From Chryseobacterium indologenes (GTDB taxonomy: Bacteria; Bacteroidota; Bacteroidia; Flavobacteriales; Weeksellaceae): a stretch of 64,000 bases of DNA. The stretch's first letter is position 1, and the number at the start of each line of letters is the position of its first letter. Shown piece by piece: positions 1-64,000 of the stretch. A program made the translations under genes and the position numbers. The stretch spans positions 2,728,001 to 2,792,000 of the forward strand of contig CP065590.1 in NCBI GenBank assembly GCA_016025055.1, given 5' to 3'. The notes below the pieces were generated by a model, which saw only the letters and a list, made by a program, of their open reading frames with translations, searched no databases and had not been told where the DNA came from.

Positions 1-92
1 TTGTCGGAATTTCGGCTTGTAAAATAAGAGATTACCAAAAGACCTACAAAATAGACAAAGACAAATAGCAAAAGGATAGTTCCTGGATTCAT
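1..92 (-). CDS. Sodium:solute symporter, N-terminal fragment (runs off window start)
   Basis: An ATG at 92 on the minus strand opens a frame that stays open to the edge of the window, about 30 codons. The peptide begins MNPGTILLLFVFVYFVGLLV and continues ISYFTSRNS. This is one hydrophobic helix followed by the Y-x-T-S-R-N segment typical of the first membrane segment of sodium:solute symporters (SSS family). Only this helix is visible, so the substrate cannot be named. It is divergent from the dehydrogenase at 189, with an AT-rich gap of about 95 bases between them. Confidence 0.6.
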   Translation of the reverse strand, partial: MNPGTILLLFVFVYFVGLLVISYFTSRNSD

Positions 93-188
93 TCTTAATT
101 TTTAAATTTTAGCAAATATATAATTTGATAATTTATTTTTTTAAATTTATAGGGTTTATTTCAGTAATAAATAAATTAAATTTTAAAA

Positions 189-1034
189 ATGGAGACAGAA
201 AAATTAGGATTTATAGGGTTGGGAAGTATGGGACATCCCATGGCTAAGAACTTGGAAAAGGCCGGTTTTTCCCTGGGTGTTTATAACAGAACTGCTGAAA
301 AGGCTGAGGCATTTAAAAATCGGTCGATAGTGTATACAAGTGTTCGGGAACTGGTGGAAAATTCTGATATTATTTTTACAATGTTAACCAATGACGCGGC
401 AGTACGAGCAGTGTACGAAGAAATTCTTTCTGTGGATATTCGTGGTAAACTGTTAATAGACATGAGTACCGTTTCTCCTGAAATCAGTAAAGATATCGCT
501 TCAGCAGTTAAAATAAAAGAAGCCGGCTTTATTGATGCTCCTGTAGCCGGAAGCACCAAACCGGCAGCTGAAGGAACATTAATTATTATGGCCGGAGGAG
601 ATGAAAGAGATGTTTTACGGGCCGAACCTTATTTACAAAAACTGGGAAAAGCAGTTAAGCATCTGGGCGAAAACGGGAAAGGTATTGCCGCAAAATTATC
701 TGTGAATTATTTTATTTCCGCATTATATCAGGGGCTTGCTGAAACGATCTTATTTTCAGACAAATTAGGGATCGAACGAAAAGATATGCTGGAAATTATT
801 AATGAAAGTGCAAGTGGAAGCGGTGCCACCAAGGTAAAAACGCCATTGTTACTTAGTGATGATTATGAGCCTTCATTTGCCCTGGACCTCATGCTGAAAG
901 ATATTCTTCTGGCCAAAAATGCAGGAGCCGATTATCCTTTGTCAAAAACCTTAAGCGAAACGTACCAGGCTGCTCATGATGCAGGATTTGGGGAAGATGA
1001 TGTGATAGGCATTATCAATTATTTGAAACAGTAA
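189..1034 (+). CDS. NAD(P)-dependent beta-hydroxyacid dehydrogenase (3-hydroxyisobutyrate dehydrogenase family)
   Basis: This 281-residue protein has the N-terminal Rossmann motif GFIGLGSMG (7-15). NRT at 33-35 after the second strand usually means NADPH preference. The substrate-binding loop DAPVAGSTKPAAEG lies at 116-129. The catalytic lysine K169 and N173 sit in the G-x-x-G-x-x-x-K-x-x-x-N block. Length and domain order fit the GLYR1/succinic-semialdehyde reductase branch of the family, which reduces small aldehydes and beta-hydroxyacids in the cytosol. The exact substrate cannot be told from sequence. It is a lone plus-strand gene facing a convergent block, with a stem-loop at 1089-1121 between them. 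Confidence 0.88.
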   Translation: METEKLGFIGLGSMGHPMAKNLEKAGFSLGVYNRTAEKAEAFKNRSIVYTSVRELVENSDIIFTMLTNDAAVRAVYEEILSVDIRGKLLIDMSTVSPEISKDIASAVKIKEAGFIDAPVAGSTKPAAEGTLIIMAGGDERDVLRAEPYLQKLGKAVKHLGENGKGIAAKLSVNYFISALYQGLAETILFSDKLGIERKDMLEIINESASGSGATKVKTPLLLSDDYEPSFALDLMLKDILLAKNAGADYPLSKTLSETYQAAHDAGFGEDDVIGIINYLKQ

Positions 1035-1088
1035 ATAGGAAGCAGGTACACAAAACAAACATTGTCAAAGTATTTGTGAGTAAAAATA

Positions 1089-1121
1089 AAACCCTTTCGT
1101 AGATGTACTATGAAAGGGTTT
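1089..1121. terminator. Bidirectional stem-loop between convergent genes
   Basis: Arms aaaccctttc (1089-1098) and gaaagggttt (1112-1121) pair perfectly around a 13-base loop. The minus-strand reading is followed by a T-rich stretch. It lies between the dehydrogenase and the convergent GNAT gene. Confidence 0.6.
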
Positions 1122-1142
1122 ATTGTAGGGTGAAAACAGTGA

Positions 1143-1430
1143 CTAATTCACTAAAACATCCTGAAGTTCAGGACTTTTTTGGAAACTTGCCTTCGCAAAA
1201 GGACAAAGAGGAATGATTTTTTTTCCATTCTTTCGGGCAAAATCTACAGCAGTTAAAAGCATTTCCTTGCCTACACCTTTTCCGTTGTAAGCTTCTTCCA
1301 CTTCAGTGTGGTCGATGATAAATCTTTCTTCTCCGGCCCAGGTGTAGGTCATCATTCCTGCGCGTCTTCCATCTATGAAAGCTTCAAAACTTCCGTGTTT
1401 TTCGTCGTTGTTTTGTTTTACTTCGATCAT
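1143..1430 (-). CDS. Small GNAT-family N-acetyltransferase (YjdJ-like)
   Basis: This 95-residue single-domain GNAT has the family's VEEAYNGKGVGKEML acetyl-CoA loop, with GKGVGK standing in for the Q/R-x-x-G-x-G motif. It also has the C-terminal P-L-C-P-F-A-K-A-S-F block that marks the very short YjdJ-like subgroup (PF14542). The acceptor substrate is unknown. It is the last gene of a tight minus-strand run: OsmC ends one base upstream of its start, and a YjdI-like Fe-S protein follows. E. coli also pairs yjdI and yjdJ, so the association is conserved. A second paralogue lies at 4126. Confidence 0.8.
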   Translation of the reverse strand: MIEVKQNNDEKHGSFEAFIDGRRAGMMTYTWAGEERFIIDHTEVEEAYNGKGVGKEMLLTAVDFARKNGKKIIPLCPFAKASFQKSPELQDVLVN

Positions 1431-1431
1431 G

Positions 1432-1827
1432 TTATGAGAATTTTGTTAGTATTTCTATGTCGTTAGTTAATATTTTATGAACAGGGCAGGCGTCAGCAAT
1501 GGTATGCAGTCTTTTCAACTGCTCTTCATCCAGAATACCTTCGAAGCTGATATCTCTTCTGAAGATGGCTCGTTTGGTCAGCGGAAAATTTTCGAGTTCT
1601 ACCTCTACATTAATATTTTCCACATCCCACTCCTTTCTTTCAATATACATTCTCAATGTTGCTGCTGTACAACTTGCCAGAGAGGTAGCGAGAATTTCCA
1701 AGGGATTAAAGCCTTTGTTTTGACCGCCTTTATCAATAGGCTCGTCTGTGATGATTGTATTGTCACCAGCTGTTACCTCTGTATAATATTTTGTTTTTCC
1801 TAAGCTTGCTTTTACCGTTACCGCCAT
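1432..1827 (-). CDS. OsmC family peroxiredoxin-like protein
   Basis: This 131-residue protein has the two conserved family cysteines: C53 in NPLEILATSLASCTAA and C114 in DACPVHKIL. In OsmC/Ohr proteins these form the thiol centre that reduces organic hydroperoxides, though this YhfA/SACOL-type subgroup has less clear chemistry. It overlaps the Fe-S gene by one base (TAATG at 1827) and precedes the small GNAT, so the three are surely co-transcribed. The neighbours suggest a role in redox or electrophile stress (inference). Confidence 0.87.
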   Translation of the reverse strand: MAVTVKASLGKTKYYTEVTAGDNTIITDEPIDKGGQNKGFNPLEILATSLASCTAATLRMYIERKEWDVENINVEVELENFPLTKRAIFRRDISFEGILDEEQLKRLHTIADACPVHKILTNDIEILTKFS

Positions 1828-2045
1828 TATTGTTTAGTATTGAATTTATAACTTAATGCTCCTGATGGGCATAGATCTATCTGTTTTTTAAGCTCTTCGG
1901 GAGTTGCATTTTCTGCTTTTATCCAAGGCCTGTCTTTAGGATTGTAGACGTTGGGAAGAGTTTTTACGCATATAGCAGAGTGAATACACTTTTTGGGCTG
2001 CCAGATTACTGTGATATCACCGTTAGGATATTCATGTGTTTCCAT
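1827..2045 (-). CDS. Mono-cluster [4Fe-4S] protein, YjdI-like
   Basis: This 72-residue protein matches the YjdI family (Fer4_19). It has the W-x-P-K-K-C-I-H-S-x-x-C-V-K-x-L-P-x-V block with C20 and C26, the R-P-W-I segment, and DLCPSGAL with C59. These cysteines are the candidate cluster ligands. The family is probably an electron carrier in the cytosol but has no assigned partner. It sits between the TMEM175-like gene (1-base gap) and OsmC (1-base overlap). Repeated association with a small GNAT is the only functional hint. Confidence 0.85.
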   Translation of the reverse strand: METHEYPNGDITVIWQPKKCIHSAICVKTLPNVYNPKDRPWIKAENATPEELKKQIDLCPSGALSYKFNTKQ

Positions 2046-2046
2046 A

Positions 2047-2625
2047 TCAATTTTCTTTTAATGATTTTTCGATTCTTCTGTCCGGAATCAGCCATATAAG
2101 AGCCACGATATAATAAAAACCTATGGCAATATAAGGATAAAAAAATGAAGTACCGATGCCCAGGACATAAAAAATAATCGATATATATTCTTTAAATGTA
2201 GAATGTATTGCTTGTTTGAGCTTTGATTCTTCTCCCTCACATCGCATAATGACATATTCCAGGACCGTATATGCGATGGCCGACATAATCAGTCCGATAC
2301 CATACGCAGCAACAGGATTTTTGGCAAAACCGGTCGTTCCGATCCATTCTGTGGCAATAGGCATAAGGGATAGCCAGAACAGCAGATGCAGGTTGGCCCA
2401 AAGAATACTGCCATTCACCTTTTTTACCGTTTGAAATAAATGATGATGATTATTCCAGTAAATTCCTACATAAATAAAACTAAAAATATAAGCCAGAAAT
2501 TTAGGCAATATAGGTTTAAGACTGGACCAGCTGCTTCCTTCCGGTACCTTGAGCTCAAGGACCATGATGGTAATAATGATTGCCAGAACACCATCGCTGA
2601 AAGCCTCCAGTCTTCCTTTAGTCAT
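2047..2625 (-). CDS. TMEM175-like (DUF1211) membrane protein
   Basis: This 192-residue, mostly hydrophobic protein begins with the family signature R-L-E-A-F-S-D-G-V-L-A-I in its first helix. Six helices can be seen: around 8-25, 40-60, 75-95, 105-128, and two near the C-terminus. Family members form potassium-selective channels in which the FSD motif of helix 1 lines the pore. Bacterial members are small like this one. Its start overlaps the end of the FMN reductase gene by 8 bases, so it is translated from the same mRNA. Selectivity is known for the family, not shown here. Confidence 0.85.
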   Translation of the reverse strand: MTKGRLEAFSDGVLAIIITIMVLELKVPEGSSWSSLKPILPKFLAYIFSFIYVGIYWNNHHHLFQTVKKVNGSILWANLHLLFWLSLMPIATEWIGTTGFAKNPVAAYGIGLIMSAIAYTVLEYVIMRCEGEESKLKQAIHSTFKEYISIIFYVLGIGTSFFYPYIAIGFYYIVALIWLIPDRRIEKSLKEN

Positions 2626-3157
2626 GGGATAATACCTGGTTTTTAAAGTTTTCTATTTTAGTTTTAAGGTCAGCAAGCATTTCCGGATTAATTACCCCAC
2701 TTTCAAGGTCAAAATTTTCATAGAACTTCGGAAGTGAAAAGGTATCCTTAATATCTGCTGCAAACTGCGGGAAAAATGTTTTCGCTGTGTTCATTACATT
2801 GCCGCCGCCATAGCCACCCGGAGAAGTACTCATCAGGAGCATGGGTTTGTTTTGAAAAAGCTTTACATTAATTCTTGAAGCCCAATCGAAAACATTTTTA
2901 AAAGCAGCACTGTATGATCTGTTGTGTTCCGCAAGCGAGCAGATAATCACGTCCGATTCTTCAATGGCTTTTAAAAACCGATGTGCTTCATCCGGAAATC
3001 CTTTCTTTTCAAGATCTACAGAGAAAACCGGCATGGTGAAATCATTAAGGTCAAGCAGATTGATTTCTTCATTCTGAAAATCTTTCAGTACAAATTTTAC
3101 CAGCTCACGATTGATCGAAGTAGAAGAAGAACTTCCGGCAAAGGCTACTATTTTCAT
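2618..3157 (-). CDS. NADPH-dependent FMN reductase family protein
   Basis: This 179-residue flavodoxin-like protein has the FMN phosphate loop AGSSSSTSINRELV at residues 6-19. The block EHNRSYSAAFKNVFDWASR matches the family's P-E-Y-N-x-S-x-x-x-x-L-K-N-x-x-D-W segment, with the usual proline-glutamate-tyrosine start degraded to EHNR. Members reduce quinones, azo dyes or flavins with NAD(P)H. The pirin gene lies 15 bases upstream and the TMEM175-like gene overlaps downstream, which places it inside the redox operon. Its specific acceptor is unknown. Confidence 0.83.
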   Translation of the reverse strand: MKIVAFAGSSSSTSINRELVKFVLKDFQNEEINLLDLNDFTMPVFSVDLEKKGFPDEAHRFLKAIEESDVIICSLAEHNRSYSAAFKNVFDWASRINVKLFQNKPMLLMSTSPGGYGGGNVMNTAKTFFPQFAADIKDTFSLPKFYENFDLESGVINPEMLADLKTKIENFKNQVLSHD

Positions 3158-3172
3158 GGTTTCGGATCGGAT

Positions 3173-4072
3173 TTATTTTCTGTTTAAAATTGCTTTGGGA
3201 AGAGGTACATATTCCTGATCATCGCCGGGAACCAGAGGGAACGCATCATGGTTCTGATCATTCCAGTTTACCTTTGCCTGATCAATGATTTCTTTGTCAG
3301 AATTGACAAAATTCCAGAATATAAAACGTTCCTCATCAAACGGCTCACCACCGAAAAGATAGACCGTACCATTTTCACTCATGTCAAATTCACAAAGCTT
3401 TGTGTCTTTGGCAATCATTAATTGTTTTGAACCATAGGAATTTCCTTCAGTGGTTACCGTTCCGTCCAGAACATACATGGCTGCTTCACCATAAAGGTCT
3501 TTTCCGATGCTTATTTTTTTCGGTTCCTTTGTTTTGATTTCAAGGAAGAATAATTTACTGTGAACAGGAACCGGAGATTTTTTTCCGAATGCCTCACCGG
3601 CAATTAATTTATACTGAATTCCATCTTCTTCCCAAACCGGAATATCGTCAGCTTCAATATGGCTAAAAGTAGGCTCAGACTGTTCAAGATGTTTAGGTAA
3701 TCCTACCCAGATCTGAAATCCGTGAAGCCTCTTATCACTGTGTCTGAGATATTCAGGGGTTCTTTCTGAATGTACAACTCCTTTTCCGGCCGTCATCCAG
3801 TTGACAGCGCCGGGTTTTATTTCAATAGCGCTTCCGATACTGTCTCTGTGAAAAATAGATCCTTCAAGTAAATATGTTAACGTAGACAACCCGATGTGAG
3901 GATGCGGAGGAACGTCAAGGTTCTGATAATCCTTTAGTTCAGAGGGGCCCATATGATCAATAAATACAAAAGGTCCAACAGCTCTTTTTTCACGGAAAGG
4001 AAGAAGTCTTCCTACCAGAAAGTTTCCTATATCTGCTGCTTTTTCTTCGATGATAAGTCCAATATTTGACAT
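3173..4072 (-). CDS. Pirin family protein (bicupin)
   Basis: This 299-residue bicupin has all four pirin metal ligands in the N-terminal cupin: H57 and H59 in PPHPHIG, then H101 and E103 in GVVHSERTPE. The C-terminal cupin starts near residue 160. Bacterial pirins include quercetin dioxygenases and redox sensors, so the activity is open. It heads the tight minus-strand cluster that runs down to 1143. A second, clearly different pirin lies at 4673-5548. Two pirins this close suggests specialised rather than redundant roles (inference). Confidence 0.88.
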   Translation of the reverse strand: MSNIGLIIEEKAADIGNFLVGRLLPFREKRAVGPFVFIDHMGPSELKDYQNLDVPPHPHIGLSTLTYLLEGSIFHRDSIGSAIEIKPGAVNWMTAGKGVVHSERTPEYLRHSDKRLHGFQIWVGLPKHLEQSEPTFSHIEADDIPVWEEDGIQYKLIAGEAFGKKSPVPVHSKLFFLEIKTKEPKKISIGKDLYGEAAMYVLDGTVTTEGNSYGSKQLMIAKDTKLCEFDMSENGTVYLFGGEPFDEERFIFWNFVNSDKEIIDQAKVNWNDQNHDAFPLVPGDDQEYVPLPKAILNRK

Positions 4073-4125
4073 AATAATGTAGTACGTTTTTTTAAGTGTT
4101 TATTTAAATTGAGTAGGGCTGAAAC

Positions 4126-4437
4126 TTAAAGTTTATCGTATCCCTCAAACTTTTCGTCAACAATACGTTTCCACTCAGGATGTTTTTTGATAAATGCAAA
4201 AACATATGGGCAGAATGGTAATAGTTTTTTGCCACTTTCTTCAATATAATGTAAGGTTTTTTCAACCACTGCAGCCGCAGCTCCCGTTCCTGCCAGTTCG
4301 GGTTCAGCTTCTGTATGGATCAAAGCAATCTGGTGAGTTGTTTCACGATAGTCGATAAAGGCATAATGGCCGTTGAATTCTATTTCAAATCTTTTATCTG
4401 CTTTTACCAGAGGTATATTTTCAAAGTCTTGTTTCAT
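4126..4437 (-). CDS. Small GNAT-family N-acetyltransferase (YjdJ-like), second copy
   Basis: This 103-residue relative of the 1143 protein has the compact YjdJ-type layout. The acetyl-CoA loop is AELAGTGAAAAVV, and the C-terminal block is KKLLPFCPYVFAFIKKHPEW. Identity with the first copy is limited mostly to these motifs, so this is not a recent duplication. It lies 53 bases upstream of the pirin gene and may begin the same operon. The acceptor substrate is unknown. Confidence 0.8.
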   Translation of the reverse strand: MKQDFENIPLVKADKRFEIEFNGHYAFIDYRETTHQIALIHTEAEPELAGTGAAAAVVEKTLHYIEESGKKLLPFCPYVFAFIKKHPEWKRIVDEKFEGYDKL

Positions 4438-4485
4438 AATTTTTTAATAAAAGGTAAGTCACTTCAGGTTGTATAACCGAAAATT

Positions 4486-4518
4486 AAACCTAACAGGTTT
4501 CTGAAACCTGTTAGGTTT
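4486..4518. repeat. Perfect 15-bp hairpin repeat (aaacct...aggttt type)
   Basis: Arms aaacctaacaggttt (4486-4500) and aaacctgttaggttt (4504-4518) are exact reverse complements around a 3-base loop. Each arm is itself nearly palindromic (aaacct/aggttt). A related hairpin follows at 4552. It lies between the second GNAT and the second pirin, both on the minus strand. Confidence 0.75.
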
Positions 4519-4551
4519 GTTTATGATACGTCAGAATAAAGTTACTGAGTA

Positions 4552-4587
4552 ATAAACCTCATAGGTTTGAAAATCTATAAGGTTTAT
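4552..4587. repeat. Second, imperfect hairpin of the same type
   Basis: Arms ataaacctcataggttt (4552-4568) and aaatctataaggtttat (4571-4587) pair at 15 of 17 positions around a 2-base loop. It keeps the aaacct/aggttt core of the hairpin at 4486. Together the two fill most of the 235-base gap between genes. Confidence 0.7.
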
Positions 4588-4672
4588 CATTGGTATTAAT
4601 CTTTATTCAACATAATTAAATATAAAGTTAATAAAAAAGGAATAACCAAAGATTAAGATAAATTTAATTTTA

Positions 4673-5548
4673 CTAATCTTCCAGATAACCGAATTTTCCG
4701 GTGTTGAAATCTTCAAAAGCCTGCATAATCTCCTCTCTCGAATTCATGACAAATGGGCCGTGAGGATAAATGGGTTCATTAATCGGCTCACCACTGATGA
4801 TTAAGATCACCGAATCTTCATTTGCTTCAATGGTGAAAGTTTCTCCTTCATTTTTAAACAAAGCAAAGTGATCTGCTTTTACATGTTCTTCACCGTTGAT
4901 CACGATATTTCCCTCGATCACCAAAGCCGCTGTGTTGAAATGAGCAGGGAAGTTAAATGTTGCTTTTCCTCCGGCTTTAAGTTTTGCGTTCATCATATGG
5001 ACAGGAGTGAATGTGGTTGCCGGACCTTTATGCCCTTCATATTCACCTGCAATAATTTCTATGAATCCGTTATCGTTCAGGTCTACTTTCTCCATTTTGG
5101 AGTTTTCAATAGCCTGGTATTTCGGACTGCTCATTTTATCTTTTGCCGGAAGATTGACCCAAAGTTGGACCATTTGGAAAATTCCACCGTTCTTTGCCCA
5201 TTCTGTTTCATGGTATTCTTTGTGAAGAACACCCTTTGCTGCGGTCATCCATTGTACATCTCCTTCTCCGATGATGCCGCCTCCGCCCGCACTGTCATGA
5301 TGTTCTACTTTTCCGCTGTACGCAATGGTGACCGTTTCAAAACCTCTGTGCGGATGAACTCCCACTCCTCTGGGTCTGTCTGAACCATTGAAATGAAATT
5401 TTGAATTATAATCCAGCATAATAAACGGATCCATTCTTTTCATATCTAAACCGTGTACGCCCGGAATAAAATTATGAACTCTAAAACCGTCGCCTACAAA
5501 ATGCGCAGGTCTTGGAGATACTACGATTTCTACTTTTTTAGTTGCCAT
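4673..5548 (-). CDS. Pirin family protein, second paralogue
   Basis: This 291-residue pirin has metal ligands H65 and H67 in GVHPHRGFETVT, then H109 and E111 in GVLHKEYHE. A glycine-rich loop (GGGGIIGEGD, about 88-97) precedes the second ligand pair. The C-terminal half ends with GEPINEPIYPHGPFVMNS, typical of the YhaK/YhhW branch, whose E. coli member has quercetinase activity. A TAnnTTTG promoter at 5571-5578 suggests it starts its own transcript, with a leader of roughly 20 bases. Confidence 0.88.
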   Translation of the reverse strand: MATKKVEIVVSPRPAHFVGDGFRVHNFIPGVHGLDMKRMDPFIMLDYNSKFHFNGSDRPRGVGVHPHRGFETVTIAYSGKVEHHDSAGGGGIIGEGDVQWMTAAKGVLHKEYHETEWAKNGGIFQMVQLWVNLPAKDKMSSPKYQAIENSKMEKVDLNDNGFIEIIAGEYEGHKGPATTFTPVHMMNAKLKAGGKATFNFPAHFNTAALVIEGNIVINGEEHVKADHFALFKNEGETFTIEANEDSVILIISGEPINEPIYPHGPFVMNSREEIMQAFEDFNTGKFGYLED

Positions 5549-5570
5549 AATATTGTTGATTTTATATATA

Positions 5571-5578
5571 CAAAGGTA
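5571..5578 (-). promoter_or_regulatory. -7 promoter element of the pirin gene
   Basis: The minus strand reads TACCTTTG, a full match to the Bacteroidota -7 consensus TAnnTTTG, 22 bases before the pirin ATG at 5548. Confidence 0.6.
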
Positions 5579-5682
5579 GCATCCTTATATGGCAAAGGCA
5601 TTGATCTGTGATAAGTTCGCAGACACCCGAAATAATGAAAAAGGAAAAGAAAAATTACAGGTTACAATTTCTTTTCTGAAAG

Positions 5683-7085
5683 TTAATCATCTTTGGATTT
5701 CATGTTCTTTCCATCTGAAATATGAAGTCTTCTGAAAACAAATCCTGATAAAATCGTTAATATTCCTACCGTAAGAAACGTATACCGGAAGGCATTGTGG
5801 ATTTCTCCTTCGATGAGGTCTGTGCTTTCAAATAATTTTAAAACAATAAGCCCGAACGCAATCCCGAAACCGATAGCCAGCTGCTGATTTACCGATATCA
5901 GAGAATTACCGCTACTGGTCTGAAAATTGCGCAGATCAGCAATAGAAATGGTATTCATGGAAGTAAACTGAATAGAGTTGAAAAATCCTAAGACGGCAAT
6001 AATAGGTACAAACCAATATAAAGAGGTATGAATATCAGGAATGGCAAGCAGACAAATTAGGGTTCCGATAATAAATGTATTCATCATTAACGTCTGACGA
6101 TATCCGTATTTATCAAGAATTTTAATAACGGATGATTTCCCGAAAATAGCCGTTAAAGCCATCGGTGCAATAATCCAGCCAGAAGTTACTGCGGATTGTT
6201 TATACGCAATCTGAATCATCAGGGGAAGAAGTAACGGGACGGAACTGATCCCTAATCTTGTCGCCAGGTTTCCCACAATTCCTACCCGGAAAGTTCTTAC
6301 CTGAAACAGGTCCAAAGGAAAAATAGGATGGCCTCCTCTTTTTGCATGCTTATAATAATAATAGAGAAAGAGGAATCCGAGGATAAATACCACAAGAACC
6401 GGTGTAATATTCTGCATGTCTCCGAACAGTTCCAGCGAAATTGAGAGCAGAAGAGAGGCGGCAGCAAAAATCAAAAACCCTTTTAGATCAAAATCTACAT
6501 CATCGGATTTATAATTGGGCATAAATTTTAGACCTAAAACAATTCCCAGAAATCCAATAGGAATATTGATCAGGAATATCCAGTGCCACGAAAGATAATC
6601 TACCATATATCCACCGACTAAGGGGCCAAGTACCGGTCCGATAAGAGCAGGAATAATGGCGAAGTTCATCGCCTTTAGCAGCTCACTTTTGTCAAAGGTT
6701 TTTATCAGGGCCAGTTTTCCGACCGGGGTCATCAGGCTTCCGCCGACTCCCTGAATAACCCTTGAAATAACGAGATGGGTAAGGTTTTGAGATAATGAAC
6801 AGAATAAAGAACCCAGACTGAAAAGTATCAGTGAAACAATAAATACCTTTTTGTTCCGAAACGGTCTGCCAAAAAACCACTGGCAGGCATAAAAACGGCT
6901 AGTGTCAGTACATAGCTGATAATCGCATTCTGCATATTAAGCGGTGATTCGTGAAGGTCCTTGGCAATGGAGGGTAACGAAGTATTCAGGATGGTGGAGT
7001 CCAGCATTTGCATAAAAATAGCGGTAGCCAGAATCAAGGGAAGAATTTTCTTTACGGACGTCTGTTGTGAGTTAGTATCTGTCAT
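5683..7085 (-). CDS. DHA2-family MFS drug exporter, broken by a homopolymer frameshift
   Basis: The first 80 codons (from ATG 7085) encode helix 1-2 and motif [11 protein letters not shown]. The frame then stops early with YLLFH. The other frame resumes directly as [16 protein letters not shown] and runs to 5683. The shift lies at the T run 6848-6852 (A5 on the coding strand, where A6 restores GTKKVFIV). Reconstructed length is about 467 residues, normal for EmrB/QacA-type 14-helix exporters. [23 protein letters not shown] is a clear DHA2 signature. Substrate is unknown, and no regulator or EmrA-like partner is adjacent. A sequencing error is likelier than a true pseudogene. Confidence 0.85.
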
Positions 7086-7190
7086 GTTGTACAGACCGGG
7101 ATCTTTACAATTCCCGGACTTATTTTATGTGGAGAAAAGGCTTGCTTTAAGCTATTTCAATCTTTAGATAAAGAAATCCATATAAAATTA

Positions 7191-7222
7191 AAAAAGTCCT
7201 GCGAAATATCACAGGACTTTTT
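7191..7222 (-). terminator. Rho-independent terminator of the exported-protein gene
   Basis: Arms aaaaagtcctg (7191-7201) and caggacttttt (7212-7222) form an 11-bp stem with a 10-base loop and flanking A/T runs. It lies just past the stop codon at 7226. Confidence 0.75.
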
Positions 7223-7225
7223 GAT

Positions 7226-8038
7226 TTATTTTCTTGGTTTTTCTACTCCTTTCCATTCATCACCGGCTTTTTTGTACTGGCTTAATGTAAATGTTTTGAA
7301 ATCCTTGGTTTTGTATTCAATATTGTCTGTATTCTGCTCAAATGGCATGATATAATAGTAATCAAGGTCTGTTTTATCAGATTTGTTCCCTTTTTTTACA
7401 GAAGGTACATACTTGGAAAATTTATAACCAGGAAGATATTGTCTCAATCTTGTATAAAATGATTTATCGTCTTTTTCACTAGGGATGATGTCTACGATAT
7501 TCAAATCATCTTTTTTCTTATCGATCCACAGATAGTATGTTTTCTCTTCCCCCATGTTTCTGTTGAATGAGTTGAAAGCAAACAATTCTTTTGGAACCAG
7601 TTCCTTGATTTTCTCAGGATCCACTTTAGTGTAATATTGTCCTTTTGAAGGGTCAACATAAGTTTCCAGATTGTACATCAGAACAGAATTGTTTTCAAAT
7701 TTTTTATTTTTAAAATATTGATTTAAAGATAATTCTGCAGTTGCTCTCAATTCCTTGCCCCTGTCATCAAGCTTTTTCGTAGGATTCTGGGGATTTACAT
7801 ATTTTACAAATTCATATAAAACAACAGGTTTTATATCTTTTAAATGGGGATAGGTTTTAAGCTGTTCTGCTTTTACCAACCAGTAAAATTGTTGATAGTA
7901 ATCATCTTTATCAGCATCTTTCACACTTTTATAAGCTAAAGCAAGCTTTTTAGAATTCAGATACTTGCCGTATTTTCCTTGTCCGAAGGCGAAACTTATG
8001 GATAATAAGGCAAATAAAACAGTAAGGTTTCTTCTCAT
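7226..8038 (-). CDS. Exported protein of unknown function
   Basis: This 270-residue protein begins with a signal peptide (MRRNLTVLFALLSISFAFGQ, cleavage likely after FG or GQ). The mature part is rich in Lys, Asp and Tyr and starts with repeated lysine-tyrosine motifs. I see no catalytic motif and no lipobox cysteine, so it is probably soluble in the periplasm or secreted. It has its own terminator and stands alone between the exporter and asnB. I do not recognise the family. Similar small exported proteins are common in Chryseobacterium. Confidence 0.7.
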   Translation of the reverse strand: MRRNLTVLFALLSISFAFGQGKYGKYLNSKKLALAYKSVKDADKDDYYQQFYWLVKAEQLKTYPHLKDIKPVVLYEFVKYVNPQNPTKKLDDRGKELRATAELSLNQYFKNKKFENNSVLMYNLETYVDPSKGQYYTKVDPEKIKELVPKELFAFNSFNRNMGEEKTYYLWIDKKKDDLNIVDIIPSEKDDKSFYTRLRQYLPGYKFSKYVPSVKKGNKSDKTDLDYYYIMPFEQNTDNIEYKTKDFKTFTLSQYKKAGDEWKGVEKPRK

Positions 8039-8144
8039 TTTTTTTATAATTGATATTTTCGTTTTCCAAATATAATTATTTATTAGATATTATTTCTGAT
8101 TGTGAGTTAAATTATGCCATATTATTGTCGTTAATTCAAGAAAA

Positions 8145-8166
8145 AATCCTGTATTGCTACAGGATT
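8145..8166 (-). terminator. Terminator downstream of asnB
   Basis: Arms aatcctgta (8145-8153) and tacaggatt (8158-8166) have a 4-base loop, followed by a T run on the minus strand. It lies 100 bases past the asnB stop. Confidence 0.65.
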
Positions 8167-8265
8167 GATAAATTTTATATATCTGAACTCAGATCGTAAA
8201 AGCTGAACCCATGTAAATAGAGAAAACACAATCATTTACAGTAAACATCATATTCTCATTTTCAA

Positions 8266-9932
8266 CTAATATGACGTTTCATGTACTTTTACAGCCCTTC
8301 CACTTGGGTCATTCATTTTTTTGAAAGCTTCATCCCATTCTAATGCAATAGGAGTAGAGCATGCTACAGACGGAACAGAAGGTACTGTGGCTGCAGACGT
8401 CTCGCTCGGAAAATGTTCTTCAAAAATAGTTCTGTATCGGTATTCTTCTTTGTTTTGCGGAGTATTCAGCGGGAACCTGAATCGCGCATTGGCCATCATT
8501 TCATCGGTGACTTCTTTTTCTGCCACCTCTTTCAGGGTGTCGATCCATGAATATCCTACACCGTCTGAAAACTGTTCTTTCTGTCTCCATGCAATAGATT
8601 CCGGAAGAAGATCTTCGAAGGCTTTTCTTAATACCCACTTTTCAATCTTTCCTTCAGCCACGTTGATCATTTTGTCTTTTGGGTTAAGGGTCATGGCTAT
8701 ATCCATGAATTCTTTATCCAGGAAAGGAACTCTGCCTTCAATTCCCCAGCTCATCAATGCTTTGTTGGCTCTTAAACAGTCGTAAAGGTGTAGTTTTCCT
8801 AATTTTCTTACTGTTTCATCATGGAACTCTTTAGCGTTCGGAGCTTTATGGAAATACAGGTATCCGCCAAATAATTCGTCAGACCCTTCTCCGGAAAGAA
8901 CCATTTTGATTCCCATAGATTTGATAACTCTTGCCAAAAGATACATTGGGGTAGAGGCCCTTATGGTGGTTACATCATAAGTTTCGAGATGATAAATTAC
9001 ATCACGTACGGCATCCAATCCTTCCTGAACAGTGAAGTTAACCTCATGGTGAACAGATCCGATGTGCTCTGCAGCTTTTTGGGCCGCAGCAAGATCCGGT
9101 GAGCCAACCAATCCTACAGCAAAGCTATGAAGCCTTGGGTACCATGCTTCCTGAGTGTCACCACTTTCAATTCTTTGTCTGGCAAATTTTGCAGTAATGG
9201 CAGAAATCACGGAAGAGTCCAAACCTCCGGAAAGAAGTACTCCGTAAGGAACGTCGCTCATCAGCTGTCTGTGAACGGCATCTTCCAGTCCTTTTCGTAA
9301 GGTTTCAATATCCGTATCGTTATCTTTTACATGATCGAAGCTTTCCCAGTCTCTGGTGTACCATGGTTGCAGCTCTTCTCCATCTTTGCTGTATAACAGG
9401 TGTCCCGGTAAGAACGTTTCGATTTTTTTACAGACACCTTCCAGTGCTTTGAGTTCTGAAGCCACATAATAGTTTCCGTTTTTATCCCAGCCCTGATACA
9501 GCGGGCAGATTCCCATGTGATCACGGGCTACAAGATATACATCGTTTTCTGTGTCGTATAATGCAAATGCGAAAATTCCGTTTAGTTTTTCAACAAAATC
9601 CTTTCCGTATTTTCTGTATAGGGCAAGAATAACCTCGCAGTCAGATTGAGTCTGAAACTCATAATCAGGGAATTCTTCTTTTAATTCTCTATGGTTGTAG
9701 ATTTCACCGTTCACGGCTAATACTACTTTTCCGTCTTTAGTAAATAAGGGTTGTTTTCCTGAAGTAGGATCTACAATGGCAAGTCTTTCATGGGAGAAAA
9801 CTACTTTTTCGTCCTGATAAACTCCGCTCCAATCCGGTCCTCTATGACGGATTTTTTTGACATCTCCAATACCTGAAGCCTTAATGTCTCTGTTTTTTGT
9901 TTGGCGTCAAATAAACATACTATTCCACACAT
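8266..9932 (-). CDS. asnB: Asparagine synthetase B (glutamine-hydrolysing), broken by a homopolymer frameshift
   Basis: The true start is ATG at 9932, giving MCGIVCLFDAK with the nucleophile C2 of the class II glutaminase domain. This frame runs to EMSKK and is then lost at the T run 9852-9858 (A7 on the coding strand; A8 restores KKIRHRGPDWSG). The second frame carries the rest, including NGEIYNHRE and the ATP pyrophosphatase loop LSGGLDSSVIS. Reconstructed length is 555 residues, against 554 for E. coli AsnB. It makes asparagine from aspartate, glutamine and ATP. Reading it from the internal GTG at 9714 would wrongly remove the glutaminase nucleophile. Confidence 0.93.
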
Positions 9933-9952
9933 ATTTTTTATTATTTATGAAA

Positions 9953-9960
9953 CAAAAGTA
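9953..9960 (-). promoter_or_regulatory. -7 promoter element of asnB
   Basis: The minus strand reads TACTTTTG (TAnnTTTG) 21 bases before the asnB ATG. A TTG about 20 bases further upstream fits the Bacteroidota -33 element. The rest of the 319-base gap to 10252 is AT-rich and otherwise holds only the terminator at 10216. Confidence 0.6.
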
Positions 9961-10215
9961 GAGTTGATGTTTATAAATAACAATAAAAAATATTTAAAAG
10001 CGAAAATTTTTAATCAAATAGTTTTAAAATAAGAAAAAAATAAATTATTTCAAGTGATTACCATGTTTTTGATTAATTTTTTTCGCCAAAGGAAATTGAA
10101 TGGGGATATATACAAAATAAAAATGACATATTTATTAATATATGGTAATTAATTATATGAATTTTAACCCTTACTTTGTGGCTCGAAATAATTTTTTTTC
10201 ATCATTTGTGTTTTT

Positions 10216-10250
10216 ACCTTCTTGCAATTCTCATGCAAGAAGGTTTTGTT
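10216..10250 (-). terminator. Terminator downstream of the PNGase F gene
   Basis: Arms accttcttgca (10216-10226) and tgcaagaaggt (10234-10244) form a perfect 11-bp stem. T-rich sequence lies on both sides. It sits immediately past the stop at 10252. Confidence 0.75.
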
Positions 10251-10251
10251 T

Positions 10252-11921
10252 TTATTGTACCCCTAATAAAGTTCCCGATACATTCCATGAGCTGAAACTT
10301 GTGCCCTCTGTAGGGCCCTGCGGAATTTTTACCTGAATGGTATGTTTTCCCGCTTGTAAATCTCCCAAAGGAATAAAGTCAGGATTGGTAACGGTTCCCG
10401 GGCACCAATTGGATCTGCTGAGGTCTGATGAAGAAAGGCCATCCGGAAAGTTTCCCGAAGCCGGATTATAAAGTCTGTAGGATCCGCAGTCTGTTCTCCA
10501 CGGTATAAAAGAAAATATCTGTTTTCCGTCAATGAATATAGAATTAGCTTTCGGTACAAATTCATCCCCGTTTTCCCAGCCTCCGTGTCCGGTGGTTGTA
10601 TATCTCAGCTGGGCATTTTTCAGATCTTTGTGTAAAGTAAAGTCTACGGATAACCCTTTATCCTGATTAAACATGGTGGAATAGTCCTGCCCTGCCATTT
10701 CCATAATATTTAACGTATTGAACAAAGGAATGATGGTATTGTTTTTATAAACGGTCTGGTCACTTTTATGAATGGTGATTTCAAGACTTATCTTGTGTCC
10801 TCCTTTATCATAATTACCGATGAAAGCTCCAACCCAGAGTTCTTTCCCTGATAAGGACGGCTTTAATTCTGTGATATCCTGTCGGTAAGGATTTACAGTT
10901 TGCCATGTTTTATCTTTAAGCTGGATATGATTGAATTTCTGAATTCCAAAAGGAGTAAAGAATCTCATCATTTCAACAGCCGGATTGTATTGGTCTGTGG
11001 CAACAATCCCGTAATATTGTTTCCCGTTTCCGTTTTCAAAAACCGGTAGCGTTTTTGCTCCTTTCTCCAGGCCGTCAAAGAACGAGGTCTCTTTATCCTG
11101 AGGAATGAAAAAGACGGTTCCGGTTCTGTCATAAGCATCTCCATTGGACTGTTGTTTCAGCTCTACGAAAATATTTTCACCTTCCGTAATAGACGGAAAC
11201 TGAATTTTCTTTAGGATAATTGTTCCGTTGGCATATCTTTTTATTTGATGATCAGATTTTGAATCGTCAGAAAAATTGATCATTTCATTCTCAAAAATTT
11301 TCAATGTGGTAAACCTGCTTTTCCAAAGAAGGTCTTTATATCCCAGCTGATCTGTGGATTGTACCGGTCCTTTGATGATATTTTCAATGCCGGTATTTTT
11401 GATTTTTTTGATAGAACTGGCCGTGATGACCGAATTTTTATTTCTTTCAACTTCCAGCACCAATCCGAGATTTTGACCTAAAACAGATGGCCCGCCCTGA
11501 ACTTTTACATCATTCGTATACCAGATTTCAATCGTATTTGAATTCACTTTGGTAACTGCTTTTTTACACAGATACCCCAATATTTTTTGGTGTCATTGGA
11601 GTGTTCAAAATTCTGTTTTCCTACGGATTCCGTATCTGATGATGAAATGATCTCACCGGGTTTTAAAAATGCATAAGAAGTAATGGTATTAGACGGTTTC
11701 TCTACCTTGGTGATCTCGAAAGGATAGCTGCTTTTGTGCTCTTTAATAGCTGTGTTGAGGATAAAGCTTTCTTTTTCGTTAACCCAGACTATCGTAGAAG
11801 GCTGATCACTTACTGTCTTTCCGTTGTATGAGCTTGTAAATTGAATTTCATAGGTTTGAGCTGAAATCAGGCAGAATAAAAAAACGGATAAGAAACTGAA
11901 AACAATTTTATGGTGCATCAA
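10252..11921 (-). CDS. Secreted PNGase F-type peptide-N-glycosidase (two-domain, PNGase F-II-like), homopolymer frameshift
   Basis: The N-terminal 117 codons (ATG 11921) give a signal peptide ending LFCLISAQ and the start of an extra N-terminal domain. The frame is lost at C4 on the plus strand (11575-11578). A fifth G on the coding strand joins DTKKYWG to YLCKKAVTKV. The reconstructed 556 residues have the PNGase F N-terminal eight-stranded domain, with an Asp in QQSNGDAYDRTG matching the catalytic Asp60 region. The C-terminal domain has GHGGWENGDEF, W-R-T-D-C-G-S-Y-R and RSNWCPG. The enzyme removes N-glycans from glycoproteins outside the cell. The extra N-terminal domain resembles the bowl-like domain of Elizabethkingia PNGase F-II. 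Confidence 0.87.
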
Positions 11922-11992
11922 AAGCGGTTTAATCTATACAGTAAGTAGAAAATACGGGTGAAATGTTACACTTTTTTAACATAAAAAATAAA

Positions 11993-12017
11993 AAAACTAC
12001 CCTTTTAGAGTAGTTTT
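11993..12017 (-). terminator. Terminator of the RNA methyltransferase gene
   Basis: Arms aaaactac (11993-12000) and gtagtttt (12010-12017), with A/T runs on both sides, lie 26 bases past the stop at 12043. Confidence 0.65.
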
Positions 12018-12042
12018 ATATTGATTTGGATATTGTTCCTGA

Positions 12043-13248
12043 TTAAGAAATTCTTTCGATCAGAGCCATATAGAATCCATCGTATCCTGTACTTGGCATT
12101 ACTTTTTCATCTTTGATCATTTTGAATCCCGGGTTGTTTTTTAAGAATTCTTCTACCTGCTTATTATTTTCAGATGGCAGAATAGAGCATGTAGCATACA
12201 CCATCTTTCCGCCTTTTTTAAGCATTTTAGAATAGTCCTGAAGAATCTGTTGTTGTTCTTTTTTGATCCTGTCGATAAAGTCCTGATCGATTTTCCATTT
12301 GCTGTCCGGGTTTCTTTTCAAAACTCCAAGGCCTGAACATGGCGCGTCAATCAATAATCTGTCTGCTTTATCGTGAAGACGTTTGATGACTTTATTATCG
12401 GCAATCATTCTGGTTTCGATATTGTGAGCTCCGGCTCTTTTTGCACGACGTTTCAGTTCTGCCAGTTTCCATTCAAAAATGTCTAATGCTACAATCTGAC
12501 CTTTATTTTGCATTAATGCTGCCAGGTGAAGTGTTTTTCCACCTGCACCGGCACATGCATCTACTACTCTCTGGCCTTCTTTTACATCCAGGAAGTATCC
12601 GATTTTTTGGGAATTGGCATCCTGAACTTCAAACAGACCTTCTTTGAAAGCCGTAGTAAGGAAAACATTCTTTTTCTCTTCCAATTGTACGGCGTCCGGA
12701 TAATTTTTAATCGGGAATGAAGCCACTCCTTCATCAGAAAGATCCGAAATAAGTTCTTTGGTGGTCGTTTTTAAAGAATTCGTTCTTAAAACCGTAGGAG
12801 CCTGCTCGTTCAGTGCAATCATTTCTCGCTCCCAGTTAGCCCCCAATTCCTTTTCCAGTGTTTCTGCCAGCCAGTCCGGGATAGAATGTTCTATTGCTTT
12901 TGTAGGTACGGTGTTCTTTTTTAATTTGGTAAGAATATCGGCTATTTTAATTCCGTCAAATTCTTCAAATTTTTTATAATTGGTTTTGCTCCAAAGAAGA
13001 TAGGCGATAATGAGCTTATAGATATTGTTAGGCTTTACCCCTTCACCCATATAATACTCGAGGCGTTTCTTCCAACGGATAATATTGTAGAAAATCTCAG
13101 AAACAACAGCTCTGTCCTGGCTTCCCCATTTTTTATTAGCTTTTAAAAGTCTTTCGATTACTTTATCTGCGTATTTATTTTTCTCGAAAAATGTTTCTTG
13201 TAAAGCATCGTGAATTCCGATCGCTAAGTTTCTGTGAATAAGTTCCAT
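12043..13248 (-). CDS. RsmB/NOP-family rRNA (cytosine-C5) methyltransferase
   Basis: This 401-residue protein has an N-terminal helical NusB-like region (about 1-140) followed by the methyltransferase fold. The SAM site is DACAGAGGKT (230-239). DAPCSGLGVLKRNPD supplies C304 and ATCSILPSENN supplies C354, the two cysteines used for C5 methylation and product release. This is the layout of RsmB, which makes m5C967 in 16S rRNA. The N-terminal part is less conserved, so the exact target base is inferred. TATTTTTG at 13275-13282 is the likely -7 element. Confidence 0.88.
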   Translation of the reverse strand: MELIHRNLAIGIHDALQETFFEKNKYADKVIERLLKANKKWGSQDRAVVSEIFYNIIRWKKRLEYYMGEGVKPNNIYKLIIAYLLWSKTNYKKFEEFDGIKIADILTKLKKNTVPTKAIEHSIPDWLAETLEKELGANWEREMIALNEQAPTVLRTNSLKTTTKELISDLSDEGVASFPIKNYPDAVQLEEKKNVFLTTAFKEGLFEVQDANSQKIGYFLDVKEGQRVVDACAGAGGKTLHLAALMQNKGQIVALDIFEWKLAELKRRAKRAGAHNIETRMIADNKVIKRLHDKADRLLIDAPCSGLGVLKRNPDSKWKIDQDFIDRIKKEQQQILQDYSKMLKKGGKMVYATCSILPSENNKQVEEFLKNNPGFKMIKDEKVMPSTGYDGFYMALIERIS

Positions 13249-13274
13249 AAATTTGCTTCGCTGTTTTGAATCTG

Positions 13275-13282
13275 CAAAAATA
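13275..13282 (-). promoter_or_regulatory. -7 promoter element of the rRNA methyltransferase gene
   Basis: TATTTTTG on the minus strand, 26 bases before the ATG at 13248, matches TAnnTTTG. Confidence 0.5.
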
Positions 13283-13397
13283 CGACTTTTAATTGAGAGT
13301 TAAGAATTTGCACCTGATGAGTTTCTGTGTCGGAGGGTTTACGTCTGTTATTTATTGCCATACCTGTTGTCTCTTGACTGTAACCTCTAAAAAGCCC

Positions 13398-13405
13398 TAC
13401 CTTTG
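13398..13405 (+). promoter_or_regulatory. -7 promoter element of the PhnA-like gene
   Basis: TACCTTTG matches TAnnTTTG. The ATG at 13421 follows after a 15-base A-rich leader. The motif overlaps the alternative TTG start at 13403, which argues against that start. Confidence 0.6.
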
Positions 13406-13420
13406 CAAAAAAATAAAAAT

Positions 13421-13765
13421 ATGAGTGATACAGTACTTTGTCCGAAATGTAGTTCCGAGTTTACTTATCCAAGCGATAACATGATGGTGTGTTCCCAATG
13501 TTTCTATGAATGGAATCCTGAGGAGGCAGCGTCTGAAGCCGCTAATGAAGGTAAAATATTGGATTCTAACGGTAATGAACTTCAGGACGGTGATTCTGTA
13601 GTGGTTGTTAAAGATCTTCCCGTAAAAGGAGCTCCAAAACCTGTAAAGGCTGGAACGAAAGTTAAAAATATCAGATTAAGACCGGGAAGTGATCACAATA
13701 TTGATTGCAAGATTGATGGTTTCGGGGCTATGGCTTTAAAATCAGAATTCGTGAAAAAAGCTTAA
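13421..13765 (+). CDS. yjdM: Zinc-ribbon PhnA/YjdM-like protein
   Basis: This 114-residue protein has a zinc ribbon C7-x2-C10...C24-x2-C27, followed by the PhnA C-terminal domain ([23 protein letters not shown], ending [10 protein letters not shown]). Despite the old name PhnA, E. coli YjdM is not needed for phosphonate use, and its function is open. I chose ATG 13421 because a promoter motif covers the upstream TTG. It is a single-gene unit, and the hairpin at 13788-13853 follows 22 bases after the stop. Confidence 0.85.
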
Positions 13766-13787
13766 AAGCACAGATAATAGAGTTTTT

Positions 13788-13853
13788 ATTAACCACATAG
13801 AAACATAGGGAATCTACTTTTGTATTGAAAAACTATGTGCCTATGTGGTTAAT
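13788..13853. repeat. Long hairpin repeat of the 'accacatag' family
   Basis: The left arm attaaccacatagaaacata(g) (13788-13808) pairs with the right arm ending ctatgtggttaat (13833-13853) at 19 of 21 positions, with a 24-base loop. The same words (ctatgtg-n-ctatgtggtt) return at 58911 and 61052, and taaccaca also starts the ends of the element at 47194. The rest of the 325-base gap to 14091 holds only the stem-loop at 13987. Confidence 0.75.
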
Positions 13854-13986
13854 TTTTGTGATAAGAGCATAAGAAAAGGAAAAAATTGGACAGTGTAATC
13901 TTTCAAAAGACTTAATTGCAAGATTGCTAATGTCCGTCCGGAAGGCAGAAAGAGAAGTAACCAAAAATTTCCTTATGCTGTGTACT

Positions 13987-14028
13987 ACAAATGTAAGAAA
14001 AAGTTTTAAAACAGGTTCTTACATTTGT
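13987..14028 (+). terminator. 13-bp stem-loop with T run
   Basis: Arms acaaatgtaagaa (13987-13999) and ttcttacatttgt (14016-14028) pair perfectly, followed by T7. As a terminator it would act on plus-strand transcription, far from the PhnA-like gene. The arm also contains a TACATTTG promoter-like word. The role is uncertain. Confidence 0.45.
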
Positions 14029-14090
14029 ATTTTTTTATCCACAAATTATGGATAAGTATAAGGAAATGTATGGGTTATGTAATGTTGTTT

Positions 14091-15026
14091 TTAAACAAAT
14101 GAAATATTTACCATTCCATCCAATCTTTCATCTGTAAACATTACTATCACTTTATTTTTTACTTTTACTTTATTCCAGTAATGATTGCCGGCAAATCTGC
14201 TTTCAATAACTTCGGCATTACATCCGGTTTCTGTAATTTTGATTTCCTTCGGATAATAAGAAAATTTACTAAGCTGAAAATCAGTGATCTCTTCTTCAGT
14301 GAAGATGTTCACTTCTCCAAAAAGTTTGGCAACATAGGAATTGTATGGATGTCTATAGGTCTGTTCAGGGTTGTCATTCTGAATAAGTCTTCCGTCCTGA
14401 AGGATTACAATCTGATCGAGCCATGGCATAATATCCTGAAGTTCGTGGGTAGAAATGATCAGCGAGACATGATGTTGTTTTACATATCTGAAAAGTCTCT
14501 CACGAAGCTCAATTTTTCTTGGAAAATCCAGATTACTGAACGGCTCATCTAAAATAAGCAGCTTGGGAAGTACAGAGAGAGCTCTGGCAATAGCAACGCG
14601 CTGTTGCTGGCCGCCACTTAAATATTTAGGAAGTACATGGGCAAATTCCTGAAGACCTACCACTTCCAGGAGTTCCATTACATTTTCTTTCTTTTGTTTT
14701 AAATTGATATTCGAAATAAATTTACCGACATTTTCAGCAACGGTAGCATAAGGCATAAGATCAAAATTCTGTGCCACAAATTTCATTTCCGCTTCTCCGG
14801 GAACCAAGTTTCCCTTAGGCCCAGACAGTCGGGTCCCATCAAAAATAATATCACCACTTTCCCAATCGAGAAGTCCATAAATAAGGCTGAGAAGGGTTGA
14901 TTTTCCGCAGCCGCTTTCGCCGGCAAGGGCAATGATTTTATTGGCTTCAAACCTTAAATTGAGGTTCTGAAACAGGGGTTTGTCTTTGGTGTGGGAGAAA
15001 AATAAATTGTTTATTTCTAATAGCAT
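14091..15026 (-). CDS. ABC transporter ATP-binding protein (spermidine/iron/sulfate-type), orphan
   Basis: This 311-residue ATPase has Walker A GESGCGKST (36-44), signature LSGGQQQR (136-143), Walker B LLILDEP (156-162) and the switch histidine in ISTHE. A C-terminal extension from about 240 ends in a TOBE-like segment. This resembles the PotA/FbpC/CysA class that energises uptake of polyamines, ferric iron or oxyanions. No permease or binding protein is adjacent, so its partner and substrate are unknown. The promoter TACATTTG ends only 4 bases before the ATG, which suggests a leaderless mRNA. Confidence 0.85.
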   Translation of the reverse strand: MLLEINNLFFSHTKDKPLFQNLNLRFEANKIIALAGESGCGKSTLLSLIYGLLDWESGDIIFDGTRLSGPKGNLVPGEAEMKFVAQNFDLMPYATVAENVGKFISNINLKQKKENVMELLEVVGLQEFAHVLPKYLSGGQQQRVAIARALSVLPKLLILDEPFSNLDFPRKIELRERLFRYVKQHHVSLIISTHELQDIMPWLDQIVILQDGRLIQNDNPEQTYRHPYNSYVAKLFGEVNIFTEEEITDFQLSKFSYYPKEIKITETGCNAEVIESRFAGNHYWNKVKVKNKVIVMFTDERLDGMVNISFV

Positions 15027-15030
15027 ATTA

Positions 15031-15038
15031 CAAATGTA
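15031..15038 (-). promoter_or_regulatory. -7 promoter element next to the ABC ATPase start (leaderless)
   Basis: TACATTTG on the minus strand is followed by only 4 bases (TAAT) before the ATG at 15026. Transcription would start at or next to the start codon. Confidence 0.55.
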
Positions 15039-15101
15039 AGGTTTTTATGAAAACACAATTTTTTTTATTATATTAGCGGGAGTAATAAAAATAAATCAAA
15101 A

Positions 15102-15761
15102 ATGAGAAAAAAACTGTTTTCGTTAGCTATTCCTGCTTTATTTATTGCTGCAGTGATGGTTTCTTGTAAAAAAGATAAACCTCTTACCAGCGAAAGTAAT
15201 GAAGTGACAACGACTAAGGAAGGAAGTCAGTACACATTGGATACGCTAAACAGTAAAGTGGAATGGAAAGGATATAAAGTATTTAAATCTGAAAATACAA
15301 GCCACTTCGGAACAATTAAGTTCGAAAGTGGAGATGTAACGGTGAAGGAGGGAAAACTGGAAAGCGGAAAATTCGTTGCTGATATGAATTCTTTAACTTC
15401 TGTGGACCTGAAAGACAGCCCGGAAGATTTAGGGAAATTAAACGGCCACCTGAAAAGTGGTGACTTCTTTGAAGTAGAAAAATTCCCGACTGCTTCTTTT
15501 GAAATTACAAAAGTTACTCCCGCTACAGAAGGAGACTATAATACCTTGTTGGATGGTAATTTAACCATTAAAGGAATTACAAAACCAGTTCAGTTTAAAG
15601 CTAATGTTTCTGTGAAGGATGGGGAAGTGAGTGTAGCGACTGAGCCGAAAGATATCAAAAGAGAAGAGTTTGGGGTAAAATTCCAGGCTCCTGCTGAAAA
15701 CGGCGTGATTAAGGATGAGGTAACTCTTCAGATCAGCGTTAAAGCTTTAGAAAAGAAATAA
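15102..15761 (+). CDS. YceI-family lipoprotein
   Basis: This 219-residue protein has a lipoprotein signal with lipid-modified cysteine C22 (AAVMVSC-KKD). The mature part is a YceI lipocalin-like domain, with the SKVEWKGYKVFKSENTSHFG start and F-E-I-T-K-V-T / G-N-L-T-I-K-G-I-T-K-P-V blocks. YceI proteins bind polyisoprenoid lipids, and their role is often linked to stress. It is a single gene, ending at a strong terminator. Confidence 0.87.
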   Translation: MRKKLFSLAIPALFIAAVMVSCKKDKPLTSESNEVTTTKEGSQYTLDTLNSKVEWKGYKVFKSENTSHFGTIKFESGDVTVKEGKLESGKFVADMNSLTSVDLKDSPEDLGKLNGHLKSGDFFEVEKFPTASFEITKVTPATEGDYNTLLDGNLTIKGITKPVQFKANVSVKDGEVSVATEPKDIKREEFGVKFQAPAENGVIKDEVTLQISVKALEKK

Positions 15762-15793
15762 TTTTTTTATTTAAGTGAAATAAGTGATTGAAG

Positions 15794-15824
15794 TCTGCCT
15801 CCCGAAAAAGAGGCAGATTTTTTT
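15794..15824 (+). terminator. Terminator of the YceI gene
   Basis: Arms tctgcctc (15794-15801) and gaggcaga (15810-15817) are followed by T7. Confidence 0.85.
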
Positions 15825-15855
15825 ATTACGGATTAATTATTCAACTTAAAAATCG

Positions 15856-15863
15856 TATTTTTG
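15856..15863 (+). promoter_or_regulatory. -7 promoter element of pheS
   Basis: TATTTTTG matches TAnnTTTG, 25 bases before the pheS ATG. Confidence 0.6.
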
Positions 15864-15888
15864 CAAAACATTTTGAAAGGGTAAAATA

Positions 15889-16899
15889 ATGATAGAAAAG
15901 ATAGAAGAACTACTGATCGAAGTAAACGGCTTCAATGCTACCTCTAAGGAAGATATAGAAAACTTCCGAATCAAGTACAACGGTAAAAAAGGGGTTCTGA
16001 ATGATTTTTTTGAAAAATTTAAAGAAGTTCCTAACGACCAGAAGAAAGAATTCGGACAGAAGATCAATACTTTAAAACAAGCAGTGGCTGTAAAATTAGA
16101 AGATTTGAAAAACTCTTCCGCATCTTCCGTTGCTGTAGAAAAAGAAGATCTTACAAGACCTGCCTTTCCATTGGAACTGGGTTCAAGACACCCGATCAAC
16201 CTGGTAAAAAACAGAATTATCGAAATTTTCAAATCTATCGGGTTTGCAGTAGCAGACGGTCCTGAGATTGAAGATGACTGGCATAACTTTACTGCGCTTA
16301 ACCTTCCGGAATATCACCCGGCAAGAGATATGCAGGATACTTTCTTCATTGAGCAGAATCCTGATATTCTTTTAAGAACGCACACTTCTTCCGTACAAAC
16401 CCGTTATATGGAAGAAAATCAGCCGCCAATCAGAATTTTATCTCCGGGAAGAGTATTCAGAAATGAAGCAATCTCTTCTCGTTCTCATTGTATTTTCCAT
16501 CAGATTGAAGGATTATATATTGATGAGAATGTAAGTTTTGCAGATTTAAAGCAAACCATACAATTCTTTACTACAGAACTCTTCGGAAAATCAAAAATCA
16601 GAATGAGACCGTCATTCTTCCCGTTCACTGAGCCTAGTGCTGAAATCGATGTATATTGGGGATTAAACTCTGAAACAGATTACAGAATCACAAAAGGAAC
16701 AGGTTGGCTGGAAATCATGGGATGCGGAATGGTAGACCCTGCAGTTCTGAAGAACGTGAATATCGACTCTGAAAAATATTCCGGATATGCATTCGGAATG
16801 GGGATTGAAAGAATTACGATGCTTCTTTACCAAATGAGCGACATCAGAATGTTCTTTGAAAATGATATCAGAACCTTGGAGCAATTCAAGACACTATAA
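15889..16899 (+). CDS. pheS: Phenylalanyl-tRNA synthetase alpha subunit
   Basis: This 336-residue protein has the N-terminal coiled-coil (about 1-85) and the class II catalytic domain. Motif 2 is LSPGRVFRNEAISSRSH, followed by FHQIEGLYID. Motif 3 is GFGMGIERI-like (YAFGMGIERITMLLY). SDIRMFFENDIR closes the protein, as in other PheS. It charges tRNA-Phe as an (alpha-beta)2 enzyme, whose beta subunit (pheT) is not in this window. A perfect terminator follows at once, so pheS is not co-transcribed with pheT here, as is usual in Flavobacteriia. Confidence 0.95.
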   Translation: MIEKIEELLIEVNGFNATSKEDIENFRIKYNGKKGVLNDFFEKFKEVPNDQKKEFGQKINTLKQAVAVKLEDLKNSSASSVAVEKEDLTRPAFPLELGSRHPINLVKNRIIEIFKSIGFAVADGPEIEDDWHNFTALNLPEYHPARDMQDTFFIEQNPDILLRTHTSSVQTRYMEENQPPIRILSPGRVFRNEAISSRSHCIFHQIEGLYIDENVSFADLKQTIQFFTTELFGKSKIRMRPSFFPFTEPSAEIDVYWGLNSETDYRITKGTGWLEIMGCGMVDPAVLKNVNIDSEKYSGYAFGMGIERITMLLYQMSDIRMFFENDIRTLEQFKTL

Positions 16900-16905
16900 A
16901 AAATC

Positions 16906-16938
16906 AAACCTCCGGAGCTCCGGAGGTTTTTTGTTTTT
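16906..16938 (+). terminator. Terminator of pheS
   Basis: A perfect 24-base palindrome (16906-16929), with the arm aaacctccggag and its complement, is followed by a T-rich stretch. Confidence 0.85.
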
Positions 16939-16984
16939 AATTACTGACCTAAGAAACAAAACGGTAACTAAAAACTGATTTTAT

Positions 16985-17090
16985 TGAAAAATTTACACGT
17001 GTCCTTGTTTCCTACGCTGATACTTCGCTTCCTATGGTCCTGAAGTCTTCATTGCAACGACAGTCCTGAGGGCTGCTTCTATCATAAAGA
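16985..17090. repeat. Possible degenerate intergenic repeat
   Basis: This stretch is richer in G+C than its surroundings. It includes pieces such as cgttgcaatgaag and aagcgaagtatcagcg on the minus strand. They recall the widespread 'gtcattgcga...gaagcaatct' class of dispersed intergenic repeats. I see no open frame, no tRNA fold and no promoter. This is a weak call from word resemblance only. Confidence 0.25.
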
Positions 17091-17126
17091 CAATCAATAT
17101 CAATTGTATATTACATGAAAATAAAA

Positions 17127-17149
17127 AAGCCTGTACAATTTACAGGCTT
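17127..17149 (-). terminator. Terminator of the DUF3108 gene
   Basis: Arms aagcctgta (17127-17135) and tacaggctt (17141-17149) have an A/T run downstream on the minus strand, 23 bases past the stop. Confidence 0.7.
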
Positions 17150-17171
17150 GATATATTAGAATCAGTACTTA

Positions 17172-17942
17172 TTACTTACTAAACTTTAACGGATATTTTA
17201 CATTCTTATAATCATCAATGCTGGCTTTCAAAGAGCCTACCGCCAATTCAGCTTTCAATAGCATCGGGACATGATTGGCATCATTGGAAACCCACATTGT
17301 TACGCCTTCTTTTTCTTTAAATACCCTTCCGCTTTTCACGGATGGAATAATTTTTAAACAGTTAATAGTCCCGAATTTGGTCTTCAGATCTTCTGTTCCT
17401 GTCACTTTCAATTGGAAAGGAAACATCTCATCATCAATCCATACATTCATATTAATTACCGTTCCCACTTTCAGCTCTTCCGGGCTTTTACTTCTCAAAT
17501 AATAAAAGCATGAAAGCATATCCTGCACACCTTTTACTGATTTCAAAACTTTGGAACCATTGGCAGGTGTCTTTTTATCTGTTAAAATTAAAGTATTGTT
17601 ATCGTGATTGAAGACCGTTTCAAAATGCTGACGATATCCGCCTTCACGTACATTTCTCACATAGAAACTAGGTAATCCGTTTTCTGTATTGATGAAGCTT
17701 TCATACAAATCTTCTACCTTAAAGAAGGCTTTTACCGCTCCTGTGGTTTGTCCGGTACCTTTTACATACAAGTGAGGAGCTCCTTTGTAAGTGGTTTTTT
17801 TTGTTGTAAGATTTGCGGTCCCTGCATTTAAGAACCCATAGTGAATTCTTAAAGTGATCGATTCGCCGTCTGCAATATTATCAATCTGTGCCGAGCCTAA
17901 AAAGAATATAAATACTGCAACAAGGTTCAAAATTTTCTTCAT
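17172..17942 (-). CDS. Exported DUF3108 protein
   Basis: This 256-residue protein has a signal peptide (MKKILNLVAVFIFFLGSAQ). The mature sequence matches DUF3108: it starts with GESITLRIHYGFLNAGTANL, has YFLRS-like YYLRSKSPEEL, and ends with VTMWVSNDANHVPMLLKAELAVGSLKA. It has the beta-rich look of LolA/LolB-type lipid-binding folds. The function is unknown. It is a single gene with its own terminator and a TAAATTTG promoter motif at 17968-17975. Confidence 0.85.
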   Translation of the reverse strand: MKKILNLVAVFIFFLGSAQIDNIADGESITLRIHYGFLNAGTANLTTKKTTYKGAPHLYVKGTGQTTGAVKAFFKVEDLYESFINTENGLPSFYVRNVREGGYRQHFETVFNHDNNTLILTDKKTPANGSKVLKSVKGVQDMLSCFYYLRSKSPEELKVGTVINMNVWIDDEMFPFQLKVTGTEDLKTKFGTINCLKIIPSVKSGRVFKEKEGVTMWVSNDANHVPMLLKAELAVGSLKASIDDYKNVKYPLKFSK

Positions 17943-18053
17943 GGTATGTCATTTACAAATACATTGCCAAATTTAAAATCTTAATTGATAGATATTTGAC
18001 AAATCTCAGGTTTTTATTTAGAATCAATTAAATATGCTTCGCATTAAAATTAG

Positions 18054-18061
18054 TAAATTTG
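18054..18061 (+). promoter_or_regulatory. -7 promoter element of the ferredoxin reductase/ferredoxin pair
   Basis: TAAATTTG matches TAnnTTTG, 32 bases before the ATG at 18094. Confidence 0.55.
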
Positions 18062-18093
18062 CAGTTACATGTATAATTAAATTATCTTAAATT

Positions 18094-19149
18094 ATGATAA
18101 CCACTGATATATTGATCATAGGTGCAGGACCTACAGGACTTTTTGCAGTTTTTGAAGCTGGTCTTTTAAAAATGAAGTGCCACATTATTGATGCGCTTCC
18201 ACAGCCGGGAGGGCAATTGGCGGAACTTTATCCTAAGAAACCTATTTTTGATATTCCGGGGTATCCATCAGTGAATGCCGGAGAATTAGTGGATAATTTA
18301 ATGGAGCAGATCAAGCAGTTCCAACCCGGATTTACGCTGGGAGAAACTGCCGTTTCCTATACGAAAGTTGACGATGAATGGTTTGAGGTAATCACCAATA
18401 AAGGAACAGTTCACAGATGTAAGGCGATTGCCATTGCGGGTGGATTGGGGACTTTTGAACCAAGAAAGCCTACTTTTGACAATGTAGCTGACTATGAAGA
18501 AAAAGGTCTTGAATATTTCGTGAAAGAACCTGAACATTTCAGAAATAAAAAAGTAGTGATTGCCGGTGGAGGAGACTCTGCCCTTGACTGGAGTATCTTC
18601 CTTTCTAATGTAGCAAGCGAGGTAACTTTGATCCACAGAAGAAATGAGTTCAGAGGAGCTTTGGATTCTGTAGAAAAAGTTCAGGATTTGAAAAATGAAG
18701 GGAAAATTAAATTAATTACTCCTGCAGAAGTTACCGGTATCAGAGGTGACGGAAAAGTAGAAGCGATCACTGTACAGAAAGATGGTGAGGATGCTTTTGA
18801 AATTGAAACCGATTATTTCATTCCTTTATTCGGATTGACTCCCAAGTTGGGGGAGATCGGAAACTGGGGATTGAATATTGAGAAAAATGCGATTGTCGTA
18901 AACAATGCGCTTGATTATCAAACCAATATTGAGGGGATTTATGCCATCGGTGATATCAATACATATCCCGGAAAATTAAAACTAATTCTCTGTGGTTTCC
19001 ACGAAGCTACTCTGATGTGTCAGAGTGTTTACAACAGATTGAATCCTGGTAAAAAATTCGTATTGAAATATACAACGGTAAGTGGAGTAGACGGATTTGA
19101 CGGTAGCCGTAAAGAAGCAGAGAAGGCTGTTGTGAAAAAAATTGACTAA
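18094..19149 (+). CDS. Ferredoxin-NADP+ reductase (thioredoxin-reductase-like type)
   Basis: This 351-residue flavoprotein has the FAD motif GAGPTG (10-15) and a second dinucleotide motif GGGDSA (158-163) for NADPH. The C-terminal FAD block is YAIGDINTYPGKLKLILCGFHEA. It lacks the CxxC of thioredoxin reductase, which places it in the TrxR-like FNR class of Bacillus YumC and Chlorobium. It moves electrons between NADPH and ferredoxin. The ferredoxin gene begins 12 bases downstream, a direct partner assignment. Confidence 0.92.
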   Translation: MITTDILIIGAGPTGLFAVFEAGLLKMKCHIIDALPQPGGQLAELYPKKPIFDIPGYPSVNAGELVDNLMEQIKQFQPGFTLGETAVSYTKVDDEWFEVITNKGTVHRCKAIAIAGGLGTFEPRKPTFDNVADYEEKGLEYFVKEPEHFRNKKVVIAGGGDSALDWSIFLSNVASEVTLIHRRNEFRGALDSVEKVQDLKNEGKIKLITPAEVTGIRGDGKVEAITVQKDGEDAFEIETDYFIPLFGLTPKLGEIGNWGLNIEKNAIVVNNALDYQTNIEGIYAIGDINTYPGKLKLILCGFHEATLMCQSVYNRLNPGKKFVLKYTTVSGVDGFDGSRKEAEKAVVKKID

Positions 19150-19161
19150 TTTTGCAGAATT

Positions 19162-19491
19162 ATGTCAGATATTAATATTAAAATCACCGACAGAGAAGGT
19201 GTAACCCACGATGTGATAGCTCCTACGGATATGTCCATGAACTTAATGGAGATCATTCGTTCTTATGAATTGGCAGAAGAAGGTACTATTGGTGTATGTG
19301 GAGGAATGGCGATGTGTGCTTCTTGCCAGGTATATGTAATTAATGATCCCGGTCTGGAACCGATGGGAGATGAAGAAGATGCGATGCTGGCTGAAGCTTT
19401 CCATGTGAAAGACAACAGCAGATTGGGATGCCAGTTGCATATAGCAGATGAAATGGAAGGACTTGAAGTGGAAATTGCTCCTTATCCTTAG
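19162..19491 (+). CDS. [2Fe-2S] ferredoxin (adrenodoxin type)
   Basis: This 109-residue protein has cluster ligands C46-x5-C52-x2-C55 and C90, the adrenodoxin/Isc spacing, and the D-E-E-D-A-M-L acidic patch used for partner docking. It is almost certainly the electron partner of the reductase encoded just upstream. The final acceptor is unknown: there is no P450 or Isc gene in the window. A strong terminator follows. Confidence 0.92.
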   Translation: MSDINIKITDREGVTHDVIAPTDMSMNLMEIIRSYELAEEGTIGVCGGMAMCASCQVYVINDPGLEPMGDEEDAMLAEAFHVKDNSRLGCQLHIADEMEGLEVEIAPYP

Positions 19492-19514
19492 AAAATATTT
19501 TTTAATCTTAATAT

Positions 19515-19556
19515 AAAGCCCGTTGGAGTTGTACTCGAACGGGCTTTGTTTTTTTA
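19515..19556. terminator. Bidirectional terminator between ferredoxin and prolyl oligopeptidase
   Basis: Arms aaagcccgtt (19515-19524) and aacgggcttt (19538-19547) are followed by T7. The genes on both sides converge on it. Confidence 0.85.
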
Positions 19557-19569
19557 TAAATATTTCACA

Positions 19570-21723
19570 TTATTTTTTTGCCGGTTGGAACTTTGGATGC
19601 CCTACCTGCCATAATGCAAAAGCATACATATCTGCATATTCACGGAAGGCAACATCCAGATCACTTGTGAAATGGCCGTTTTCATAATTCACATAGAGCA
19701 GGACAGGTTTGCCTGAAGCGGTGCTGTTCTGCAGCTTCGCAGCAAATTTTCCAGGTTCCCATGGGGTAATTCTGGAATCATTCATCCCGGTACGAACGAG
19801 AACGGCAGGATATTTTACTCCTTTTTTTACTTTGCTTTGCACATCCATTTCGATCAGATGTTTGATGTCCCCGGACTCTTTTATGCTTCCCACCTCGGGA
19901 ATCTGATTGGCCCCGTTAGCAGAGTTTTGTGAACGAAGTACATTGGTCATCCCAACTTCAGCGATAGCAACGCCGTATAAATCCGGTCTTTCTGTGATGG
20001 CTCTACCTATAAGTACACCACCCATACTTGCTCCGTTGCCGATCAATTTTGATGGGGAAGTATATTTCTGATCAACAAGATATTGTGAGCAGGCAATAAA
20101 ATCTTTCCATGTATTGGGCTTTTTGGATTTCATTCCGTCTTGGTGCCAGTTTTCGCCTTTTTCACCGCCACCTCTTACATGGGCAATAGCGGTCACGACA
20201 CCTTGCTCCAGCAATACAACCAATTTATTGGAAAAACGTGGAACGGAAGATATTCCATAGCCGCCGTAGCCTGTAATATAAGCGGGAGCAGTCCCGTCCA
20301 TTTTCATATTTTTAGGATAAATAATCGAAAGGGGAACCATGGTGCCATCGTGGCTTTTTACTTCTACTTCTTTTACTTCGTATAATTGAGTATAGTCAGG
20401 ATAGTTGTTGTCTCCATTAAAATATTTACTTTTTACAACCTTACCGTTGGCAGGGCTGTATTCGTAAGCTGTACGAGGAGACAGCCAATTAAAATTATAG
20501 CATTGAAGATCGTCATTTTCACGGGCATTAAGCGGTGCAGAATTATTGACTCCTTCAGGTAAAGGAATTTTTTTGATGGCGAAGGTTTTCATATCCATCT
20601 GATATTTTTCCTGGGTAATACCGTTACTTACAGAGTAAATAAGATAATTTTTTGAGGTTTGTATAGAGGTTATGGAAGTCGTATTACTTTCAGGAACAAG
20701 TATTTTAGCATGCGCAAAATCCGGGTTTGATAAGCTTGTAACTCCTATTTTATAATTGGGTGCATTTTTATGGGTAAGGAAAAAGAGCTGATCTCCTGTA
20801 ATAAATGTCTGAACAATATCATCTGAAGCTTTTACAATCTGTTTCCAGGTGATTTTTTTATCCTTCAAAGCCGAGTAGGGTGCATAAAACTGAGGACTTT
20901 CCGATTTTGTGGAACCAAGATTAAGCAGGATATAGTTAAAATCATCAGAAAATTCAATCATAGGAAATTGCTCGATCAGCATGTTGAGTTCCGGATTATC
21001 TCCTTTGGAAGCCAGAATTATATCTTTATCTGTGCTGGTGCCAATATGATGCAGCTTAGCTTTCATATCTTTCAGAAGCATGTTGCTGTTCGGATCTCCG
21101 GTACTCATTTGGGTGTAAATGATGGAATTACCGTCTGAGGTGAATTCAAATCCAAATTCGCTCCACAAGGGACTAAGGACATCATCGAGGAGTTTTCCGG
21201 TTTTGACATCTAAAATCTTAAGCTCACAAATTTCACCACCTGATTTTGAGAATAAAAGAGCGATCTGATTTCCCTTCGTATCTATGCTGAAATTGGTGAT
21301 TTGGGTATTTTTTTTATAGGTTTCAGGATCAAAAAGTAAGCTTTCTTTTCCTGTAGTCATATCTCTTACATAAAGTTTCGAGAGCTTTTCGTTCTTCTTT
21401 GTTTTAGTATAGAAATAAAAATTTCCTCTCTGCTTGGCATAACTGAAAGTGTCACCACCCATTTCCTGAATTTGCTTCATCCCTTTATACAGCTCATCAC
21501 GATTGGGAATTTTGTCTATAACGCTATGGCTATAATCTGACTGGGCCTTGAACCAGTTTTTTACTTCAGGGCTTTTCAGATCTTCCAGCCATTGATAATT
21601 GTCTGTTATCTTTGTTCCGAAATAATCATCAGTGACAGATTTTTCAGGAGTGTTAGGATAATTATACTGAGCAAAAGTGATCTGGCTTAACAGAAAACAG
21701 CTCGTCAGAAATACATTTTTCAT
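19570..21723 (-). CDS. Exported prolyl oligopeptidase (S9A)
   Basis: This 717-residue protein has a signal peptide (MKNVFLTSCFLLSQITFAQ), a seven-bladed beta-propeller (about 60-430) and the C-terminal alpha/beta hydrolase domain. The predicted triad is S566 in NGASMGG, D649 in TGMNDSRI and H684 in ENGHF. The fragment G-G-Y-G near 490 and R-G-G-G-E-K-G-E-N-W-H are S9A hallmarks. It cuts short peptides after proline, here in the periplasm or outside. The Flavobacterium enzyme is the classical prolyl endopeptidase. Likely promoter TACATTTG at 21757-21764. Confidence 0.92.
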   Translation of the reverse strand: MKNVFLTSCFLLSQITFAQYNYPNTPEKSVTDDYFGTKITDNYQWLEDLKSPEVKNWFKAQSDYSHSVIDKIPNRDELYKGMKQIQEMGGDTFSYAKQRGNFYFYTKTKKNEKLSKLYVRDMTTGKESLLFDPETYKKNTQITNFSIDTKGNQIALLFSKSGGEICELKILDVKTGKLLDDVLSPLWSEFGFEFTSDGNSIIYTQMSTGDPNSNMLLKDMKAKLHHIGTSTDKDIILASKGDNPELNMLIEQFPMIEFSDDFNYILLNLGSTKSESPQFYAPYSALKDKKITWKQIVKASDDIVQTFITGDQLFFLTHKNAPNYKIGVTSLSNPDFAHAKILVPESNTTSITSIQTSKNYLIYSVSNGITQEKYQMDMKTFAIKKIPLPEGVNNSAPLNARENDDLQCYNFNWLSPRTAYEYSPANGKVVKSKYFNGDNNYPDYTQLYEVKEVEVKSHDGTMVPLSIIYPKNMKMDGTAPAYITGYGGYGISSVPRFSNKLVVLLEQGVVTAIAHVRGGGEKGENWHQDGMKSKKPNTWKDFIACSQYLVDQKYTSPSKLIGNGASMGGVLIGRAITERPDLYGVAIAEVGMTNVLRSQNSANGANQIPEVGSIKESGDIKHLIEMDVQSKVKKGVKYPAVLVRTGMNDSRITPWEPGKFAAKLQNSTASGKPVLLYVNYENGHFTSDLDVAFREYADMYAFALWQVGHPKFQPAKK

Positions 21724-21828
21724 GGGTTTTATTTTTTTGTGAGAAAATTCTGATCACAAATGTACTAAACAATAAGATTATAGAAACGGAAAGAGGAAAA
21801 CTTTTCAGGTCTTCCTCTTTCTGTAAAT

Positions 21829-22410
21829 TTAAATTTCCTCTTTCGATATCCACTTTCCAACGGTCGGAGCCTGATAGGTTCTCATTTTTTCAAGCAGTTC
21901 ATCAATATTGTCACTGATGAGCATCATTTCTCTGTTAACTTGCTTTAAAAAGCCTTTACTGACCATATTCTGAACCAGCTTGATCAGATCATCATAAAAG
22001 CCGTCAATATTCAATACACCGATGGGTTTCTTATGAAGCCCAAGCTGCGACCATGTAATCATTTCAAAAAATTCTTCCAGCGTACCATAGCCTCCGGGAA
22101 GTACGATCACTCCGTCACACAGGTCATTCATTTTGGTTTTTCTTTCGTGCATCGTTTCCACGAGCACCAGTTCGGTAAGGTTTTTATGAGCAATTTCTTT
22201 GGCCTGTAAAAAGTGGGGCAGAACGCCGGTTACTTTTCCGTTTTCACTTAAAGCCCCGTTGGCAATGGTTCCCATTAATCCGGTTTGGGACCCTCCATAA
22301 ATCAATTGTATATTTTGTTTTGCTAAAGTCTGCCCTAGTAAAAAAGCCTGTTCTTCATAGATTTTATCTGTACCAAAGCTTGAGCCACAGAATACGGTAA
22401 TACTTTTCAT
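21829..22410 (-). CDS. LOG-family protein (TIGR00730; cytokinin riboside 5'-phosphate phosphoribohydrolase-like)
   Basis: This 193-residue Rossmann-like protein has the diagnostic LPGGYGTLEEFFEMITW motif (PGGxGTxxE) and MHERKTKM before it. LOG proteins cleave nucleoside 5'-monophosphates to base and ribose phosphate. In bacteria most act on AMP-like substrates of unclear role. It is separated by about 100 bases from the peptidase downstream and by 80 bases from pepD, so it may be its own unit. Confidence 0.88.
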   Translation of the reverse strand: MKSITVFCGSSFGTDKIYEEQAFLLGQTLAKQNIQLIYGGSQTGLMGTIANGALSENGKVTGVLPHFLQAKEIAHKNLTELVLVETMHERKTKMNDLCDGVIVLPGGYGTLEEFFEMITWSQLGLHKKPIGVLNIDGFYDDLIKLVQNMVSKGFLKQVNREMMLISDNIDELLEKMRTYQAPTVGKWISKEEI

Positions 22411-22439
22411 GTTTAAAATGTCTTAATGGTTTAAATTAA

Positions 22440-22468
22440 AATATCCAAAATCTTTGATTTTGGATATT
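22440..22468 (-). terminator. Stem-loop downstream of pepD
   Basis: Arms aatatccaaaatc (22440-22452) and gattttggatatt (22456-22468) are complementary around a 3-base loop, 22 bases past the pepD stop. The T run is weak. Confidence 0.45.
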
Positions 22469-22489
22469 CAATATAGTTGTTTTAATATT

Positions 22490-23932
22490 CTATTTCTGAG
22501 GAATATTCGCTAAAATATCTTTCAGGAAACTCCAGAACTTCTGAGCAGAAGGGATATTGGCCTTCTCGTCAGGAGAGTGAGCTCCTCTGATGGTTGGTCC
22601 AAAACTTACCATTTCCATGTTAGGATAATTAGCCCCGATAATTCCACATTCAAGACCTGCATGACAAGCTACTACATGAGGTTTTTCATTGAATTTCTCG
22701 GTGTAGATTTTTTCCATGATCTGTACGATCTCTGAACCAGGCAATGGCTTCCATCCCGGATAAGAACCACTGAATACTACATTCATTCCTGCTAATTCTG
22801 CTACAGATTTTAATTGCTCTGCGGTAGAATATTTAGAAGAATCTACAGATGATCTTGTAAGGTTCAGGATTTTAAGTTCTCCTCCTTTTAATTCTACTCT
22901 TGCTACATTGTTTGATGCTTCTACAAGGTTTGCTACATCCGGACTCATTCTGTATACCCCGTTGTGAAGGGCTTTTAAAGTAAGGATTACTTTTTTAGAA
23001 TCCTCTTCTGATATAGCCTGATCTGAAGAAGTAGAGTTTTCAATATTGATCTGATGTCCCGGTTCTACAGAAGCAAATTCTTCCAGAATATCTTTTTTAA
23101 GAGCAGTTGCTTCTTCAATGAATTCTTGAGCATTTCTTACAGAAACGATAGCAACTCCTTCTCTTGGAATAGCATTTCTTAATCCTCCGCCATCAATAGT
23201 CAGTAACTGAATATTTTGATTTTCCAATCCTTTGTAAAGAAGCCTTCCCAGGATAATATTGGCATTTCCGAAACCTTTGTGAATATCCATCCCAGAGTGA
23301 CCTCCCTGAAGACCTTTTACTTCGATTCTTACGATTTGTCCTTTAGAAGCTTCTACAGCATAATTCTGAGTGATTGTCACATCAACACCTCCTGCACAAC
23401 CGATATCAATCTCATCATCTTCTTCAGTATCAAGGTTCAAAAGGATTTCTCCCGTTAATTGCCCTGGTTTTAAGCCTAAAGCTCCTGTCATTCCCGTTTC
23501 TTCATCAATTGTAAATAATGCTTCCAAAGCAGGGTGAGGGATATCAGAGCTTTCAAGAACAGACATGATTGTAGCGACTCCCAGACCGTTATCAGCTCCC
23601 AGAGTCGTCCCTTTTGCTTTTACCCAGTCACCATCGATTTCCATTTTGATTCCTTCCGTTTCAAAATCAAAATTTACATCATTATTCTTTTGACAAACCA
23701 TATCCAAATGTGATTGCAACACAATCGATTTACGGTTTTCCATTCCCGGGGTAGCCGGTTTTTTGATAATCACGTTTCCTACTTCATCTACTGTGGTTTC
23801 TAAGCCCAGATCTTCACCAAATCCTTTGATGAAAGCAATTACTTTTTCTTCCTTTTTAGAAGGTCTTGGAACAGCATTTAATTTGGAGAAATTTTTCCAG
23901 ATTATCTGCGGTTCTATGTTAGATAATTCCAT
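22490..23932 (-). CDS. pepD: Aminoacyl-histidine dipeptidase PepD (M20C)
   Basis: This 480-residue metallopeptidase has zinc ligands in SHLDMVC (H75, D77) and LGADNGLG (D114). The catalytic glutamate lies in IDEETGMTGA (about 143-151), with further ligands in NLDTEEDDEID and the C-terminal IRGAHSPDE. It hydrolyses dipeptides such as carnosine and Xaa-His in the cytosol. There is no signal peptide. The start ATG 23932 follows a TAAATTTG promoter (23949-23956) by 16 bases. Confidence 0.92.
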   Translation of the reverse strand: MELSNIEPQIIWKNFSKLNAVPRPSKKEEKVIAFIKGFGEDLGLETTVDEVGNVIIKKPATPGMENRKSIVLQSHLDMVCQKNNDVNFDFETEGIKMEIDGDWVKAKGTTLGADNGLGVATIMSVLESSDIPHPALEALFTIDEETGMTGALGLKPGQLTGEILLNLDTEEDDEIDIGCAGGVDVTITQNYAVEASKGQIVRIEVKGLQGGHSGMDIHKGFGNANIILGRLLYKGLENQNIQLLTIDGGGLRNAIPREGVAIVSVRNAQEFIEEATALKKDILEEFASVEPGHQINIENSTSSDQAISEEDSKKVILTLKALHNGVYRMSPDVANLVEASNNVARVELKGGELKILNLTRSSVDSSKYSTAEQLKSVAELAGMNVVFSGSYPGWKPLPGSEIVQIMEKIYTEKFNEKPHVVACHAGLECGIIGANYPNMEMVSFGPTIRGAHSPDEKANIPSAQKFWSFLKDILANIPQK

Positions 23933-23963
23933 TGAATTTTATTTTTCCCAAATTTACAAAATT

Positions 23964-23996
23964 AAAAATGCTTCTATGGGATACAGAAGCATTTTT
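23964..23996 (-). terminator. Terminator of the 24076 lipoprotein gene
   Basis: Arms aaaaatgcttct (23964-23975) and agaagcattttt (23985-23996) pair perfectly, with A/T runs on both sides. Confidence 0.7.
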
Positions 23997-24075
23997 TATG
24001 GGTCGTAAAAAGCGAAAAAAGTAAAATATCAGATTCGATTGTACTCTATTTTCCCTTTTTTCAGTTTAGTGTGTT

Positions 24076-24567
24076 TTAACATCCACATTCTCCGTAAATC
24101 GGTGTGGTAACAACAGTACCGTCAGGTTTTTCAATCGTCAGAGTGCCTTCAAATAATAAAGCTTCCTCACCTTTTATTTTTTTACCTTTTACAGAGATTT
24201 TGTAATCATTACTTTCGATTTCTTTGGTCAGTTCTTCGTCTACTTCCATATCACTTGATGAGATAAGGTTCATCACCATTCTTTTACCATCAAGTTTCAT
24301 GTAAGCTGTTTTTCCGGCATCATCTGCGTAGATGTATTTTTCAGCTTCAAAATCAGCTTTGGTTTTGGCAAAGTAACATGAACATTCTTTGATCTCTTTG
24401 GGAAAAGCAATGGTCTCAATCAGAATTTTTTCTGAAGAAGACTGTGCTACAGCAGAATCTTTAACAATGTTTAGCGAATCGCCAGGAGCAGAACCCTGAA
24501 CTGTTTCTTTTTCCTTTTTACAGGCTACTAAAAAAAGCGCAGAAAAGAAAATAATAAAGTATTTCAT
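24076..24567 (-). CDS. Putative lipoprotein of unknown function
   Basis: This 163-residue protein has a lipoprotein signal (FLVAC-KKE, modified C16), followed by a Ser/Ala-rich linker to about residue 45. The mature domain has a C-S-C pair in KECSCYFAKTK (about 58-68) and ends GECGC. The four cysteines could form disulfides in the periplasm. I do not recognise the family. It starts 20 bases downstream of the LURP-one gene and probably shares its transcript. Confidence 0.7.
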   Translation of the reverse strand: MKYFIIFFSALFLVACKKEKETVQGSAPGDSLNIVKDSAVAQSSSEKILIETIAFPKEIKECSCYFAKTKADFEAEKYIYADDAGKTAYMKLDGKRMVMNLISSSDMEVDEELTKEIESNDYKISVKGKKIKGEEALLFEGTLTIEKPDGTVVTTPIYGECGC

Positions 24568-24587
24568 TTTTTTGTGGTTTTATTGTT

Positions 24588-25193
24588 TTAACCTCTTGCC
24601 CTTTCCAGAAGTGTCATCATTAATAAAGACAGGATTACCAAGCTTTCCTCCTCATCATCAATATCAATCAATCTGTCCAGCTGGAATCTTCTTCCGAAGA
24701 ACGAAGGCATCTTTTTTAATTTAAAATAAGCTTTTCCATCAACACCAGTTACAGTATAGGAAGGATTCAGAAAATAGCCGGTAAACATTCCGATGATGGG
24801 AAGCTCTCCTACAAAACTGTCCCAGAATCTTACCCAGGCACTGTCTTCCTGAACTTTAAATTTCGGCTGGTCATTCGCATCCAGGATATCATAGCTCGCT
24901 TTCCAGATAGAACGCATCCCTTTTCGTGCCAATCTGCCGAAATTTTTGTTATCAACAATATCGTTTAAGGAATAAGAAGCGTTAAAATCAATCCATTGAT
25001 TAGCTCTGATTCTGAAAAGCTCCTTAGACTTGCTTTCATCATTGAATACAATTACATCTTCCTTCAGTTTAAACATTTTCTGACGCACGTAGGCTACATA
25101 ATTCCCGTTTTTGTCTGTAATGTTGAAGTCGCTTGCTAAGGTAGTGATTTTGAATTTGAAATCCAGTGGATAATTGAGATTGTTAAGTACCAT
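24588..25193 (-). CDS. LURP-one-related / scramblase-like protein
   Basis: This 201-residue protein has the Tubby-C-like barrel layout of the LURP-one-related family: DFKFKITTLASDFNITDKNG at the start, then VRQKMFKLKEDVIVFND, and W-x-A-S-Y-D-I-L-D in the middle. The C-terminal helix is buried-looking (ESLVILSLLMMTLLE). The biochemical role is unknown; relatives bind lipids or act as scramblase-like proteins. It is probably cytosolic or membrane-associated. The 377-base gap up to recR holds only AT-rich sequence and the recR promoter. Confidence 0.75.
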   Translation of the reverse strand: MVLNNLNYPLDFKFKITTLASDFNITDKNGNYVAYVRQKMFKLKEDVIVFNDESKSKELFRIRANQWIDFNASYSLNDIVDNKNFGRLARKGMRSIWKASYDILDANDQPKFKVQEDSAWVRFWDSFVGELPIIGMFTGYFLNPSYTVTGVDGKAYFKLKKMPSFFGRRFQLDRLIDIDDEEESLVILSLLMMTLLERARG

Positions 25194-25557
25194 GTTAGTT
25201 TATTTTTTTCATATGTAATTCGAGCGGCAAATATAAAGGTTTTTTTAGAGTTATAAGGTATTAGAAGTGCCAGGAAATGGTTAAAATATCATAATGAGAC
25301 ATTAAAGAAGGTTACATAGGATAAAAACTCATTGAAAGATTTCATTATGGCTTCACCTTTTAGTTAGAAAATATCTTATGATACAGGATGAAACAGGGGA
25401 GCTCAAATAAAAATAACTGTATTCTCAAAAAACTTAGTGGCATCTGAAGTGAAACCTAAAAATATAAACCTGGATTTAAAAACAAAAAAATGATTATTTA
25501 CTCTATATTATAATGTTTTGTTTACATTTTCAATAGGTAATTTTCAGCTATAATCCC

Positions 25558-25565
25558 TATTTTTG
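25558..25565 (+). promoter_or_regulatory. -7 promoter element next to recR (leaderless)
   Basis: TATTTTTG is followed by only 5 bases (TAACT) before the recR ATG at 25571, which implies a leaderless or near-leaderless mRNA. Confidence 0.55.
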
Positions 25566-25570
25566 TAACT

Positions 25571-26182
25571 ATGGATTATCCAAGTAAAGTTTTGGCAAAA
25601 GCCGTTGATGAGATTTCAGGATTACCCGGAATAGGAAGAAAAACTGCGCTAAGATTAGCATTGCATTTATTAAAACAACCTAATTCCCGGGCTGTAAGCC
25701 TTGGGAATTCCCTGATTAACCTTGTTAATGAAATAAAATATTGCAAAGACTGTCATAATTTCTCAGATTTTGAGGTTTGTGAGATCTGCAGCAATGAAAA
25801 GAGAACCGGTGAACTGATCTGTATTGTTGAAGATGTGCGGGATGTAATTGCTATAGAAAATACCGGAAAATATACCGGAAAATATCTGATTCTTGGAGGA
25901 AAGATCTCTCCGATGGAAGGAGTGGGTCCCGGCCAGTTAAATATTCCGAGTATCGAAAGGAAATTAAATGAAGGTAAGGTGAAAGAATTTATTTTTGCCT
26001 TAAGTGCAACGATGGAAGGAGACACCACGGCTTATTATATTTACAAAAAATTTAAAAATTTCAATGTGAATTTTTCAAGTATTGCCAGGGGAATTTCAGT
26101 AGGGGACGAGTTGGAGTATGCGGACGAAATATCTTTAGGACGGTCGATTATCAATAGGTTACCTTACAACGAAAAGGATTAA
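25571..26182 (+). CDS. recR: Recombination mediator RecR
   Basis: This 203-residue protein has the helix-hairpin-helix LPGIGRKTALRLALHLL (18-34), the zinc finger C58-x2-C61...C70-x2-C73, the Toprim core IVEDVRDVIAIE with D-T-T-A-Y-Y later, and the C-terminal Walker-B-like segment. It loads RecA onto gapped DNA with RecF and RecO. It forms an operon with the glycosyltransferase, which starts 5 bases downstream. Confidence 0.95.
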   Translation: MDYPSKVLAKAVDEISGLPGIGRKTALRLALHLLKQPNSRAVSLGNSLINLVNEIKYCKDCHNFSDFEVCEICSNEKRTGELICIVEDVRDVIAIENTGKYTGKYLILGGKISPMEGVGPGQLNIPSIERKLNEGKVKEFIFALSATMEGDTTAYYIYKKFKNFNVNFSSIARGISVGDELEYADEISLGRSIINRLPYNEKD

Positions 26183-26187
26183 TTAAT

Positions 26188-27021
26188 ATGAAACTGTCAG
26201 TTATTATTGTAAATTATAATGTTACCCGGTTATTGAGAAACTGCCTTTTATCTATTCGAAAATATATAAAAGAAACTGAATATGAGGTGATTGTAATTGA
26301 TAATGCTTCCACAGACAGTTCATGGGGAGACCTTATTCCCGAATTTCCCGAAGTCCGTTTTATGTCTTCCCAAACAAATGGGGGATTTTCGAAAGCAAAT
26401 AATCAAGCCATACAAACGGCGAAGGGAGAGTATCTATTGCTTTTAAACCCTGATACCGAACTCGAAGGATTCTATATGAAAGATCTTTTGGATTTTGCCG
26501 ATTCCCATTCAGGTTTTGGAGGCATGGGAGTACGTATGCATGACGCTCAGGGCAATTTTTTGCCGGAAAGCAAACGATCGGTTCCTGATATGTTCAACTC
26601 TTTTGAAAAACTGTTTACGAATTTCAGAAAGAATAATTCAAAATCTTATTATAGAAATGATATCGAGGAAAATGCCATTGCAGAAGTAGATGTGTTGACC
26701 GGTGCTTTTTTATTAGTCAGGAAAGACGTGTACGAAAAGGTTGGCGGCCTGGATGAAGCCTACTTTATGTATGGGGAAGATATAGACCTTTGCTATACCT
26801 TATTAAAGCATGGATATAAAAACTATTATTACGGTGAGGTTTCCATACTCCATCATAAAGGAGAAAGCACTATCAGAGACGAAGTGTATCTGGACAGGTT
26901 TTATGGGGCCATGCAGATCTTTATTGATAAATATTACCGCCATTCAAAACCGGTACAGTATTCATTTTTGAAAACCGGTCTGAAGCTCCGCCATAAAATT
27001 GAAAAGATCAAATTAAAATAA
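26188..27021 (+). CDS. Family 2 glycosyltransferase (rhamnosyltransferase-like)
   Basis: This 277-residue protein starts with MKLSVIIVNYNVTRLLRNCL, the GT2 nucleotide-sugar fold. It has VIVIDNASTDSS, a D-x-D-like N-P-D-T-E motif near residue 92 and FMYGEDIDLCYTLLKHG near 192. These features match WbbL/RfbF-type transferases that extend cell-surface polysaccharides on the cytosolic face. The donor and acceptor are not predictable. Its link with recR is probably just shared transcription. Confidence 0.88.
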   Translation: MKLSVIIVNYNVTRLLRNCLLSIRKYIKETEYEVIVIDNASTDSSWGDLIPEFPEVRFMSSQTNGGFSKANNQAIQTAKGEYLLLLNPDTELEGFYMKDLLDFADSHSGFGGMGVRMHDAQGNFLPESKRSVPDMFNSFEKLFTNFRKNNSKSYYRNDIEENAIAEVDVLTGAFLLVRKDVYEKVGGLDEAYFMYGEDIDLCYTLLKHGYKNYYYGEVSILHHKGESTIRDEVYLDRFYGAMQIFIDKYYRHSKPVQYSFLKTGLKLRHKIEKIKLK

Positions 27022-27048
27022 TTGAAACTTCAAGTTTGTTACAATAAA

Positions 27049-27080
27049 AAAAGCAACCCGAACAGAGTTGCTTTTGTTTT
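27049..27080. terminator. Bidirectional terminator between glycosyltransferase and secG
   Basis: Arms aaaagcaac (27049-27057) and gttgctttt (27067-27075) are followed by T-rich sequence. Confidence 0.8.
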
Positions 27081-27101
27081 ATATCTGAGATAAGAATTTT
27101 C

Positions 27102-27456
27102 TTATTTAGTTGGTGCTACCGGTGTAGTAGCCGGAGTCGTTGTTGTAGAAGTAGCCGGAGTGCTTTGTTTTGCCGGAGCTTCTTTTTTAACGGGTTGCTG
27201 GGCAGGGGCCACTTGTGATGGTTTACCTGTGATCACAACGCTTAAAAAGGATAAGAACGATGATAGTTCCGCCTAGAGTCCATGTTGCTTTTTCCATGAA
27301 ATCATTGGTTCTTTGTACTCCAAACTGTGCAGATGATGCTCCTCCAAAAGTACTTGAAAGACCTCCTCCTTTAGGGTTTTGAGCCATAATGATAATTACC
27401 AATAAAATACTGGCAATCATAATAAGAACCATCAATAGTGTAAATATAGTATCCAT
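27102..27456 (-). CDS. secG: Preprotein translocase subunit SecG, broken by a homopolymer frameshift
   Basis: The N-terminal part has two helices and the SecG signature AQNPKGGGLSSTFGG (about 25-39), then FGVQRTNDFMEKATW. As written it ends in the nonsense tail FKRCDHR. Removing one base from A5 at 27244-27248 gives VLILLSVVITGKP and an open frame to 27102. That adds a tail of repeated Pro/Ala/Thr/Lys, as is common in Bacteroidota SecG. The reconstructed protein is 117 residues. SecG assists the SecYE channel in the inner membrane. TAAATTTG at 27482-27489 is the probable promoter. Confidence 0.88.
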
Positions 27457-27645
27457 TAATTCTGATATCTTTTTGAATGGGCAAATTTAATCTTTTTTTA
27501 CCGAACAACAAAAAAAGATGTCTGTAAATATGAATTAACTGCAAAAGTTTATTGATCAGACAATGTTTTTAGGCTAAAAAAGAGTTGATACCGTCATTTT
27601 CAGAAGCGGGAAAGCATACAAAGAACATCAATTTTAAACATCCCA

Positions 27646-27678
27646 GAAAAAAAAGCTGCCTTATTTGTAAGACAGCTC
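27646..27678 (-). terminator. Terminator of the M16 peptidase operon
   Basis: Arms agctgcctta (27654-27663) and taagacagct (27668-27677) pair with one G-U-type mismatch. A T run follows on the minus strand. Confidence 0.7.
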
Positions 27679-27699
27679 TTTTCTGTAAAAGAATATTAT

Positions 27700-29730
27700 T
27701 TATTTAAAATCAGAATCCTTTGCCTGATTAAGCTGATAAGATTGCACGGTCATATTGATATCCATTCCGCCCATGTTCTGGATAATGGTAAACGGAAGTT
27801 TTACGCCTGATACATCTTTGTAATCTGCAAAGCTTGTCGGAATAGAACCTCCATCGCCTGCTTTTATTTCACCGGTTTTCAGTCCTGTTTTTACACTGTA
27901 ATAGTATGTGTTTTTTGCACCCTTTACCACGTAGGAATCTTCGTTATTGTATTTTTCAATTCCGGTTAGCTTCAGGTCGGCTGATTTTGCAAACGTTAGT
28001 TCCGGGAAAAGCTCTGGTTCAGCCATCGAAGTTTTCTGCTTGTCGTTTAATGGCATTTTTTTACCCTGTCCCTCTACATATCCTTCTTTACCGTCAAAAA
28101 CAATCTTCTGAACACTATTACCCATCATTTTCATATCCATCATCATTTTTCCCCCTTTTGCCTGGATCAGTTTCATACTCATATCCATTCCCTGGATTTT
28201 GGTGGTGGCATCAGCTGTTATCGAACTGATTTTTTGGACGGCTTGCAAGCCGCCGATTGCGTTGATATATTTATCTGCTACAGAACCGATCGTTACGCTG
28301 GTATCCATTTTTTGGGCTGCAGGTTTGGTAACCGGATTGGCTTCTTTATCGAAATATCTTACAGGATATCCTAATTTCTCAAGCCCTTCTGCAATATCAG
28401 ATGCCTTACCGGCAATAAAAATCCTGCTCTGGCCAGGAAGAATAGTTGTTTTTACGGCATTAGAAATATCTGATGCAGTGACTTTATCAATGGATTTCAG
28501 ATAGTTGGTATAGAAATCAGCAGGAAGCTCCTGTACTTTTTGGTTAAGGGCAAATTTTGCTATTGTTTCAGGTTTTTCTAAAGCCATGATGAAAGCTCCT
28601 TTCAATTTTGCTTTAGCATTTTCCAGTTCTTCAGGTTTTATCGTAGAAATCCCGTTTAGCTCATTCATCATTTCCTTCACAGCTTTATCCGTTACCTCAT
28701 TTCTTACACTTGTCTGAGCAGAAAATTCCGGAGAATACTTACTTGGAGTAAGCATTGAATACGCTCCGTACGTAAATCCGTTTTTCTCCCTAAGGTTCAT
28801 GAAAAGCCTTGCTTCACCGCCGCCGCCAAGAATATAGTTGGCCATCGTAGCAGGAAAATAATCAGGATCTTTCATCTTAAGATTGTTAAGATTGCTGACT
28901 GATAACACAGATTGTACTGCTGAAGGTACATCTACAACATTGATCTCGGTTTTGGCAACATTGGATGCCGGCTCTAATGCTGCAAATTTTGTATTTGACT
29001 TTTTCCAGCCTCCAAAAGCTTTTTCAATGTATGGTTTTATCTGCTCAAATTTTACATCTCCTACAATGACCAGATAAGCATTGTCCGGTGAATAATATTT
29101 GTTGTAAATATTCTGAACATCTGCCAGTTGGATCTTGTTGATAGACTCAATAGTCTGAAACTCTCCCCTCGAAGTATTTTTCCCGTACATCAGAGCATGG
29201 GAAACTCTTGCTGCTATAGAAGAGGCATTTTTTTCATCTGCCTTTAACCCTTCAATAGTCCTCTCTTTTGCATTTTGGATTTCCGAAGCAGAGAATTTAG
29301 GGTTGACGATTGCATCAGCCATTAATGCCAGTACTTCTGGAAAATATTTGGAAAGAGAACTGGAAGTGGCACCGTCTGAGTTGAAATTCAGTTTTGCTCC
29401 TAAAAAGTCAACTTTTTTATTGAATTCATCTTTGCTCAGGTTGGTGGTTCCATTATCAAGCTGACTCGCCATGATTTCGCTTACCCCCGCAATATTTCCT
29501 TCATAATAAGGAGGCCTGTCCATAGAAAGAGTCGTGTTTACTATTGGAAGTTTATTGTTTTCAACTACCATTACCGTAAGTCCGTTACTGAGCTGGAAGG
29601 TTTTTGGTTGGGCAATGTTGATGGCTGGGGTAGGGCCCGGCTTAGGCATTGCATTAATATCAATCTTTTGTGCGGTAAGCATTCCTGCAAATAAAAATGC
29701 CGCTGCTATATAAGTGAATTGCTTTTTCAT
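27700..29730 (-). CDS. M16-family protein without zinc site, fused to a LolA-like domain
   Basis: This 676-residue exported protein (signal MKKQFTYIAAAFLFAGMLTAQ) has the two M16 lobes at about 40-450. Where H-x-x-E-H should be it reads GVSEIMASQLDNGT, so the zinc ligands are missing. It keeps the C-lobe block that contains GGGGEARLFMNLREKNGFTYG. From about residue 480 an extra domain begins (YINAIGGLQAVQKISSI, ending SVKTGLKTGE...VKLPFTI). It looks like a LolA/outer-membrane lipoprotein-sorting fold. It lies 8 bases after the active M16 gene, a usual catalytic/non-catalytic pair in the periplasm. Confidence 0.87.
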   Translation of the reverse strand: MKKQFTYIAAAFLFAGMLTAQKIDINAMPKPGPTPAINIAQPKTFQLSNGLTVMVVENNKLPIVNTTLSMDRPPYYEGNIAGVSEIMASQLDNGTTNLSKDEFNKKVDFLGAKLNFNSDGATSSSLSKYFPEVLALMADAIVNPKFSASEIQNAKERTIEGLKADEKNASSIAARVSHALMYGKNTSRGEFQTIESINKIQLADVQNIYNKYYSPDNAYLVIVGDVKFEQIKPYIEKAFGGWKKSNTKFAALEPASNVAKTEINVVDVPSAVQSVLSVSNLNNLKMKDPDYFPATMANYILGGGGEARLFMNLREKNGFTYGAYSMLTPSKYSPEFSAQTSVRNEVTDKAVKEMMNELNGISTIKPEELENAKAKLKGAFIMALEKPETIAKFALNQKVQELPADFYTNYLKSIDKVTASDISNAVKTTILPGQSRIFIAGKASDIAEGLEKLGYPVRYFDKEANPVTKPAAQKMDTSVTIGSVADKYINAIGGLQAVQKISSITADATTKIQGMDMSMKLIQAKGGKMMMDMKMMGNSVQKIVFDGKEGYVEGQGKKMPLNDKQKTSMAEPELFPELTFAKSADLKLTGIEKYNNEDSYVVKGAKNTYYYSVKTGLKTGEIKAGDGGSIPTSFADYKDVSGVKLPFTIIQNMGGMDINMTVQSYQLNQAKDSDFK

Positions 29731-29738
29731 GGGTAAAA

Positions 29739-31052
29739 TTATTTTTTCTCAGGAATGTAGTTGATAATGATTCTTTGATTGGAATTCAGATATTTTTTTG
29801 CTGCATTTTGAATATCCTGTCTGGTGATAGATCTGTAAATATCGATTTCCTTGTTGATAAGATCTGTATTTCCCATCAATACATGATTGGTTGCCAAAGA
29901 CGCTGCAATCCCCTGAATACTTGAATTTTGATTCACAAACTGATTTTCAAACTGATTTTGAAGCTTTTGATAATCCTCTTCAGAAATTAAAGTGGTCTGA
30001 AGCTTTTTGATCTCAGCATCAATGTCAGTCTGCAACGTCTGTTTTGTGGTTTGCCCCATCGGGATAGCAAAGAATGCAAAAATACTGTAATCTTCAAGCC
30101 CCTGGTTGAAAGCAGCTACCTGAAGTGCCTTTTTCTCCTGGTCTACCAGTTTTTTATATAATACAGATGATTTACCATTACTTAAATAAGAAGAAAGCAT
30201 GTCCAGAACATAAGCATCTTTCTCTTTATTGGCAGGTGTTCTATAAGCAAAAACGTATGCCGGAAGCTGGATGTTCGGATCTGTTGCAGTAACTTCCTTT
30301 TCCTGTGTAATCGGACTTTCTTTAGGAAAATCTTTGGGATAAACGGTACCCTTTGGAATAGCACCATAATAGTCTTCGATCCATTTTTTAGTCTGTTCCG
30401 GTTTGATATCTCCTGCTACCACTAAAGTGGCATTGTTAGGAACATAATATTTTTTATAAAAAGCCTGGAATTCTTCAAGTTTTGCAGAATTAAGATCTTC
30501 CATAGAACCAATGGTTGGCCAGTTGTAGGGATGTTTGGTAAACAGGTTCTTTTGAATCGTTGGGAAAAGATTTCCATAAGGCTGGTTATCCATTCTCAAT
30601 CTTTTTTCTTCCTTTACTACTTCTCTCTGGGTATCCACACCAATCTGGTTGATTACTGCGTGGCGCATTCTTTCAGATTCCATCCAAAGGCCGAGTTGTT
30701 CATTATTCGACGGGAAAGTTTCATAATAGTAGGTTCTGTCGTTGGTCGTATTGGCATTGTTTTGCCCTCCGTTGGAAGATACAATTTTAAACCATTCTCC
30801 TCTTTTGATATTGGGAGTTCCTTCAAATAAAAGATGTTCAAAAAAATGGGCAAAACCTGTTCTGCCTTTTACTTCATCCTTGGCTCCTACATGATACATT
30901 ACACCCGTAGTTACTACCGGAGCCGAGTTATCCTGATGAAGAATGACGTGAAGCCCGTTGGGAAGGTCATATTCCTCGAATTTGATTTGCTGTGCATTCA
31001 GCATGAGCCCGAAGAAAGCTACGGCAGCAGCAGAAAGAAGTCGTTTTTTCAT
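29739..31052 (-). CDS. Periplasmic M16 zinc metallopeptidase (catalytic subunit)
   Basis: This 437-residue exported protein (signal MKKRLLSAAAVAFFGLMLNAQ) has the inverted zinc motif H69-F-F-E72-H73 in GFAHFFEHLLFEGTPN. The third ligand is expected near residue 149 in REVVKEEKR. It also has the M16 N-term block GARDE-like HVGAKDE. Substrates of these PqqL/YmxG-like enzymes are unknown peptides. It is the first gene of the pair, so its inactive partner is made from the same mRNA. The two probably form a heterodimer like mitochondrial processing peptidase (inference). Confidence 0.92.
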   Translation of the reverse strand: MKKRLLSAAAVAFFGLMLNAQQIKFEEYDLPNGLHVILHQDNSAPVVTTGVMYHVGAKDEVKGRTGFAHFFEHLLFEGTPNIKRGEWFKIVSSNGGQNNANTTNDRTYYYETFPSNNEQLGLWMESERMRHAVINQIGVDTQREVVKEEKRLRMDNQPYGNLFPTIQKNLFTKHPYNWPTIGSMEDLNSAKLEEFQAFYKKYYVPNNATLVVAGDIKPEQTKKWIEDYYGAIPKGTVYPKDFPKESPITQEKEVTATDPNIQLPAYVFAYRTPANKEKDAYVLDMLSSYLSNGKSSVLYKKLVDQEKKALQVAAFNQGLEDYSIFAFFAIPMGQTTKQTLQTDIDAEIKKLQTTLISEEDYQKLQNQFENQFVNQNSSIQGIAASLATNHVLMGNTDLINKEIDIYRSITRQDIQNAAKKYLNSNQRIIINYIPEKK

Positions 31053-31261
31053 AAACTTAGAAATTGTTTGTCAATAAGTAGAAAAAGTGAATTAAATGTT
31101 ACAGAAGAGACTTTTATAAATTGAAATTGAAAATGGATGGGTAGAGGATAATGATCGGTATATCTGTTTTCAAAATGTATAATTATTGTCCGGGTACAGG
31201 TTGTACAGGGCCTCTCTTATGTAAGTTTCTTTTCAGAGTTTGAATTCTCCTCTGAATACAT

Positions 31262-31269
31262 TAATTTTG
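31262..31269 (+). promoter_or_regulatory. -7 promoter element of the helicase gene
   Basis: TAATTTTG matches TAnnTTTG and lies downstream of the alternative start at 31240. This supports ATG 31291 as the real start, with a 21-base leader. Confidence 0.6.
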
Positions 31270-31290
31270 TGTTCCCAAATTTTTTGCAGT

Positions 31291-33621
31291 ATGGACTATT
31301 TGAAAGGACTCAATGAATCACAATATGAAGCTGTTACCTCTTTACAAGGCCCTTTGATGGTACTTGCAGGAGCAGGTTCCGGAAAAACGCGTGTACTTAC
31401 AATGCGTATCGCCCATTTGATACACAATGGGGTAGACCCTTTCAATATTCTGGCCCTTACCTTTACCAATAAAGCCGCTCGTGAAATGAAAGAGCGTATC
31501 GCCAAAGTAGTAGGAGACAGCAATGCAAGAAGCCTTTGGATGGGAACATTTCACTCGGTTTTTGCGAGAATTTTAAGAATTGAAGCCCACTATCTGGGAT
31601 ATCCTTCCAATTTTACGATCTACGATCAGCAGGATGCGCTGAATGTGATCAAAAAAGTATTGAAGGATATGAATATTGATGCCGACCTTTATAAACCGAA
31701 AAAAGTTCAGGCGAGAATTTCTACCTACAAAAATAATCTGATCACGGTAAAAGCCTATTTCAATAATCCGGAGCTGATGGAGGCTGATGAAAAGGCCAAT
31801 ATGAAGTTCATCGGGCAGATTTATCAACGATATGTAGAGCAGTGCTTTAGAAACGGATCTATGGATTTTGATGATCTTTTGTTGAAAACCAACGAATTGT
31901 TGACCCGTTTTCCTGAAGTGTTGGCCAAATATCAGGACAGATTCCGGTATATCATGGTGGATGAGTACCAGGATACCAACCACTCACAGTATCTTATCGT
32001 AAAAGCATTGGCTTCAAAATTTGAAAATATCTGCGTGGTAGGGGATGATGCACAGTCAATCTATTCATTCCGTGGGGCTAATATTTACAATATTTTAAAC
32101 TTTAAAAAGGATTATCCGGATGCGATAACAGTATCTCTGGAACAGAATTATCGTTCCACGCAGAATATTGTAAATGCTGCGAACGTGGTTATTGCTAAAA
32201 ACTTACAGCAATTCAAAAAAAACGTGTTCAGTGATAATGAAGAAGGTGATAAAATTAAAATATACCGCTCTCTTTCCGATGCTGATGAAGCTAACTTCGT
32301 AGCAGGAAATATCTGGGAACTGCGTAACAGAGATCAGAGGAAATACAGCGATTTCGCTATTTTATACAGAACAAACTCTCAGACCAGAGCATTTGAAGAT
32401 GCGTTAAGACGTAAGAATATTCCCTATAAAGTATATGGAGGCCTTTCCTTCTATCAGAGAAAAGAGGTAAAAGATTTAATCGGTTATCTTCGTCTTCTGA
32501 TCAATGAAAATGATTCAGAGGCGTTAATGAGAATCATCAATTACCCTGCAAGAGGAATTGGAGAAACCACTCAGAATAAACTGATTGTATTTGCCGATGC
32601 TCAGAATATTTCTGTTTCCAAAGTTTTGGATAATCTGCCAATGTACGCACCACAATTAGGGCTGAACAATGGGGTTTTAAACAAATTGAATGACTTCTGG
32701 TCGATGATCAAAGCTTTTCAGGTATTGCTGAAAACAGATACAGCGTACAGTGTAGCAATGGAAGTGGCCAAACGAAGCGGACTGATCAAATTTTTAAAAG
32801 ATGACCAGACACCGGAAGGAATTTCCAGGGTAGAAAACGTACAGGAATTGATGAACTCTATGCAGGGATTCATTGAAGAACAAATGCAGCTGGAAGACGG
32901 AGATCCAAGCCTTTCCAATTTCCTTGAAAATATTGCCCTTTCTGCAGATACACAGGATAAAGAGCTTGAAGATGACATGGTTTCCCTGATGACGATCCAC
33001 CTTTCAAAAGGATTGGAGTTCCCGGTGGTACACCTGGTAGGTCTTGAAGAAAACCTGTTCCCAAGCTTTATGAGCTCAGCTACCAGAGAAGATCTTGAAG
33101 AAGAAAGACGATTGTTCTATGTAGCTTTAACAAGAGCGGAAAAGCAGGCATTTTTCTCTTATGCTGTTTCCCGTTTTCAGTGGGGGAAAATTACAGATGC
33201 AGAACCATCCCGATTCTTGAGCGAAATCGACGACGAATATATTGAGTTCCTTAATCCTGCCCTTGAAAAAAGATTTATCAATAATGCCGGCGTAAAATCC
33301 AATATTTTTGATGAGCATCCTTCTGAGATGAAAAGTTTCAGAAAAGTGGAGAAAAAGACAATGGACAGAGGAGAAACCTCGAAACCTGCTCCTGAAGCCA
33401 GAAAACTGAAACCGGTAAGTACAGCCAAAATCATCAATCCAAGCGGAGCTTCTTCTCAGGATATTGAAGTTGGAGATAAGGTAAGACATGATCGTTTCGG
33501 AATTGGTGAAGTGTCTTTCTTAGACGGTACCGACCCTCAGAACATCAAAGCAAAAGTTATTTTCATCCACGAAGGAGAAAAAAACCTGATTTTAAAATAT
33601 GCGAAACTGACAAAGATTTAA
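31291..33621 (+). CDS. UvrD/PcrA-type 3'-5' DNA helicase
   Basis: This is about 776 residues from ATG 31291 (MDYLKGLNESQYEAV). Superfamily 1A motifs appear in order: Q-motif, Walker A LAGAGSGKTRVL, TFTNKAAREMKERI, VDEYQDTNHSQY (II), VVGDDAQSIYSFRGA (III), LEQNYRST (IV), and late VHLVGLEENLFPS with ALTRAEKQA (V/VI). The C-terminal 130 residues end in the PcrA-type tudor-like segment DKVRHDRFGIGEV. It unwinds DNA in mismatch and excision repair. I prefer the name pcrA/uvrD family, as the split between them is not clear from sequence. Confidence 0.92.
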   Translation: MDYLKGLNESQYEAVTSLQGPLMVLAGAGSGKTRVLTMRIAHLIHNGVDPFNILALTFTNKAAREMKERIAKVVGDSNARSLWMGTFHSVFARILRIEAHYLGYPSNFTIYDQQDALNVIKKVLKDMNIDADLYKPKKVQARISTYKNNLITVKAYFNNPELMEADEKANMKFIGQIYQRYVEQCFRNGSMDFDDLLLKTNELLTRFPEVLAKYQDRFRYIMVDEYQDTNHSQYLIVKALASKFENICVVGDDAQSIYSFRGANIYNILNFKKDYPDAITVSLEQNYRSTQNIVNAANVVIAKNLQQFKKNVFSDNEEGDKIKIYRSLSDADEANFVAGNIWELRNRDQRKYSDFAILYRTNSQTRAFEDALRRKNIPYKVYGGLSFYQRKEVKDLIGYLRLLINENDSEALMRIINYPARGIGETTQNKLIVFADAQNISVSKVLDNLPMYAPQLGLNNGVLNKLNDFWSMIKAFQVLLKTDTAYSVAMEVAKRSGLIKFLKDDQTPEGISRVENVQELMNSMQGFIEEQMQLEDGDPSLSNFLENIALSADTQDKELEDDMVSLMTIHLSKGLEFPVVHLVGLEENLFPSFMSSATREDLEEERRLFYVALTRAEKQAFFSYAVSRFQWGKITDAEPSRFLSEIDDEYIEFLNPALEKRFINNAGVKSNIFDEHPSEMKSFRKVEKKTMDRGETSKPAPEARKLKPVSTAKIINPSGASSQDIEVGDKVRHDRFGIGEVSFLDGTDPQNIKAKVIFIHEGEKNLILKYAKLTKI

Positions 33622-33653
33622 GCATAAAATACTTCAATAAATATAATTAATAC

Positions 33654-33687
33654 AAAACGGATTCAAATGTGAGTCCGTTTTTCTTTT
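33654..33687 (+). terminator. Terminator of the helicase gene
   Basis: Arms aaaacgga (33654-33661) and tccgtttt (33674-33681) are followed by a T-rich run. Confidence 0.65.
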
Positions 33688-33828
33688 TAACATTTCCGCT
33701 ATAGATTTTTTTGTTAAATCGTAACGGTTACATGAAAAAAGAATTAACTTTAATAAGGGATAGAAAGAAACGATAATTATTTTTTATAAAACAAAGTCTA
33801 TTATTTTTGTGGACTAATGAATAAGTTT

Positions 33829-33836
33829 TACATTTG
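33829..33836 (+). promoter_or_regulatory. -7 promoter element of the TonB receptor gene
   Basis: TACATTTG matches TAnnTTTG, 41 bases before the ATG at 33878. Confidence 0.5.
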
Positions 33837-33877
33837 CACCTTGTAAAAACATAAATGTTCAATCAAATTCTAACTAA

Positions 33878-36644
33878 ATGAGAAATAAAAAAACTATTCT
33901 TTCGGCCTCTGTTCTGTTTTTCCTTGGGGTATATACCTTCGGACAGGAAAAAGACAGCATAAAGACCAATAATGTAGAAGAAGTAGTGGTACTGGGCTCC
34001 AGAGCCGGGGCAAGATCAAAAACTGACAGTCCGGTTCCTGTGGATGTATTCAACATCAAGGAATCTTCAGTCATTTTACCACAAAATAATATCGGCCAGA
34101 TTCTAAATGCTATAGCTCCTTCTTTTACGTCTACCATTCAGACCAATTCAGATGGTACCGATCACCTGGACCCTGCTCAGCTTAGAGGGCTTGGCCCTGA
34201 TCAGGTATTGGTTCTGATGAACGGAAAGAGAAGACATACCTCAGCATTGGTCAATGTAAACGGAACTCCCGGAAGAGGAACGGTAGGAACCGACCTGAAC
34301 GCTATCCCGTCTTTTGCTTTAAACAGAATTGAAGTATTGAGAGATGGGGCTGCTGCCCAATATGGTTCAGATGCCATTGCCGGAGTCATGAATCTTGAAC
34401 TTAAAAGGGATACAGGGGAAACTGGCCGGCCAGATCAGCTACGGAGGCAATTTGACCCCTGCCGCTAATGACCATACCGGAAACTTTGACGGGCAGAATA
34501 TTCAGCTGGACCTGAATTATGGTAATAAAATCGGGACTAAAGGTGGTTTTTTCAATATTACCTGGTCCTCGCAATTCAGAAATCCTACCTACAGAGCAGG
34601 AACAGAAAGTGCTCCTATCTATAATGCCTATAACGCCATCGAAAGACGTGCACTCAATGACGGAGTGAACCTTTCTTCTCTGTTTAATAATATAGGAAAT
34701 ACTCCTAATTCTCAGCAATTGGTAAATTATATCCATCAATATGCCAAGAATGTGGATTATTTTTCACAAAAGTTACAGGATGATATTCAGGGAGCCAACA
34801 CGATCGGAGCATTACAAAATGTGTTGAAATCCGGAAGTTTTACCAGGGATCAGCTTAACTATATAACGGATCAGGAATTGGCCTACAGAGGGCAGACCAG
34901 AAAGGATTTCAATATGCAGGTAGGACAGTCTAAACTCAATAACCATCAGCTTTTTATCAATGCTGAGGTACCTGTGAGTGATGATTGGAAGGTCTATACT
35001 TTTGGAGGCTACAGCCTGAGACATGGTACTTCCGGAGGATTTTACAGAAGACCAAGTGAAAGCAGAACCTTTACGGGATATTATCCGGACGGTTATCTTC
35101 CACAGATCAGTACCGATATCCAGGATATCTCGCTGGCTGCCGGAATCAAAGGAAAATGGGACGGCTGGCATGTCGATTTGAGTAATACTTTCGGGCAAAA
35201 CTCTTTTACATATAACATCGGCAATACAGGAAATACGTCGTTGCGGTTTGCTTCTCCCAAGGAGTTCAATGCCGGAGGTTTAAGATTTACCCAAAACACC
35301 ATCAACCTTGATTTTTCTAAGAAATACGATGTCCTGGAAGGATTAAATGTGGCTTTTGGAGGTGAACACCGTTTTGAAAATTTTAAAATGACCGCAGGGG
35401 AAGAAGCTTCCTATGCTACCTATGATGTTTTCGGAAATGTCTGGAACGGAAATTCCCAAAGACCTACTGATTTCTTTGGAGCCTCACTTCCGGGTGGTTC
35501 ACAGGTGTTCAGTGGATTCAGACCTGAAAATGCTGTCAATAAAAACAGACAGTCAGTAGCAGCGTACGCAGATCTTGAATTCAATTTTACAGACTGGCTT
35601 TTGGTAGATGCCGCAGCGAGATATGAAAATTATTCGGATTTCGGTTCTACTTTTAATTATAAACTGGCCTCAAGAATCAAAGTAGCCCCGAATTTTAATG
35701 TAAGGCTGGCGGGATCTACAGGATTCAGGGCGCCATCCATTCACCAGATCTACTATAATGTTACGTCTACCCTGTTCGTAACTTCACCTCAGCTGCCAAA
35801 CGGACAGCTTCTGGAGGTTGGAACATTCAGTAACGATTCACAGGTGGCAGGATTACTAGGAATACCAAAACTGAAACAGGAAACATCCAAATCGGCCAGT
35901 GTAGGATTTACCTATAAAATCCCATCCGTGAATTTAACATTCACTGCTGACGGATATTTTACCAGGATTGATAACAGAATCCTCCTTACTGACCAGTTTT
36001 TAAAAGCCAGTGTGTCTGATGACGCCAAAAAAATCTATGAGCAGTTAGGGGTGAATGCAGCACAGTTCTTTACCAATGCCATTGATACGGAGACAAAAGG
36101 ATTGGATGTGGTTATCTCGCACAATGCAAGATTTTCCGGGGTAAAATTAGATAATAATTTTGCCATAAACCTTAACCAGACAAAACAGGTGGGAGATATT
36201 CACTCTTCCGGGCTTCTGCGATCTCCGGAGCTTGAAAAAATCTATTTCTCTGAAAAATCAAGAGTCTACCTGGAAGAAGCAGTACCGAGAGTAAAAGCGA
36301 GTCTTTCTCATACCCTTACCTGGAAGAACGCCAGTTTCTATCTTAGGAATACCTATTTTGGTAAAGTGACCGGTGCAGATGTACTCGATGTCAATGGAGA
36401 CGGTGTCATAGGATTCAACGAACATCAGAAAATAGGAGATAAGATTATTACCGATATTTCTGTGGCGTATCAGTTCACTAAAAATATCGGACTGACTTTA
36501 GGGGTCAATAACCTGTTTGATATTTATCCTACGAAAAATCTTCCCGCTTCGGCCAATAATGACCAGTTTGTCTATTCACGGTCTACTTCCCAGTTTGGAC
36601 AAAACGGACGATATGTGTTCAGCAGGCTTAACTTCAACTTTTAA
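33878..36644 (+). CDS. TonB-dependent outer-membrane receptor, broken by a homopolymer frameshift
   Basis: The first part has a signal peptide (ending FFLGVYTFGQ), the TonB box region NNVEEVVVLGSRA, and the plug domain with LRGLGPDQVLVLMNGKRRH and NRIEVLRDGAAAQYGSDAIAG. The frame is lost at G4 (34415-34418); G3 gives RDTGKLAGQISYGGN. The second frame is the 22-strand barrel, ending in the phenylalanine beta-signal (FSRLNFNF). Reconstructed length is about 921 residues. The ligand is unknown: there is no adjacent SusD or siderophore gene. It takes up a large substrate through the outer membrane using TonB energy. Confidence 0.9.
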
Positions 36645-36661
36645 TCAAGACTGATATTTAT

Positions 36662-36695
36662 AAAAAACGGAACTTAAAAATGAGTTCCGTTTTTT
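36662..36695 (+). terminator. Terminator of the TonB receptor gene
   Basis: Arms aaaaaacggaact (36662-36674) and agttccgtttttt (36683-36695) form a perfect 13-bp stem ending in T6. Confidence 0.85.
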
Positions 36696-36851
36696 ATTAT
36701 ATAGTGTTGGAGAAGCCATAATAGGTATATCCTGTGTTTCTTTTGTCTTTAAAAATTTGTGATTTAATAGGTAAATCTTGCATTGCTGTAAATCACAAAT
36801 TGAAATTTTCAGTGATTAGGATAAAGCTTTAGCTTCCTTCCTCCAGCTTCC

Positions 36852-37502
36852 TTACTTCCATTTCTTCAGTTCATAGGCTGCTTCCCAGAAGTGATATTCC
36901 ATTCTGGATGCTGTGGCAAAGGCTTCATTCATTTTTTTTCTTGTTTCTTCGGTCGTGTTTTCAGCTAATCTGTCACAGATGGCGATAGCCTGATCTACAG
37001 CTGTTGAAAATTCTTCTCCCGCATACGTGGCAATCCATTTTTCATAAGGATTGTCAACTGTATTTTGAATCTCATAAATATAATTTCCAACCTCGCGATA
37101 AATCCAGAAGCAGGGTAGAACTGCTGCAACGGCAATTTCTACAGATTCCAGCGCTGCAGTACTTCTCAGAAAATGAATATAATGATGACATGCAGGTTCT
37201 AAAACTCCCTTATCTGTTAATCCAAAATCTTTGAAGTAAGATTCATGAAGGGCATTTTCCACAACAATGGCATTTTCTGCAAAGCGCATAAAAGCCAATA
37301 CATCATGAAGATCGGTAATTTTCGCGGCAATTAAAGAGAGAGTCCTTCCAAAATGCTCCAGGTATAAAGAATCCTGGGCCATATAAAAACGGAATTTATC
37401 TTTTGGTAAGCTGCCTTCCGATAATTCTTTGATAAAAGGCATATTAAGAATTGACTGATAGCATTCTTGTATTTCCTTCCAGGTTGATTCAGACCATTTC
37501 AT
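36852..37502 (-). CDS. tenA: Thiaminase II / aminopyrimidine aminohydrolase TenA
   Basis: This 216-residue all-helical protein has the TenA active-site residues: Y40 and D44 in FYMAQDSLYL, C131 in LPCFWIYREVG, and E163/E164 in YAGEEFSTAVD. It recovers the pyrimidine (HMP) from degraded thiamine. It overlaps the end of the upstream gene thiD by 14 bases and is the last gene of the riboswitch operon. This fits salvage rather than new synthesis. Confidence 0.92.
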   Translation of the reverse strand: MKWSESTWKEIQECYQSILNMPFIKELSEGSLPKDKFRFYMAQDSLYLEHFGRTLSLIAAKITDLHDVLAFMRFAENAIVVENALHESYFKDFGLTDKGVLEPACHHYIHFLRSTAALESVEIAVAAVLPCFWIYREVGNYIYEIQNTVDNPYEKWIATYAGEEFSTAVDQAIAICDRLAENTTEETRKKMNEAFATASRMEYHFWEAAYELKKWK

Positions 37503-38322
37503 TTTTGATAAGTTTTTGAGGATTAAAAAAATGGTTCAGCGGTCCGTTTCCGTGACCAGTTTGTACATCGGTTCCATTTTCTATGGCCTGATAAACATAT
37601 TGCTGCCCAAGGGAAACCGCCTCAAATAAATTTTTTCCCTGAGCGATATATGCTGCAATGGCGGATGAAAGGGTACAGCCTGAACCGTGGGTATTGTTAG
37701 TATTGAATTTTGTTGTTTCAAAAGAGTGAAATTTTTCATCCTCATCATAAAACAAAGAAGTAATTGTTGAGGTTTCCTGATGACCGCCTTTGAGAAGAAT
37801 CGTTTTACAGCCGAGCTTTTTGATTTTGGCTCCTGCAGTATATAAATCTTCCAGGGTTTCTACCTTCATATCGGCTAAAATCGCAGCCTCGTCCATATTG
37901 GGGGTGATGACATCTGCAATGGGAAACAACTTTTCAGTAAGTGCTGTGATTGTTTTTTCTTCAATCAGACGGTGTCCGCTGGTGGCAACCATTACCGGAT
38001 CGAAGACCACAGGTATTTTGGGATATTCTGCCAAGGTGGAAACAATGGTTTCTACCAGTTGAGGAGTATGAACCATTCCGATTTTAATAGCATCAGGAAC
38101 AATGTCGTCCAGAATTGCCTTTATCTGATCCGCCACTGCTTCTACAGGTACAGGATATATTTTTCGTACCCCCTGAGTATTCTGAACAGGCAAAGCCGTT
38201 AATACCGAAGTAGAATAGCAACCTAAAGCAGAAGTTGTTTTAATATCAGCCTGAATACCGGCACCACCGCTTCCGTCGAAACCTGCAATGGTCAATACGG
38301 ATGGATATTTATATTTTTTCAT
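37489..38322 (-). CDS. thiD: Hydroxymethylpyrimidine (phosphate) kinase ThiD
   Basis: This 277-residue ribokinase-fold enzyme has the substrate segment IAGFDGSGGAGIQADIKT near the N-terminus and the anion-hole motif NTHGSGCTLSSAIAAY near 215. It phosphorylates HMP twice to HMP-PP, which ThiE uses. It overlaps thiE by 4 bases (ATGA) and tenA by 14 bases. Confidence 0.94.
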   Translation of the reverse strand: MKKYKYPSVLTIAGFDGSGGAGIQADIKTTSALGCYSTSVLTALPVQNTQGVRKIYPVPVEAVADQIKAILDDIVPDAIKIGMVHTPQLVETIVSTLAEYPKIPVVFDPVMVATSGHRLIEEKTITALTEKLFPIADVITPNMDEAAILADMKVETLEDLYTAGAKIKKLGCKTILLKGGHQETSTITSLFYDEDEKFHSFETTKFNTNNTHGSGCTLSSAIAAYIAQGKNLFEAVSLGQQYVYQAIENGTDVQTGHGNGPLNHFFNPQKLIKNEMV

Positions 38323-38948
38323 TTTACAATTTCATTTTTTAATTCATAAGCTGCTTTCTGAGGATCTGCAGCGCTGCATATTGCAGAAACGACAGCAAGG
38401 CAATCAGCTCCGGCATGGATGACTGCCTTTGCATTTTCCACCTGAATATTGCCTATCGCTACCAAAGGTTTTTGGGTGAGTTGCCTGATTTGATTAATTC
38501 CTTCCAGTCCCCATTCTATGATAGTGTCTGTCTTGGTTTTTGTTTTAAAAACAGGACTTATTCCCAGATAATCAGCTACTACAGTTTGTTCATTGTCAAG
38601 TTGTGTCAGATCCTCTATAGAATAACCGATTATTTTATCCTCAACAAGAGATCTCAGTTCAGTAGGGGCCATATCATGGTTACCAACATGAATACCTGCT
38701 GAATTTGCTTTTTCCGCAACAGTGATATTATCGTTGATGATCAGCGGAATATTATATTTATTTGTCACTTCAATCAATTGCAACGCCTTTTGAAGAAATA
38801 TTTCCGTATCATCATTTTTTTCGCGGAGCTGTATAATATCTACGCCACCAAGTATGGCTTGTTCTGCAACTTCCAGAAAGTTTTTCCCCCTGCAATCTGC
38901 TTGAGAAATTACCAGGTATAACGAGTAAGGGAAAGTTTTCAACCTCAT
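38319..38948 (-). CDS. thiE: Thiamine-phosphate synthase ThiE
   Basis: This 209-residue TIM barrel has GGVDIIQLREKN (about 34-45), the S-x-H-x-x-E-like HVGNHDM loop, and the phosphate-binding end VAIGNIQVENAKAVIHAGADCLAVVSAI. It joins HMP-PP with thiazole phosphate to give thiamine phosphate. The 4-base overlaps with thiM and thiD show translational coupling. Confidence 0.93.
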   Translation of the reverse strand: MRLKTFPYSLYLVISQADCRGKNFLEVAEQAILGGVDIIQLREKNDDTEIFLQKALQLIEVTNKYNIPLIINDNITVAEKANSAGIHVGNHDMAPTELRSLVEDKIIGYSIEDLTQLDNEQTVVADYLGISPVFKTKTKTDTIIEWGLEGINQIRQLTQKPLVAIGNIQVENAKAVIHAGADCLAVVSAICSAADPQKAAYELKNEIVK

Positions 38949-39742
38949 GATTTTGTAAGTTTTAAATGGCCTGTAAATTCTTCTTCAGTCATATTGTATA
39001 ATTTGTCAGTCAAATGAACCTGAAGACTGCCCGGACCATTGCTTTCACGAACAGCCAGTTCGCCCGCTATTCCTAATAATGCCATGGCAGCAGCAGTTCC
39101 GGATGCTTTATCTTCTGTAACCCCGATGAAAGCACCAATCAATGCCGTAGCAGAACATCCCAGTCCTGTTACCTTGGTCATAAGAGCATGCCCGTTTTTG
39201 ATCTGTATAGATTGATTTTGGCTAAGAATGATATCCGTTTCTCCCGATATACAGACGATGGTGTTATATCGGTTAACCAGGATTTGTGCGGCTTCAACAG
39301 CGTCATAGCTTGCTGCTGTACTGTCGACTCCTTTAGTGACGGTTGTATGGGTTTTGGCCAGAGCTATAATCTCTGAAGCATTTCCCCGGATTACGGTAGG
39401 ATGAAATTGTAATAGGTGCTGCAATGTCTGGTCCCGAAAAGAAGTAGCTCCCGCACCTACCGGATCCAATACCCATGGCTTATGGAGCATATGCGCGGTT
39501 TCAGCGGCTAAACGCATGGATTCTGCCCAGTATTCATCAAGGGTGCCGATATTAACAACCAGAGCATGAGCTATACTGACCATTTCTTTGATTTCAGAAT
39601 GCGCATGCGCCATAATAGGAGAGGCTCCAGCAGCCAGAAGGGCATTGGCTGTATTGTTCATCACTACATAGTTGGTAATATTGTGAACCAGAGGAGACTT
39701 TTGTCGTACAAGCTGAACCTGTTGCCAGAGAATTTTTTCCAT
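38945..39742 (-). CDS. thiM: Hydroxyethylthiazole kinase ThiM
   Basis: This 265-residue ribokinase-fold protein has the ThiM N-terminal block PLVHNITNYVVMNNTANALLAAGASPIMAH. The ATP site VTGLGCSATALIGAF near 197 includes the catalytic cysteine of G-x-G-C-x-x-x. It phosphorylates salvaged thiazole alcohol. It is the first gene after the TPP riboswitch (leader about 150 bases), so thiamine pyrophosphate should switch off the whole operon. Confidence 0.94.
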   Translation of the reverse strand: MEKILWQQVQLVRQKSPLVHNITNYVVMNNTANALLAAGASPIMAHAHSEIKEMVSIAHALVVNIGTLDEYWAESMRLAAETAHMLHKPWVLDPVGAGATSFRDQTLQHLLQFHPTVIRGNASEIIALAKTHTTVTKGVDSTAASYDAVEAAQILVNRYNTIVCISGETDIILSQNQSIQIKNGHALMTKVTGLGCSATALIGAFIGVTEDKASGTAAAMALLGIAGELAVRESNGPGSLQVHLTDKLYNMTEEEFTGHLKLTKS

Positions 39743-39810
39743 TGTTATTATTCAAAATAAAATAGCTTTAGGAAAAAATCCGAAACAAAAAGACATAAGA
39801 AATCAGTCAT

Positions 39811-39893
39811 TTTGCTTTTCCCTACGTCGGTGTAAGCCGTATCAGGTTCAAAGGGACTCTCTCAATTCTTTTCAGAATACCCCTAAAGCAAAA
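39811..39893 (-). promoter_or_regulatory. TPP riboswitch (THI element)
   Basis: On the minus strand the closing helix P1 forms between tttgcttt and aaagcaaa. The pyrimidine-sensing arm has GAGAGAGTCCCTTTGAACCTGAT, in the place of the conserved CUGAGA...ACCUGAU. The pyrophosphate arm ends in the conserved GCGTAGGGAA-like word (CGACGTAGGGAA). It lies between a TACATTTG promoter and thiM. On binding thiamine pyrophosphate it should lower expression of thiM-thiE-thiD-tenA. Confidence 0.92.
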
Positions 39894-39901
39894 CAAATGT
39901 A
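39894..39901 (-). promoter_or_regulatory. -7 promoter element of the thiamine operon
   Basis: TACATTTG on the minus strand directly abuts the 5' end of the riboswitch, so transcription should begin right at P1. Confidence 0.65.
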
Positions 39902-39953
39902 TAAAAATTATCACAGGAAGCAAAGACCTTTAACAGATTTTGCTGAGCGTCTA

Positions 39954-41795
39954 TCATCTCTCTACCAGCTCTTTCACCGGTTCTCCGTAGTAATCAATCT
40001 CTGTTGTTTTGATTTGAAGAAGCTGGTACCATTTTCTGAAAGCTCCTATGAAAACAATCAGCATCAGGACCATGGCCGTTACGGCTAAGGCAGCTAATAA
40101 ATACTGTTCTTTCGGAATATAAATGCTGGTCACCTGAATATATCCGGCCCAGAAAGTAATTATTGCCATAAAAACACCGGGAATAGCCGAGCATAATGCA
40201 TACTTTCCTCTGTTCATCCTAATCAGCATCGTAGTACAGACAATCAAACCACAGGCAGCCAGCAGCTGGTTACTAATGCCAAATAATGGCCAGATGCTGC
40301 TTACATTTCCGGTGTATACCAGATAGCCCCAGGCGAAAGTAAATAGCAAACTGCTGATGATAATTCCGGGAACCCAGTTTTTATCATTGAATTTTGGAAC
40401 AACAGAACCCAGCATTTCCTGTAGAAAGAAACGTCCCACTCTGGTTCCTGCATCAATAGCCGTAAGGATGAATACTGCTTCAAACATGATGGCAAAATTA
40501 TACCAGTACGCTGTCAGTTGATCCATATAAGGGATTTTGTTGAAAATGTGAGCCATTCCCACAGCCAGCGAAACAGCACCACCGGTTCTTCCGTAAAGGT
40601 CAATACCAATTTTTTGAGAATAGTAATCAATATCAACTCCATGTAATGTAGGATGTGCAGCCAGAAATGAATCATAAGCATCTTTCGGAGTGTTGATGGC
40701 AAAATAATCACCGGGCATCAAGGTACATGCAGCGATCAGAGCCATAAGGGCTACAAAGCCTTCTACCAGCATAGCACCGTATCCTACGAAAAGAATTTCT
40801 TTTTCTTTATTGAGCATCTTGGGAGTGGTTCCCGTGGCGATTACCGCATGAAATCCGGAAATGGCTCCACAGGCAATTACAATAAAGATGAAGGGAAGTA
40901 CCGGGCCGCCGATCACAGGACCGCCTCCATTTACAAATGCAGTAATAGCCGGCATCTGTACAGTAGGGTGGATGACAATGACGCCAATGGCCAGCATAAT
41001 GATTGTCCCGATCTTAAGGTAGGTAGAAAGGTAGTCCCTTGGAACTAAAAGCAACCAAACCGGTAATACGGATGCCAGAAAACCATAAAGGGGGATGGCT
41101 ATAGAGATGGTTTTAATATCCCAGGAGAATAAATTATTCATCGTAGGGTTCTGCATAAGACCATGTCCGCCGATAATGCCGGCAATTAACAGGATTCCTC
41201 CCAGAATACTGGCAAAGAGAACGCTGTTTTTTTTGTAACGCATGATCAATCCCATGATGATAGCGATGGGCATTGTGATGACTACTGTAAAGAGTGACCA
41301 TGAGGCTTCATGCATCGCATTGATACAGGCAAGGGATAACCCCGCAAGTGTAAGAATTAATATAAACAGGATCGCAAAGCCGGCTACGGTTCCCGTAGTT
41401 TTACCGATTTCTTTTGAAGCAATAGTGGCGAGACTTTGCCCTTTATGCCGTACAGAAGCAAACAATACAACCATATCATGCACCCCGCCACCCAGCACGC
41501 AGCCTATCAGGATCCACAATGCACCGGGAAGATATCCGAATTGGGCGGCGAGAACAGGTCCTACCAAGGGCCCGGCAGCAGCAATGGCTGCAAAGTGATG
41601 CCCGAAAAGTACGTTTTTATTTGTTGCTACATAATCTTTACCGTCGGCAAATTCCACGGCAGGGGTCGTATGTTGATCATTAAGCCGCAAGACTTTGTTT
41701 GCAATAAAAATACCGTAAAAACGGTAGGCAATAACAAAAATAAGTACAGATACGAATATAAGGGTTAGAGCATTGATATTGTCCAAGAAATCCAT
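39954..41795 (-). CDS. cstA: Carbon starvation protein CstA-family transporter
   Basis: This 613-residue membrane protein has about 16-18 helices. CstA-specific blocks are FGHHFAAIAAAGPLVGPVLAAQFG and SGFHAVIATGTTPKMLNKE, plus the late AIDAGTRVGRFFLQEMLG. In E. coli, CstA and its relative BtsT take up pyruvate or peptides. It is single and faces away from the thi operon's promoter. The 196-base gap upstream (41796-41991) is very AT-rich and shows no clear element. Confidence 0.9.
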   Translation of the reverse strand: MDFLDNINALTLIFVSVLIFVIAYRFYGIFIANKVLRLNDQHTTPAVEFADGKDYVATNKNVLFGHHFAAIAAAGPLVGPVLAAQFGYLPGALWILIGCVLGGGVHDMVVLFASVRHKGQSLATIASKEIGKTTGTVAGFAILFILILTLAGLSLACINAMHEASWSLFTVVITMPIAIIMGLIMRYKKNSVLFASILGGILLIAGIIGGHGLMQNPTMNNLFSWDIKTISIAIPLYGFLASVLPVWLLLVPRDYLSTYLKIGTIIMLAIGVIVIHPTVQMPAITAFVNGGGPVIGGPVLPFIFIVIACGAISGFHAVIATGTTPKMLNKEKEILFVGYGAMLVEGFVALMALIAACTLMPGDYFAINTPKDAYDSFLAAHPTLHGVDIDYYSQKIGIDLYGRTGGAVSLAVGMAHIFNKIPYMDQLTAYWYNFAIMFEAVFILTAIDAGTRVGRFFLQEMLGSVVPKFNDKNWVPGIIISSLLFTFAWGYLVYTGNVSSIWPLFGISNQLLAACGLIVCTTMLIRMNRGKYALCSAIPGVFMAIITFWAGYIQVTSIYIPKEQYLLAALAVTAMVLMLIVFIGAFRKWYQLLQIKTTEIDYYGEPVKELVER

Positions 41796-41991
41796 ATTCT
41801 TCAGGTTTTAAAGTAAATAATTTAAAGTATTGTCTTTTTTGTTGAGAATAAATTAAATATTAGCCAAGGTAATTATTTTTTAAATAAAAACTAACGATAT
41901 GTATATCAATCTAGCAAATTTTTTGCTCCGTTTTTATCTGTACTTTTATTTATGGATGTTTAAACAATTTTAACAGATCTAAAGTATAGTT

Positions 41992-43019
41992 TTATTTTTT
42001 CTGCGAAACAATAAAATCTACTGTCTGATCTGTCATTTTATCAAGAGCGGTTTTATCTGTTGTGGAAAAACTGTGCACTCCGTTGTCAATAATAATTAAG
42101 GAAGTTTCTACTTTGGCTCTTTTAAGTCTTCTGTACAATTTCTTAGACTGGCTTAAAGGAACGATCTTATCTTTGTTTCCCTGGACAATTAAGGTCGGAA
42201 CTCCTGTTTCAGTATATGTTGAAGGAGATATTGTTTTGAGATAATCGATGGCTCTGTCCTGATCTTTTTGCAGATCGTATCCTGAGATTCCTTTTACCAG
42301 ACCTTGCTGTAAGCTTACAATCTTTTTGAAATCATTCCTACCATAGCTACCGGAATAGTCCCCAGTCTGGTATGGAAAAGCTTGTTCAGATCTACCGGTC
42401 CGTAATGATCGACAACATAATTCACTTTTGCAGAATATGGTGAAAGGTCAGGGCTTCCTTTAAATGTATCATCGGGAGTGTAGGCTGCTACGAGAGACAG
42501 ATGCGCACCGGCTGATGCCCCGAAAAGGCCAATATTGTTGGTGTCGAAATTATATTTTTCAGCATTTTTCCTTACCCATCGCACCGCGTCCTTGGTGTCT
42601 TGCAATGGGAGAGGGAAGTGGGTGCTGTCATTGAGAAGGGTGTAGTTGATACTGATAACGGCATATTGTTTTGCCATCAGTTTGGCGATCGTGTTTTCCA
42701 GGTAATTATCTGCATATACGGCTTTGCTGCCTTCTATCCATCCGCCGCCGTGAACATAAATCAATACCGGAAGTTTGCCTGAGATATTTTTCGGAGTGTA
42801 AAGATCCAGAGCCAGGGAATCTCCTTTTTTACCGGTTTTATAACCAATATTTTCAGAAATTGTAGCTATTTCAGGGAGGAGTGTACTTTTTGCCCTTTTC
42901 ACTTTTTCAGGTGACTGAGAAAATGATTGAGCAAAAGTAAGGGAAGACGAATTTAAAAATAAAATAAAAAACAGGCTTGCAAGAAACCTGTTAATCGATA
43001 TGTAGTTAAATAATTTCAT
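41992..43019 (-). CDS. Exported alpha/beta hydrolase (BD-FAE/esterase type), homopolymer frameshift
   Basis: The first frame (ATG 43019) has a signal peptide ending SSLTFAQ, the oxyanion block YVHGGGWIEG (89-97) and the nucleophile S169 in GLFGASAGAH. It ends wrongly as MISKRL. The T run 42323-42327 (coding A5; A6 gives MISKKIVSLQQG) restores a tail with the acid residue in VQGNKDKIVP and the histidine in NGVHSF. Reconstructed length is about 342 residues. It is likely a periplasmic esterase or deacetylase, with substrate unknown. Confidence 0.85.
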
Positions 43020-43039
43020 ACTGTTTTTTTGAGAGAATC

Positions 43040-43422
43040 TTATTTTACTAACTCCTCAAAAAGTTTACCAAAAGTGGCTTCAAGGTCCATAGATTTTCCG
43101 GGATGAGGTCTTGAAGTTTGAACGACCGCACTTCGCACGGCAGTTAACCAGCGGAAACGCTCCGGAATATCAAGCTGGGCAATCGGCCCTCCTTCTTTAT
43201 CGCCATTGGCAATTTTCTGAAAACTTGTCAGATTCTGAATAATATCATCATAATCCAGCTTGCTGTGCATCAGTTTAAATTTATCCGGACACAAATAGAA
43301 TTCTACTTTGATGAATTTTTCTTTTTTGAAAACATCACTAATCCGATATTGAAAAATTCTTCTCTTTCAACTTTGGGTACCAGGCGTATTACCGCATATT
43401 CATATATTTTATCCTCTTGCAT
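43040..43422 (-). CDS. DUF3037 protein, partner of the HipA-like kinase, homopolymer frameshift
   Basis: The ATG at 43422 lies inside the last codons of the kinase gene (14-base overlap, AATGCAAGAGGATAA). It starts MQEDKIYEYAVIRLVPKVER, the DUF3037 opening, and runs to VMFSKK. The shift falls in T6 43322-43327 or T5 43316-43320. The second frame continues FIKVEFYLCPDKFKLMHSKLD and ends GKLFEELVK. Reconstructed length is about 127 residues. The family is unstudied but usually sits next to a HipA-like kinase, so it is a likely substrate, inhibitor or partner (inference). Confidence 0.82.
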
Positions 43423-44182
43423 TTTTAGCTTCGTTTACAAAGATTTGAGAATTTTCTAATCTGGTTTTCATAAACTGAAAATAAATCTCGCGAATTTCAT
43501 CGGGAGTTTCATCAGCATCATTCCAGTGCAGCCAGTCTTCAGGAATAGAATTGACAATATCTCTGAAAAGATCGTCATTCAGTACTTCATGAGCAAATCT
43601 GTCTGCTTCATCAAGCATTTTAGCTTTAGGCAGCAGTACGTGGTCTTTCACATATTTGAAAGGTGTTTTTGCCGCAGCATCAAAATTCTGCCATGAATGA
43701 TGAAAGTAGAACGAAGCACCATTATCAATAATCCAAAGTTCTTTATGCCACATCAGCATATTGGTATTTCTAAAAGTACGGTCGATATTGGTAATAAATG
43801 CATCCAGCCACACTATTTTTGATGCCAACAGCGGATCGACACTCACACCCGGATCATAGGTAATGGAGCCGGAAAGATAATGTAGTCCAAGGTTCAGACC
43901 TTCTGAAAATTTCAACAGATCCTGTATTTCTTCGTCTGCCTCGGTTCTGCCAAAATCAGCATCAAGATGGATAAAAACAAGCTCAGGAATCTTTAATCCC
44001 AATGCTTCCGTAATCTTTCCTCCTAAAAGTTCAGAGATCAGCATCTTCACCCCATGGCCGGCACCACGGAATTTTAACACATATTTGAAATCATCATCAG
44101 CCTCTGCCAGAGCCGGAAGTGAACCTCCTTCTCTCAGTGGCAGAATGTAACGCTTCACGGTTACAGTTCTTAAATTCTGCAT
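43409..44182 (-). CDS. HipA-like kinase-domain protein
   Basis: This 257-residue protein has a HipA/PI3-kinase-like core. A glycine-rich nucleotide segment FRGAGHGVKMLISELLGG (about 33-50) comes first. The catalytic-loop-like W-L-D-A-F-I-T-N-I-D-R-T-F-R-N-T-N (about 125-141) has an Asp-x4-Asn spacing, and LWIIDNGASFYFH supplies the metal-binding aspartate. It is shorter than HipA (about 440 residues) and lacks its N-terminal domain. The DUF3037 gene overlaps its end. TATTTTTG ends 4 bases before the ATG, so it seems leaderless. The target protein is unknown. Confidence 0.8.
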   Translation of the reverse strand: MQNLRTVTVKRYILPLREGGSLPALAEADDDFKYVLKFRGAGHGVKMLISELLGGKITEALGLKIPELVFIHLDADFGRTEADEEIQDLLKFSEGLNLGLHYLSGSITYDPGVSVDPLLASKIVWLDAFITNIDRTFRNTNMLMWHKELWIIDNGASFYFHHSWQNFDAAAKTPFKYVKDHVLLPKAKMLDEADRFAHEVLNDDLFRDIVNSIPEDWLHWNDADETPDEIREIYFQFMKTRLENSQIFVNEAKNARG

Positions 44183-44186
44183 GACA

Positions 44187-44194
44187 CAAAAATA
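44187..44194 (-). promoter_or_regulatory. -7 promoter element next to the HipA-like kinase start (leaderless)
   Basis: TATTTTTG on the minus strand is followed by TGTC and then the ATG at 44182, leaving room for essentially no 5' leader. Confidence 0.55.
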
Positions 44195-44253
44195 AGCTTA
44201 TTTTTTTATAGTTTTTTTCATAAATTTCGATTAAAATTAATTGTATTTGTCGT

Positions 44254-45096
44254 ATGAATCTGACTATTAAGAAAAATATAAGGCTGGAAAATCCGGAAAC
44301 AAGAAGCTTTCTTGCGGATAGCTTCTATACTGAAGGACGTGAAAAACAACCTTTGATCATCTTTGTTCATGGCTATAAAGGCTATAAAGACTGGGGTGCC
44401 TGGGATCTGATGGCAAAAAAGTTTGCGGAAGCAGGTTTTTTCTTTGTAAAGTTCAATTTTTCACATAACGGAACAACGGTAGAGGATCCTCTTAATTTTG
44501 CAGATCTTGAAGCATTTGGAAATAATAATTACTCAAAGGAATTATCTGATCTTGGTTTAGTGATTGACCATTTTATTGCAAATCCCCAAGTGGATGAGGA
44601 AAAAGTCATTCTGATCGGTCATAGCAGGGGTGGCGGAATTTCTATCATTAAGACCTTTGAAGATGAAAGAATCAACGGATTGATTACGTTGGCAAGCGTT
44701 GATACGCTGGAGCGGTTTCCGACAGGAGAACTTCTTGAGAACTGGAGAAACAAAGGGGTGTATTTTGCTCTTAATGGCAGAACCAAGCAGGAGATGCCCC
44801 ATTATTACCAGTTTTATGAAAATTATAAACAAAACGAGCATCGTTTTGATGTAGAACGCGCTGCTGAAATGGCTAAAGCCCATATGCTGATTGTTCATGG
44901 AACGGATGATGAAGCGGTAGAGGTGAAGCAGGCAGAGCATCTCCATATTCTTCATCCCAATTCGGAATTATTCCTTATTGAAAATGCCAATCATACGTTT
45001 GGAGCTAAAGAACCCTGGACAGAAGACGAACTCCCTAAAGACCTGAATACTTTGACAGAAAAATGTATTGATTTTATCAACAAGAAGATGTTTTGA
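44254..45096 (+). CDS. Alpha/beta hydrolase (dienelactone-hydrolase-like), cytosolic
   Basis: This 280-residue protein has no signal peptide. It has the nucleophile S124 in LIGHSRGGG, an oxyanion block IIFVHGYKGYKDWGAW (35-50), the acid in VHGTDDEAV and the histidine in NANHTFG. The order and spacing fit an intact Ser-Asp-His hydrolase. Its substrate cannot be inferred. It is divergent from the kinase gene, with only 71 bases between the starts, so their promoters are close to each other. Confidence 0.87.
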   Translation: MNLTIKKNIRLENPETRSFLADSFYTEGREKQPLIIFVHGYKGYKDWGAWDLMAKKFAEAGFFFVKFNFSHNGTTVEDPLNFADLEAFGNNNYSKELSDLGLVIDHFIANPQVDEEKVILIGHSRGGGISIIKTFEDERINGLITLASVDTLERFPTGELLENWRNKGVYFALNGRTKQEMPHYYQFYENYKQNEHRFDVERAAEMAKAHMLIVHGTDDEAVEVKQAEHLHILHPNSELFLIENANHTFGAKEPWTEDELPKDLNTLTEKCIDFINKKMF

Positions 45097-45163
45097 AAAA
45101 AGGTTTTTAAAATAAAGTAATTTGAAATACGTTATACTATTAAATCACCATATTAAATTAATT

Positions 45164-45676
45164 ATGAAAAAGGTTATTGCAGGCGCATTGGCGCTATCAT
45201 TATGTACAGCTGTAGTTTCTTGTAAGAAAGAAACGCAAACTCAATCTTCTGTAAGCACAGATACACTGGCTACCGTACTTCCAAAGGATTCCGGAGCTGC
45301 GCCAAAGACTGATTCGGTATCGTCAGCACCTTCAGCACCCGCCGGCATAGAGTCTATTACTAAGAATGACGGAAAGTATCCGCATGAAGTGAAGCTGTTT
45401 GAAGATAAAGCTTTTACAGACAGGCTGAAAAAAATCTTAGGAAAAGAATATGACGGAATGGTAACAGCGTTCAGCGTAGAAAGCCCTATAGTATCTGAAA
45501 ACGGGATTTATAAACTGCACGGATGCAAGCAGCATGACTGTCCGGGGTATGCCACATCTATCTATTATGATTCTAAAAATGACAACCTGAATGTCTCTAT
45601 TGATAAAAACGGAAAGATTTCAGATTTTACAGAAAACGGAAAGATTCCGGTTTCAGAATCTTTGAAATCTAAATAG
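45164..45676 (+). CDS. Putative lipoprotein of unknown function
   Basis: This protein has 170 residues from ATG 45164, chosen over a start at 45122 because MKKVIAGALALSLCTAVVSC then forms a normal lipoprotein signal with modified C20. A Ser/Thr/Ala/Pro-rich linker (about 25-70) tethers a small domain. This domain contains the pair C-K-Q-H-D-C-P-G-Y in KLHGCKQHDCPGY and ends KNGKISDFTENGKI. The CxxxxC with histidine could bind a metal or form a disulfide. I do not recognise the family with certainty. Confidence 0.72.
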   Translation: MKKVIAGALALSLCTAVVSCKKETQTQSSVSTDTLATVLPKDSGAAPKTDSVSSAPSAPAGIESITKNDGKYPHEVKLFEDKAFTDRLKKILGKEYDGMVTAFSVESPIVSENGIYKLHGCKQHDCPGYATSIYYDSKNDNLNVSIDKNGKISDFTENGKIPVSESLKSK

Positions 45677-45700
45677 AATAAAATATTACAATGTAACGAA

Positions 45701-45730
45701 AAAAGGAGTGAAACTGTCACTCCTTTTCTA
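45701..45730. terminator. Bidirectional terminator between convergent lipoprotein genes
   Basis: Arms aaaaggagtg (45701-45710) and cactcctttt (45718-45727) pair perfectly, between the convergent genes ending at 45676 and 45748. Confidence 0.75.
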
Positions 45731-45747
45731 TTGAATATCGTCTGTTT

Positions 45748-46335
45748 TTACGGCGTTCTTTTTACCGATTTTAAAAGAGCTCTGAAGTTTTTCATGGTCA
45801 TCATTTCTGTTGACGGATCGAAGACGGTGGCCTTTTGATCTTTCTCTACAGAAACTTCTGAAGATGCTTTGAGGGAATATATTTTTTTCATGGTGCCAAT
45901 GTCATACACCTCCATCATGGCAAATGTTTCATTCTTTTTATATTCATACTGAAGGCCAATGGAATTATCCAGGCTATTTCGCACCTTTAAGGTATAAATA
46001 TTGACCAGAAAATTATAATCAGAATTGTTTTTCAACACTTCAAGATCTTCAATTTCGGGTTCAAACGGTATGCTGTTTTGAATGATATTTTCCGCTTTTG
46101 CTGTTTTTAAATCAGAGGCTTTACCATTGCTTAATTTCTGAAATAGTTCCAGGACTTCTTTGCTCATCATTTCTCTGTGGTGAGCGCTTACACCGGTTCG
46201 GATATCATTGATCAGCCATTTTTTGTCTTTTGAAAAGACGAGCGATTTACTATAGATCCCGTAATCTTTTCTTACCGGATAATAACAGGATTGCAGTGCT
46301 ATCAACAGCAAAAATAAGAAGATAAGCTTTTTCAT
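45748..46335 (-). CDS. Putative lipoprotein of unknown function
   Basis: This 195-residue protein has a lipoprotein signal (MKKLIFLFLLLIALQSC, modified C17). The mature part has mixed alpha/beta character and no catalytic motif that I can recognise. It lies 12 bases downstream of the flavin-reductase-like gene, so it may be the last gene of that transcript. Confidence 0.68.
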   Translation of the reverse strand: MKKLIFLFLLLIALQSCYYPVRKDYGIYSKSLVFSKDKKWLINDIRTGVSAHHREMMSKEVLELFQKLSNGKASDLKTAKAENIIQNSIPFEPEIEDLEVLKNNSDYNFLVNIYTLKVRNSLDNSIGLQYEYKKNETFAMMEVYDIGTMKKIYSLKASSEVSVEKDQKATVFDPSTEMMTMKNFRALLKSVKRTP

Positions 46336-46347
46336 GGCCGTCCCGAA

Positions 46348-47169
46348 TTATTTAATTAAAACCTTCCAGGCTTCTTCGATTTTACTTTCAAGTAATAATT
46401 TCTGTGCATCCTGATGAACATTTTCATCCGCATGGTATTCTCCTGACGGCAATACTTCAACGTTGGCCAGCATTCCCAGGTCATTTCCTGTAAAGATCGT
46501 ACTGTATTTGATGGCATCCGGTAATAGATCAAAGCCGATTCCTTTTGTTACCAAAGGCTTGGGAACTTCGAAAAGGCTGTTTTCATTACTTCTCGAATAC
46601 CAGTTGCTGCCTAACCGTGCCACCATATCCAGTTTTTGCTGATCAAGGTTTCCGGCCTCATTCAGGTATTCCTCTCTGATATGAATCTTCTGCACTTCAC
46701 AAATAACCAGATTTCCGGCACCTCCCAGGTCACCCAGAGATTTTATTTCTAAAACTTTACATTCAAAATTAACCGGACATTCTTCAATGAGTTTAGGTTT
46801 CACCAGATCAGCATCTTTCATCGTCAGGCCAGACTTGATAAATTCGTTTACTCCTGTTTCATATTCTGTTGACGCCAAAGAAATCTGTTGTACAATGGGA
46901 AAATTAACAGTTCCAATCACAACTTCCGGAACTTCGAGAACATTCTCAAGAGTATGTTTGGTCGTATTATCCCGTACTCTCCTTGAGGGTGAAAAGATCA
47001 GGATCGGAGGAACGGTACTGAACATGTTGAAAAAGCTGAACGGAGATAAGTTATGATTACCATTTTTATCCACTGTAGAAGCCAATGCAATCGGACGCGG
47101 TGACACGGCTGTCTGCATGATGGTTTGTAGCTGTACGGAGGTTATTTCAGAGGGGATTACTGTTTTCAT
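46348..47169 (-). CDS. Flavin reductase family protein (DIM6/NTAB type)
   Basis: This protein has 273 residues from ATG 47169 (MKTVIPSEITSVQ). The in-frame start at 47202 would add a non-homologous segment. The FMN-binding split-barrel motif V-S-P-R-P-I-A-L-A-S-T-V lies at about 18-29, followed by NLSPFSFFNMFS and P-S-R-R-V-R-D-N-T-T-K-H-T. This large form is often found beside tyrosine/homogentisate genes in Flavobacteriia. It may be an FMN-linked reductase or oxygenase component. The reaction is unknown. Confidence 0.82.
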   Translation of the reverse strand: MKTVIPSEITSVQLQTIMQTAVSPRPIALASTVDKNGNHNLSPFSFFNMFSTVPPILIFSPSRRVRDNTTKHTLENVLEVPEVVIGTVNFPIVQQISLASTEYETGVNEFIKSGLTMKDADLVKPKLIEECPVNFECKVLEIKSLGDLGGAGNLVICEVQKIHIREEYLNEAGNLDQQKLDMVARLGSNWYSRSNENSLFEVPKPLVTKGIGFDLLPDAIKYSTIFTGNDLGMLANVEVLPSGEYHADENVHQDAQKLLLESKIEEAWKVLIK

Positions 47170-47193
47170 ATTTATAGCTATAAAAAAATCATA

Positions 47194-47214
47194 TAACCAC
47201 AAAAGTCACAAAAG
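47194..47214 (+). repeat. Left end (21 bp) of the GxxExxY element
   Basis: It begins taaccacaaaagtcacaaaa (first 20 bases) and is the exact reverse complement of 47659-47679. The two copies bracket the GxxExxY gene. Confidence 0.85.
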
Positions 47215-47245
47215 TCTTTAGGCAAATATTGTTAATCATTAAAGC

Positions 47246-47653
47246 TCAAAAAAGCATATCATAATATTTGTTGACAAAAGTTTCTTGTCCATCATGATAA
47301 AGATTTTTTACATTAAAATTGACTAATATGCCTTTTGGCTTTTTCATCAAATTAATATAGTTTAAAAGCTGAGCCCTATGAACATCATTTAATTAAGCTA
47401 CTGATTTTATCTCAATAACAATTAAATCTTCAATTAAAAAATCACAAAAGAAATCACAATGAATTTCTTTTCCTTTGTAATTTACAGGAACTTTCAGCTC
47501 TGATTTAAAATTAATATTTCTTAATCTGAATTCTTCTTCAAGGCATTTATGGTAGACACTTTCTAATAAACCGGCACCCAGAATTTTGTGAACTTCTATG
47601 CAGGCGCCGTTTATCTTGTAGGTCAAATCAGTTAAATATGACAGAGTCATCAT
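47246..47653 (-). pseudogene. GxxExxY protein (PD-(D/E)XK-like nuclease fold) with an in-frame stop
   Basis: The gene is 136 codons with one internal TAA at 47393-47395. The first 86 residues have the name-giving G-A-G-L-L-E-S-V-Y-H block and CDFFCDFLIEDLIVIEIKSVA, with the catalytic-type D...E-x-K of PD-(D/E)XK nucleases. After the stop the same frame continues LNDVHRAQLLNYINLMKKPK and KGILVNFNV to a TGA at 47246, as in intact members. The expected codon at the stop is usually GAA (Glu), so one G-to-T change explains it. The gene lies between fahA and the flavin-reductase-like gene, inside 21-bp inverted repeats. Confidence 0.85.
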
Positions 47654-47658
47654 AAATC

Positions 47659-47679
47659 CTTTTGTGACTTTTGTGGTTA
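47659..47679 (-). repeat. Right end (21 bp) of the GxxExxY element
   Basis: This is an exact inverted copy of 47194-47214. The GxxExxY ATG lies 5 bases inside it, and the fahA stop lies 10 bases outside it. The whole element would be 486 bp. Confidence 0.85.
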
Positions 47680-47689
47680 ATCTTTAATC

Positions 47690-48937
47690 TTAAAGTGTTG
47701 GAATAATTTTACCGGAAACTTCACCGAAACCTACTCTGATTCCATCTTTTTCAGCCCATGCTTTCATGGTAACGGTATCATTGTCTTCGATGAATTTTCT
47801 TTCTTCTCCGTTGCTTAATGATAAAGGATTTTGGCCTCTCCATGTCAGTTCAAGCATTGAGCCGAAAGATTTTGGATCGTTTCCTGAAATCGTTCCGCTG
47901 GCATACATATCACCTACTTCCACATTACATCCGTTGATGGTGTGATGGGCAAGCTGCTGGGTCATATTCCAGTACATGTGCTTGTAATTGCTTTCACAGA
48001 TCAGGTTTTGATCTCCGTTTTCAGGCTGGATGTAGACTTCAAGATTGATATCGTAATTTTTGTCTCCTTCAAATTTTAAATAATCCAAGACCTCAGGATC
48101 CTGTACCGGTGAAGCTGTTTTGAATGGCTCTAAAGCCTCGAGAGTAACTACCCAGGGTGAAATGGATGAGCCGAAGTTTTTCGCCAGGAATGGTCCGAGA
48201 GGAACATATTCCCATGACTGAATATCTCGTGCAGACCAGTCATTGAAAACCACCATTCCGAAGATGGCGTCTTCAGCATCTTTTGTAGAAATACTTTCAC
48301 CCATCTCGGTATTTTTGTTGATGATAAAAGCCATTTCCAGTTCAAAATCCAGCTGCTTGCACGGCCCGAAAACAGGTTTGTCTGCATCGGCAGGTTTCAT
48401 TTGTCCTTTCGGACGGTTGATATCGGTTCCGGAAACGACGATAGAGGAAGCTCTTCCGTGGTAACCTACCGGTAAATGTTTCCAGTTTGGTAACAATGCA
48501 TTGGCAGGATCACGAAACATTTTTCCTACGTTGGTAGCATGTTCGATGCTGCTGTAGAAATCCGTATAGTTCGGGATATGAACAGGCATCATCATTTTTA
48601 TTTTATCCAGGTCGTAGAATGCTTCTTCAATAGTTTTCTGATCTTTTGACAGAGCTGAACCTTCCTGTAATAAGGTCTGGATTTTGGTACGAACGGCATT
48701 GGTGACCGGCTTACCCAGTTCGATAAATTCGTTGATGGTATAGGCTTCAAAAACATTGTCGTTTAAACCTTCAATATCTTCAAAATACCCAAGGTCATAT
48801 AATGTGGCAAGATCAATAACCTGATCACCGATTCTCGTACAACATCCGATGAATTCTTTATTAAAAACTGCGACTCCGAAAGGAATATTGTGTATAGAAA
48901 AATCCGAATTTGAGGAATAGTCTACAAATGATTTCAT
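47690..48937 (-). CDS. fahA: Fumarylacetoacetase
   Basis: This 415-residue protein has an N-terminal SH3-like domain (1-115) and the FAH fold. Metal ligands fall in DFYSSIEHA, QLDFELEMAF and VVFNDWSARDIQSWE, and GYHGRASSIVVSG is the substrate loop. It splits fumarylacetoacetate to fumarate and acetoacetate, the last step of tyrosine breakdown. hppD lies upstream on the same strand and hmgA further up, so the whole lower pathway is in this region. Confidence 0.95.
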   Translation of the reverse strand: MKSFVDYSSNSDFSIHNIPFGVAVFNKEFIGCCTRIGDQVIDLATLYDLGYFEDIEGLNDNVFEAYTINEFIELGKPVTNAVRTKIQTLLQEGSALSKDQKTIEEAFYDLDKIKMMMPVHIPNYTDFYSSIEHATNVGKMFRDPANALLPNWKHLPVGYHGRASSIVVSGTDINRPKGQMKPADADKPVFGPCKQLDFELEMAFIINKNTEMGESISTKDAEDAIFGMVVFNDWSARDIQSWEYVPLGPFLAKNFGSSISPWVVTLEALEPFKTASPVQDPEVLDYLKFEGDKNYDINLEVYIQPENGDQNLICESNYKHMYWNMTQQLAHHTINGCNVEVGDMYASGTISGNDPKSFGSMLELTWRGQNPLSLSNGEERKFIEDNDTVTMKAWAEKDGIRVGFGEVSGKIIPTL

Positions 48938-48997
48938 AAGTTTAGATTTTGAGTTAGTTAAAATAGTATTCCGAGAAGTTTCAGCTCCTTTGAATGT

Positions 48998-49465
48998 TTA
49001 TTTTGCCTTTTGGGGTTTGGAATAGGATTCTTCATCAATCCATCTGTCTCTGGTATTGACATCGATAAGGTACAGAATATTATCCTGCTGGGTGAGCAGT
49101 AAAGTCTTGGTGACAGGGAGAGGTACTTTTTTACCTTCAAGCATATCTGCCCGTAAAGAAACGATATTCTTTTTTCTGATAATATCTCCTGTAAAGACAT
49201 TGGAACTACTTTCTCCGTTGGTTTTATCATCAAAAACTTCCACGTAGGTGGCATTGTTTCCTTTGATGATAATGAAGTCCCTTTCTGTATGGTCTGTTTC
49301 ATCTTTGATGAAGACAAACTTTTTGTTGTCAATATTTACATTTTCAAGATGCTGGTTGATGCCTTTTCTTGCTTCAAGTCTGTCAAGAATTGCATTCAAT
49401 GTTCCGTATTGTGCTTTTAAGCCTAAAGAGCCAAAGAATAGCATTCCGATTACAATTTTTTTCAT
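48998..49465 (-). CDS. Exported protein of unknown function
   Basis: This protein has 155 residues from ATG 49465, chosen because MKKIVIGMLFFGSLGLKAQ then forms a clean signal peptide; the in-frame start at 49504 would hide it. The mature part is mostly polar beta-type sequence, with the segment DLILKGNNAT-like DFIIIKGNNATYVEV. I see no lipobox and no known domain. It sits between hppD and fahA on the same strand. Gaps of about 60 and 70 bases allow one transcript. A role in tyrosine metabolism is only suggested by position. Confidence 0.65.
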   Translation of the reverse strand: MKKIVIGMLFFGSLGLKAQYGTLNAILDRLEARKGINQHLENVNIDNKKFVFIKDETDHTERDFIIIKGNNATYVEVFDDKTNGESSSNVFTGDIIRKKNIVSLRADMLEGKKVPLPVTKTLLLTQQDNILYLIDVNTRDRWIDEESYSKPQKAK

Positions 49466-49533
49466 AAGCTGTGTTTTATAAAAAGTTTTGTCAAGACTTT
49501 GCATCCTGACAAAACTTATTATTTTTCGTTAAA

Positions 49534-50664
49534 TTAAAGATTACCTCTTCTTTCCTGTTCTCTTTCTAATGCTTCGAATAAAGCTTTGAAATTTCCGGCT
49601 CCAAAACTCTGTGCACCGTGTCTTTCAATGATTTCGAAGAATAGAGTAGGACGGTCTTCTACAGGCTTGGTAAAGATTTGTAAAAGATATCCTTCTTCAT
49701 CATGATCAATAAGTATACCTAAATCCTGAAGTTTTTTAAGATCTTCATCAATATGACCTACTCTTTCAGGAACCATATCATAATAAGCTTCCGGCGGTGC
49801 AGAAAGGAATTCTACGCCACGTTTTTTCAATTCAGTCACCGTATGGATGATATCTTTTGTAGCGACAGCAATGTGCTGTACACCTTCACCTTCATAGAAA
49901 TCAAGGTATTCTTCTACCTGAGATTTCTTTTTACCTTCTGCAGGCTCATTGATAGGGAATTTTGCATATCCGTTTCCGTTTGACATTACTTTAGACATCA
50001 ATGCAGAATATTCTGTGTTGATCTGCTTGTCATCAAAAGAAAGGATATTGACAAATCCCATTACTTTTTCGTACCATTCTACGGTAGGAATCATTCTGTT
50101 CCAGTCTACATTTCCTACACAGTGGTCTACATACAATAAACCGGCTTCTTCAGGTTTGTAGTCGCTTTCCCATTTTTCATAACCCGGCATGAAAGCTCCC
50201 GTATAATTTTTTCTTTCAATAAACATGTGAACGGTTTCTCCGTAAGTATAAATCCCGGACATTCTTACTTCACCATGCTCGTCAGTCAGAGTGATTGGCT
50301 CTAAGTACGGTTTTCCACCTCTTTTGGTAGTTTCTTCAAAGGCTTTGTAAGCATCATCTACCCAAAGTGCCAAAACTTTCACTCCGTCTCCGTGTTTTTT
50401 TACGTGTTCATTGATAGGAGATTCAGACGTAAGTCCTGTTGTTAAAATCAGTCTGATTTTTCCTTGCTGAAGCACATAAGATGCACGGTCTCTTACTCCG
50501 GTCTCAGGACCGGCATAAGCTACAGACTGAAAACCAAAGGCGGTTTTATAATAATGGGCAGCCTGTTTTGCATTTCCTACATAAAACTCAATGTAATCTG
50601 TACCGTTGATCGGTAAAAAATTCTCTGCTTGAGCAATCTTTTCGGCGAATGTAAGTGTTGACAT
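49534..50664 (-). CDS. hppD: 4-hydroxyphenylpyruvate dioxygenase
   Basis: This 376-residue protein has two VOC halves. The iron ligands H181 (DHCVGNVDW), H264 (GVQHIAVAT) and E344 (LFFEIIERHG) are all present, and the C-terminal FGAGNFKALFEALEREQ gate helix is intact. It converts 4-hydroxyphenylpyruvate to homogentisate. It has its own 238-base upstream region with two AT-rich palindromes (50742 and 50779). Confidence 0.95.
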   Translation of the reverse strand: MSTLTFAEKIAQAENFLPINGTDYIEFYVGNAKQAAHYYKTAFGFQSVAYAGPETGVRDRASYVLQQGKIRLILTTGLTSESPINEHVKKHGDGVKVLALWVDDAYKAFEETTKRGGKPYLEPITLTDEHGEVRMSGIYTYGETVHMFIERKNYTGAFMPGYEKWESDYKPEEAGLLYVDHCVGNVDWNRMIPTVEWYEKVMGFVNILSFDDKQINTEYSALMSKVMSNGNGYAKFPINEPAEGKKKSQVEEYLDFYEGEGVQHIAVATKDIIHTVTELKKRGVEFLSAPPEAYYDMVPERVGHIDEDLKKLQDLGILIDHDEEGYLLQIFTKPVEDRPTLFFEIIERHGAQSFGAGNFKALFEALEREQERRGNL

Positions 50665-50741
50665 ATTTTCTCTTTTACTTTTATTTTATTGGTATGCAAA
50701 TTACAAAAAACTTGGATATAGCGAAAATATTCAGCCAGATT

Positions 50742-50796
50742 ACTTAAATATATTTAACATAAAGTTAAAGAAGTGTTCACTTAAGTATATTTAAGT
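50742..50796. promoter_or_regulatory. Two related AT-rich palindromes upstream of hppD (candidate operators)
   Basis: ACTTAAATATATTTAA (50742-50757) holds a perfect 14-base palindrome. ACTTAAGTATATTTAAGT (50779-50796) is a nearly perfect 18-base one. Their centres are 38 bases apart, 78-132 bases before the hppD ATG. They could bind a dimeric regulator of tyrosine catabolism. Confidence 0.4.
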
Positions 50797-50902
50797 TTCT
50801 TACGTTTAAAATCAGCTGCCTACATTTGTAATACAAAAGACAAGTGAAAAAAATGTTTTCGAACATGAAAGCCGCAGAGATGATCTGCGGCTTTCTTATT
50901 TT

Positions 50903-51694
50903 TTAAACGGTTTCAATGATTCTGTTTAACCTTCCGGCGTCGGGATTGTAGTTGTCCCATATCTTCCATGTGTTGTCTATTTTCCGTATAAAATAGATCT
51001 GGGTACTGAGTTGATTTACAAAATGCTCTTCTCCGGTTTCCCCTACTTTGAATAGAAGATTCCAGAATTCCTGAGATTCCAGGATTTTTTTGTCAGGTTC
51101 GTCGGTTACTACATGAATGTCAAAAACTTCATAGTTGGACCGATTGTTTTTAGTAACCAGTTGGAAATCTTTATCACATAATTCTTTGCTGAACTGTGAA
51201 ACTCTCTCCAAAAACGGAGAGTCATCAAATACGAGTTCTTTGAAAAGTTCCGTATTGTGGGCAGGAAACTGTTTACAGAATTCAAAAGCAGTGGCACAGT
51301 AGTCATACACCATTTGTGTCATAAATGAACGGTCGTCTGTATCTTTATTTTCCTGCTTTTTATGTCTTACAGAAAGAATATAGTCGTTCAGGTCTTTGTA
51401 GCCCAGAAATATGCAGATTTTGTCGAGGGTTTTCAAAAACCTCAGATCACTGTGGGTTTTGTCCTGATAGTCATTTTCAAAAAAGCGTTGTAAAGTAACA
51501 TGTGAAATAGTGTTTCCTATTTCAAATTTTTTTCCTCCTTTTAATTCTTCAGCTTCAGACAGTTCTTCTTTGATGATTTCGGAAAGAATTATATAATGGC
51601 TTCTTTTCCATTCACTCACATTCCCCAAAACAGAATTGGTTACTTTGGAATGTTTTACAACTTCATCCCGTATCGAATTATATATAGTTTTCAA
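50903..51694 (-). CDS. Protein with HTH-like N-terminus and NTF2-like C-terminus, unknown function
   Basis: This 263-residue protein has no signal peptide. Residues about 40-110 contain S-H-V-T-L-Q-R-F-F followed by LKTLDKICIFLGYKDLNDY. In Bacteroidota this pattern marks small DNA-binding or fold-sensing N-terminal modules. The C-terminal 110 residues end STQIYFIRKIDNTWKIWDNYNPD, which looks NTF2-like. I cannot name the family. It is transcribed on the same strand as hppD, 238 bases upstream of it. A regulatory role is speculative. Confidence 0.6.
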   Translation of the reverse strand: MKTIYNSIRDEVVKHSKVTNSVLGNVSEWKRSHYIILSEIIKEELSEAEELKGGKKFEIGNTISHVTLQRFFENDYQDKTHSDLRFLKTLDKICIFLGYKDLNDYILSVRHKKQENKDTDDRSFMTQMVYDYCATAFEFCKQFPAHNTELFKELVFDDSPFLERVSQFSKELCDKDFQLVTKNNRSNYEVFDIHVVTDEPDKKILESQEFWNLLFKVGETGEEHFVNQLSTQIYFIRKIDNTWKIWDNYNPDAGRLNRIIETV

Positions 51695-51834
51695 TTTCCT
51701 TGTTTTACAGAGAGTTTTATCAAAAATACTGCCAAAATGTTAAAGCTTTTTTTGTGAATTATTTGTTTGAGTTGAAAATATGTTTTTTGAAAATTAAACA
51801 AAAAGCATTGAAAGGTTGTTTTACTGGCTGATTA

Positions 51835-53108
51835 TCAGTGTTTAAATCTCTCAAACGCTGCTCTCTCCAACATTTCCCTGTCATCGGGATGCGCAATGCT
51901 GATCAGCTCCTGAGCTCTCTGGCGGAGGTTTTTACCATAGAGGTAGGCTGTTCCGTACTCGGTAACGACATAGTGGATATGCCCTCTGGTAGTTACCACT
52001 CCGGCTCCCTGTTTAAGATAAGGGACAATCCTCGAAATCCCTTTTTGGTCCTTGAAGTAATTGCGATAATAGGCTTTCCGCCTTCACTTAAAGCAGCACC
52101 CCTCATAAAGTCCATCTGTCCTCCGATTCCGCTGTATTGCAAAGTTCCGATAGAATCAGCACAAACTTGCCCCGTAAGGTCAATTTCAATAGCAGAATTG
52201 ATGGCTACAAGCTTTTTATTTTTCATAATGTTGATAGGGAAGTTAACTTCACTCACATCTCTGAAGGCAAAAACGGTGTTATCATCTACATAATCATATA
52301 ATTTTCGGGTTCCAAAACAGAAGCTTGTGATGGTCTTGTTATCATTGTAGCCCTTGTATTTATTGTTGATGACATCATCCTGAATCAGGTCGATGACTCC
52401 GTCACTTAGCATTTCAGTATGGATGCCCAGGTCTTTGTGATTGTGTAAACACTTTAATACTGCATCAGGAATGGTTCCGATTCCCATTTGCAGGGTAGAT
52501 TTGTCTTCAATAAGCTCTGCGACATTTTTTCCTACGAGCATTTCTTCGGGGCCAACTTTTGAGCCGTAATCTACGGTGTGAAGCTCTTGTTCATGCCAGA
52601 CCAGCTTGTGAATTCTGCTGATGTGAATCATACCATCTCCATGCGTTCTCGGCATTCTGGGATTAACAAGGGCAACAATGATTTTTGCTGTGTCAACGGC
52701 TGCTCTGGCGATGTCTACGGAGGTTCCTAAAGTACAGAAGCCATGTTTATCCGGAGGTGAAACGGTAACCAAAGCGACATCCAGCGGTAAAATATTTTTC
52801 CGGAACAGAATAGGAATTTCACTTAAAAATACAGGGACAAAGTCGCCCCTGTCTGAGTTGACGGCATCACGAACGGGTGTAGACACAAATAGTGAATTGA
52901 TAAAGAATTTGTCTTTATATTCCGGTTTTGCAATTTCGATATTTCCCTGTTGGGTTATTGAGACCATTTCTACATTATCCAGCCTGTGAGACTGTCTTGC
53001 CAGCTCATCGATCAGGTAGTTGGGAGTACATGCACTGCCGTGAAAAAATACACGGTTTCCGCTTTTTATGGTATATATTGCTTCTTCTGCGCTTATGTAA
53101 TTTTGCAT
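51835..53108 (-). CDS. Acetyl-CoA hydrolase/CoA-transferase family protein, homopolymer frameshift
   Basis: The first frame has the 4-hydroxybutyrate/acetate CoA-transferase features MGIGTIPDAVL, the conserved EMLSDGVIDL (about 233-242) and AINSAIEIDLTGQVCADSIG. The catalytic glutamate is expected in AIEIDL. It is lost at C3T5 (52039-52046) on the plus strand. One more base gives KKGISRIVPYLKQGAGVVTTR and the C-terminus HPDDREMLERAAFERFKH. The reconstructed protein is 424 residues. It moves CoA between acyl-CoA and a short carboxylate. The substrate is unknown. Confidence 0.87.
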
Positions 53109-53279
53109 ACTTTATCTTTTAATACTATTTATGACTGCTAATGATCACATCTTCTTATCTCATAAAATATCTATCCTCTCTCTCAAAGATAGCTTTTATA
53201 TTTTTACTTATTCTAATTATTTTGTGAATATTATGAAGACTTTTGTCATATTAAATGCAATTACTATAACAACAAAAAT

Positions 53280-53310
53280 ATAGGGTCAAATGCATTGCAC
53301 TCAACCCTAT
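53280..53310 (-). terminator. Stem-loop downstream of the second CoA-transferase gene
   Basis: Arms atagggt (53280-53286) and accctat (53304-53310), with an inner atgcat palindrome, are followed by a T-rich stretch on the minus strand. Confidence 0.5.
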
Positions 53311-53329
53311 GGTATAATTTTTTTAATTT

Positions 53330-54841
53330 TTAATTAGAAATTTCTACTTCTGTAGCTTGTTTCATACTTCCTGTCTGGGCAAATCTCAGATGCCAGCTGA
53401 ATGATTCTTCCAGCAGGTGAGGAGTATGGCCACCCCTCTCACAAGCTCTGTCAAAATACGATTGCAATTCTTCTTTATAATCAGGGTGAACACAGTTGTC
53501 TATGATTTTCTGAGCTCTTTCTCTTGGCGCCAGCCCTCGCAGGTCAGCCAATCCGATATCGGTTACCAGAATATCAACATCATGTTCTGTATGGTCGGTA
53601 TGAGAAACCATAGGAAGCACATGCGAAATATTATTGCCTTTTGAAGCAGCCTGAGTGACGAAAATACTTAAATAAGCATTTCTGGCAAAGTCTCCCGATC
53701 CGCCGATCCCATTCATGATTCTGGTTCCGCCGATATGGGTAGAGTTTACATTTCCGTAGATATCAAATTCAATAGCCGTGTTGATGGCAATCACCCCCAA
53801 TCTTCTGATCAGGCCTGGTGTATTGGAAATATTCTGGGGTCTTAAGACAAACTTTTCTTTATATTTTGAAAGGTTTCCTAACACTCTTTCATAGCATTCC
53901 TTAGAGACGGTAATGGAAGATGCAGAGGCAAAACTTAATTTCCCTGAGTCTATCAAATCAAAAGTACTGTCCTGAAGGACTTCAGAAAACATTGTTAAAT
54001 CATAGAAGTTACTGTCTTTAAACCCTGTAAGTACAGCATTGGCTACTTTCCCGATGCCTGCCTGAAGGGGAAGTAAGCGGTCGGTAAGACGTCCCAGCTG
54101 TACTTCGTTTTCAAAGAATCCGAGAAGATGTCTGGCAATGGCTGTGGTCTTTTCGTCCGGTTCCGCAATATCTGCCGGGCTGTCTTTAAGATTGGTGAAA
54201 ACAATTGCCTCTATTTTATCAGGATCAACAGGAATACTTTTTCTTCCGATCTTGTTCCATGGGGCTACAATAGGAATAACGTTTCTGTAAGGATAATCTT
54301 CTGCCTGATAAATATCGTGGATTCCGTAGACTTCTTCAGGAACTTCGGTATTGATTTCAATGATGACTTTTTTGGCTAAGGCAGCAAAGGTGACTGAATT
54401 TCCCACGGAGGTGGTAGGAACAATGCTTCCGTCTCTTTCAATATAAGCCGCTTCGATAACCGCTACGTCGATGCTTTGTAAATTTTTGGTGTGGAGAAGT
54501 TCGGCACTTTCGCTCAAATGCTGGTCGATAAAGAGAATTTCACCATTATTGATCTTATTCCTTAAAATAGGATCTACCTGGAAAGGCATCCTTTTCCTGA
54601 TGACATCAGCTTCCGCTAATTTTCCGTCAGTACCGTGCCCCAGCGAAGCGCCGGTCATTAATGTTACTTTAAGGTTTTCTGTTTTTCCTCTTTCTGCCAG
54701 GGCAGGTAAAATAGCTTTGCTGTCTCCTGCTTTAGTAAAGCCGCTGGACCCGATGGTCATCCCGTCTTTAATGATTTTAACAGCATTTTCAGCTGTTGTT
54801 ACTTTTTGGTGTAGACTTTCTAATCTGATTCTTTCTAACAT
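53330..54841 (-). CDS. Succinyl-CoA:acetate CoA-transferase-like protein
   Basis: This 503-residue protein of the acetyl-CoA hydrolase/transferase family is longer than its neighbour. It has GSSGFTKAGDSKAILPALAERG near the start and QAGIGKVANAVL in the middle. The active-site region AINTAIEFDIYGNVNSTHIGG carries the catalytic glutamate. Length and motifs match the SucCoA:acetate CoA-transferases (AarC/Cat1). It could recycle CoA to acetoacetate or acetate from tyrosine breakdown (inference). It and the shorter family member are on the same strand, 221 bases apart. Confidence 0.88.
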   Translation of the reverse strand: MLERIRLESLHQKVTTAENAVKIIKDGMTIGSSGFTKAGDSKAILPALAERGKTENLKVTLMTGASLGHGTDGKLAEADVIRKRMPFQVDPILRNKINNGEILFIDQHLSESAELLHTKNLQSIDVAVIEAAYIERDGSIVPTTSVGNSVTFAALAKKVIIEINTEVPEEVYGIHDIYQAEDYPYRNVIPIVAPWNKIGRKSIPVDPDKIEAIVFTNLKDSPADIAEPDEKTTAIARHLLGFFENEVQLGRLTDRLLPLQAGIGKVANAVLTGFKDSNFYDLTMFSEVLQDSTFDLIDSGKLSFASASSITVSKECYERVLGNLSKYKEKFVLRPQNISNTPGLIRRLGVIAINTAIEFDIYGNVNSTHIGGTRIMNGIGGSGDFARNAYLSIFVTQAASKGNNISHVLPMVSHTDHTEHDVDILVTDIGLADLRGLAPRERAQKIIDNCVHPDYKEELQSYFDRACERGGHTPHLLEESFSWHLRFAQTGSMKQATEVEISN

Positions 54842-54933
54842 GTAATCTTGATTTTTATTAAACCACCATTACTTAGGATGCGTTATGAAAAATAATGATG
54901 GCCATATGTGAACCATACCTTACAAATTTACAA

Positions 54934-54970
54934 AAAAGACGCTTTAAATAAAGGATTTAAAGCGTCTTTT
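54934..54970 (-). terminator. Strong terminator of hmgA
   Basis: Arms aaaagacgctttaaat (54934-54949) and atttaaagcgtctttt (54955-54970) form a perfect 16-bp stem with a 5-base loop. The minus strand continues with a T run. Confidence 0.85.
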
Positions 54971-55009
54971 GTATGTATTCAGTAATACTTTTTGATCATT
55001 ATAACAAGT

Positions 55010-56161
55010 TTATTCCAGCCATGAAGTTTTGTATGACGGATCTTCCACTTTTAAAGCTTCTTCCGTGATTTTTAACGGACGGAAAGGATCTACCATTACT
55101 GCATATTCTTCGGTGAACTTTTTCCCGATACTTCTTTCCATAGCGCCAGGGTGAGGCCCGTGTACGATTCCTCCCGGGTGAAGCGTGAAGTCCATCAGGT
55201 CGATATGATTTCGGCTCATAAAGTCTCCTTCCGTATAGAACAATACTTCATCAGAATCGATATTTGAGTGGTTGTAAGGTGCCGGAATCGCTTGTGGATG
55301 GTAATCATACATTCTTGCACAGAATGAACACACTACGAAATTATGCCCTTCAAAGTTCTGATGTACCGGAGGGGGCTGGTGAATTCTCCCTGTGATGGGT
55401 TCGAAGTTTTTGATATTAAATTTATAAGGATAAAAATATCCGTCCCAGCCAACTACATCAAACGGATGTGTTGCATAGATGAAATCTGTAATCTGGTTTT
55501 CTTTTTTTACTTTGATTAAAAATTCTCCTTTTTCATCAACAGGTTCTTTGAAAGCAGGAGCAATCATATCCCGCTCACAAAAAGGAGAATGTTCCAAAAG
55601 CTGCCCGAATTCATTTCTGTATCTCTTCGGAGTGTAAATAGGAGAGTGGCTCTCCAGGACAAAAAATACGGTATCATCAGATTTTAATTCTACCTGGTAA
55701 ATGGTTCCTCTCGGGATAATCAGATAATCACCGGTTACAAAATCAAGATCTCCTACAAATGTTTTTAAAACTCCGGTTCCCTGATGAACATATAAAAGTT
55801 CGTCACATTCAGCATTTTTATAGAAATAATCCATCGATTTTCTTGGCTTTGCCAATCCCATTTTCAGGTCGTTGTTCATCAAAAGGATCTTACGGCTGTC
55901 CATAAAATCATCTTCAGGAGTGACATTCATTCCCTTAAACATTCTTGGAGTAATGTTTTTTTCTACCGCAATTTTGGGCGTTACATCCTTAGGCTCACCA
56001 ATTGATTTGATCTGCGTGGGGCGGTGAATATGATATAACAGTGAAGAAATTCCATGAAAGCCTTCTGTTCCAAAAAGCTGCTCATAGTAAAATTTATCTT
56101 CCGGAGACTTAAAGATAGTGTGTCTTTTTGGTGGGATATTTCCCGCTAGATGATATCTCAT
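55010..56161 (-). CDS. hmgA: Homogentisate 1,2-dioxygenase
   Basis: This 383-residue cupin-type dioxygenase has DYFYKNAECDELLYVHQGTG, GDYLIIPRGTIY, HPFDVVGWDGYFYPYKFNI and GRIHQPPPVHQNFEG. The iron-site region is SDEVLFYTEGDF plus HPGGIVHGPHPGAMERS. It opens homogentisate to maleylacetoacetate. No maleylacetoacetate isomerase gene is seen in the window, so that step must be elsewhere or spontaneous with glutathione-like thiols. Confidence 0.94.
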   Translation of the reverse strand: MRYHLAGNIPPKRHTIFKSPEDKFYYEQLFGTEGFHGISSLLYHIHRPTQIKSIGEPKDVTPKIAVEKNITPRMFKGMNVTPEDDFMDSRKILLMNNDLKMGLAKPRKSMDYFYKNAECDELLYVHQGTGVLKTFVGDLDFVTGDYLIIPRGTIYQVELKSDDTVFFVLESHSPIYTPKRYRNEFGQLLEHSPFCERDMIAPAFKEPVDEKGEFLIKVKKENQITDFIYATHPFDVVGWDGYFYPYKFNIKNFEPITGRIHQPPPVHQNFEGHNFVVCSFCARMYDYHPQAIPAPYNHSNIDSDEVLFYTEGDFMSRNHIDLMDFTLHPGGIVHGPHPGAMERSIGKKFTEEYAVMVDPFRPLKITEEALKVEDPSYKTSWLE

Positions 56162-56250
56162 TTTACTTTCATATGTAGTTTCTCAAATTTAATCATTTTT
56201 CATGAATTGATTATACCAATATTTTTTTAGGTGTTTTGTGTTTCGAAAAT

Positions 56251-56274
56251 AATTGTTAGCTTTGTCTAACAATT
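56251..56274 (+). promoter_or_regulatory. Promoter of the TonB receptor unit with an overlapping palindromic operator
   Basis: TAGCTTTG (56257-56264) matches TAnnTTTG, with TTTTG about 18 bases upstream as -33. It lies inside a perfect 9-bp inverted repeat, AATTGTTAG (56251-56259) and CTAACAATT (56266-56274), so a bound repressor would cover the -7 element. Confidence 0.6.
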
Positions 56275-56282
56275 ATTATTTC

Positions 56283-58352
56283 ATGAAACGAATATTATTC
56301 TCTGTTACTTTTTTATCCTCCTATTGTTTTGCTCAGCAGACCGACAGTTTAAGTTTATCTCCAAACAAAAACATAGATTCTGCAAGGGTTTCAAAAAAAG
56401 AGATGAAAACAAGTACGATCGATGATGTGGTGGTTACCGGAACCATAAAACCGGTCAGCAGGTCAAAAAGCCCTGTAGCAGTAGAAATCTACAGTCAGAA
56501 ATTTTTCCAGAAAAATCCGACGCCAAGTATTTTTGAAGCCATTGCCATGGTGAACGGGGTAAAACCTCAGCTTAACTGTTCGGTTTGTAATACCGGAGAT
56601 ATTCATATCAACGGATTGGAAGGACCTTACACAATGATTCTGATTGACGGAATGCCGATAGTAAGTTCCCTTTCCACAGTCTATGGATTAAGTGGTATAC
56701 CCAACAGCCTTGTGGACAGGATAGAGGTGGTAAAAGGACCGGCCTCTTCAATTTACGGTTCTGAAGCGATGGGAGGAGTGATCAATATAATTACCAAAAA
56801 TGCATTAACAGCTCCCAAGTTAAGCGTTGACCTCATGACGAGCACCTGGGCTGAGAATAATCTGGATCTTTCCACTAAGTTTAATGTGGGAAAGAAGGCG
56901 GCGTCTTTATTAAGCTTGAATTATTTTAGTTTTCAGGAAAGAATAGATCAGAATAAGGATAATTTCACTGATACCACTTTACAAAGCAGAATTTCTGTTT
57001 TCAACAAATGGAATTTCCAGCGAAAAGATAACCGGCAGGCGAGTTTTGCGATGAGATACCTTTATGAAGACCGTTTTGGAGGTGAAATGCAGTGGAACAA
57101 ATCTTTCAGAGGAAGTGATGAGGTCTACGGTGAAAGTATCTATACCAACCGTGCAGAGATTTTCGGATTGTATCAGTGGCCGATGAAAGAACATATTGTT
57201 ACTCAGTTCTCTTATAATTATCATGACCAGAATTCTTTTTATGGGGCTAATCCATATAATGCTCTGCAGAAAGTAGCGTTTGTACAGACCTATTGGGACA
57301 GGAGTTTCGGAAAACACGATATTACAGCCGGATTGACTTTTAAAAGAACTTTTTACGATGACAACACACCGGGAACCCTGGCTTCTGATGGAATCACCAA
57401 TGCACCGATGAAGTCTCCGATATGGGGTGCTTTTATCCAGGATCAGTGGGAAATTAACGACAAAAATACGTTATTGCTGGGCTATCGTTATGATTACGAT
57501 AAAGTACATCATTCGGTACATTCTCCAAGATTTGCATGGAAATTTTCCCCGACCCCTTACCACACCTTACGTTTCAATTTTGGAACAGGTTTCAGAGTGG
57601 TAAATTTATTTACGGAAGACCATGCAGCGTTGACAGGTTCCCGGGAAGTTGTGGTAAAATCAGACCTTCAGCCTGAAAGATCCGTAAACGGGAATTTGAA
57701 TTATATCTGGAAAATTCCTGTCGGAACCCGGATGCTGCATCTTGATGCTTCGGCATTTTATACTTATTTCAGTAATAAAATTGTCGGTGATTTTGATTCT
57801 GACCCGAATAAAATTATTTATGATAACCTCCACGGATACGGAATCTCCAGAGGGGCTTCCCTGAATGTTGATTTTACATTCCAGTTTCCGCTGAGTGTCA
57901 ATTTGGGGGTAACCTATCTTGATGTGTACCAGAAATATGATAATGAAAATCAGAAAACACAGCAATTGCATGCTCCAAAATGGAGTGGAACTTATAATTT
58001 AACCTATAAATTTCCAGGTAATCTGACCATCGATTTTACAGGACAGTTTTACGGACCGATGAGGCTTCCTGTGCTGCCTGATGATTATCGTCCGGAATAT
58101 TCACCGTTTTATTCTCTGGCTAATATTCAGGTTTCAAAAAGTTTCAAATCCGGATTTGAAGTGTATTGCGGGGTTAAAAACCTCTTCAATTTTACTCCAA
58201 AAGATCCTTTGATGAGACCATTTGACCCGTTCGATAAACACGTTAATGACCCCGTTAATAACCCGAACAATTATAATTTCGATACGGCATATGGCTATGC
58301 ACCGATGCAACGTATCAGAGGATTTCTGGGAGTAAAATATACCCTGAAGTGA
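56283..58352 (+). CDS. TonB-dependent outer-membrane receptor with a Cys pair in the plug
   Basis: This protein has 689 residues from ATG 56283 (MKRILFSVTFLSSYCFAQQ, a normal signal peptide; the start at 56253 would precede the promoter). The TonB-box region is IDDVVVTGTIKP. The plug contains LNCSVCNTGDIHINGLEGPYTM, with a C-x-x-C pair unusual for this fold, then RIEVVKGPASSIYGSEAMGG. The barrel ends with a beta-signal. A thioredoxin-like gene overlaps its stop by 4 bases. The ligand is unknown; a metal or metal complex would fit the cysteines and operator (inference). Confidence 0.9.
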   Translation: MKRILFSVTFLSSYCFAQQTDSLSLSPNKNIDSARVSKKEMKTSTIDDVVVTGTIKPVSRSKSPVAVEIYSQKFFQKNPTPSIFEAIAMVNGVKPQLNCSVCNTGDIHINGLEGPYTMILIDGMPIVSSLSTVYGLSGIPNSLVDRIEVVKGPASSIYGSEAMGGVINIITKNALTAPKLSVDLMTSTWAENNLDLSTKFNVGKKAASLLSLNYFSFQERIDQNKDNFTDTTLQSRISVFNKWNFQRKDNRQASFAMRYLYEDRFGGEMQWNKSFRGSDEVYGESIYTNRAEIFGLYQWPMKEHIVTQFSYNYHDQNSFYGANPYNALQKVAFVQTYWDRSFGKHDITAGLTFKRTFYDDNTPGTLASDGITNAPMKSPIWGAFIQDQWEINDKNTLLLGYRYDYDKVHHSVHSPRFAWKFSPTPYHTLRFNFGTGFRVVNLFTEDHAALTGSREVVVKSDLQPERSVNGNLNYIWKIPVGTRMLHLDASAFYTYFSNKIVGDFDSDPNKIIYDNLHGYGISRGASLNVDFTFQFPLSVNLGVTYLDVYQKYDNENQKTQQLHAPKWSGTYNLTYKFPGNLTIDFTGQFYGPMRLPVLPDDYRPEYSPFYSLANIQVSKSFKSGFEVYCGVKNLFNFTPKDPLMRPFDPFDKHVNDPVNNPNNYNFDTAYGYAPMQRIRGFLGVKYTLK

Positions 58353-58810
58353 AAACTTTTATTTTATTTTTAATGTTTGTGCCCTGTCTTTGTCTGTCTC
58401 AGATGAAGACAGGCACTTTTTCTGAAATGGAGGTTTTGCAAAAAGAAGCTCCCAAGCCTGTGGTCATTCACCTTTACACAGACTGGTGTGCGGTTTGCAA
58501 AATAGAATCTTTCCGTCTGAATAAGGATAAGGACGTGGTGGATATAATGAATGAGCATTTTTATCTGATCAATTTTGAAGCTGAAAAAACCAGGGATAAA
58601 ATTAATTTTCAAGGTCAGGAGTTTGAATATCTATCCAATGGAAGTTCCGGAATCCATGAACTGGCACTTGCACTGTCGAAAAATAAAAATCAGCCGGTCT
58701 ATCCTTTGTGGGTATTCCTGGATAAGAATCAGAATTTAGTATATTATCAGGAAGGGCAGATGACACCTCAGCAAATGAAGCAGAAATTGAAAGAAATTTC
58801 TGCTCTATAA
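58349..58810 (+). CDS. Thioredoxin-like exported protein (CxxC)
   Basis: This 153-residue protein starts at GTG 58349, inside the receptor's stop region (AAGTGA). A short signal (MKTFILFLMFVPCLCLSQ) precedes a thioredoxin fold with the active-site pair C-A-V-C in YTDWCAVCKIESF and a cis-Pro-like P-L-W-V-F-L-D. It is of the Thioredoxin_7/DsbD-gamma type that reduces or repairs periplasmic thiols. Coupling to a receptor with a C-x-x-C plug suggests the two proteins act together (inference). Confidence 0.85.
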   Translation: MKTFILFLMFVPCLCLSQMKTGTFSEMEVLQKEAPKPVVIHLYTDWCAVCKIESFRLNKDKDVVDIMNEHFYLINFEAEKTRDKINFQGQEFEYLSNGSSGIHELALALSKNKNQPVYPLWVFLDKNQNLVYYQEGQMTPQQMKQKLKEISAL

Positions 58811-58882
58811 TTTGGTATACTTTTATTGGAAAACGCAATGGAAGACGCAAGGATTTTATCTGCGATAAAATGGGATATATTT

Positions 58883-58933
58883 TTTAAAGCCACGAATGCA
58901 CGGACAAAATCTATGTGTCTATGTGGTTTTAAA
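58883..58933. repeat. Imperfect hairpin repeat of the 'accacatag' family
   Basis: The left arm tttaaagccacgaatgcacg (58883-58902) and the right arm from ctatgtgtctatgtggtttt (58911-58933) form an imperfect inverted pair. The right arm shares ctatgtg and ctatgtggtt with the repeats at 13833 and 61052. It lies in the 240-base gap between the thioredoxin-like and cupin genes. Confidence 0.55.
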
Positions 58934-59050
58934 ATTTTATATTACATATGATCGGTCTACACATGCTGAAAACCTTTGATTTTCTTGCTCCTTACAACAT
59001 CTTGTTTATTTTCTTTATGATTTAAAGTTTGTGAGAATTATCCCAATCTT

Positions 59051-59527
59051 TTAATCACTAGTATCCGCATCTATCAAAACAGCCAGCTGAATACAAGGTT
59101 CATCGGAACGGTTGCTCCACGCATGACGTGTTCCTCTTTGAATGATAATGTCACCGGATTTCAGGAGGGTTTCGCCTTCTTCCATGATCAGATACAGTTC
59201 ACCGGAAAGGATAATGATATAATCTACAGTTTGAGTTTGGTGCATCATCGGATGAGGTTCATTTTTTTTCCATTCTATGCCTAAATTTTTATCCGGCGGA
59301 ACGACTACATATCGGAAATAAGTGCCGTTTTTTGGTGTTTTCGGAAATCCGGTATTGGGAATTCTGGTTTCAAAATCCAGGCTTGCCGGCATTTTTTGTG
59401 TATTCCAAACATCAGAAATGATGAGTCCCGGAAAATGTTCTACAGCGTTTTCTACCGTTTGATCTTCGACGATAACTGATTTTCCGTCTTTGATTCCTGT
59501 GACGATGCGTCTTGGTATGGTCTTCAT
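59051..59527 (-). CDS. Cupin-domain protein
   Basis: This 158-residue single cupin has a metal-site first motif around EPHPMMHQTQTVDYIIILSGE (about 90-110) and the second motif GDIIIQRGTRHAWSN (about 128-142). A histidine lies in each, and the usual glutamate of the first motif is not clear. The N-terminal 80 residues are a family extension with FPGLIISDVWNT. Its function is unknown; relatives are aromatic-ring or sugar-modifying enzymes or binding proteins. It ends 3 bases before the ADH gene starts reading the same way, so the two probably share one transcript. Confidence 0.75.
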   Translation of the reverse strand: MKTIPRRIVTGIKDGKSVIVEDQTVENAVEHFPGLIISDVWNTQKMPASLDFETRIPNTGFPKTPKNGTYFRYVVVPPDKNLGIEWKKNEPHPMMHQTQTVDYIIILSGELYLIMEEGETLLKSGDIIIQRGTRHAWSNRSDEPCIQLAVLIDADTSD

Positions 59528-59530
59528 AGG

Positions 59531-60520
59531 TTAATGTTTCATGATAAGTTTATGGCCCCCGGTCTGGTTGTTTTTAAGAATCGAATGTGCCTGAAGAACT
59601 GTTTCCAAAGAAAGGTTACCGATTATTCTGTATTGGGGAGGTGCAATGATTCCGGATTCAATCATATTTTTGATTGTAATAAGACTGTCTTGATAGTAGT
59701 CGTACTTTTTGATCATACTGTAGGTATAATTGGAAATATTCATCATCAGAGCCCCTTTATTAAAGAGCATCTCGTGAGCGGTTTTAGTAACGAGAGCAGT
59801 TACATCCACATAGGTACCGTTAATTTTCAGTACTTCTGCCGTGGCTTCAGACATGGAGTTTCCCACCAGATCGATTCCATATTCGAAAGGCTGGTCATTA
59901 TTGGCTTTTAAAATATTCTGGAGAAGATTTTCTTCTTTGTAATTGATAATCTGATGATTTTTCAACCCTATATTGATAAGGCTCTGCCTGTTTTCTTCAC
60001 TGCCGACGGTTGCGGTAATTTGACGGATATTATGGGCTAATAAAAGTTTTACCAGAAATGACCCGACCCCGCCCGCAGCACCTGTGATAAGGATGGTATT
60101 TTCCGGATTTAATTTCAGACGGTTAAAAATCTGCAGAGATGTAAGTCCTACCGAGGGAATAGAGGCTGCCTGTTCAAAAGAAATATTGACTGGTTTAAAA
60201 GCAACAATAGCTTCGGGAACACAGATATATTCTGCGTATGTACCATTGCTTCCCATAGATCCACTGCCACAGAAGACTTCGTCTCCGATATTGAATCGGG
60301 TAACACCCGCTCCTTTTTCTACAACAATTCCGGATAGTTCACGGCCCAATATGGGTGAACTGATGAGTTTTCTCTCCAGCTCATTTTCGAGCATCTGATA
60401 ATCGATGGGATTAAAACCGCTTGCTTTGATCCGGATTAAAACTTCATGATCTTTTGGAAGAGGTTTTTCTGCGGTACCATTTTCCAGGGTTCCGTTTTTA
60501 TTTAAAATAACTGCTTTCAT
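59531..60520 (-). CDS. Zinc-independent NADP-dependent alcohol dehydrogenase / quinone oxidoreductase
   Basis: This protein has 329 residues from ATG 60520 (MKAVILNKNGTLENG). A longer in-frame start at 60760 would run through the hxlR operator region. It has the GroES-like first half with SGFNPIDYQML and GREL-S-G, then the Rossmann motif LITGAAGGVGSFLVKLL near residue 145. Zinc ligands of classical ADHs are absent, so it is of the quinone-oxidoreductase type. It is divergent from hxlR and is the likely regulated target. Confidence 0.88.
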   Translation of the reverse strand: MKAVILNKNGTLENGTAEKPLPKDHEVLIRIKASGFNPIDYQMLENELERKLISSPILGRELSGIVVEKGAGVTRFNIGDEVFCGSGSMGSNGTYAEYICVPEAIVAFKPVNISFEQAASIPSVGLTSLQIFNRLKLNPENTILITGAAGGVGSFLVKLLLAHNIRQITATVGSEENRQSLINIGLKNHQIINYKEENLLQNILKANNDQPFEYGIDLVGNSMSEATAEVLKINGTYVDVTALVTKTAHEMLFNKGALMMNISNYTYSMIKKYDYYQDSLITIKNMIESGIIAPPQYRIIGNLSLETVLQAHSILKNNQTGGHKLIMKH

Positions 60521-60536
60521 ATGATTAATTTGAATA

Positions 60537-60544
60537 CAAATGTA
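60537..60544 (-). promoter_or_regulatory. -7 promoter element of the ADH/cupin unit
   Basis: TACATTTG on the minus strand, 16 bases before the ADH ATG at 60520. Confidence 0.6.
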
Positions 60545-60558
60545 AAACGGGAATAGTT

Positions 60559-60566
60559 TATATTTG
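60559..60566 (+). promoter_or_regulatory. -7 promoter element of hxlR
   Basis: TATATTTG matches TAnnTTTG. It sits just before the palindrome at 60569, so the transcription start would lie inside it. Confidence 0.6.
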
Positions 60567-60568
60567 CT

Positions 60569-60592
60569 ACTAGTTAACCAATGGTAACTAGT
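60569..60592. promoter_or_regulatory. Candidate HxlR operator
   Basis: Perfect 8-bp arms ACTAGTTA (60569-60576) and TAACTAGT (60585-60592) around ACCAATGG lie in the 90-base divergent gap. The position overlaps the hxlR start site and lies upstream of the ADH promoter, which suits control of both genes. Confidence 0.65.
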
Positions 60593-60610
60593 TACCTTCA
60601 TGAAACTATT

Positions 60611-60988
60611 ATGGCAAAAATTATTGAAAACGGAGTTGAAAGAGAGGCAAGCTGTACCGAAGAACTGTTTGCGATGCGTGACAGCCTGGATGTCCTGGGA
60701 GGAAAGTGGAAACTGATGATACTGAGATATCTTACCAACAGACCGGATCAGATGATCCATTTTAAAAAACTGGAACGAAGTATCGAAGGGATTTCTGCTA
60801 AAATGCTGAGTAAAGAATTAAAAGAACTGGAAACCAATTTACTGATCACAAGAACGATTCAGGATACGAAACCCATCACGGTAACCTATGCAGTAACTGA
60901 ATATGGGAAATCAGTATTTCCGGTGACAGAAACCCTGGTGAACTGGGGAATACTTCATCGTGAAAAAATCAAAGAATCGATGGGATAA
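60611..60988 (+). CDS. HxlR-family transcriptional regulator
   Basis: This protein has 125 residues from ATG 60611. It is a winged helix with ELFAMRDSLDVLGGKWKLMILRYLTN, the DNA-reading segment FKKLERSIEGISAKMLSKELKELE, and C15 near the N-terminus (EASCTEEL). In many HxlR proteins such a cysteine senses electrophiles or quinones. It is divergent from the quinone-oxidoreductase-like gene, a standard arrangement (as yodB-type pairs). It probably represses itself and that gene until a reactive compound appears (inference). Confidence 0.9.
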   Translation: MAKIIENGVEREASCTEELFAMRDSLDVLGGKWKLMILRYLTNRPDQMIHFKKLERSIEGISAKMLSKELKELETNLLITRTIQDTKPITVTYAVTEYGKSVFPVTETLVNWGILHREKIKESMG

Positions 60989-61051
60989 TTATAATTAGCG
61001 GAAAAGGCAAAGATGTCGGAATATTATATGCGAAAAGACATTTTACATGAT

Positions 61052-61097
61052 CTATATGTCTATGTGGTTTAAAATTTTTTACCATATAGACACATAG
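61052..61097. repeat. Hairpin repeat of the 'accacatag' family
   Basis: The left arm ctatatgtctatgtggt (61052-61068) and the right arm accatatagacacatag (61081-61097) pair at 15 of 17 positions (the mismatches allow G-U pairs) around a 12-base AT loop. It shares words with the repeats at 13788 and 58911. Confidence 0.7.
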
Positions 61098-61158
61098 GCT
61101 TTTGAATGGCTATAAATTATTGTTTCGGCAGATCAGTGGAATCACTGAAATAGAAAAA

Positions 61159-61188
61159 AATCCTCACACTCGGGTAGAGCTGAGGATT
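61159..61188 (-). terminator. Terminator of the glycine betaine operon
   Basis: Arms aatcctca (61159-61166) and tgaggatt (61181-61188) are followed on the minus strand by a T run. Confidence 0.7.
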
Positions 61189-61216
61189 GTAAGAAATACC
61201 AAATTGTATCGTTGTT

Positions 61217-62071
61217 TTATTTTTTATCCAGCCAGCTATTGATCAGTTCAGTGTGATCTTCCACCCACTTTTGAGCGGTAGCTTCCTTATTCTTGCTGGT
61301 TTCCATTTTCATTAACAGGTCATTCATCGTTTCATCGTCAAAATGAAGCTTTGAAAAAAATGTGGCCAACTCAGGGTGGTCTTGGGCAAAGCTTTTTCTT
61401 GAATAGGTTTTTATCTCTTCAGCTTCTCCATATATCTTTTTAGGATCATCTAGAAACTTCAGTTTCATTTTACCAAACATCCAGTGTGGCTGCCATCCGG
61501 TGACCACAACCCATTCGTTGCGCTGTATGGCATTCTGTAATTCAGTGATCATGGCAATGGTGGAGGAGTTGATCTGCTTGTAATCCAGGTTATAATCGAC
61601 AATGGCTTTATCGGTTCCGGTCGTCAGTCCTGCTCCTTTTTCAATTCCAATAATTCTATGGCTGAATTGATTCTGATACTGGTTGAGTTCTTCGATAGAA
61701 TGGATAGGGACATATTCAGGAACCACCAATCCTATACGTCCATTATCATAATTCGTTCCCAGCTTCGTTAATCCGGGAAATTTTGCCAGTTTTTTAGCAT
61801 GGGTATGGGGAAGCCAGACTCCCATGAAAAGGTCTGTATCTTCATTATTCATCGAAGCCATAATCATATCGGTAGAAGCTTTTTGGACGATAACATGATA
61901 ACCCTGCTTGTCCAGAATGGCTTTGGCGACGTGGGTCATGGCAACATCTTCTGCCCAGCCATCTACCATTCCGATGGTGATATATTTAGAGTTTTTGATG
62001 TTTCCACATGAGTTTAATGCAGCGAATACTATCATTAACATGGGAAAGAACAGGTATTTTAATTTCTTCAT
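61217..62071 (-). CDS. Glycine betaine/proline ABC transporter, substrate-binding lipoprotein
   Basis: This 284-residue protein has a lipoprotein signal (modified cysteine in ALNSC-GN). The mature part is an OpuAC/ProX-type binding protein. The betaine-cage region is MVDGWAEDVAMTHVAK, with MGVWLPHTHAK and VVTGWQPHWMFGKMKLKFLDDP; its tryptophans would form the aromatic box for quaternary amines. It follows the permease gene after one base. It is anchored in the periplasm and delivers osmoprotectants. Confidence 0.9.
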   Translation of the reverse strand: MKKLKYLFFPMLMIVFAALNSCGNIKNSKYITIGMVDGWAEDVAMTHVAKAILDKQGYHVIVQKASTDMIMASMNNEDTDLFMGVWLPHTHAKKLAKFPGLTKLGTNYDNGRIGLVVPEYVPIHSIEELNQYQNQFSHRIIGIEKGAGLTTGTDKAIVDYNLDYKQINSSTIAMITELQNAIQRNEWVVVTGWQPHWMFGKMKLKFLDDPKKIYGEAEEIKTYSRKSFAQDHPELATFFSKLHFDDETMNDLLMKMETSKNKEATAQKWVEDHTELINSWLDKK

Positions 62072-62072
62072 T

Positions 62073-62900
62073 TTATTGCTTTTTCTTTACAAATCCCTGG
62101 GTAATACGATCTAGGATAATGGCCAGGATCACAACAGACAGTCCACTTTCAAATCCTAATCCGATATCCAGGTTATTAATTCCTTCCAGCACTTTTTCAC
62201 CGAGACCGCCTGCGGCAATCATTCCGGCAATCACTACCATGGATAATGATAAAAGTATGGTTTGATTGATCCCTGTTAAAATAGTCTTCATTGCTAAAGG
62301 CAGTTCAACTTTAAAAAGAATCTGACGGCTGGTCGCCCCAAAAGCTCTGGCAGCTTCCACGATATCTTTAGGAACAGATTCAATTCCTAATGTTGTTAAT
62401 CGTACAGCCGGTGGCATGGCAAAAATAATCGTCGCAAAAGCACCCGGAACTTTCCCGATACTGAAGAACAGCACGGCAGGAATCAGGTAGACAAATGCGG
62501 GCATTGTCTGCATCAAATCAAGTAAAGGACGGATGATTTTTGCTGCTATTGTATTTTTTGCTGCCAAAATTCCAAGAGGGATGGAAATGACCAGAGCGGT
62601 AAGGGTTGATACAAAAATAAGAGCCAGGGTTTCCATGGTTTCTTTCCATAATCCCATTAAAAAGATTAAACTTAATCCTGTTAAAGTGACAACGGCAACT
62701 GCTTTTCCGGCTTTCCATAAGGCCAGTAAAGTAACAAATAGGATAATGACATAGAAAGGTGTGTTGATCAGCACCCATTCAATCCCCATGATAGAGGCAT
62801 TTCCTACATGTTTTATAATGTCAAATACAGGTTTTCCGTTTTCTGTGAGCCAATTGATTGCAGTTTCTACATATTGACCTATATCTATAGTTTTATTCAT
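62073..62900 (-). CDS. Glycine betaine/proline ABC transporter, permease
   Basis: This 275-residue permease has about 6-7 helices. The cytosolic EAA loop that meets the ATPase reads EAARAFGATSRQILFKVELPLAMKTIL, and KMPPAVRL-like FAMPPAVRLTTLG precedes it. It is encoded between the ATPase (1-base gap) and the binding protein (1-base gap). It forms the membrane channel of the OpuA/ProW type. Confidence 0.92.
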   Translation of the reverse strand: MNKTIDIGQYVETAINWLTENGKPVFDIIKHVGNASIMGIEWVLINTPFYVIILFVTLLALWKAGKAVAVVTLTGLSLIFLMGLWKETMETLALIFVSTLTALVISIPLGILAAKNTIAAKIIRPLLDLMQTMPAFVYLIPAVLFFSIGKVPGAFATIIFAMPPAVRLTTLGIESVPKDIVEAARAFGATSRQILFKVELPLAMKTILTGINQTILLSLSMVVIAGMIAAGGLGEKVLEGINNLDIGLGFESGLSVVILAIILDRITQGFVKKKQ

Positions 62901-62901
62901 C

Positions 62902-64000
62902 TTATTGATTGTTTGCGATTTCTTTTAATTCAATGATCTCTTCTTCGTTAAACTTGGTTGCTTCTATGACCAGAGATAACTGAGTCACAAGACCTAGAAA
63001 TTTGTTGTTTTCATCTATTACAGCAATGGCGGATTTACTTCCGGAAATCAACGGGAGCATTTCTTCTACGGTAACTTCAGGATATACTGACGGAACATTA
63101 CTGTTGATAATTGATTCCACGGTCGGTTCTTTCTTTTTGGCAATGCGGACGACATCATTAAGGGTTACAAAGCCCAGGAATTTATTTTGAAAATCGACGA
63201 CTGGTAAATTTTCCAGTCCGGTTGTTCTCATTTTTCTTAAAGCTCCTTCAGGACCGTCTTTTCTGAAACGTACCACTGTTGCTTTGTCGAACATCAACGA
63301 TCTTGCAGTGATGATGGTCTTACGGTCTACTTTTTCCACAAAGGCCTTTACATAGTCACTGGCAGGATTGGTCAGAATATCTTCAGCTGTTCCTATCTGT
63401 TCTATGACTCCGTCTTTCATAATCACGATACGATCCCCAATTTTAATGGCTTCGTCAAGATCATGGGTAATGAAAACAATGGTTTTTTGCAGGGTATTTT
63501 GCAGTTCAAGCATTTGGTCCTGCATTTCAGATTTTATCAAAGGGTCCAGTGCCGAGAAAGCTTCATCCATAAGCAGAACTTCAGGATCGTTGGCCAAAGC
63601 TCTTGCTAATCCTACTCTTTGCTGCATTCCTCCTGAAAGTTGGGAAGGATACTGATTTTCAAAACCGTTTAATCCAACAATATCCAGTGCTTTTTGTGCT
63701 TTTTCATCGCGTGAGGCCTTGCTTTCTCCTCTGATTTCAAGTCCGAAGCCGGCATTATCTAAAATAGTGTGATGAGGCAATAATCCGAACTTCTGGAATA
63801 CCATACTCATTTCCGTTCTTCTTACTTGCAGCAGTTCTTTATTATTTTTACCGGTGATATCATCGTCATTGATGTATACTTTTCCCGATGTAGGCTCATT
63901 AAGCCTGTTGAGACAGCGCAGCAGGGTAGATTTTCCGCTTCCTGACAATCCCATGATGACAAAGAATTCACCTTCATAGATTTCAAAACTTGCTTTGTTG
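62902..64000 (-). CDS. Glycine betaine/proline ABC transporter, ATP-binding protein (partial, runs off window end)
   Basis: The frame is open from 62902 to the edge (366 codons), so the true start lies outside. The ATG at 63954 is internal: ASFEIYEGEFFVIMGLSGSGKS reads through it into Walker A. It has the signature LSGGMQQRVGLARAL, Walker B LLMDEAFSALD and a switch His in THDLDEA. From about residue 250 two CBS domains follow, as in ProV/OpuAA, where they sense ionic strength or c-di-AMP. It is first in the operon and drives uptake of betaine under osmotic stress. Confidence 0.93.
   Translation of the reverse strand, partial: NKASFEIYEGEFFVIMGLSGSGKSTLLRCLNRLNEPTSGKVYINDDDITGKNNKELLQVRRTEMSMVFQKFGLLPHHTILDNAGFGLEIRGESKASRDEKAQKALDIVGLNGFENQYPSQLSGGMQQRVGLARALANDPEVLLMDEAFSALDPLIKSEMQDQMLELQNTLQKTIVFITHDLDEAIKIGDRIVIMKDGVIEQIGTAEDILTNPASDYVKAFVEKVDRKTIITARSLMFDKATVVRFRKDGPEGALRKMRTTGLENLPVVDFQNKFLGFVTLNDVVRIAKKKEPTVESIINSNVPSVYPEVTVEEMLPLISGSKSAIAVIDENNKFLGLVTQLSLVIEATKFNEEEIIELKEIANNQ

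Follow-up and report, generated by a model that had tools for sequence, protein, structure and literature searches.

The region between fahA and a flavin-reductase-like gene raises the question of why a single small nuclease-like gene should sit between two mirrored ends, and whether such a unit is peculiar to this site or the local member of a family. In the window, by which the whole analysed stretch of 64 kb is meant, the first-pass annotation had placed here a 486-bp GxxExxY element (47194-47679) with perfect 21-bp inverted ends, and direct reading of the sequence confirmed it: the ends at 47194-47214 and 47659-47679 are exact inverted copies of each other, and extended to 27 nt (47194-47220 and 47653-47679) the arms are 93% complementary. 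The left arm on the plus strand, TAACCACAAAAGTCACAAAAG, carries two 9-bp words, CACAAAAGT, at 47198-47206 and 47207-47215, with the right arm repeating it on the minus strand. The first 16 nt of the arm, TAACCACAAAAGTCAC, find exact matches within the window only at both element ends and, with up to three mismatches allowed, 3 matches against 0.66 expected. Inside the arms lie an interior spacer reaching from the left arm to the gene end (47216-47245; pairwise identity 0.692 over 47215-47253) and the GxxExxY gene itself (PDDEXK_3, a predicted RecB/Cas4-like nuclease; 47246-47653, minus strand), whose final stop codon is at 47246-47248 and whose first Met at 47653-47651 begins five bases inside the right arm, as first annotated. 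The flavin-reductase-like gene to the left (46348-47169, minus strand) and fahA, fumarylacetoacetase-like, to the right (47690-48937, minus strand), both named by inspection and from the first-pass annotation, are outside the element, which lies between them and interrupts no gene. As in the first-pass annotation, no clear target-site duplication was seen by eye at this locus, and the nuclease is the sole gene of the element. In the predicted single-strand fold of the element (DNA parameters) the arms pair with each other (z -4.49), and an Rfam search returned no family match at the element; the same kind of search placed a TPP riboswitch at 39802-39894 on the minus strand of the window (71.4 bits).

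With its stop written as X, the encoded protein reaches 133.9 bits against TIGR04256, where the cut-off is 35, and 130.1 bits against PF13366, where it is 22. An in-frame TAA at 47393-47395, absent from the first-pass annotation, means that the reading frame is not intact and this copy is broken; open-frame orthologues are present in other species. The window's genome (4.92 Mb) also holds an intact copy at 3096356 with a different end word, CGCAGATT, and a degraded copy in two fragments at 3241044 (G000:C1), which looks like the remnant of a GxxExxY gene that lies just before a gene judged by eye to be beta-mannosidase-like (L010-L037 and related loci). The latter recurs across the genus without inverted ends, looks as if it were domesticated, and exemplifies the arm-less subfamilies that exist within GxxExxY.

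The predicted fold of GxxExxY is that of a RecB/Cas4-like PD-(D/E)XK protein, and a weak sequence match was obtained in three of three proteins (E 4e-5 to 5e-3), while a PDB search by sequence gave nothing significant (best E 0.68). Across 91 GxxExxY proteins E31, E81 and K83 are invariant and E41, D71, Q95 and Y99 near-invariant, with no cysteine among these columns; by this conservation GxxExxY has a PD-(D/E)XK active site and is a predicted nuclease. In the genus sample 94 of 98 genomes have a match, as do 74 of 148 in the phylum sample, the Bacteroidota. On plasmids the gene is rare by the searches made (8 of 72,556 plasmid records), and these searches brought up no relatives in viral contigs or phage records; none of the viral contigs searched for near-identical empty sites encodes one either. 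In the open-licence literature searched, no description of inverted word-array ends at GxxExxY genes was found.

Further hairpins and repeats of related type occur in the window. The exact word TAACCACA is present at 13790, 13844, 36107, 47194 and 47672, the match at 36107-36114 lying on the minus strand. The first-pass annotation had seen this word as common to hairpins at 13788, 58883 and 61052, which holds for the first and in part for the other two, where related ACCACATAG-type words are found. At 13788-13853 a hairpin without a gene follows the same design and uses a different word (ATTAACCACATAG ... CTATGTGGTTAAT); by inspection, a degenerate arm pair, CCACGAATGCACGG / CTATGTGTCTATGTGGTTTT, occupies 58885-58932, and at 61048-61108 two arms of ACCAC type are placed back to back, CTATATGTCTATGTGG / ACCATATAGACACATAG.

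The same anatomy, a GxxExxY gene between inverted arms, is found across phyla. In a sample of 80 GxxExxY loci from many phyla, 79 of which could be tested (one flank was too short), the upstream flank was compared at each locus with the reverse-complemented downstream flank, and an inverted-repeat (IR) score of at least 14 was reached by 48 of the 79 loci versus 0.45% of 882 control segments taken at these loci, which rejects a general property of the surrounding DNA as the source of the inverted ends. Own flank pairs stood out against mismatched pairs at p<0.05 in 46 loci and beat all 156 mismatched pairs in 26, and direct repeats reached p<0.05 in 20 of the same 79. A wider set, including these loci together with Bacteroidota loci, gave scores of at least 14 in 92 of 149, and the majority of GxxExxY copies in both overlapping sets is thus flanked by inverted ends, as the first-pass annotation had expected. 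One common design, a TTAACCAC-like outer end followed by a word repeated every 8-9 bases, occurs in Bacteroidota, Planctomycetota, Verrucomicrobia, Acidobacteria, Chloroflexi and Proteobacteria (phylum by record title), with words such as CACAGAG, CACATAG, CGCAGAG, CACGAAG, CACTAAG, CACAAAAGT and CGCAGATTT. Because the end consensus (92 loci, 108 outer ends) was anchored at a CCAC-type motif, only the T-rich stretch ahead of the motif and the AG that follows are informative; self-identity of the outer ends at lags 8 and 9 is 0.34 and 0.37 versus 0.29-0.30 in shuffled ends. The arms often lie near the start and stop codons of the GxxExxY gene. Long direct repeats (local scores 56-84) were observed beside or instead of inverted ones at L158, L162, L168 and L171.

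Within one genome, each copy tends to carry its own word, matched at both ends. When 49 of the listed GxxExxY copies from 12 multi-copy Bacteroidota genomes were compared, the own ends were best in both row and column for 38 copies, and scores of at least 14 were obtained by 32 of the 49 own pairs versus 9 of 158 within-genome cross pairs, on which ground an artefact of genome composition was rejected. Among 147 of 282 loci (IR at least 15), word sharing between non-orthologous pairs climbs with protein identity, from about 2% below 50% identity to 11% at 50-55%, 19% at 60-70% and 53% at 70-80% (n=15), so that the words travel with the gene yet change faster than the gene does.

In the genus, a CACAAAAG-type element lies between fahA and the flavin-reductase-like gene in 34 of 98 species, as read from match coverage. 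Over 26 aligned species the pairwise identity of the left arm is 0.944 versus 0.29 just outside, and that of the right arm 0.893 versus 0.275, so that the arms are conserved about as well as codon positions 1 and 2 of the gene between them (0.965 and 0.867, against 0.645 at third positions). In two species, L099 and L104, one word is missing from the right arm; of the 42 arm bases, 0-4 are changed where the frame is broken, and none in the window copy. A recent insertion at this site is rejected: the element is, judging from its occurrence in the genus and from the alignment, old and vertically inherited. At the same site elsewhere in the genus another GxxExxY with other ends, a palindrome alone or other hairpins are found, and gene-free sites are often occupied by single arms or other hairpins. 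Elsewhere, these intergenic sites are taken up by the hairpin families GATGCTTCGACTCCGCTCAGCATGACA (loci listed: L111-L120, L258, L280-L287) and AAACCTCATAGGTTTTCGAAACCTATGAGGTTT (L115, L117, L123, L125), in other species than those with the element.

The two arms also appear to change together at a second locus (L066-type, with CACAGATTT words). With each arm located independently of its mate, and with 18 of 22 loci kept after removal of one duplicate and of three in which an arm was weak, the same minority base occurs on both arms in 19 cells versus 9.2 on average in the permutations (p=0.0025), and mismatched cells number 99 versus 122.5 permuted (p=0.0005). This analysis replaces an earlier run (17 species, p=0.0005), because aligning the arms of each copy mutually favours own pairs. 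Tested over whole flanks, the L066-type set gave p=0.0002 (25 loci) and the fahA set p=0.023 (32 loci), while an own-pair excess was absent in five of seven ortholog sets, one of which, the beta-mannosidase locus, has no arms. By these permutations co-variation of the arms holds for one locus.

Arms are also dispersed through the genomes of the genus without the gene. Exact copies of the double word ACCACAAAAGNCACAAAAG number 1030 over the 98 genomes, with 0-50 per genome and 90 genomes having it, versus none for the reversed control, and solo arms are somewhat commoner in genomes with the CACAAAAG-type fahA element (median 10.5 versus 6, p=0.016). In 12 geneless inverted pairs that were read, the arms are about 100-190 nt apart, and an inner tip like GAAAATCnnnGATTTTC is present in 11 of them (six exact), L421 being the exception; one geneless copy gave a single-stranded DNA fold with z -7.45. 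No consistent target-site duplication was seen by eye in these 12 pairs, although at L410 a match of 6 bases is present on either side. One geneless palindrome, dissected across species, is present in five and absent in seven, with two further loci that could not be placed. By eye it has a terminator-like hairpin as its host, in whose loop it sits, and no target-site duplication was seen by eye at the insertion, the junctions of which are not base-exact. At L422-L428, geneless palindromes or their halves stand in tandem direct copies, some repeat units including host flank. Two GxxExxY genes lie close together at each of L474 and L475, those of L474 being a local tandem duplication with 96% identity along 738 nt. 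In G089 and G071, pairs of genes with equal scores were rejected as recent copies, as they belong to different subfamilies.

Such arrays are linked to the gene on the scale of the phylum. A generic three-word array is found in 24 of 74 Bacteroidota genomes with GxxExxY versus 6 of 74 without it (Fisher p=0.0004, with no phylogenetic correction), amounting to 79 matches with the gene (reversed control 5) versus 7 without (control 6). Many arrays lie away from the GxxExxY genes listed, as do eight of ten in G219.

That one arrangement turns up in many groups of bacteria, built on words that differ, suggests a so far undescribed system of repeats and nuclease akin to REP/RAYT. The first-pass annotation had suggested a REP-like family in which GxxExxY takes the role of the Y1 transposase; the inverted ends of the majority of copies, the dispersed palindromes, the gene-linked arrays and the distinct repeats of Y1 genes agree with it, whereas the missing gene-bearing jump, the arm-less subfamilies and arm-rich genomes such as G017 (50 arms), which is without a CACAAAAG-type fahA element, do not. 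Our tentative preference, held at slightly less than an even chance, is a REP/RAYT-like system with another enzyme, in which GxxExxY would work on the arms and move the palindromes. The unit would be a nuclease gene within a long imperfect palindrome, the arms being arrays of 8-9 bp words with outer ends like TTAACCAC. Once the DNA is single-stranded, for instance on the lagging strand, the arms would anneal to a long hairpin, and the RecB/Cas4-type nuclease may cut this hairpin or its loop. The palindrome, with or without the gene, would then reach, by copying or transfer, further sites that are single-stranded or lie in hairpin loops, the preference for loops being suggested by the one case seen by eye. 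Arm-on-arm templated repair may keep the arms of one copy alike, so that each copy would drift to its own word. The fuller proposition, namely phylum-spanning, genome-resident mobile palindromes whose sole enzyme is a minimal Cas4/RecB-like nuclease, whose private 8-9 bp words are kept alike by hairpin-templated repair and which shed geneless palindromes into hairpin loops, is possible and more doubtful than the preferred reading.

The main rival to this reading is that the palindromes spread by other means, by a Y1/RAYT transposase or by template switching in replication, and that GxxExxY was captured in their tips or inserts into them without moving them. Many arms are indeed present in genomes with a geneless fahA site (G017, 50 arms, L125; G048, 30, L115), and G022 has 40 arms yet no CACAAAAG-type match at fahA; near-identical gene-bearing copies at different sites were not found among 140 loci, one intergenic site can hold several kinds of hairpin depending on the species, and Y1_Tnp genes are present in 12 of 12 genomes tested. 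The Y1_Tnp loci, however, carry other flanking repeats. Several have compact inverted REPs, e.g. GAGTCCCGAAGGGAC and GGAGCTCCGTAGGAGC, and others none (the Y1 ORFs for this check were chosen by a loose motif, and one of eight loci gave none), and word arrays at 20 Y1_Tnp loci are found upstream in two, downstream in one and on both sides in none. A RAYT origin of the word arrays was accordingly rejected, and GxxExxY could fill for its own repeats the role that Y1/RAYT-type genes fill for theirs. Moreover, GxxExxY copies within a genome mostly have their own matched word, and generic arrays in GxxExxY-free genomes are rare and no commoner than in the reversed control, all of which makes a mere passenger gene rather unlikely. 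In the window's own genome, a RAYT-like Y1_Tnp gene (L499, G000:C1:3934674-3935018) is flanked by inverted compact hairpins, GGAGCTCCGTAGGAGCGAACTG, and is by its sequence a classical REP-type system beside the GxxExxY one.

A further step down in probability, and improbable in our judgement, is a host-maintained or homing-type nuclease that persists by cutting and gene conversion in a cycle of invasion, decay and loss, the arms serving as recognition or regulatory sites and not as transposing ends. Open, broken and absent states of the gene coexist at one site in one genus, the locus is vertically inherited with both arms and gene constrained, and the PD-(D/E)XK fold is common to restriction enzymes and Cas4/RecB-type nucleases, all of which would suit such an enzyme. 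To our knowledge, however, homing nucleases need no inverted iterated ends, and palindromes free of the gene at many sites, as well as gene-free sites that often hold single arms or other hairpins, speak against it. That the arms act at the RNA level, pairing in the transcript to control expression or stability of the nuclease mRNA without any mobility, would fit their predicted pairing (DNA parameters), their co-variation at one locus and their frequent position near start and stop codons, but is very improbable given that they recur gene-free as dispersed palindromes, that pairing needs no iterated words and that an Rfam match at the element is absent.

GxxExxY is a common and unexplained gene family, which these findings place as a predicted nuclease in a mirrored repeat unit. 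If the preferred reading, that the nuclease moves the palindromes, is true, many unexplained interspersed repeats (CACAGAG-, CGCAGAT- and CACAAAAG-type) would be tied to one gene family and a parallel to REP/RAYT would exist that is built on an unrelated enzyme, which raises the questions of whether the nuclease recognises its own ends and how a copy keeps its two ends alike although copies differ from each other.

Several known systems share part of this anatomy. Like homing endonuclease genes, GxxExxY is a lone nuclease gene that is open, decayed or absent at one site, but it has inverted iterated ends and many geneless palindromes. As in pairs of MITEs and insertion sequences, geneless derivatives have the ends of the gene-bearing unit, whereas the sole gene is a predicted nuclease and not a known transposase, a consistent target-site duplication was not seen by eye, and gene-bearing copies at new sites were not found. 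With the Cas4/RecB-family nucleases GxxExxY shares its predicted PD-(D/E)XK fold; Cas4 has an Fe-S cluster and CRISPR neighbours, while GxxExxY is about 130 aa long and bracketed by repeats.

The closest parallel in anatomy is the published RAYT unit. A RAYT gene is described as lying between two inverted palindromic REPs, with dispersed geneless copies and palindromes kept by complementary changes (PMC2817692); RAYT and REP trees are given the same topology (PMC2817692, PMC8266576), the RAYT habit is called housekeeping-like by copy number and plasmid presence (PMC8266576), and REPs are put at 20-40 bp (PMC3733652). GxxExxY likewise stands between inverted repeats, with dispersed geneless copies and a housekeeping-like habit. 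Unlike RAYT, its enzyme is a PD-(D/E)XK protein with a RecB/Cas4-like predicted fold and not a Y1 HUH transposase, and unlike the short palindromes of REP, its ends are built by iteration of words of 8-9 bp and form inverted pairs over a long range, each end being a word array and not by itself a compact palindrome; several copies occur per genome, each tending to its private word, and this in many phyla.
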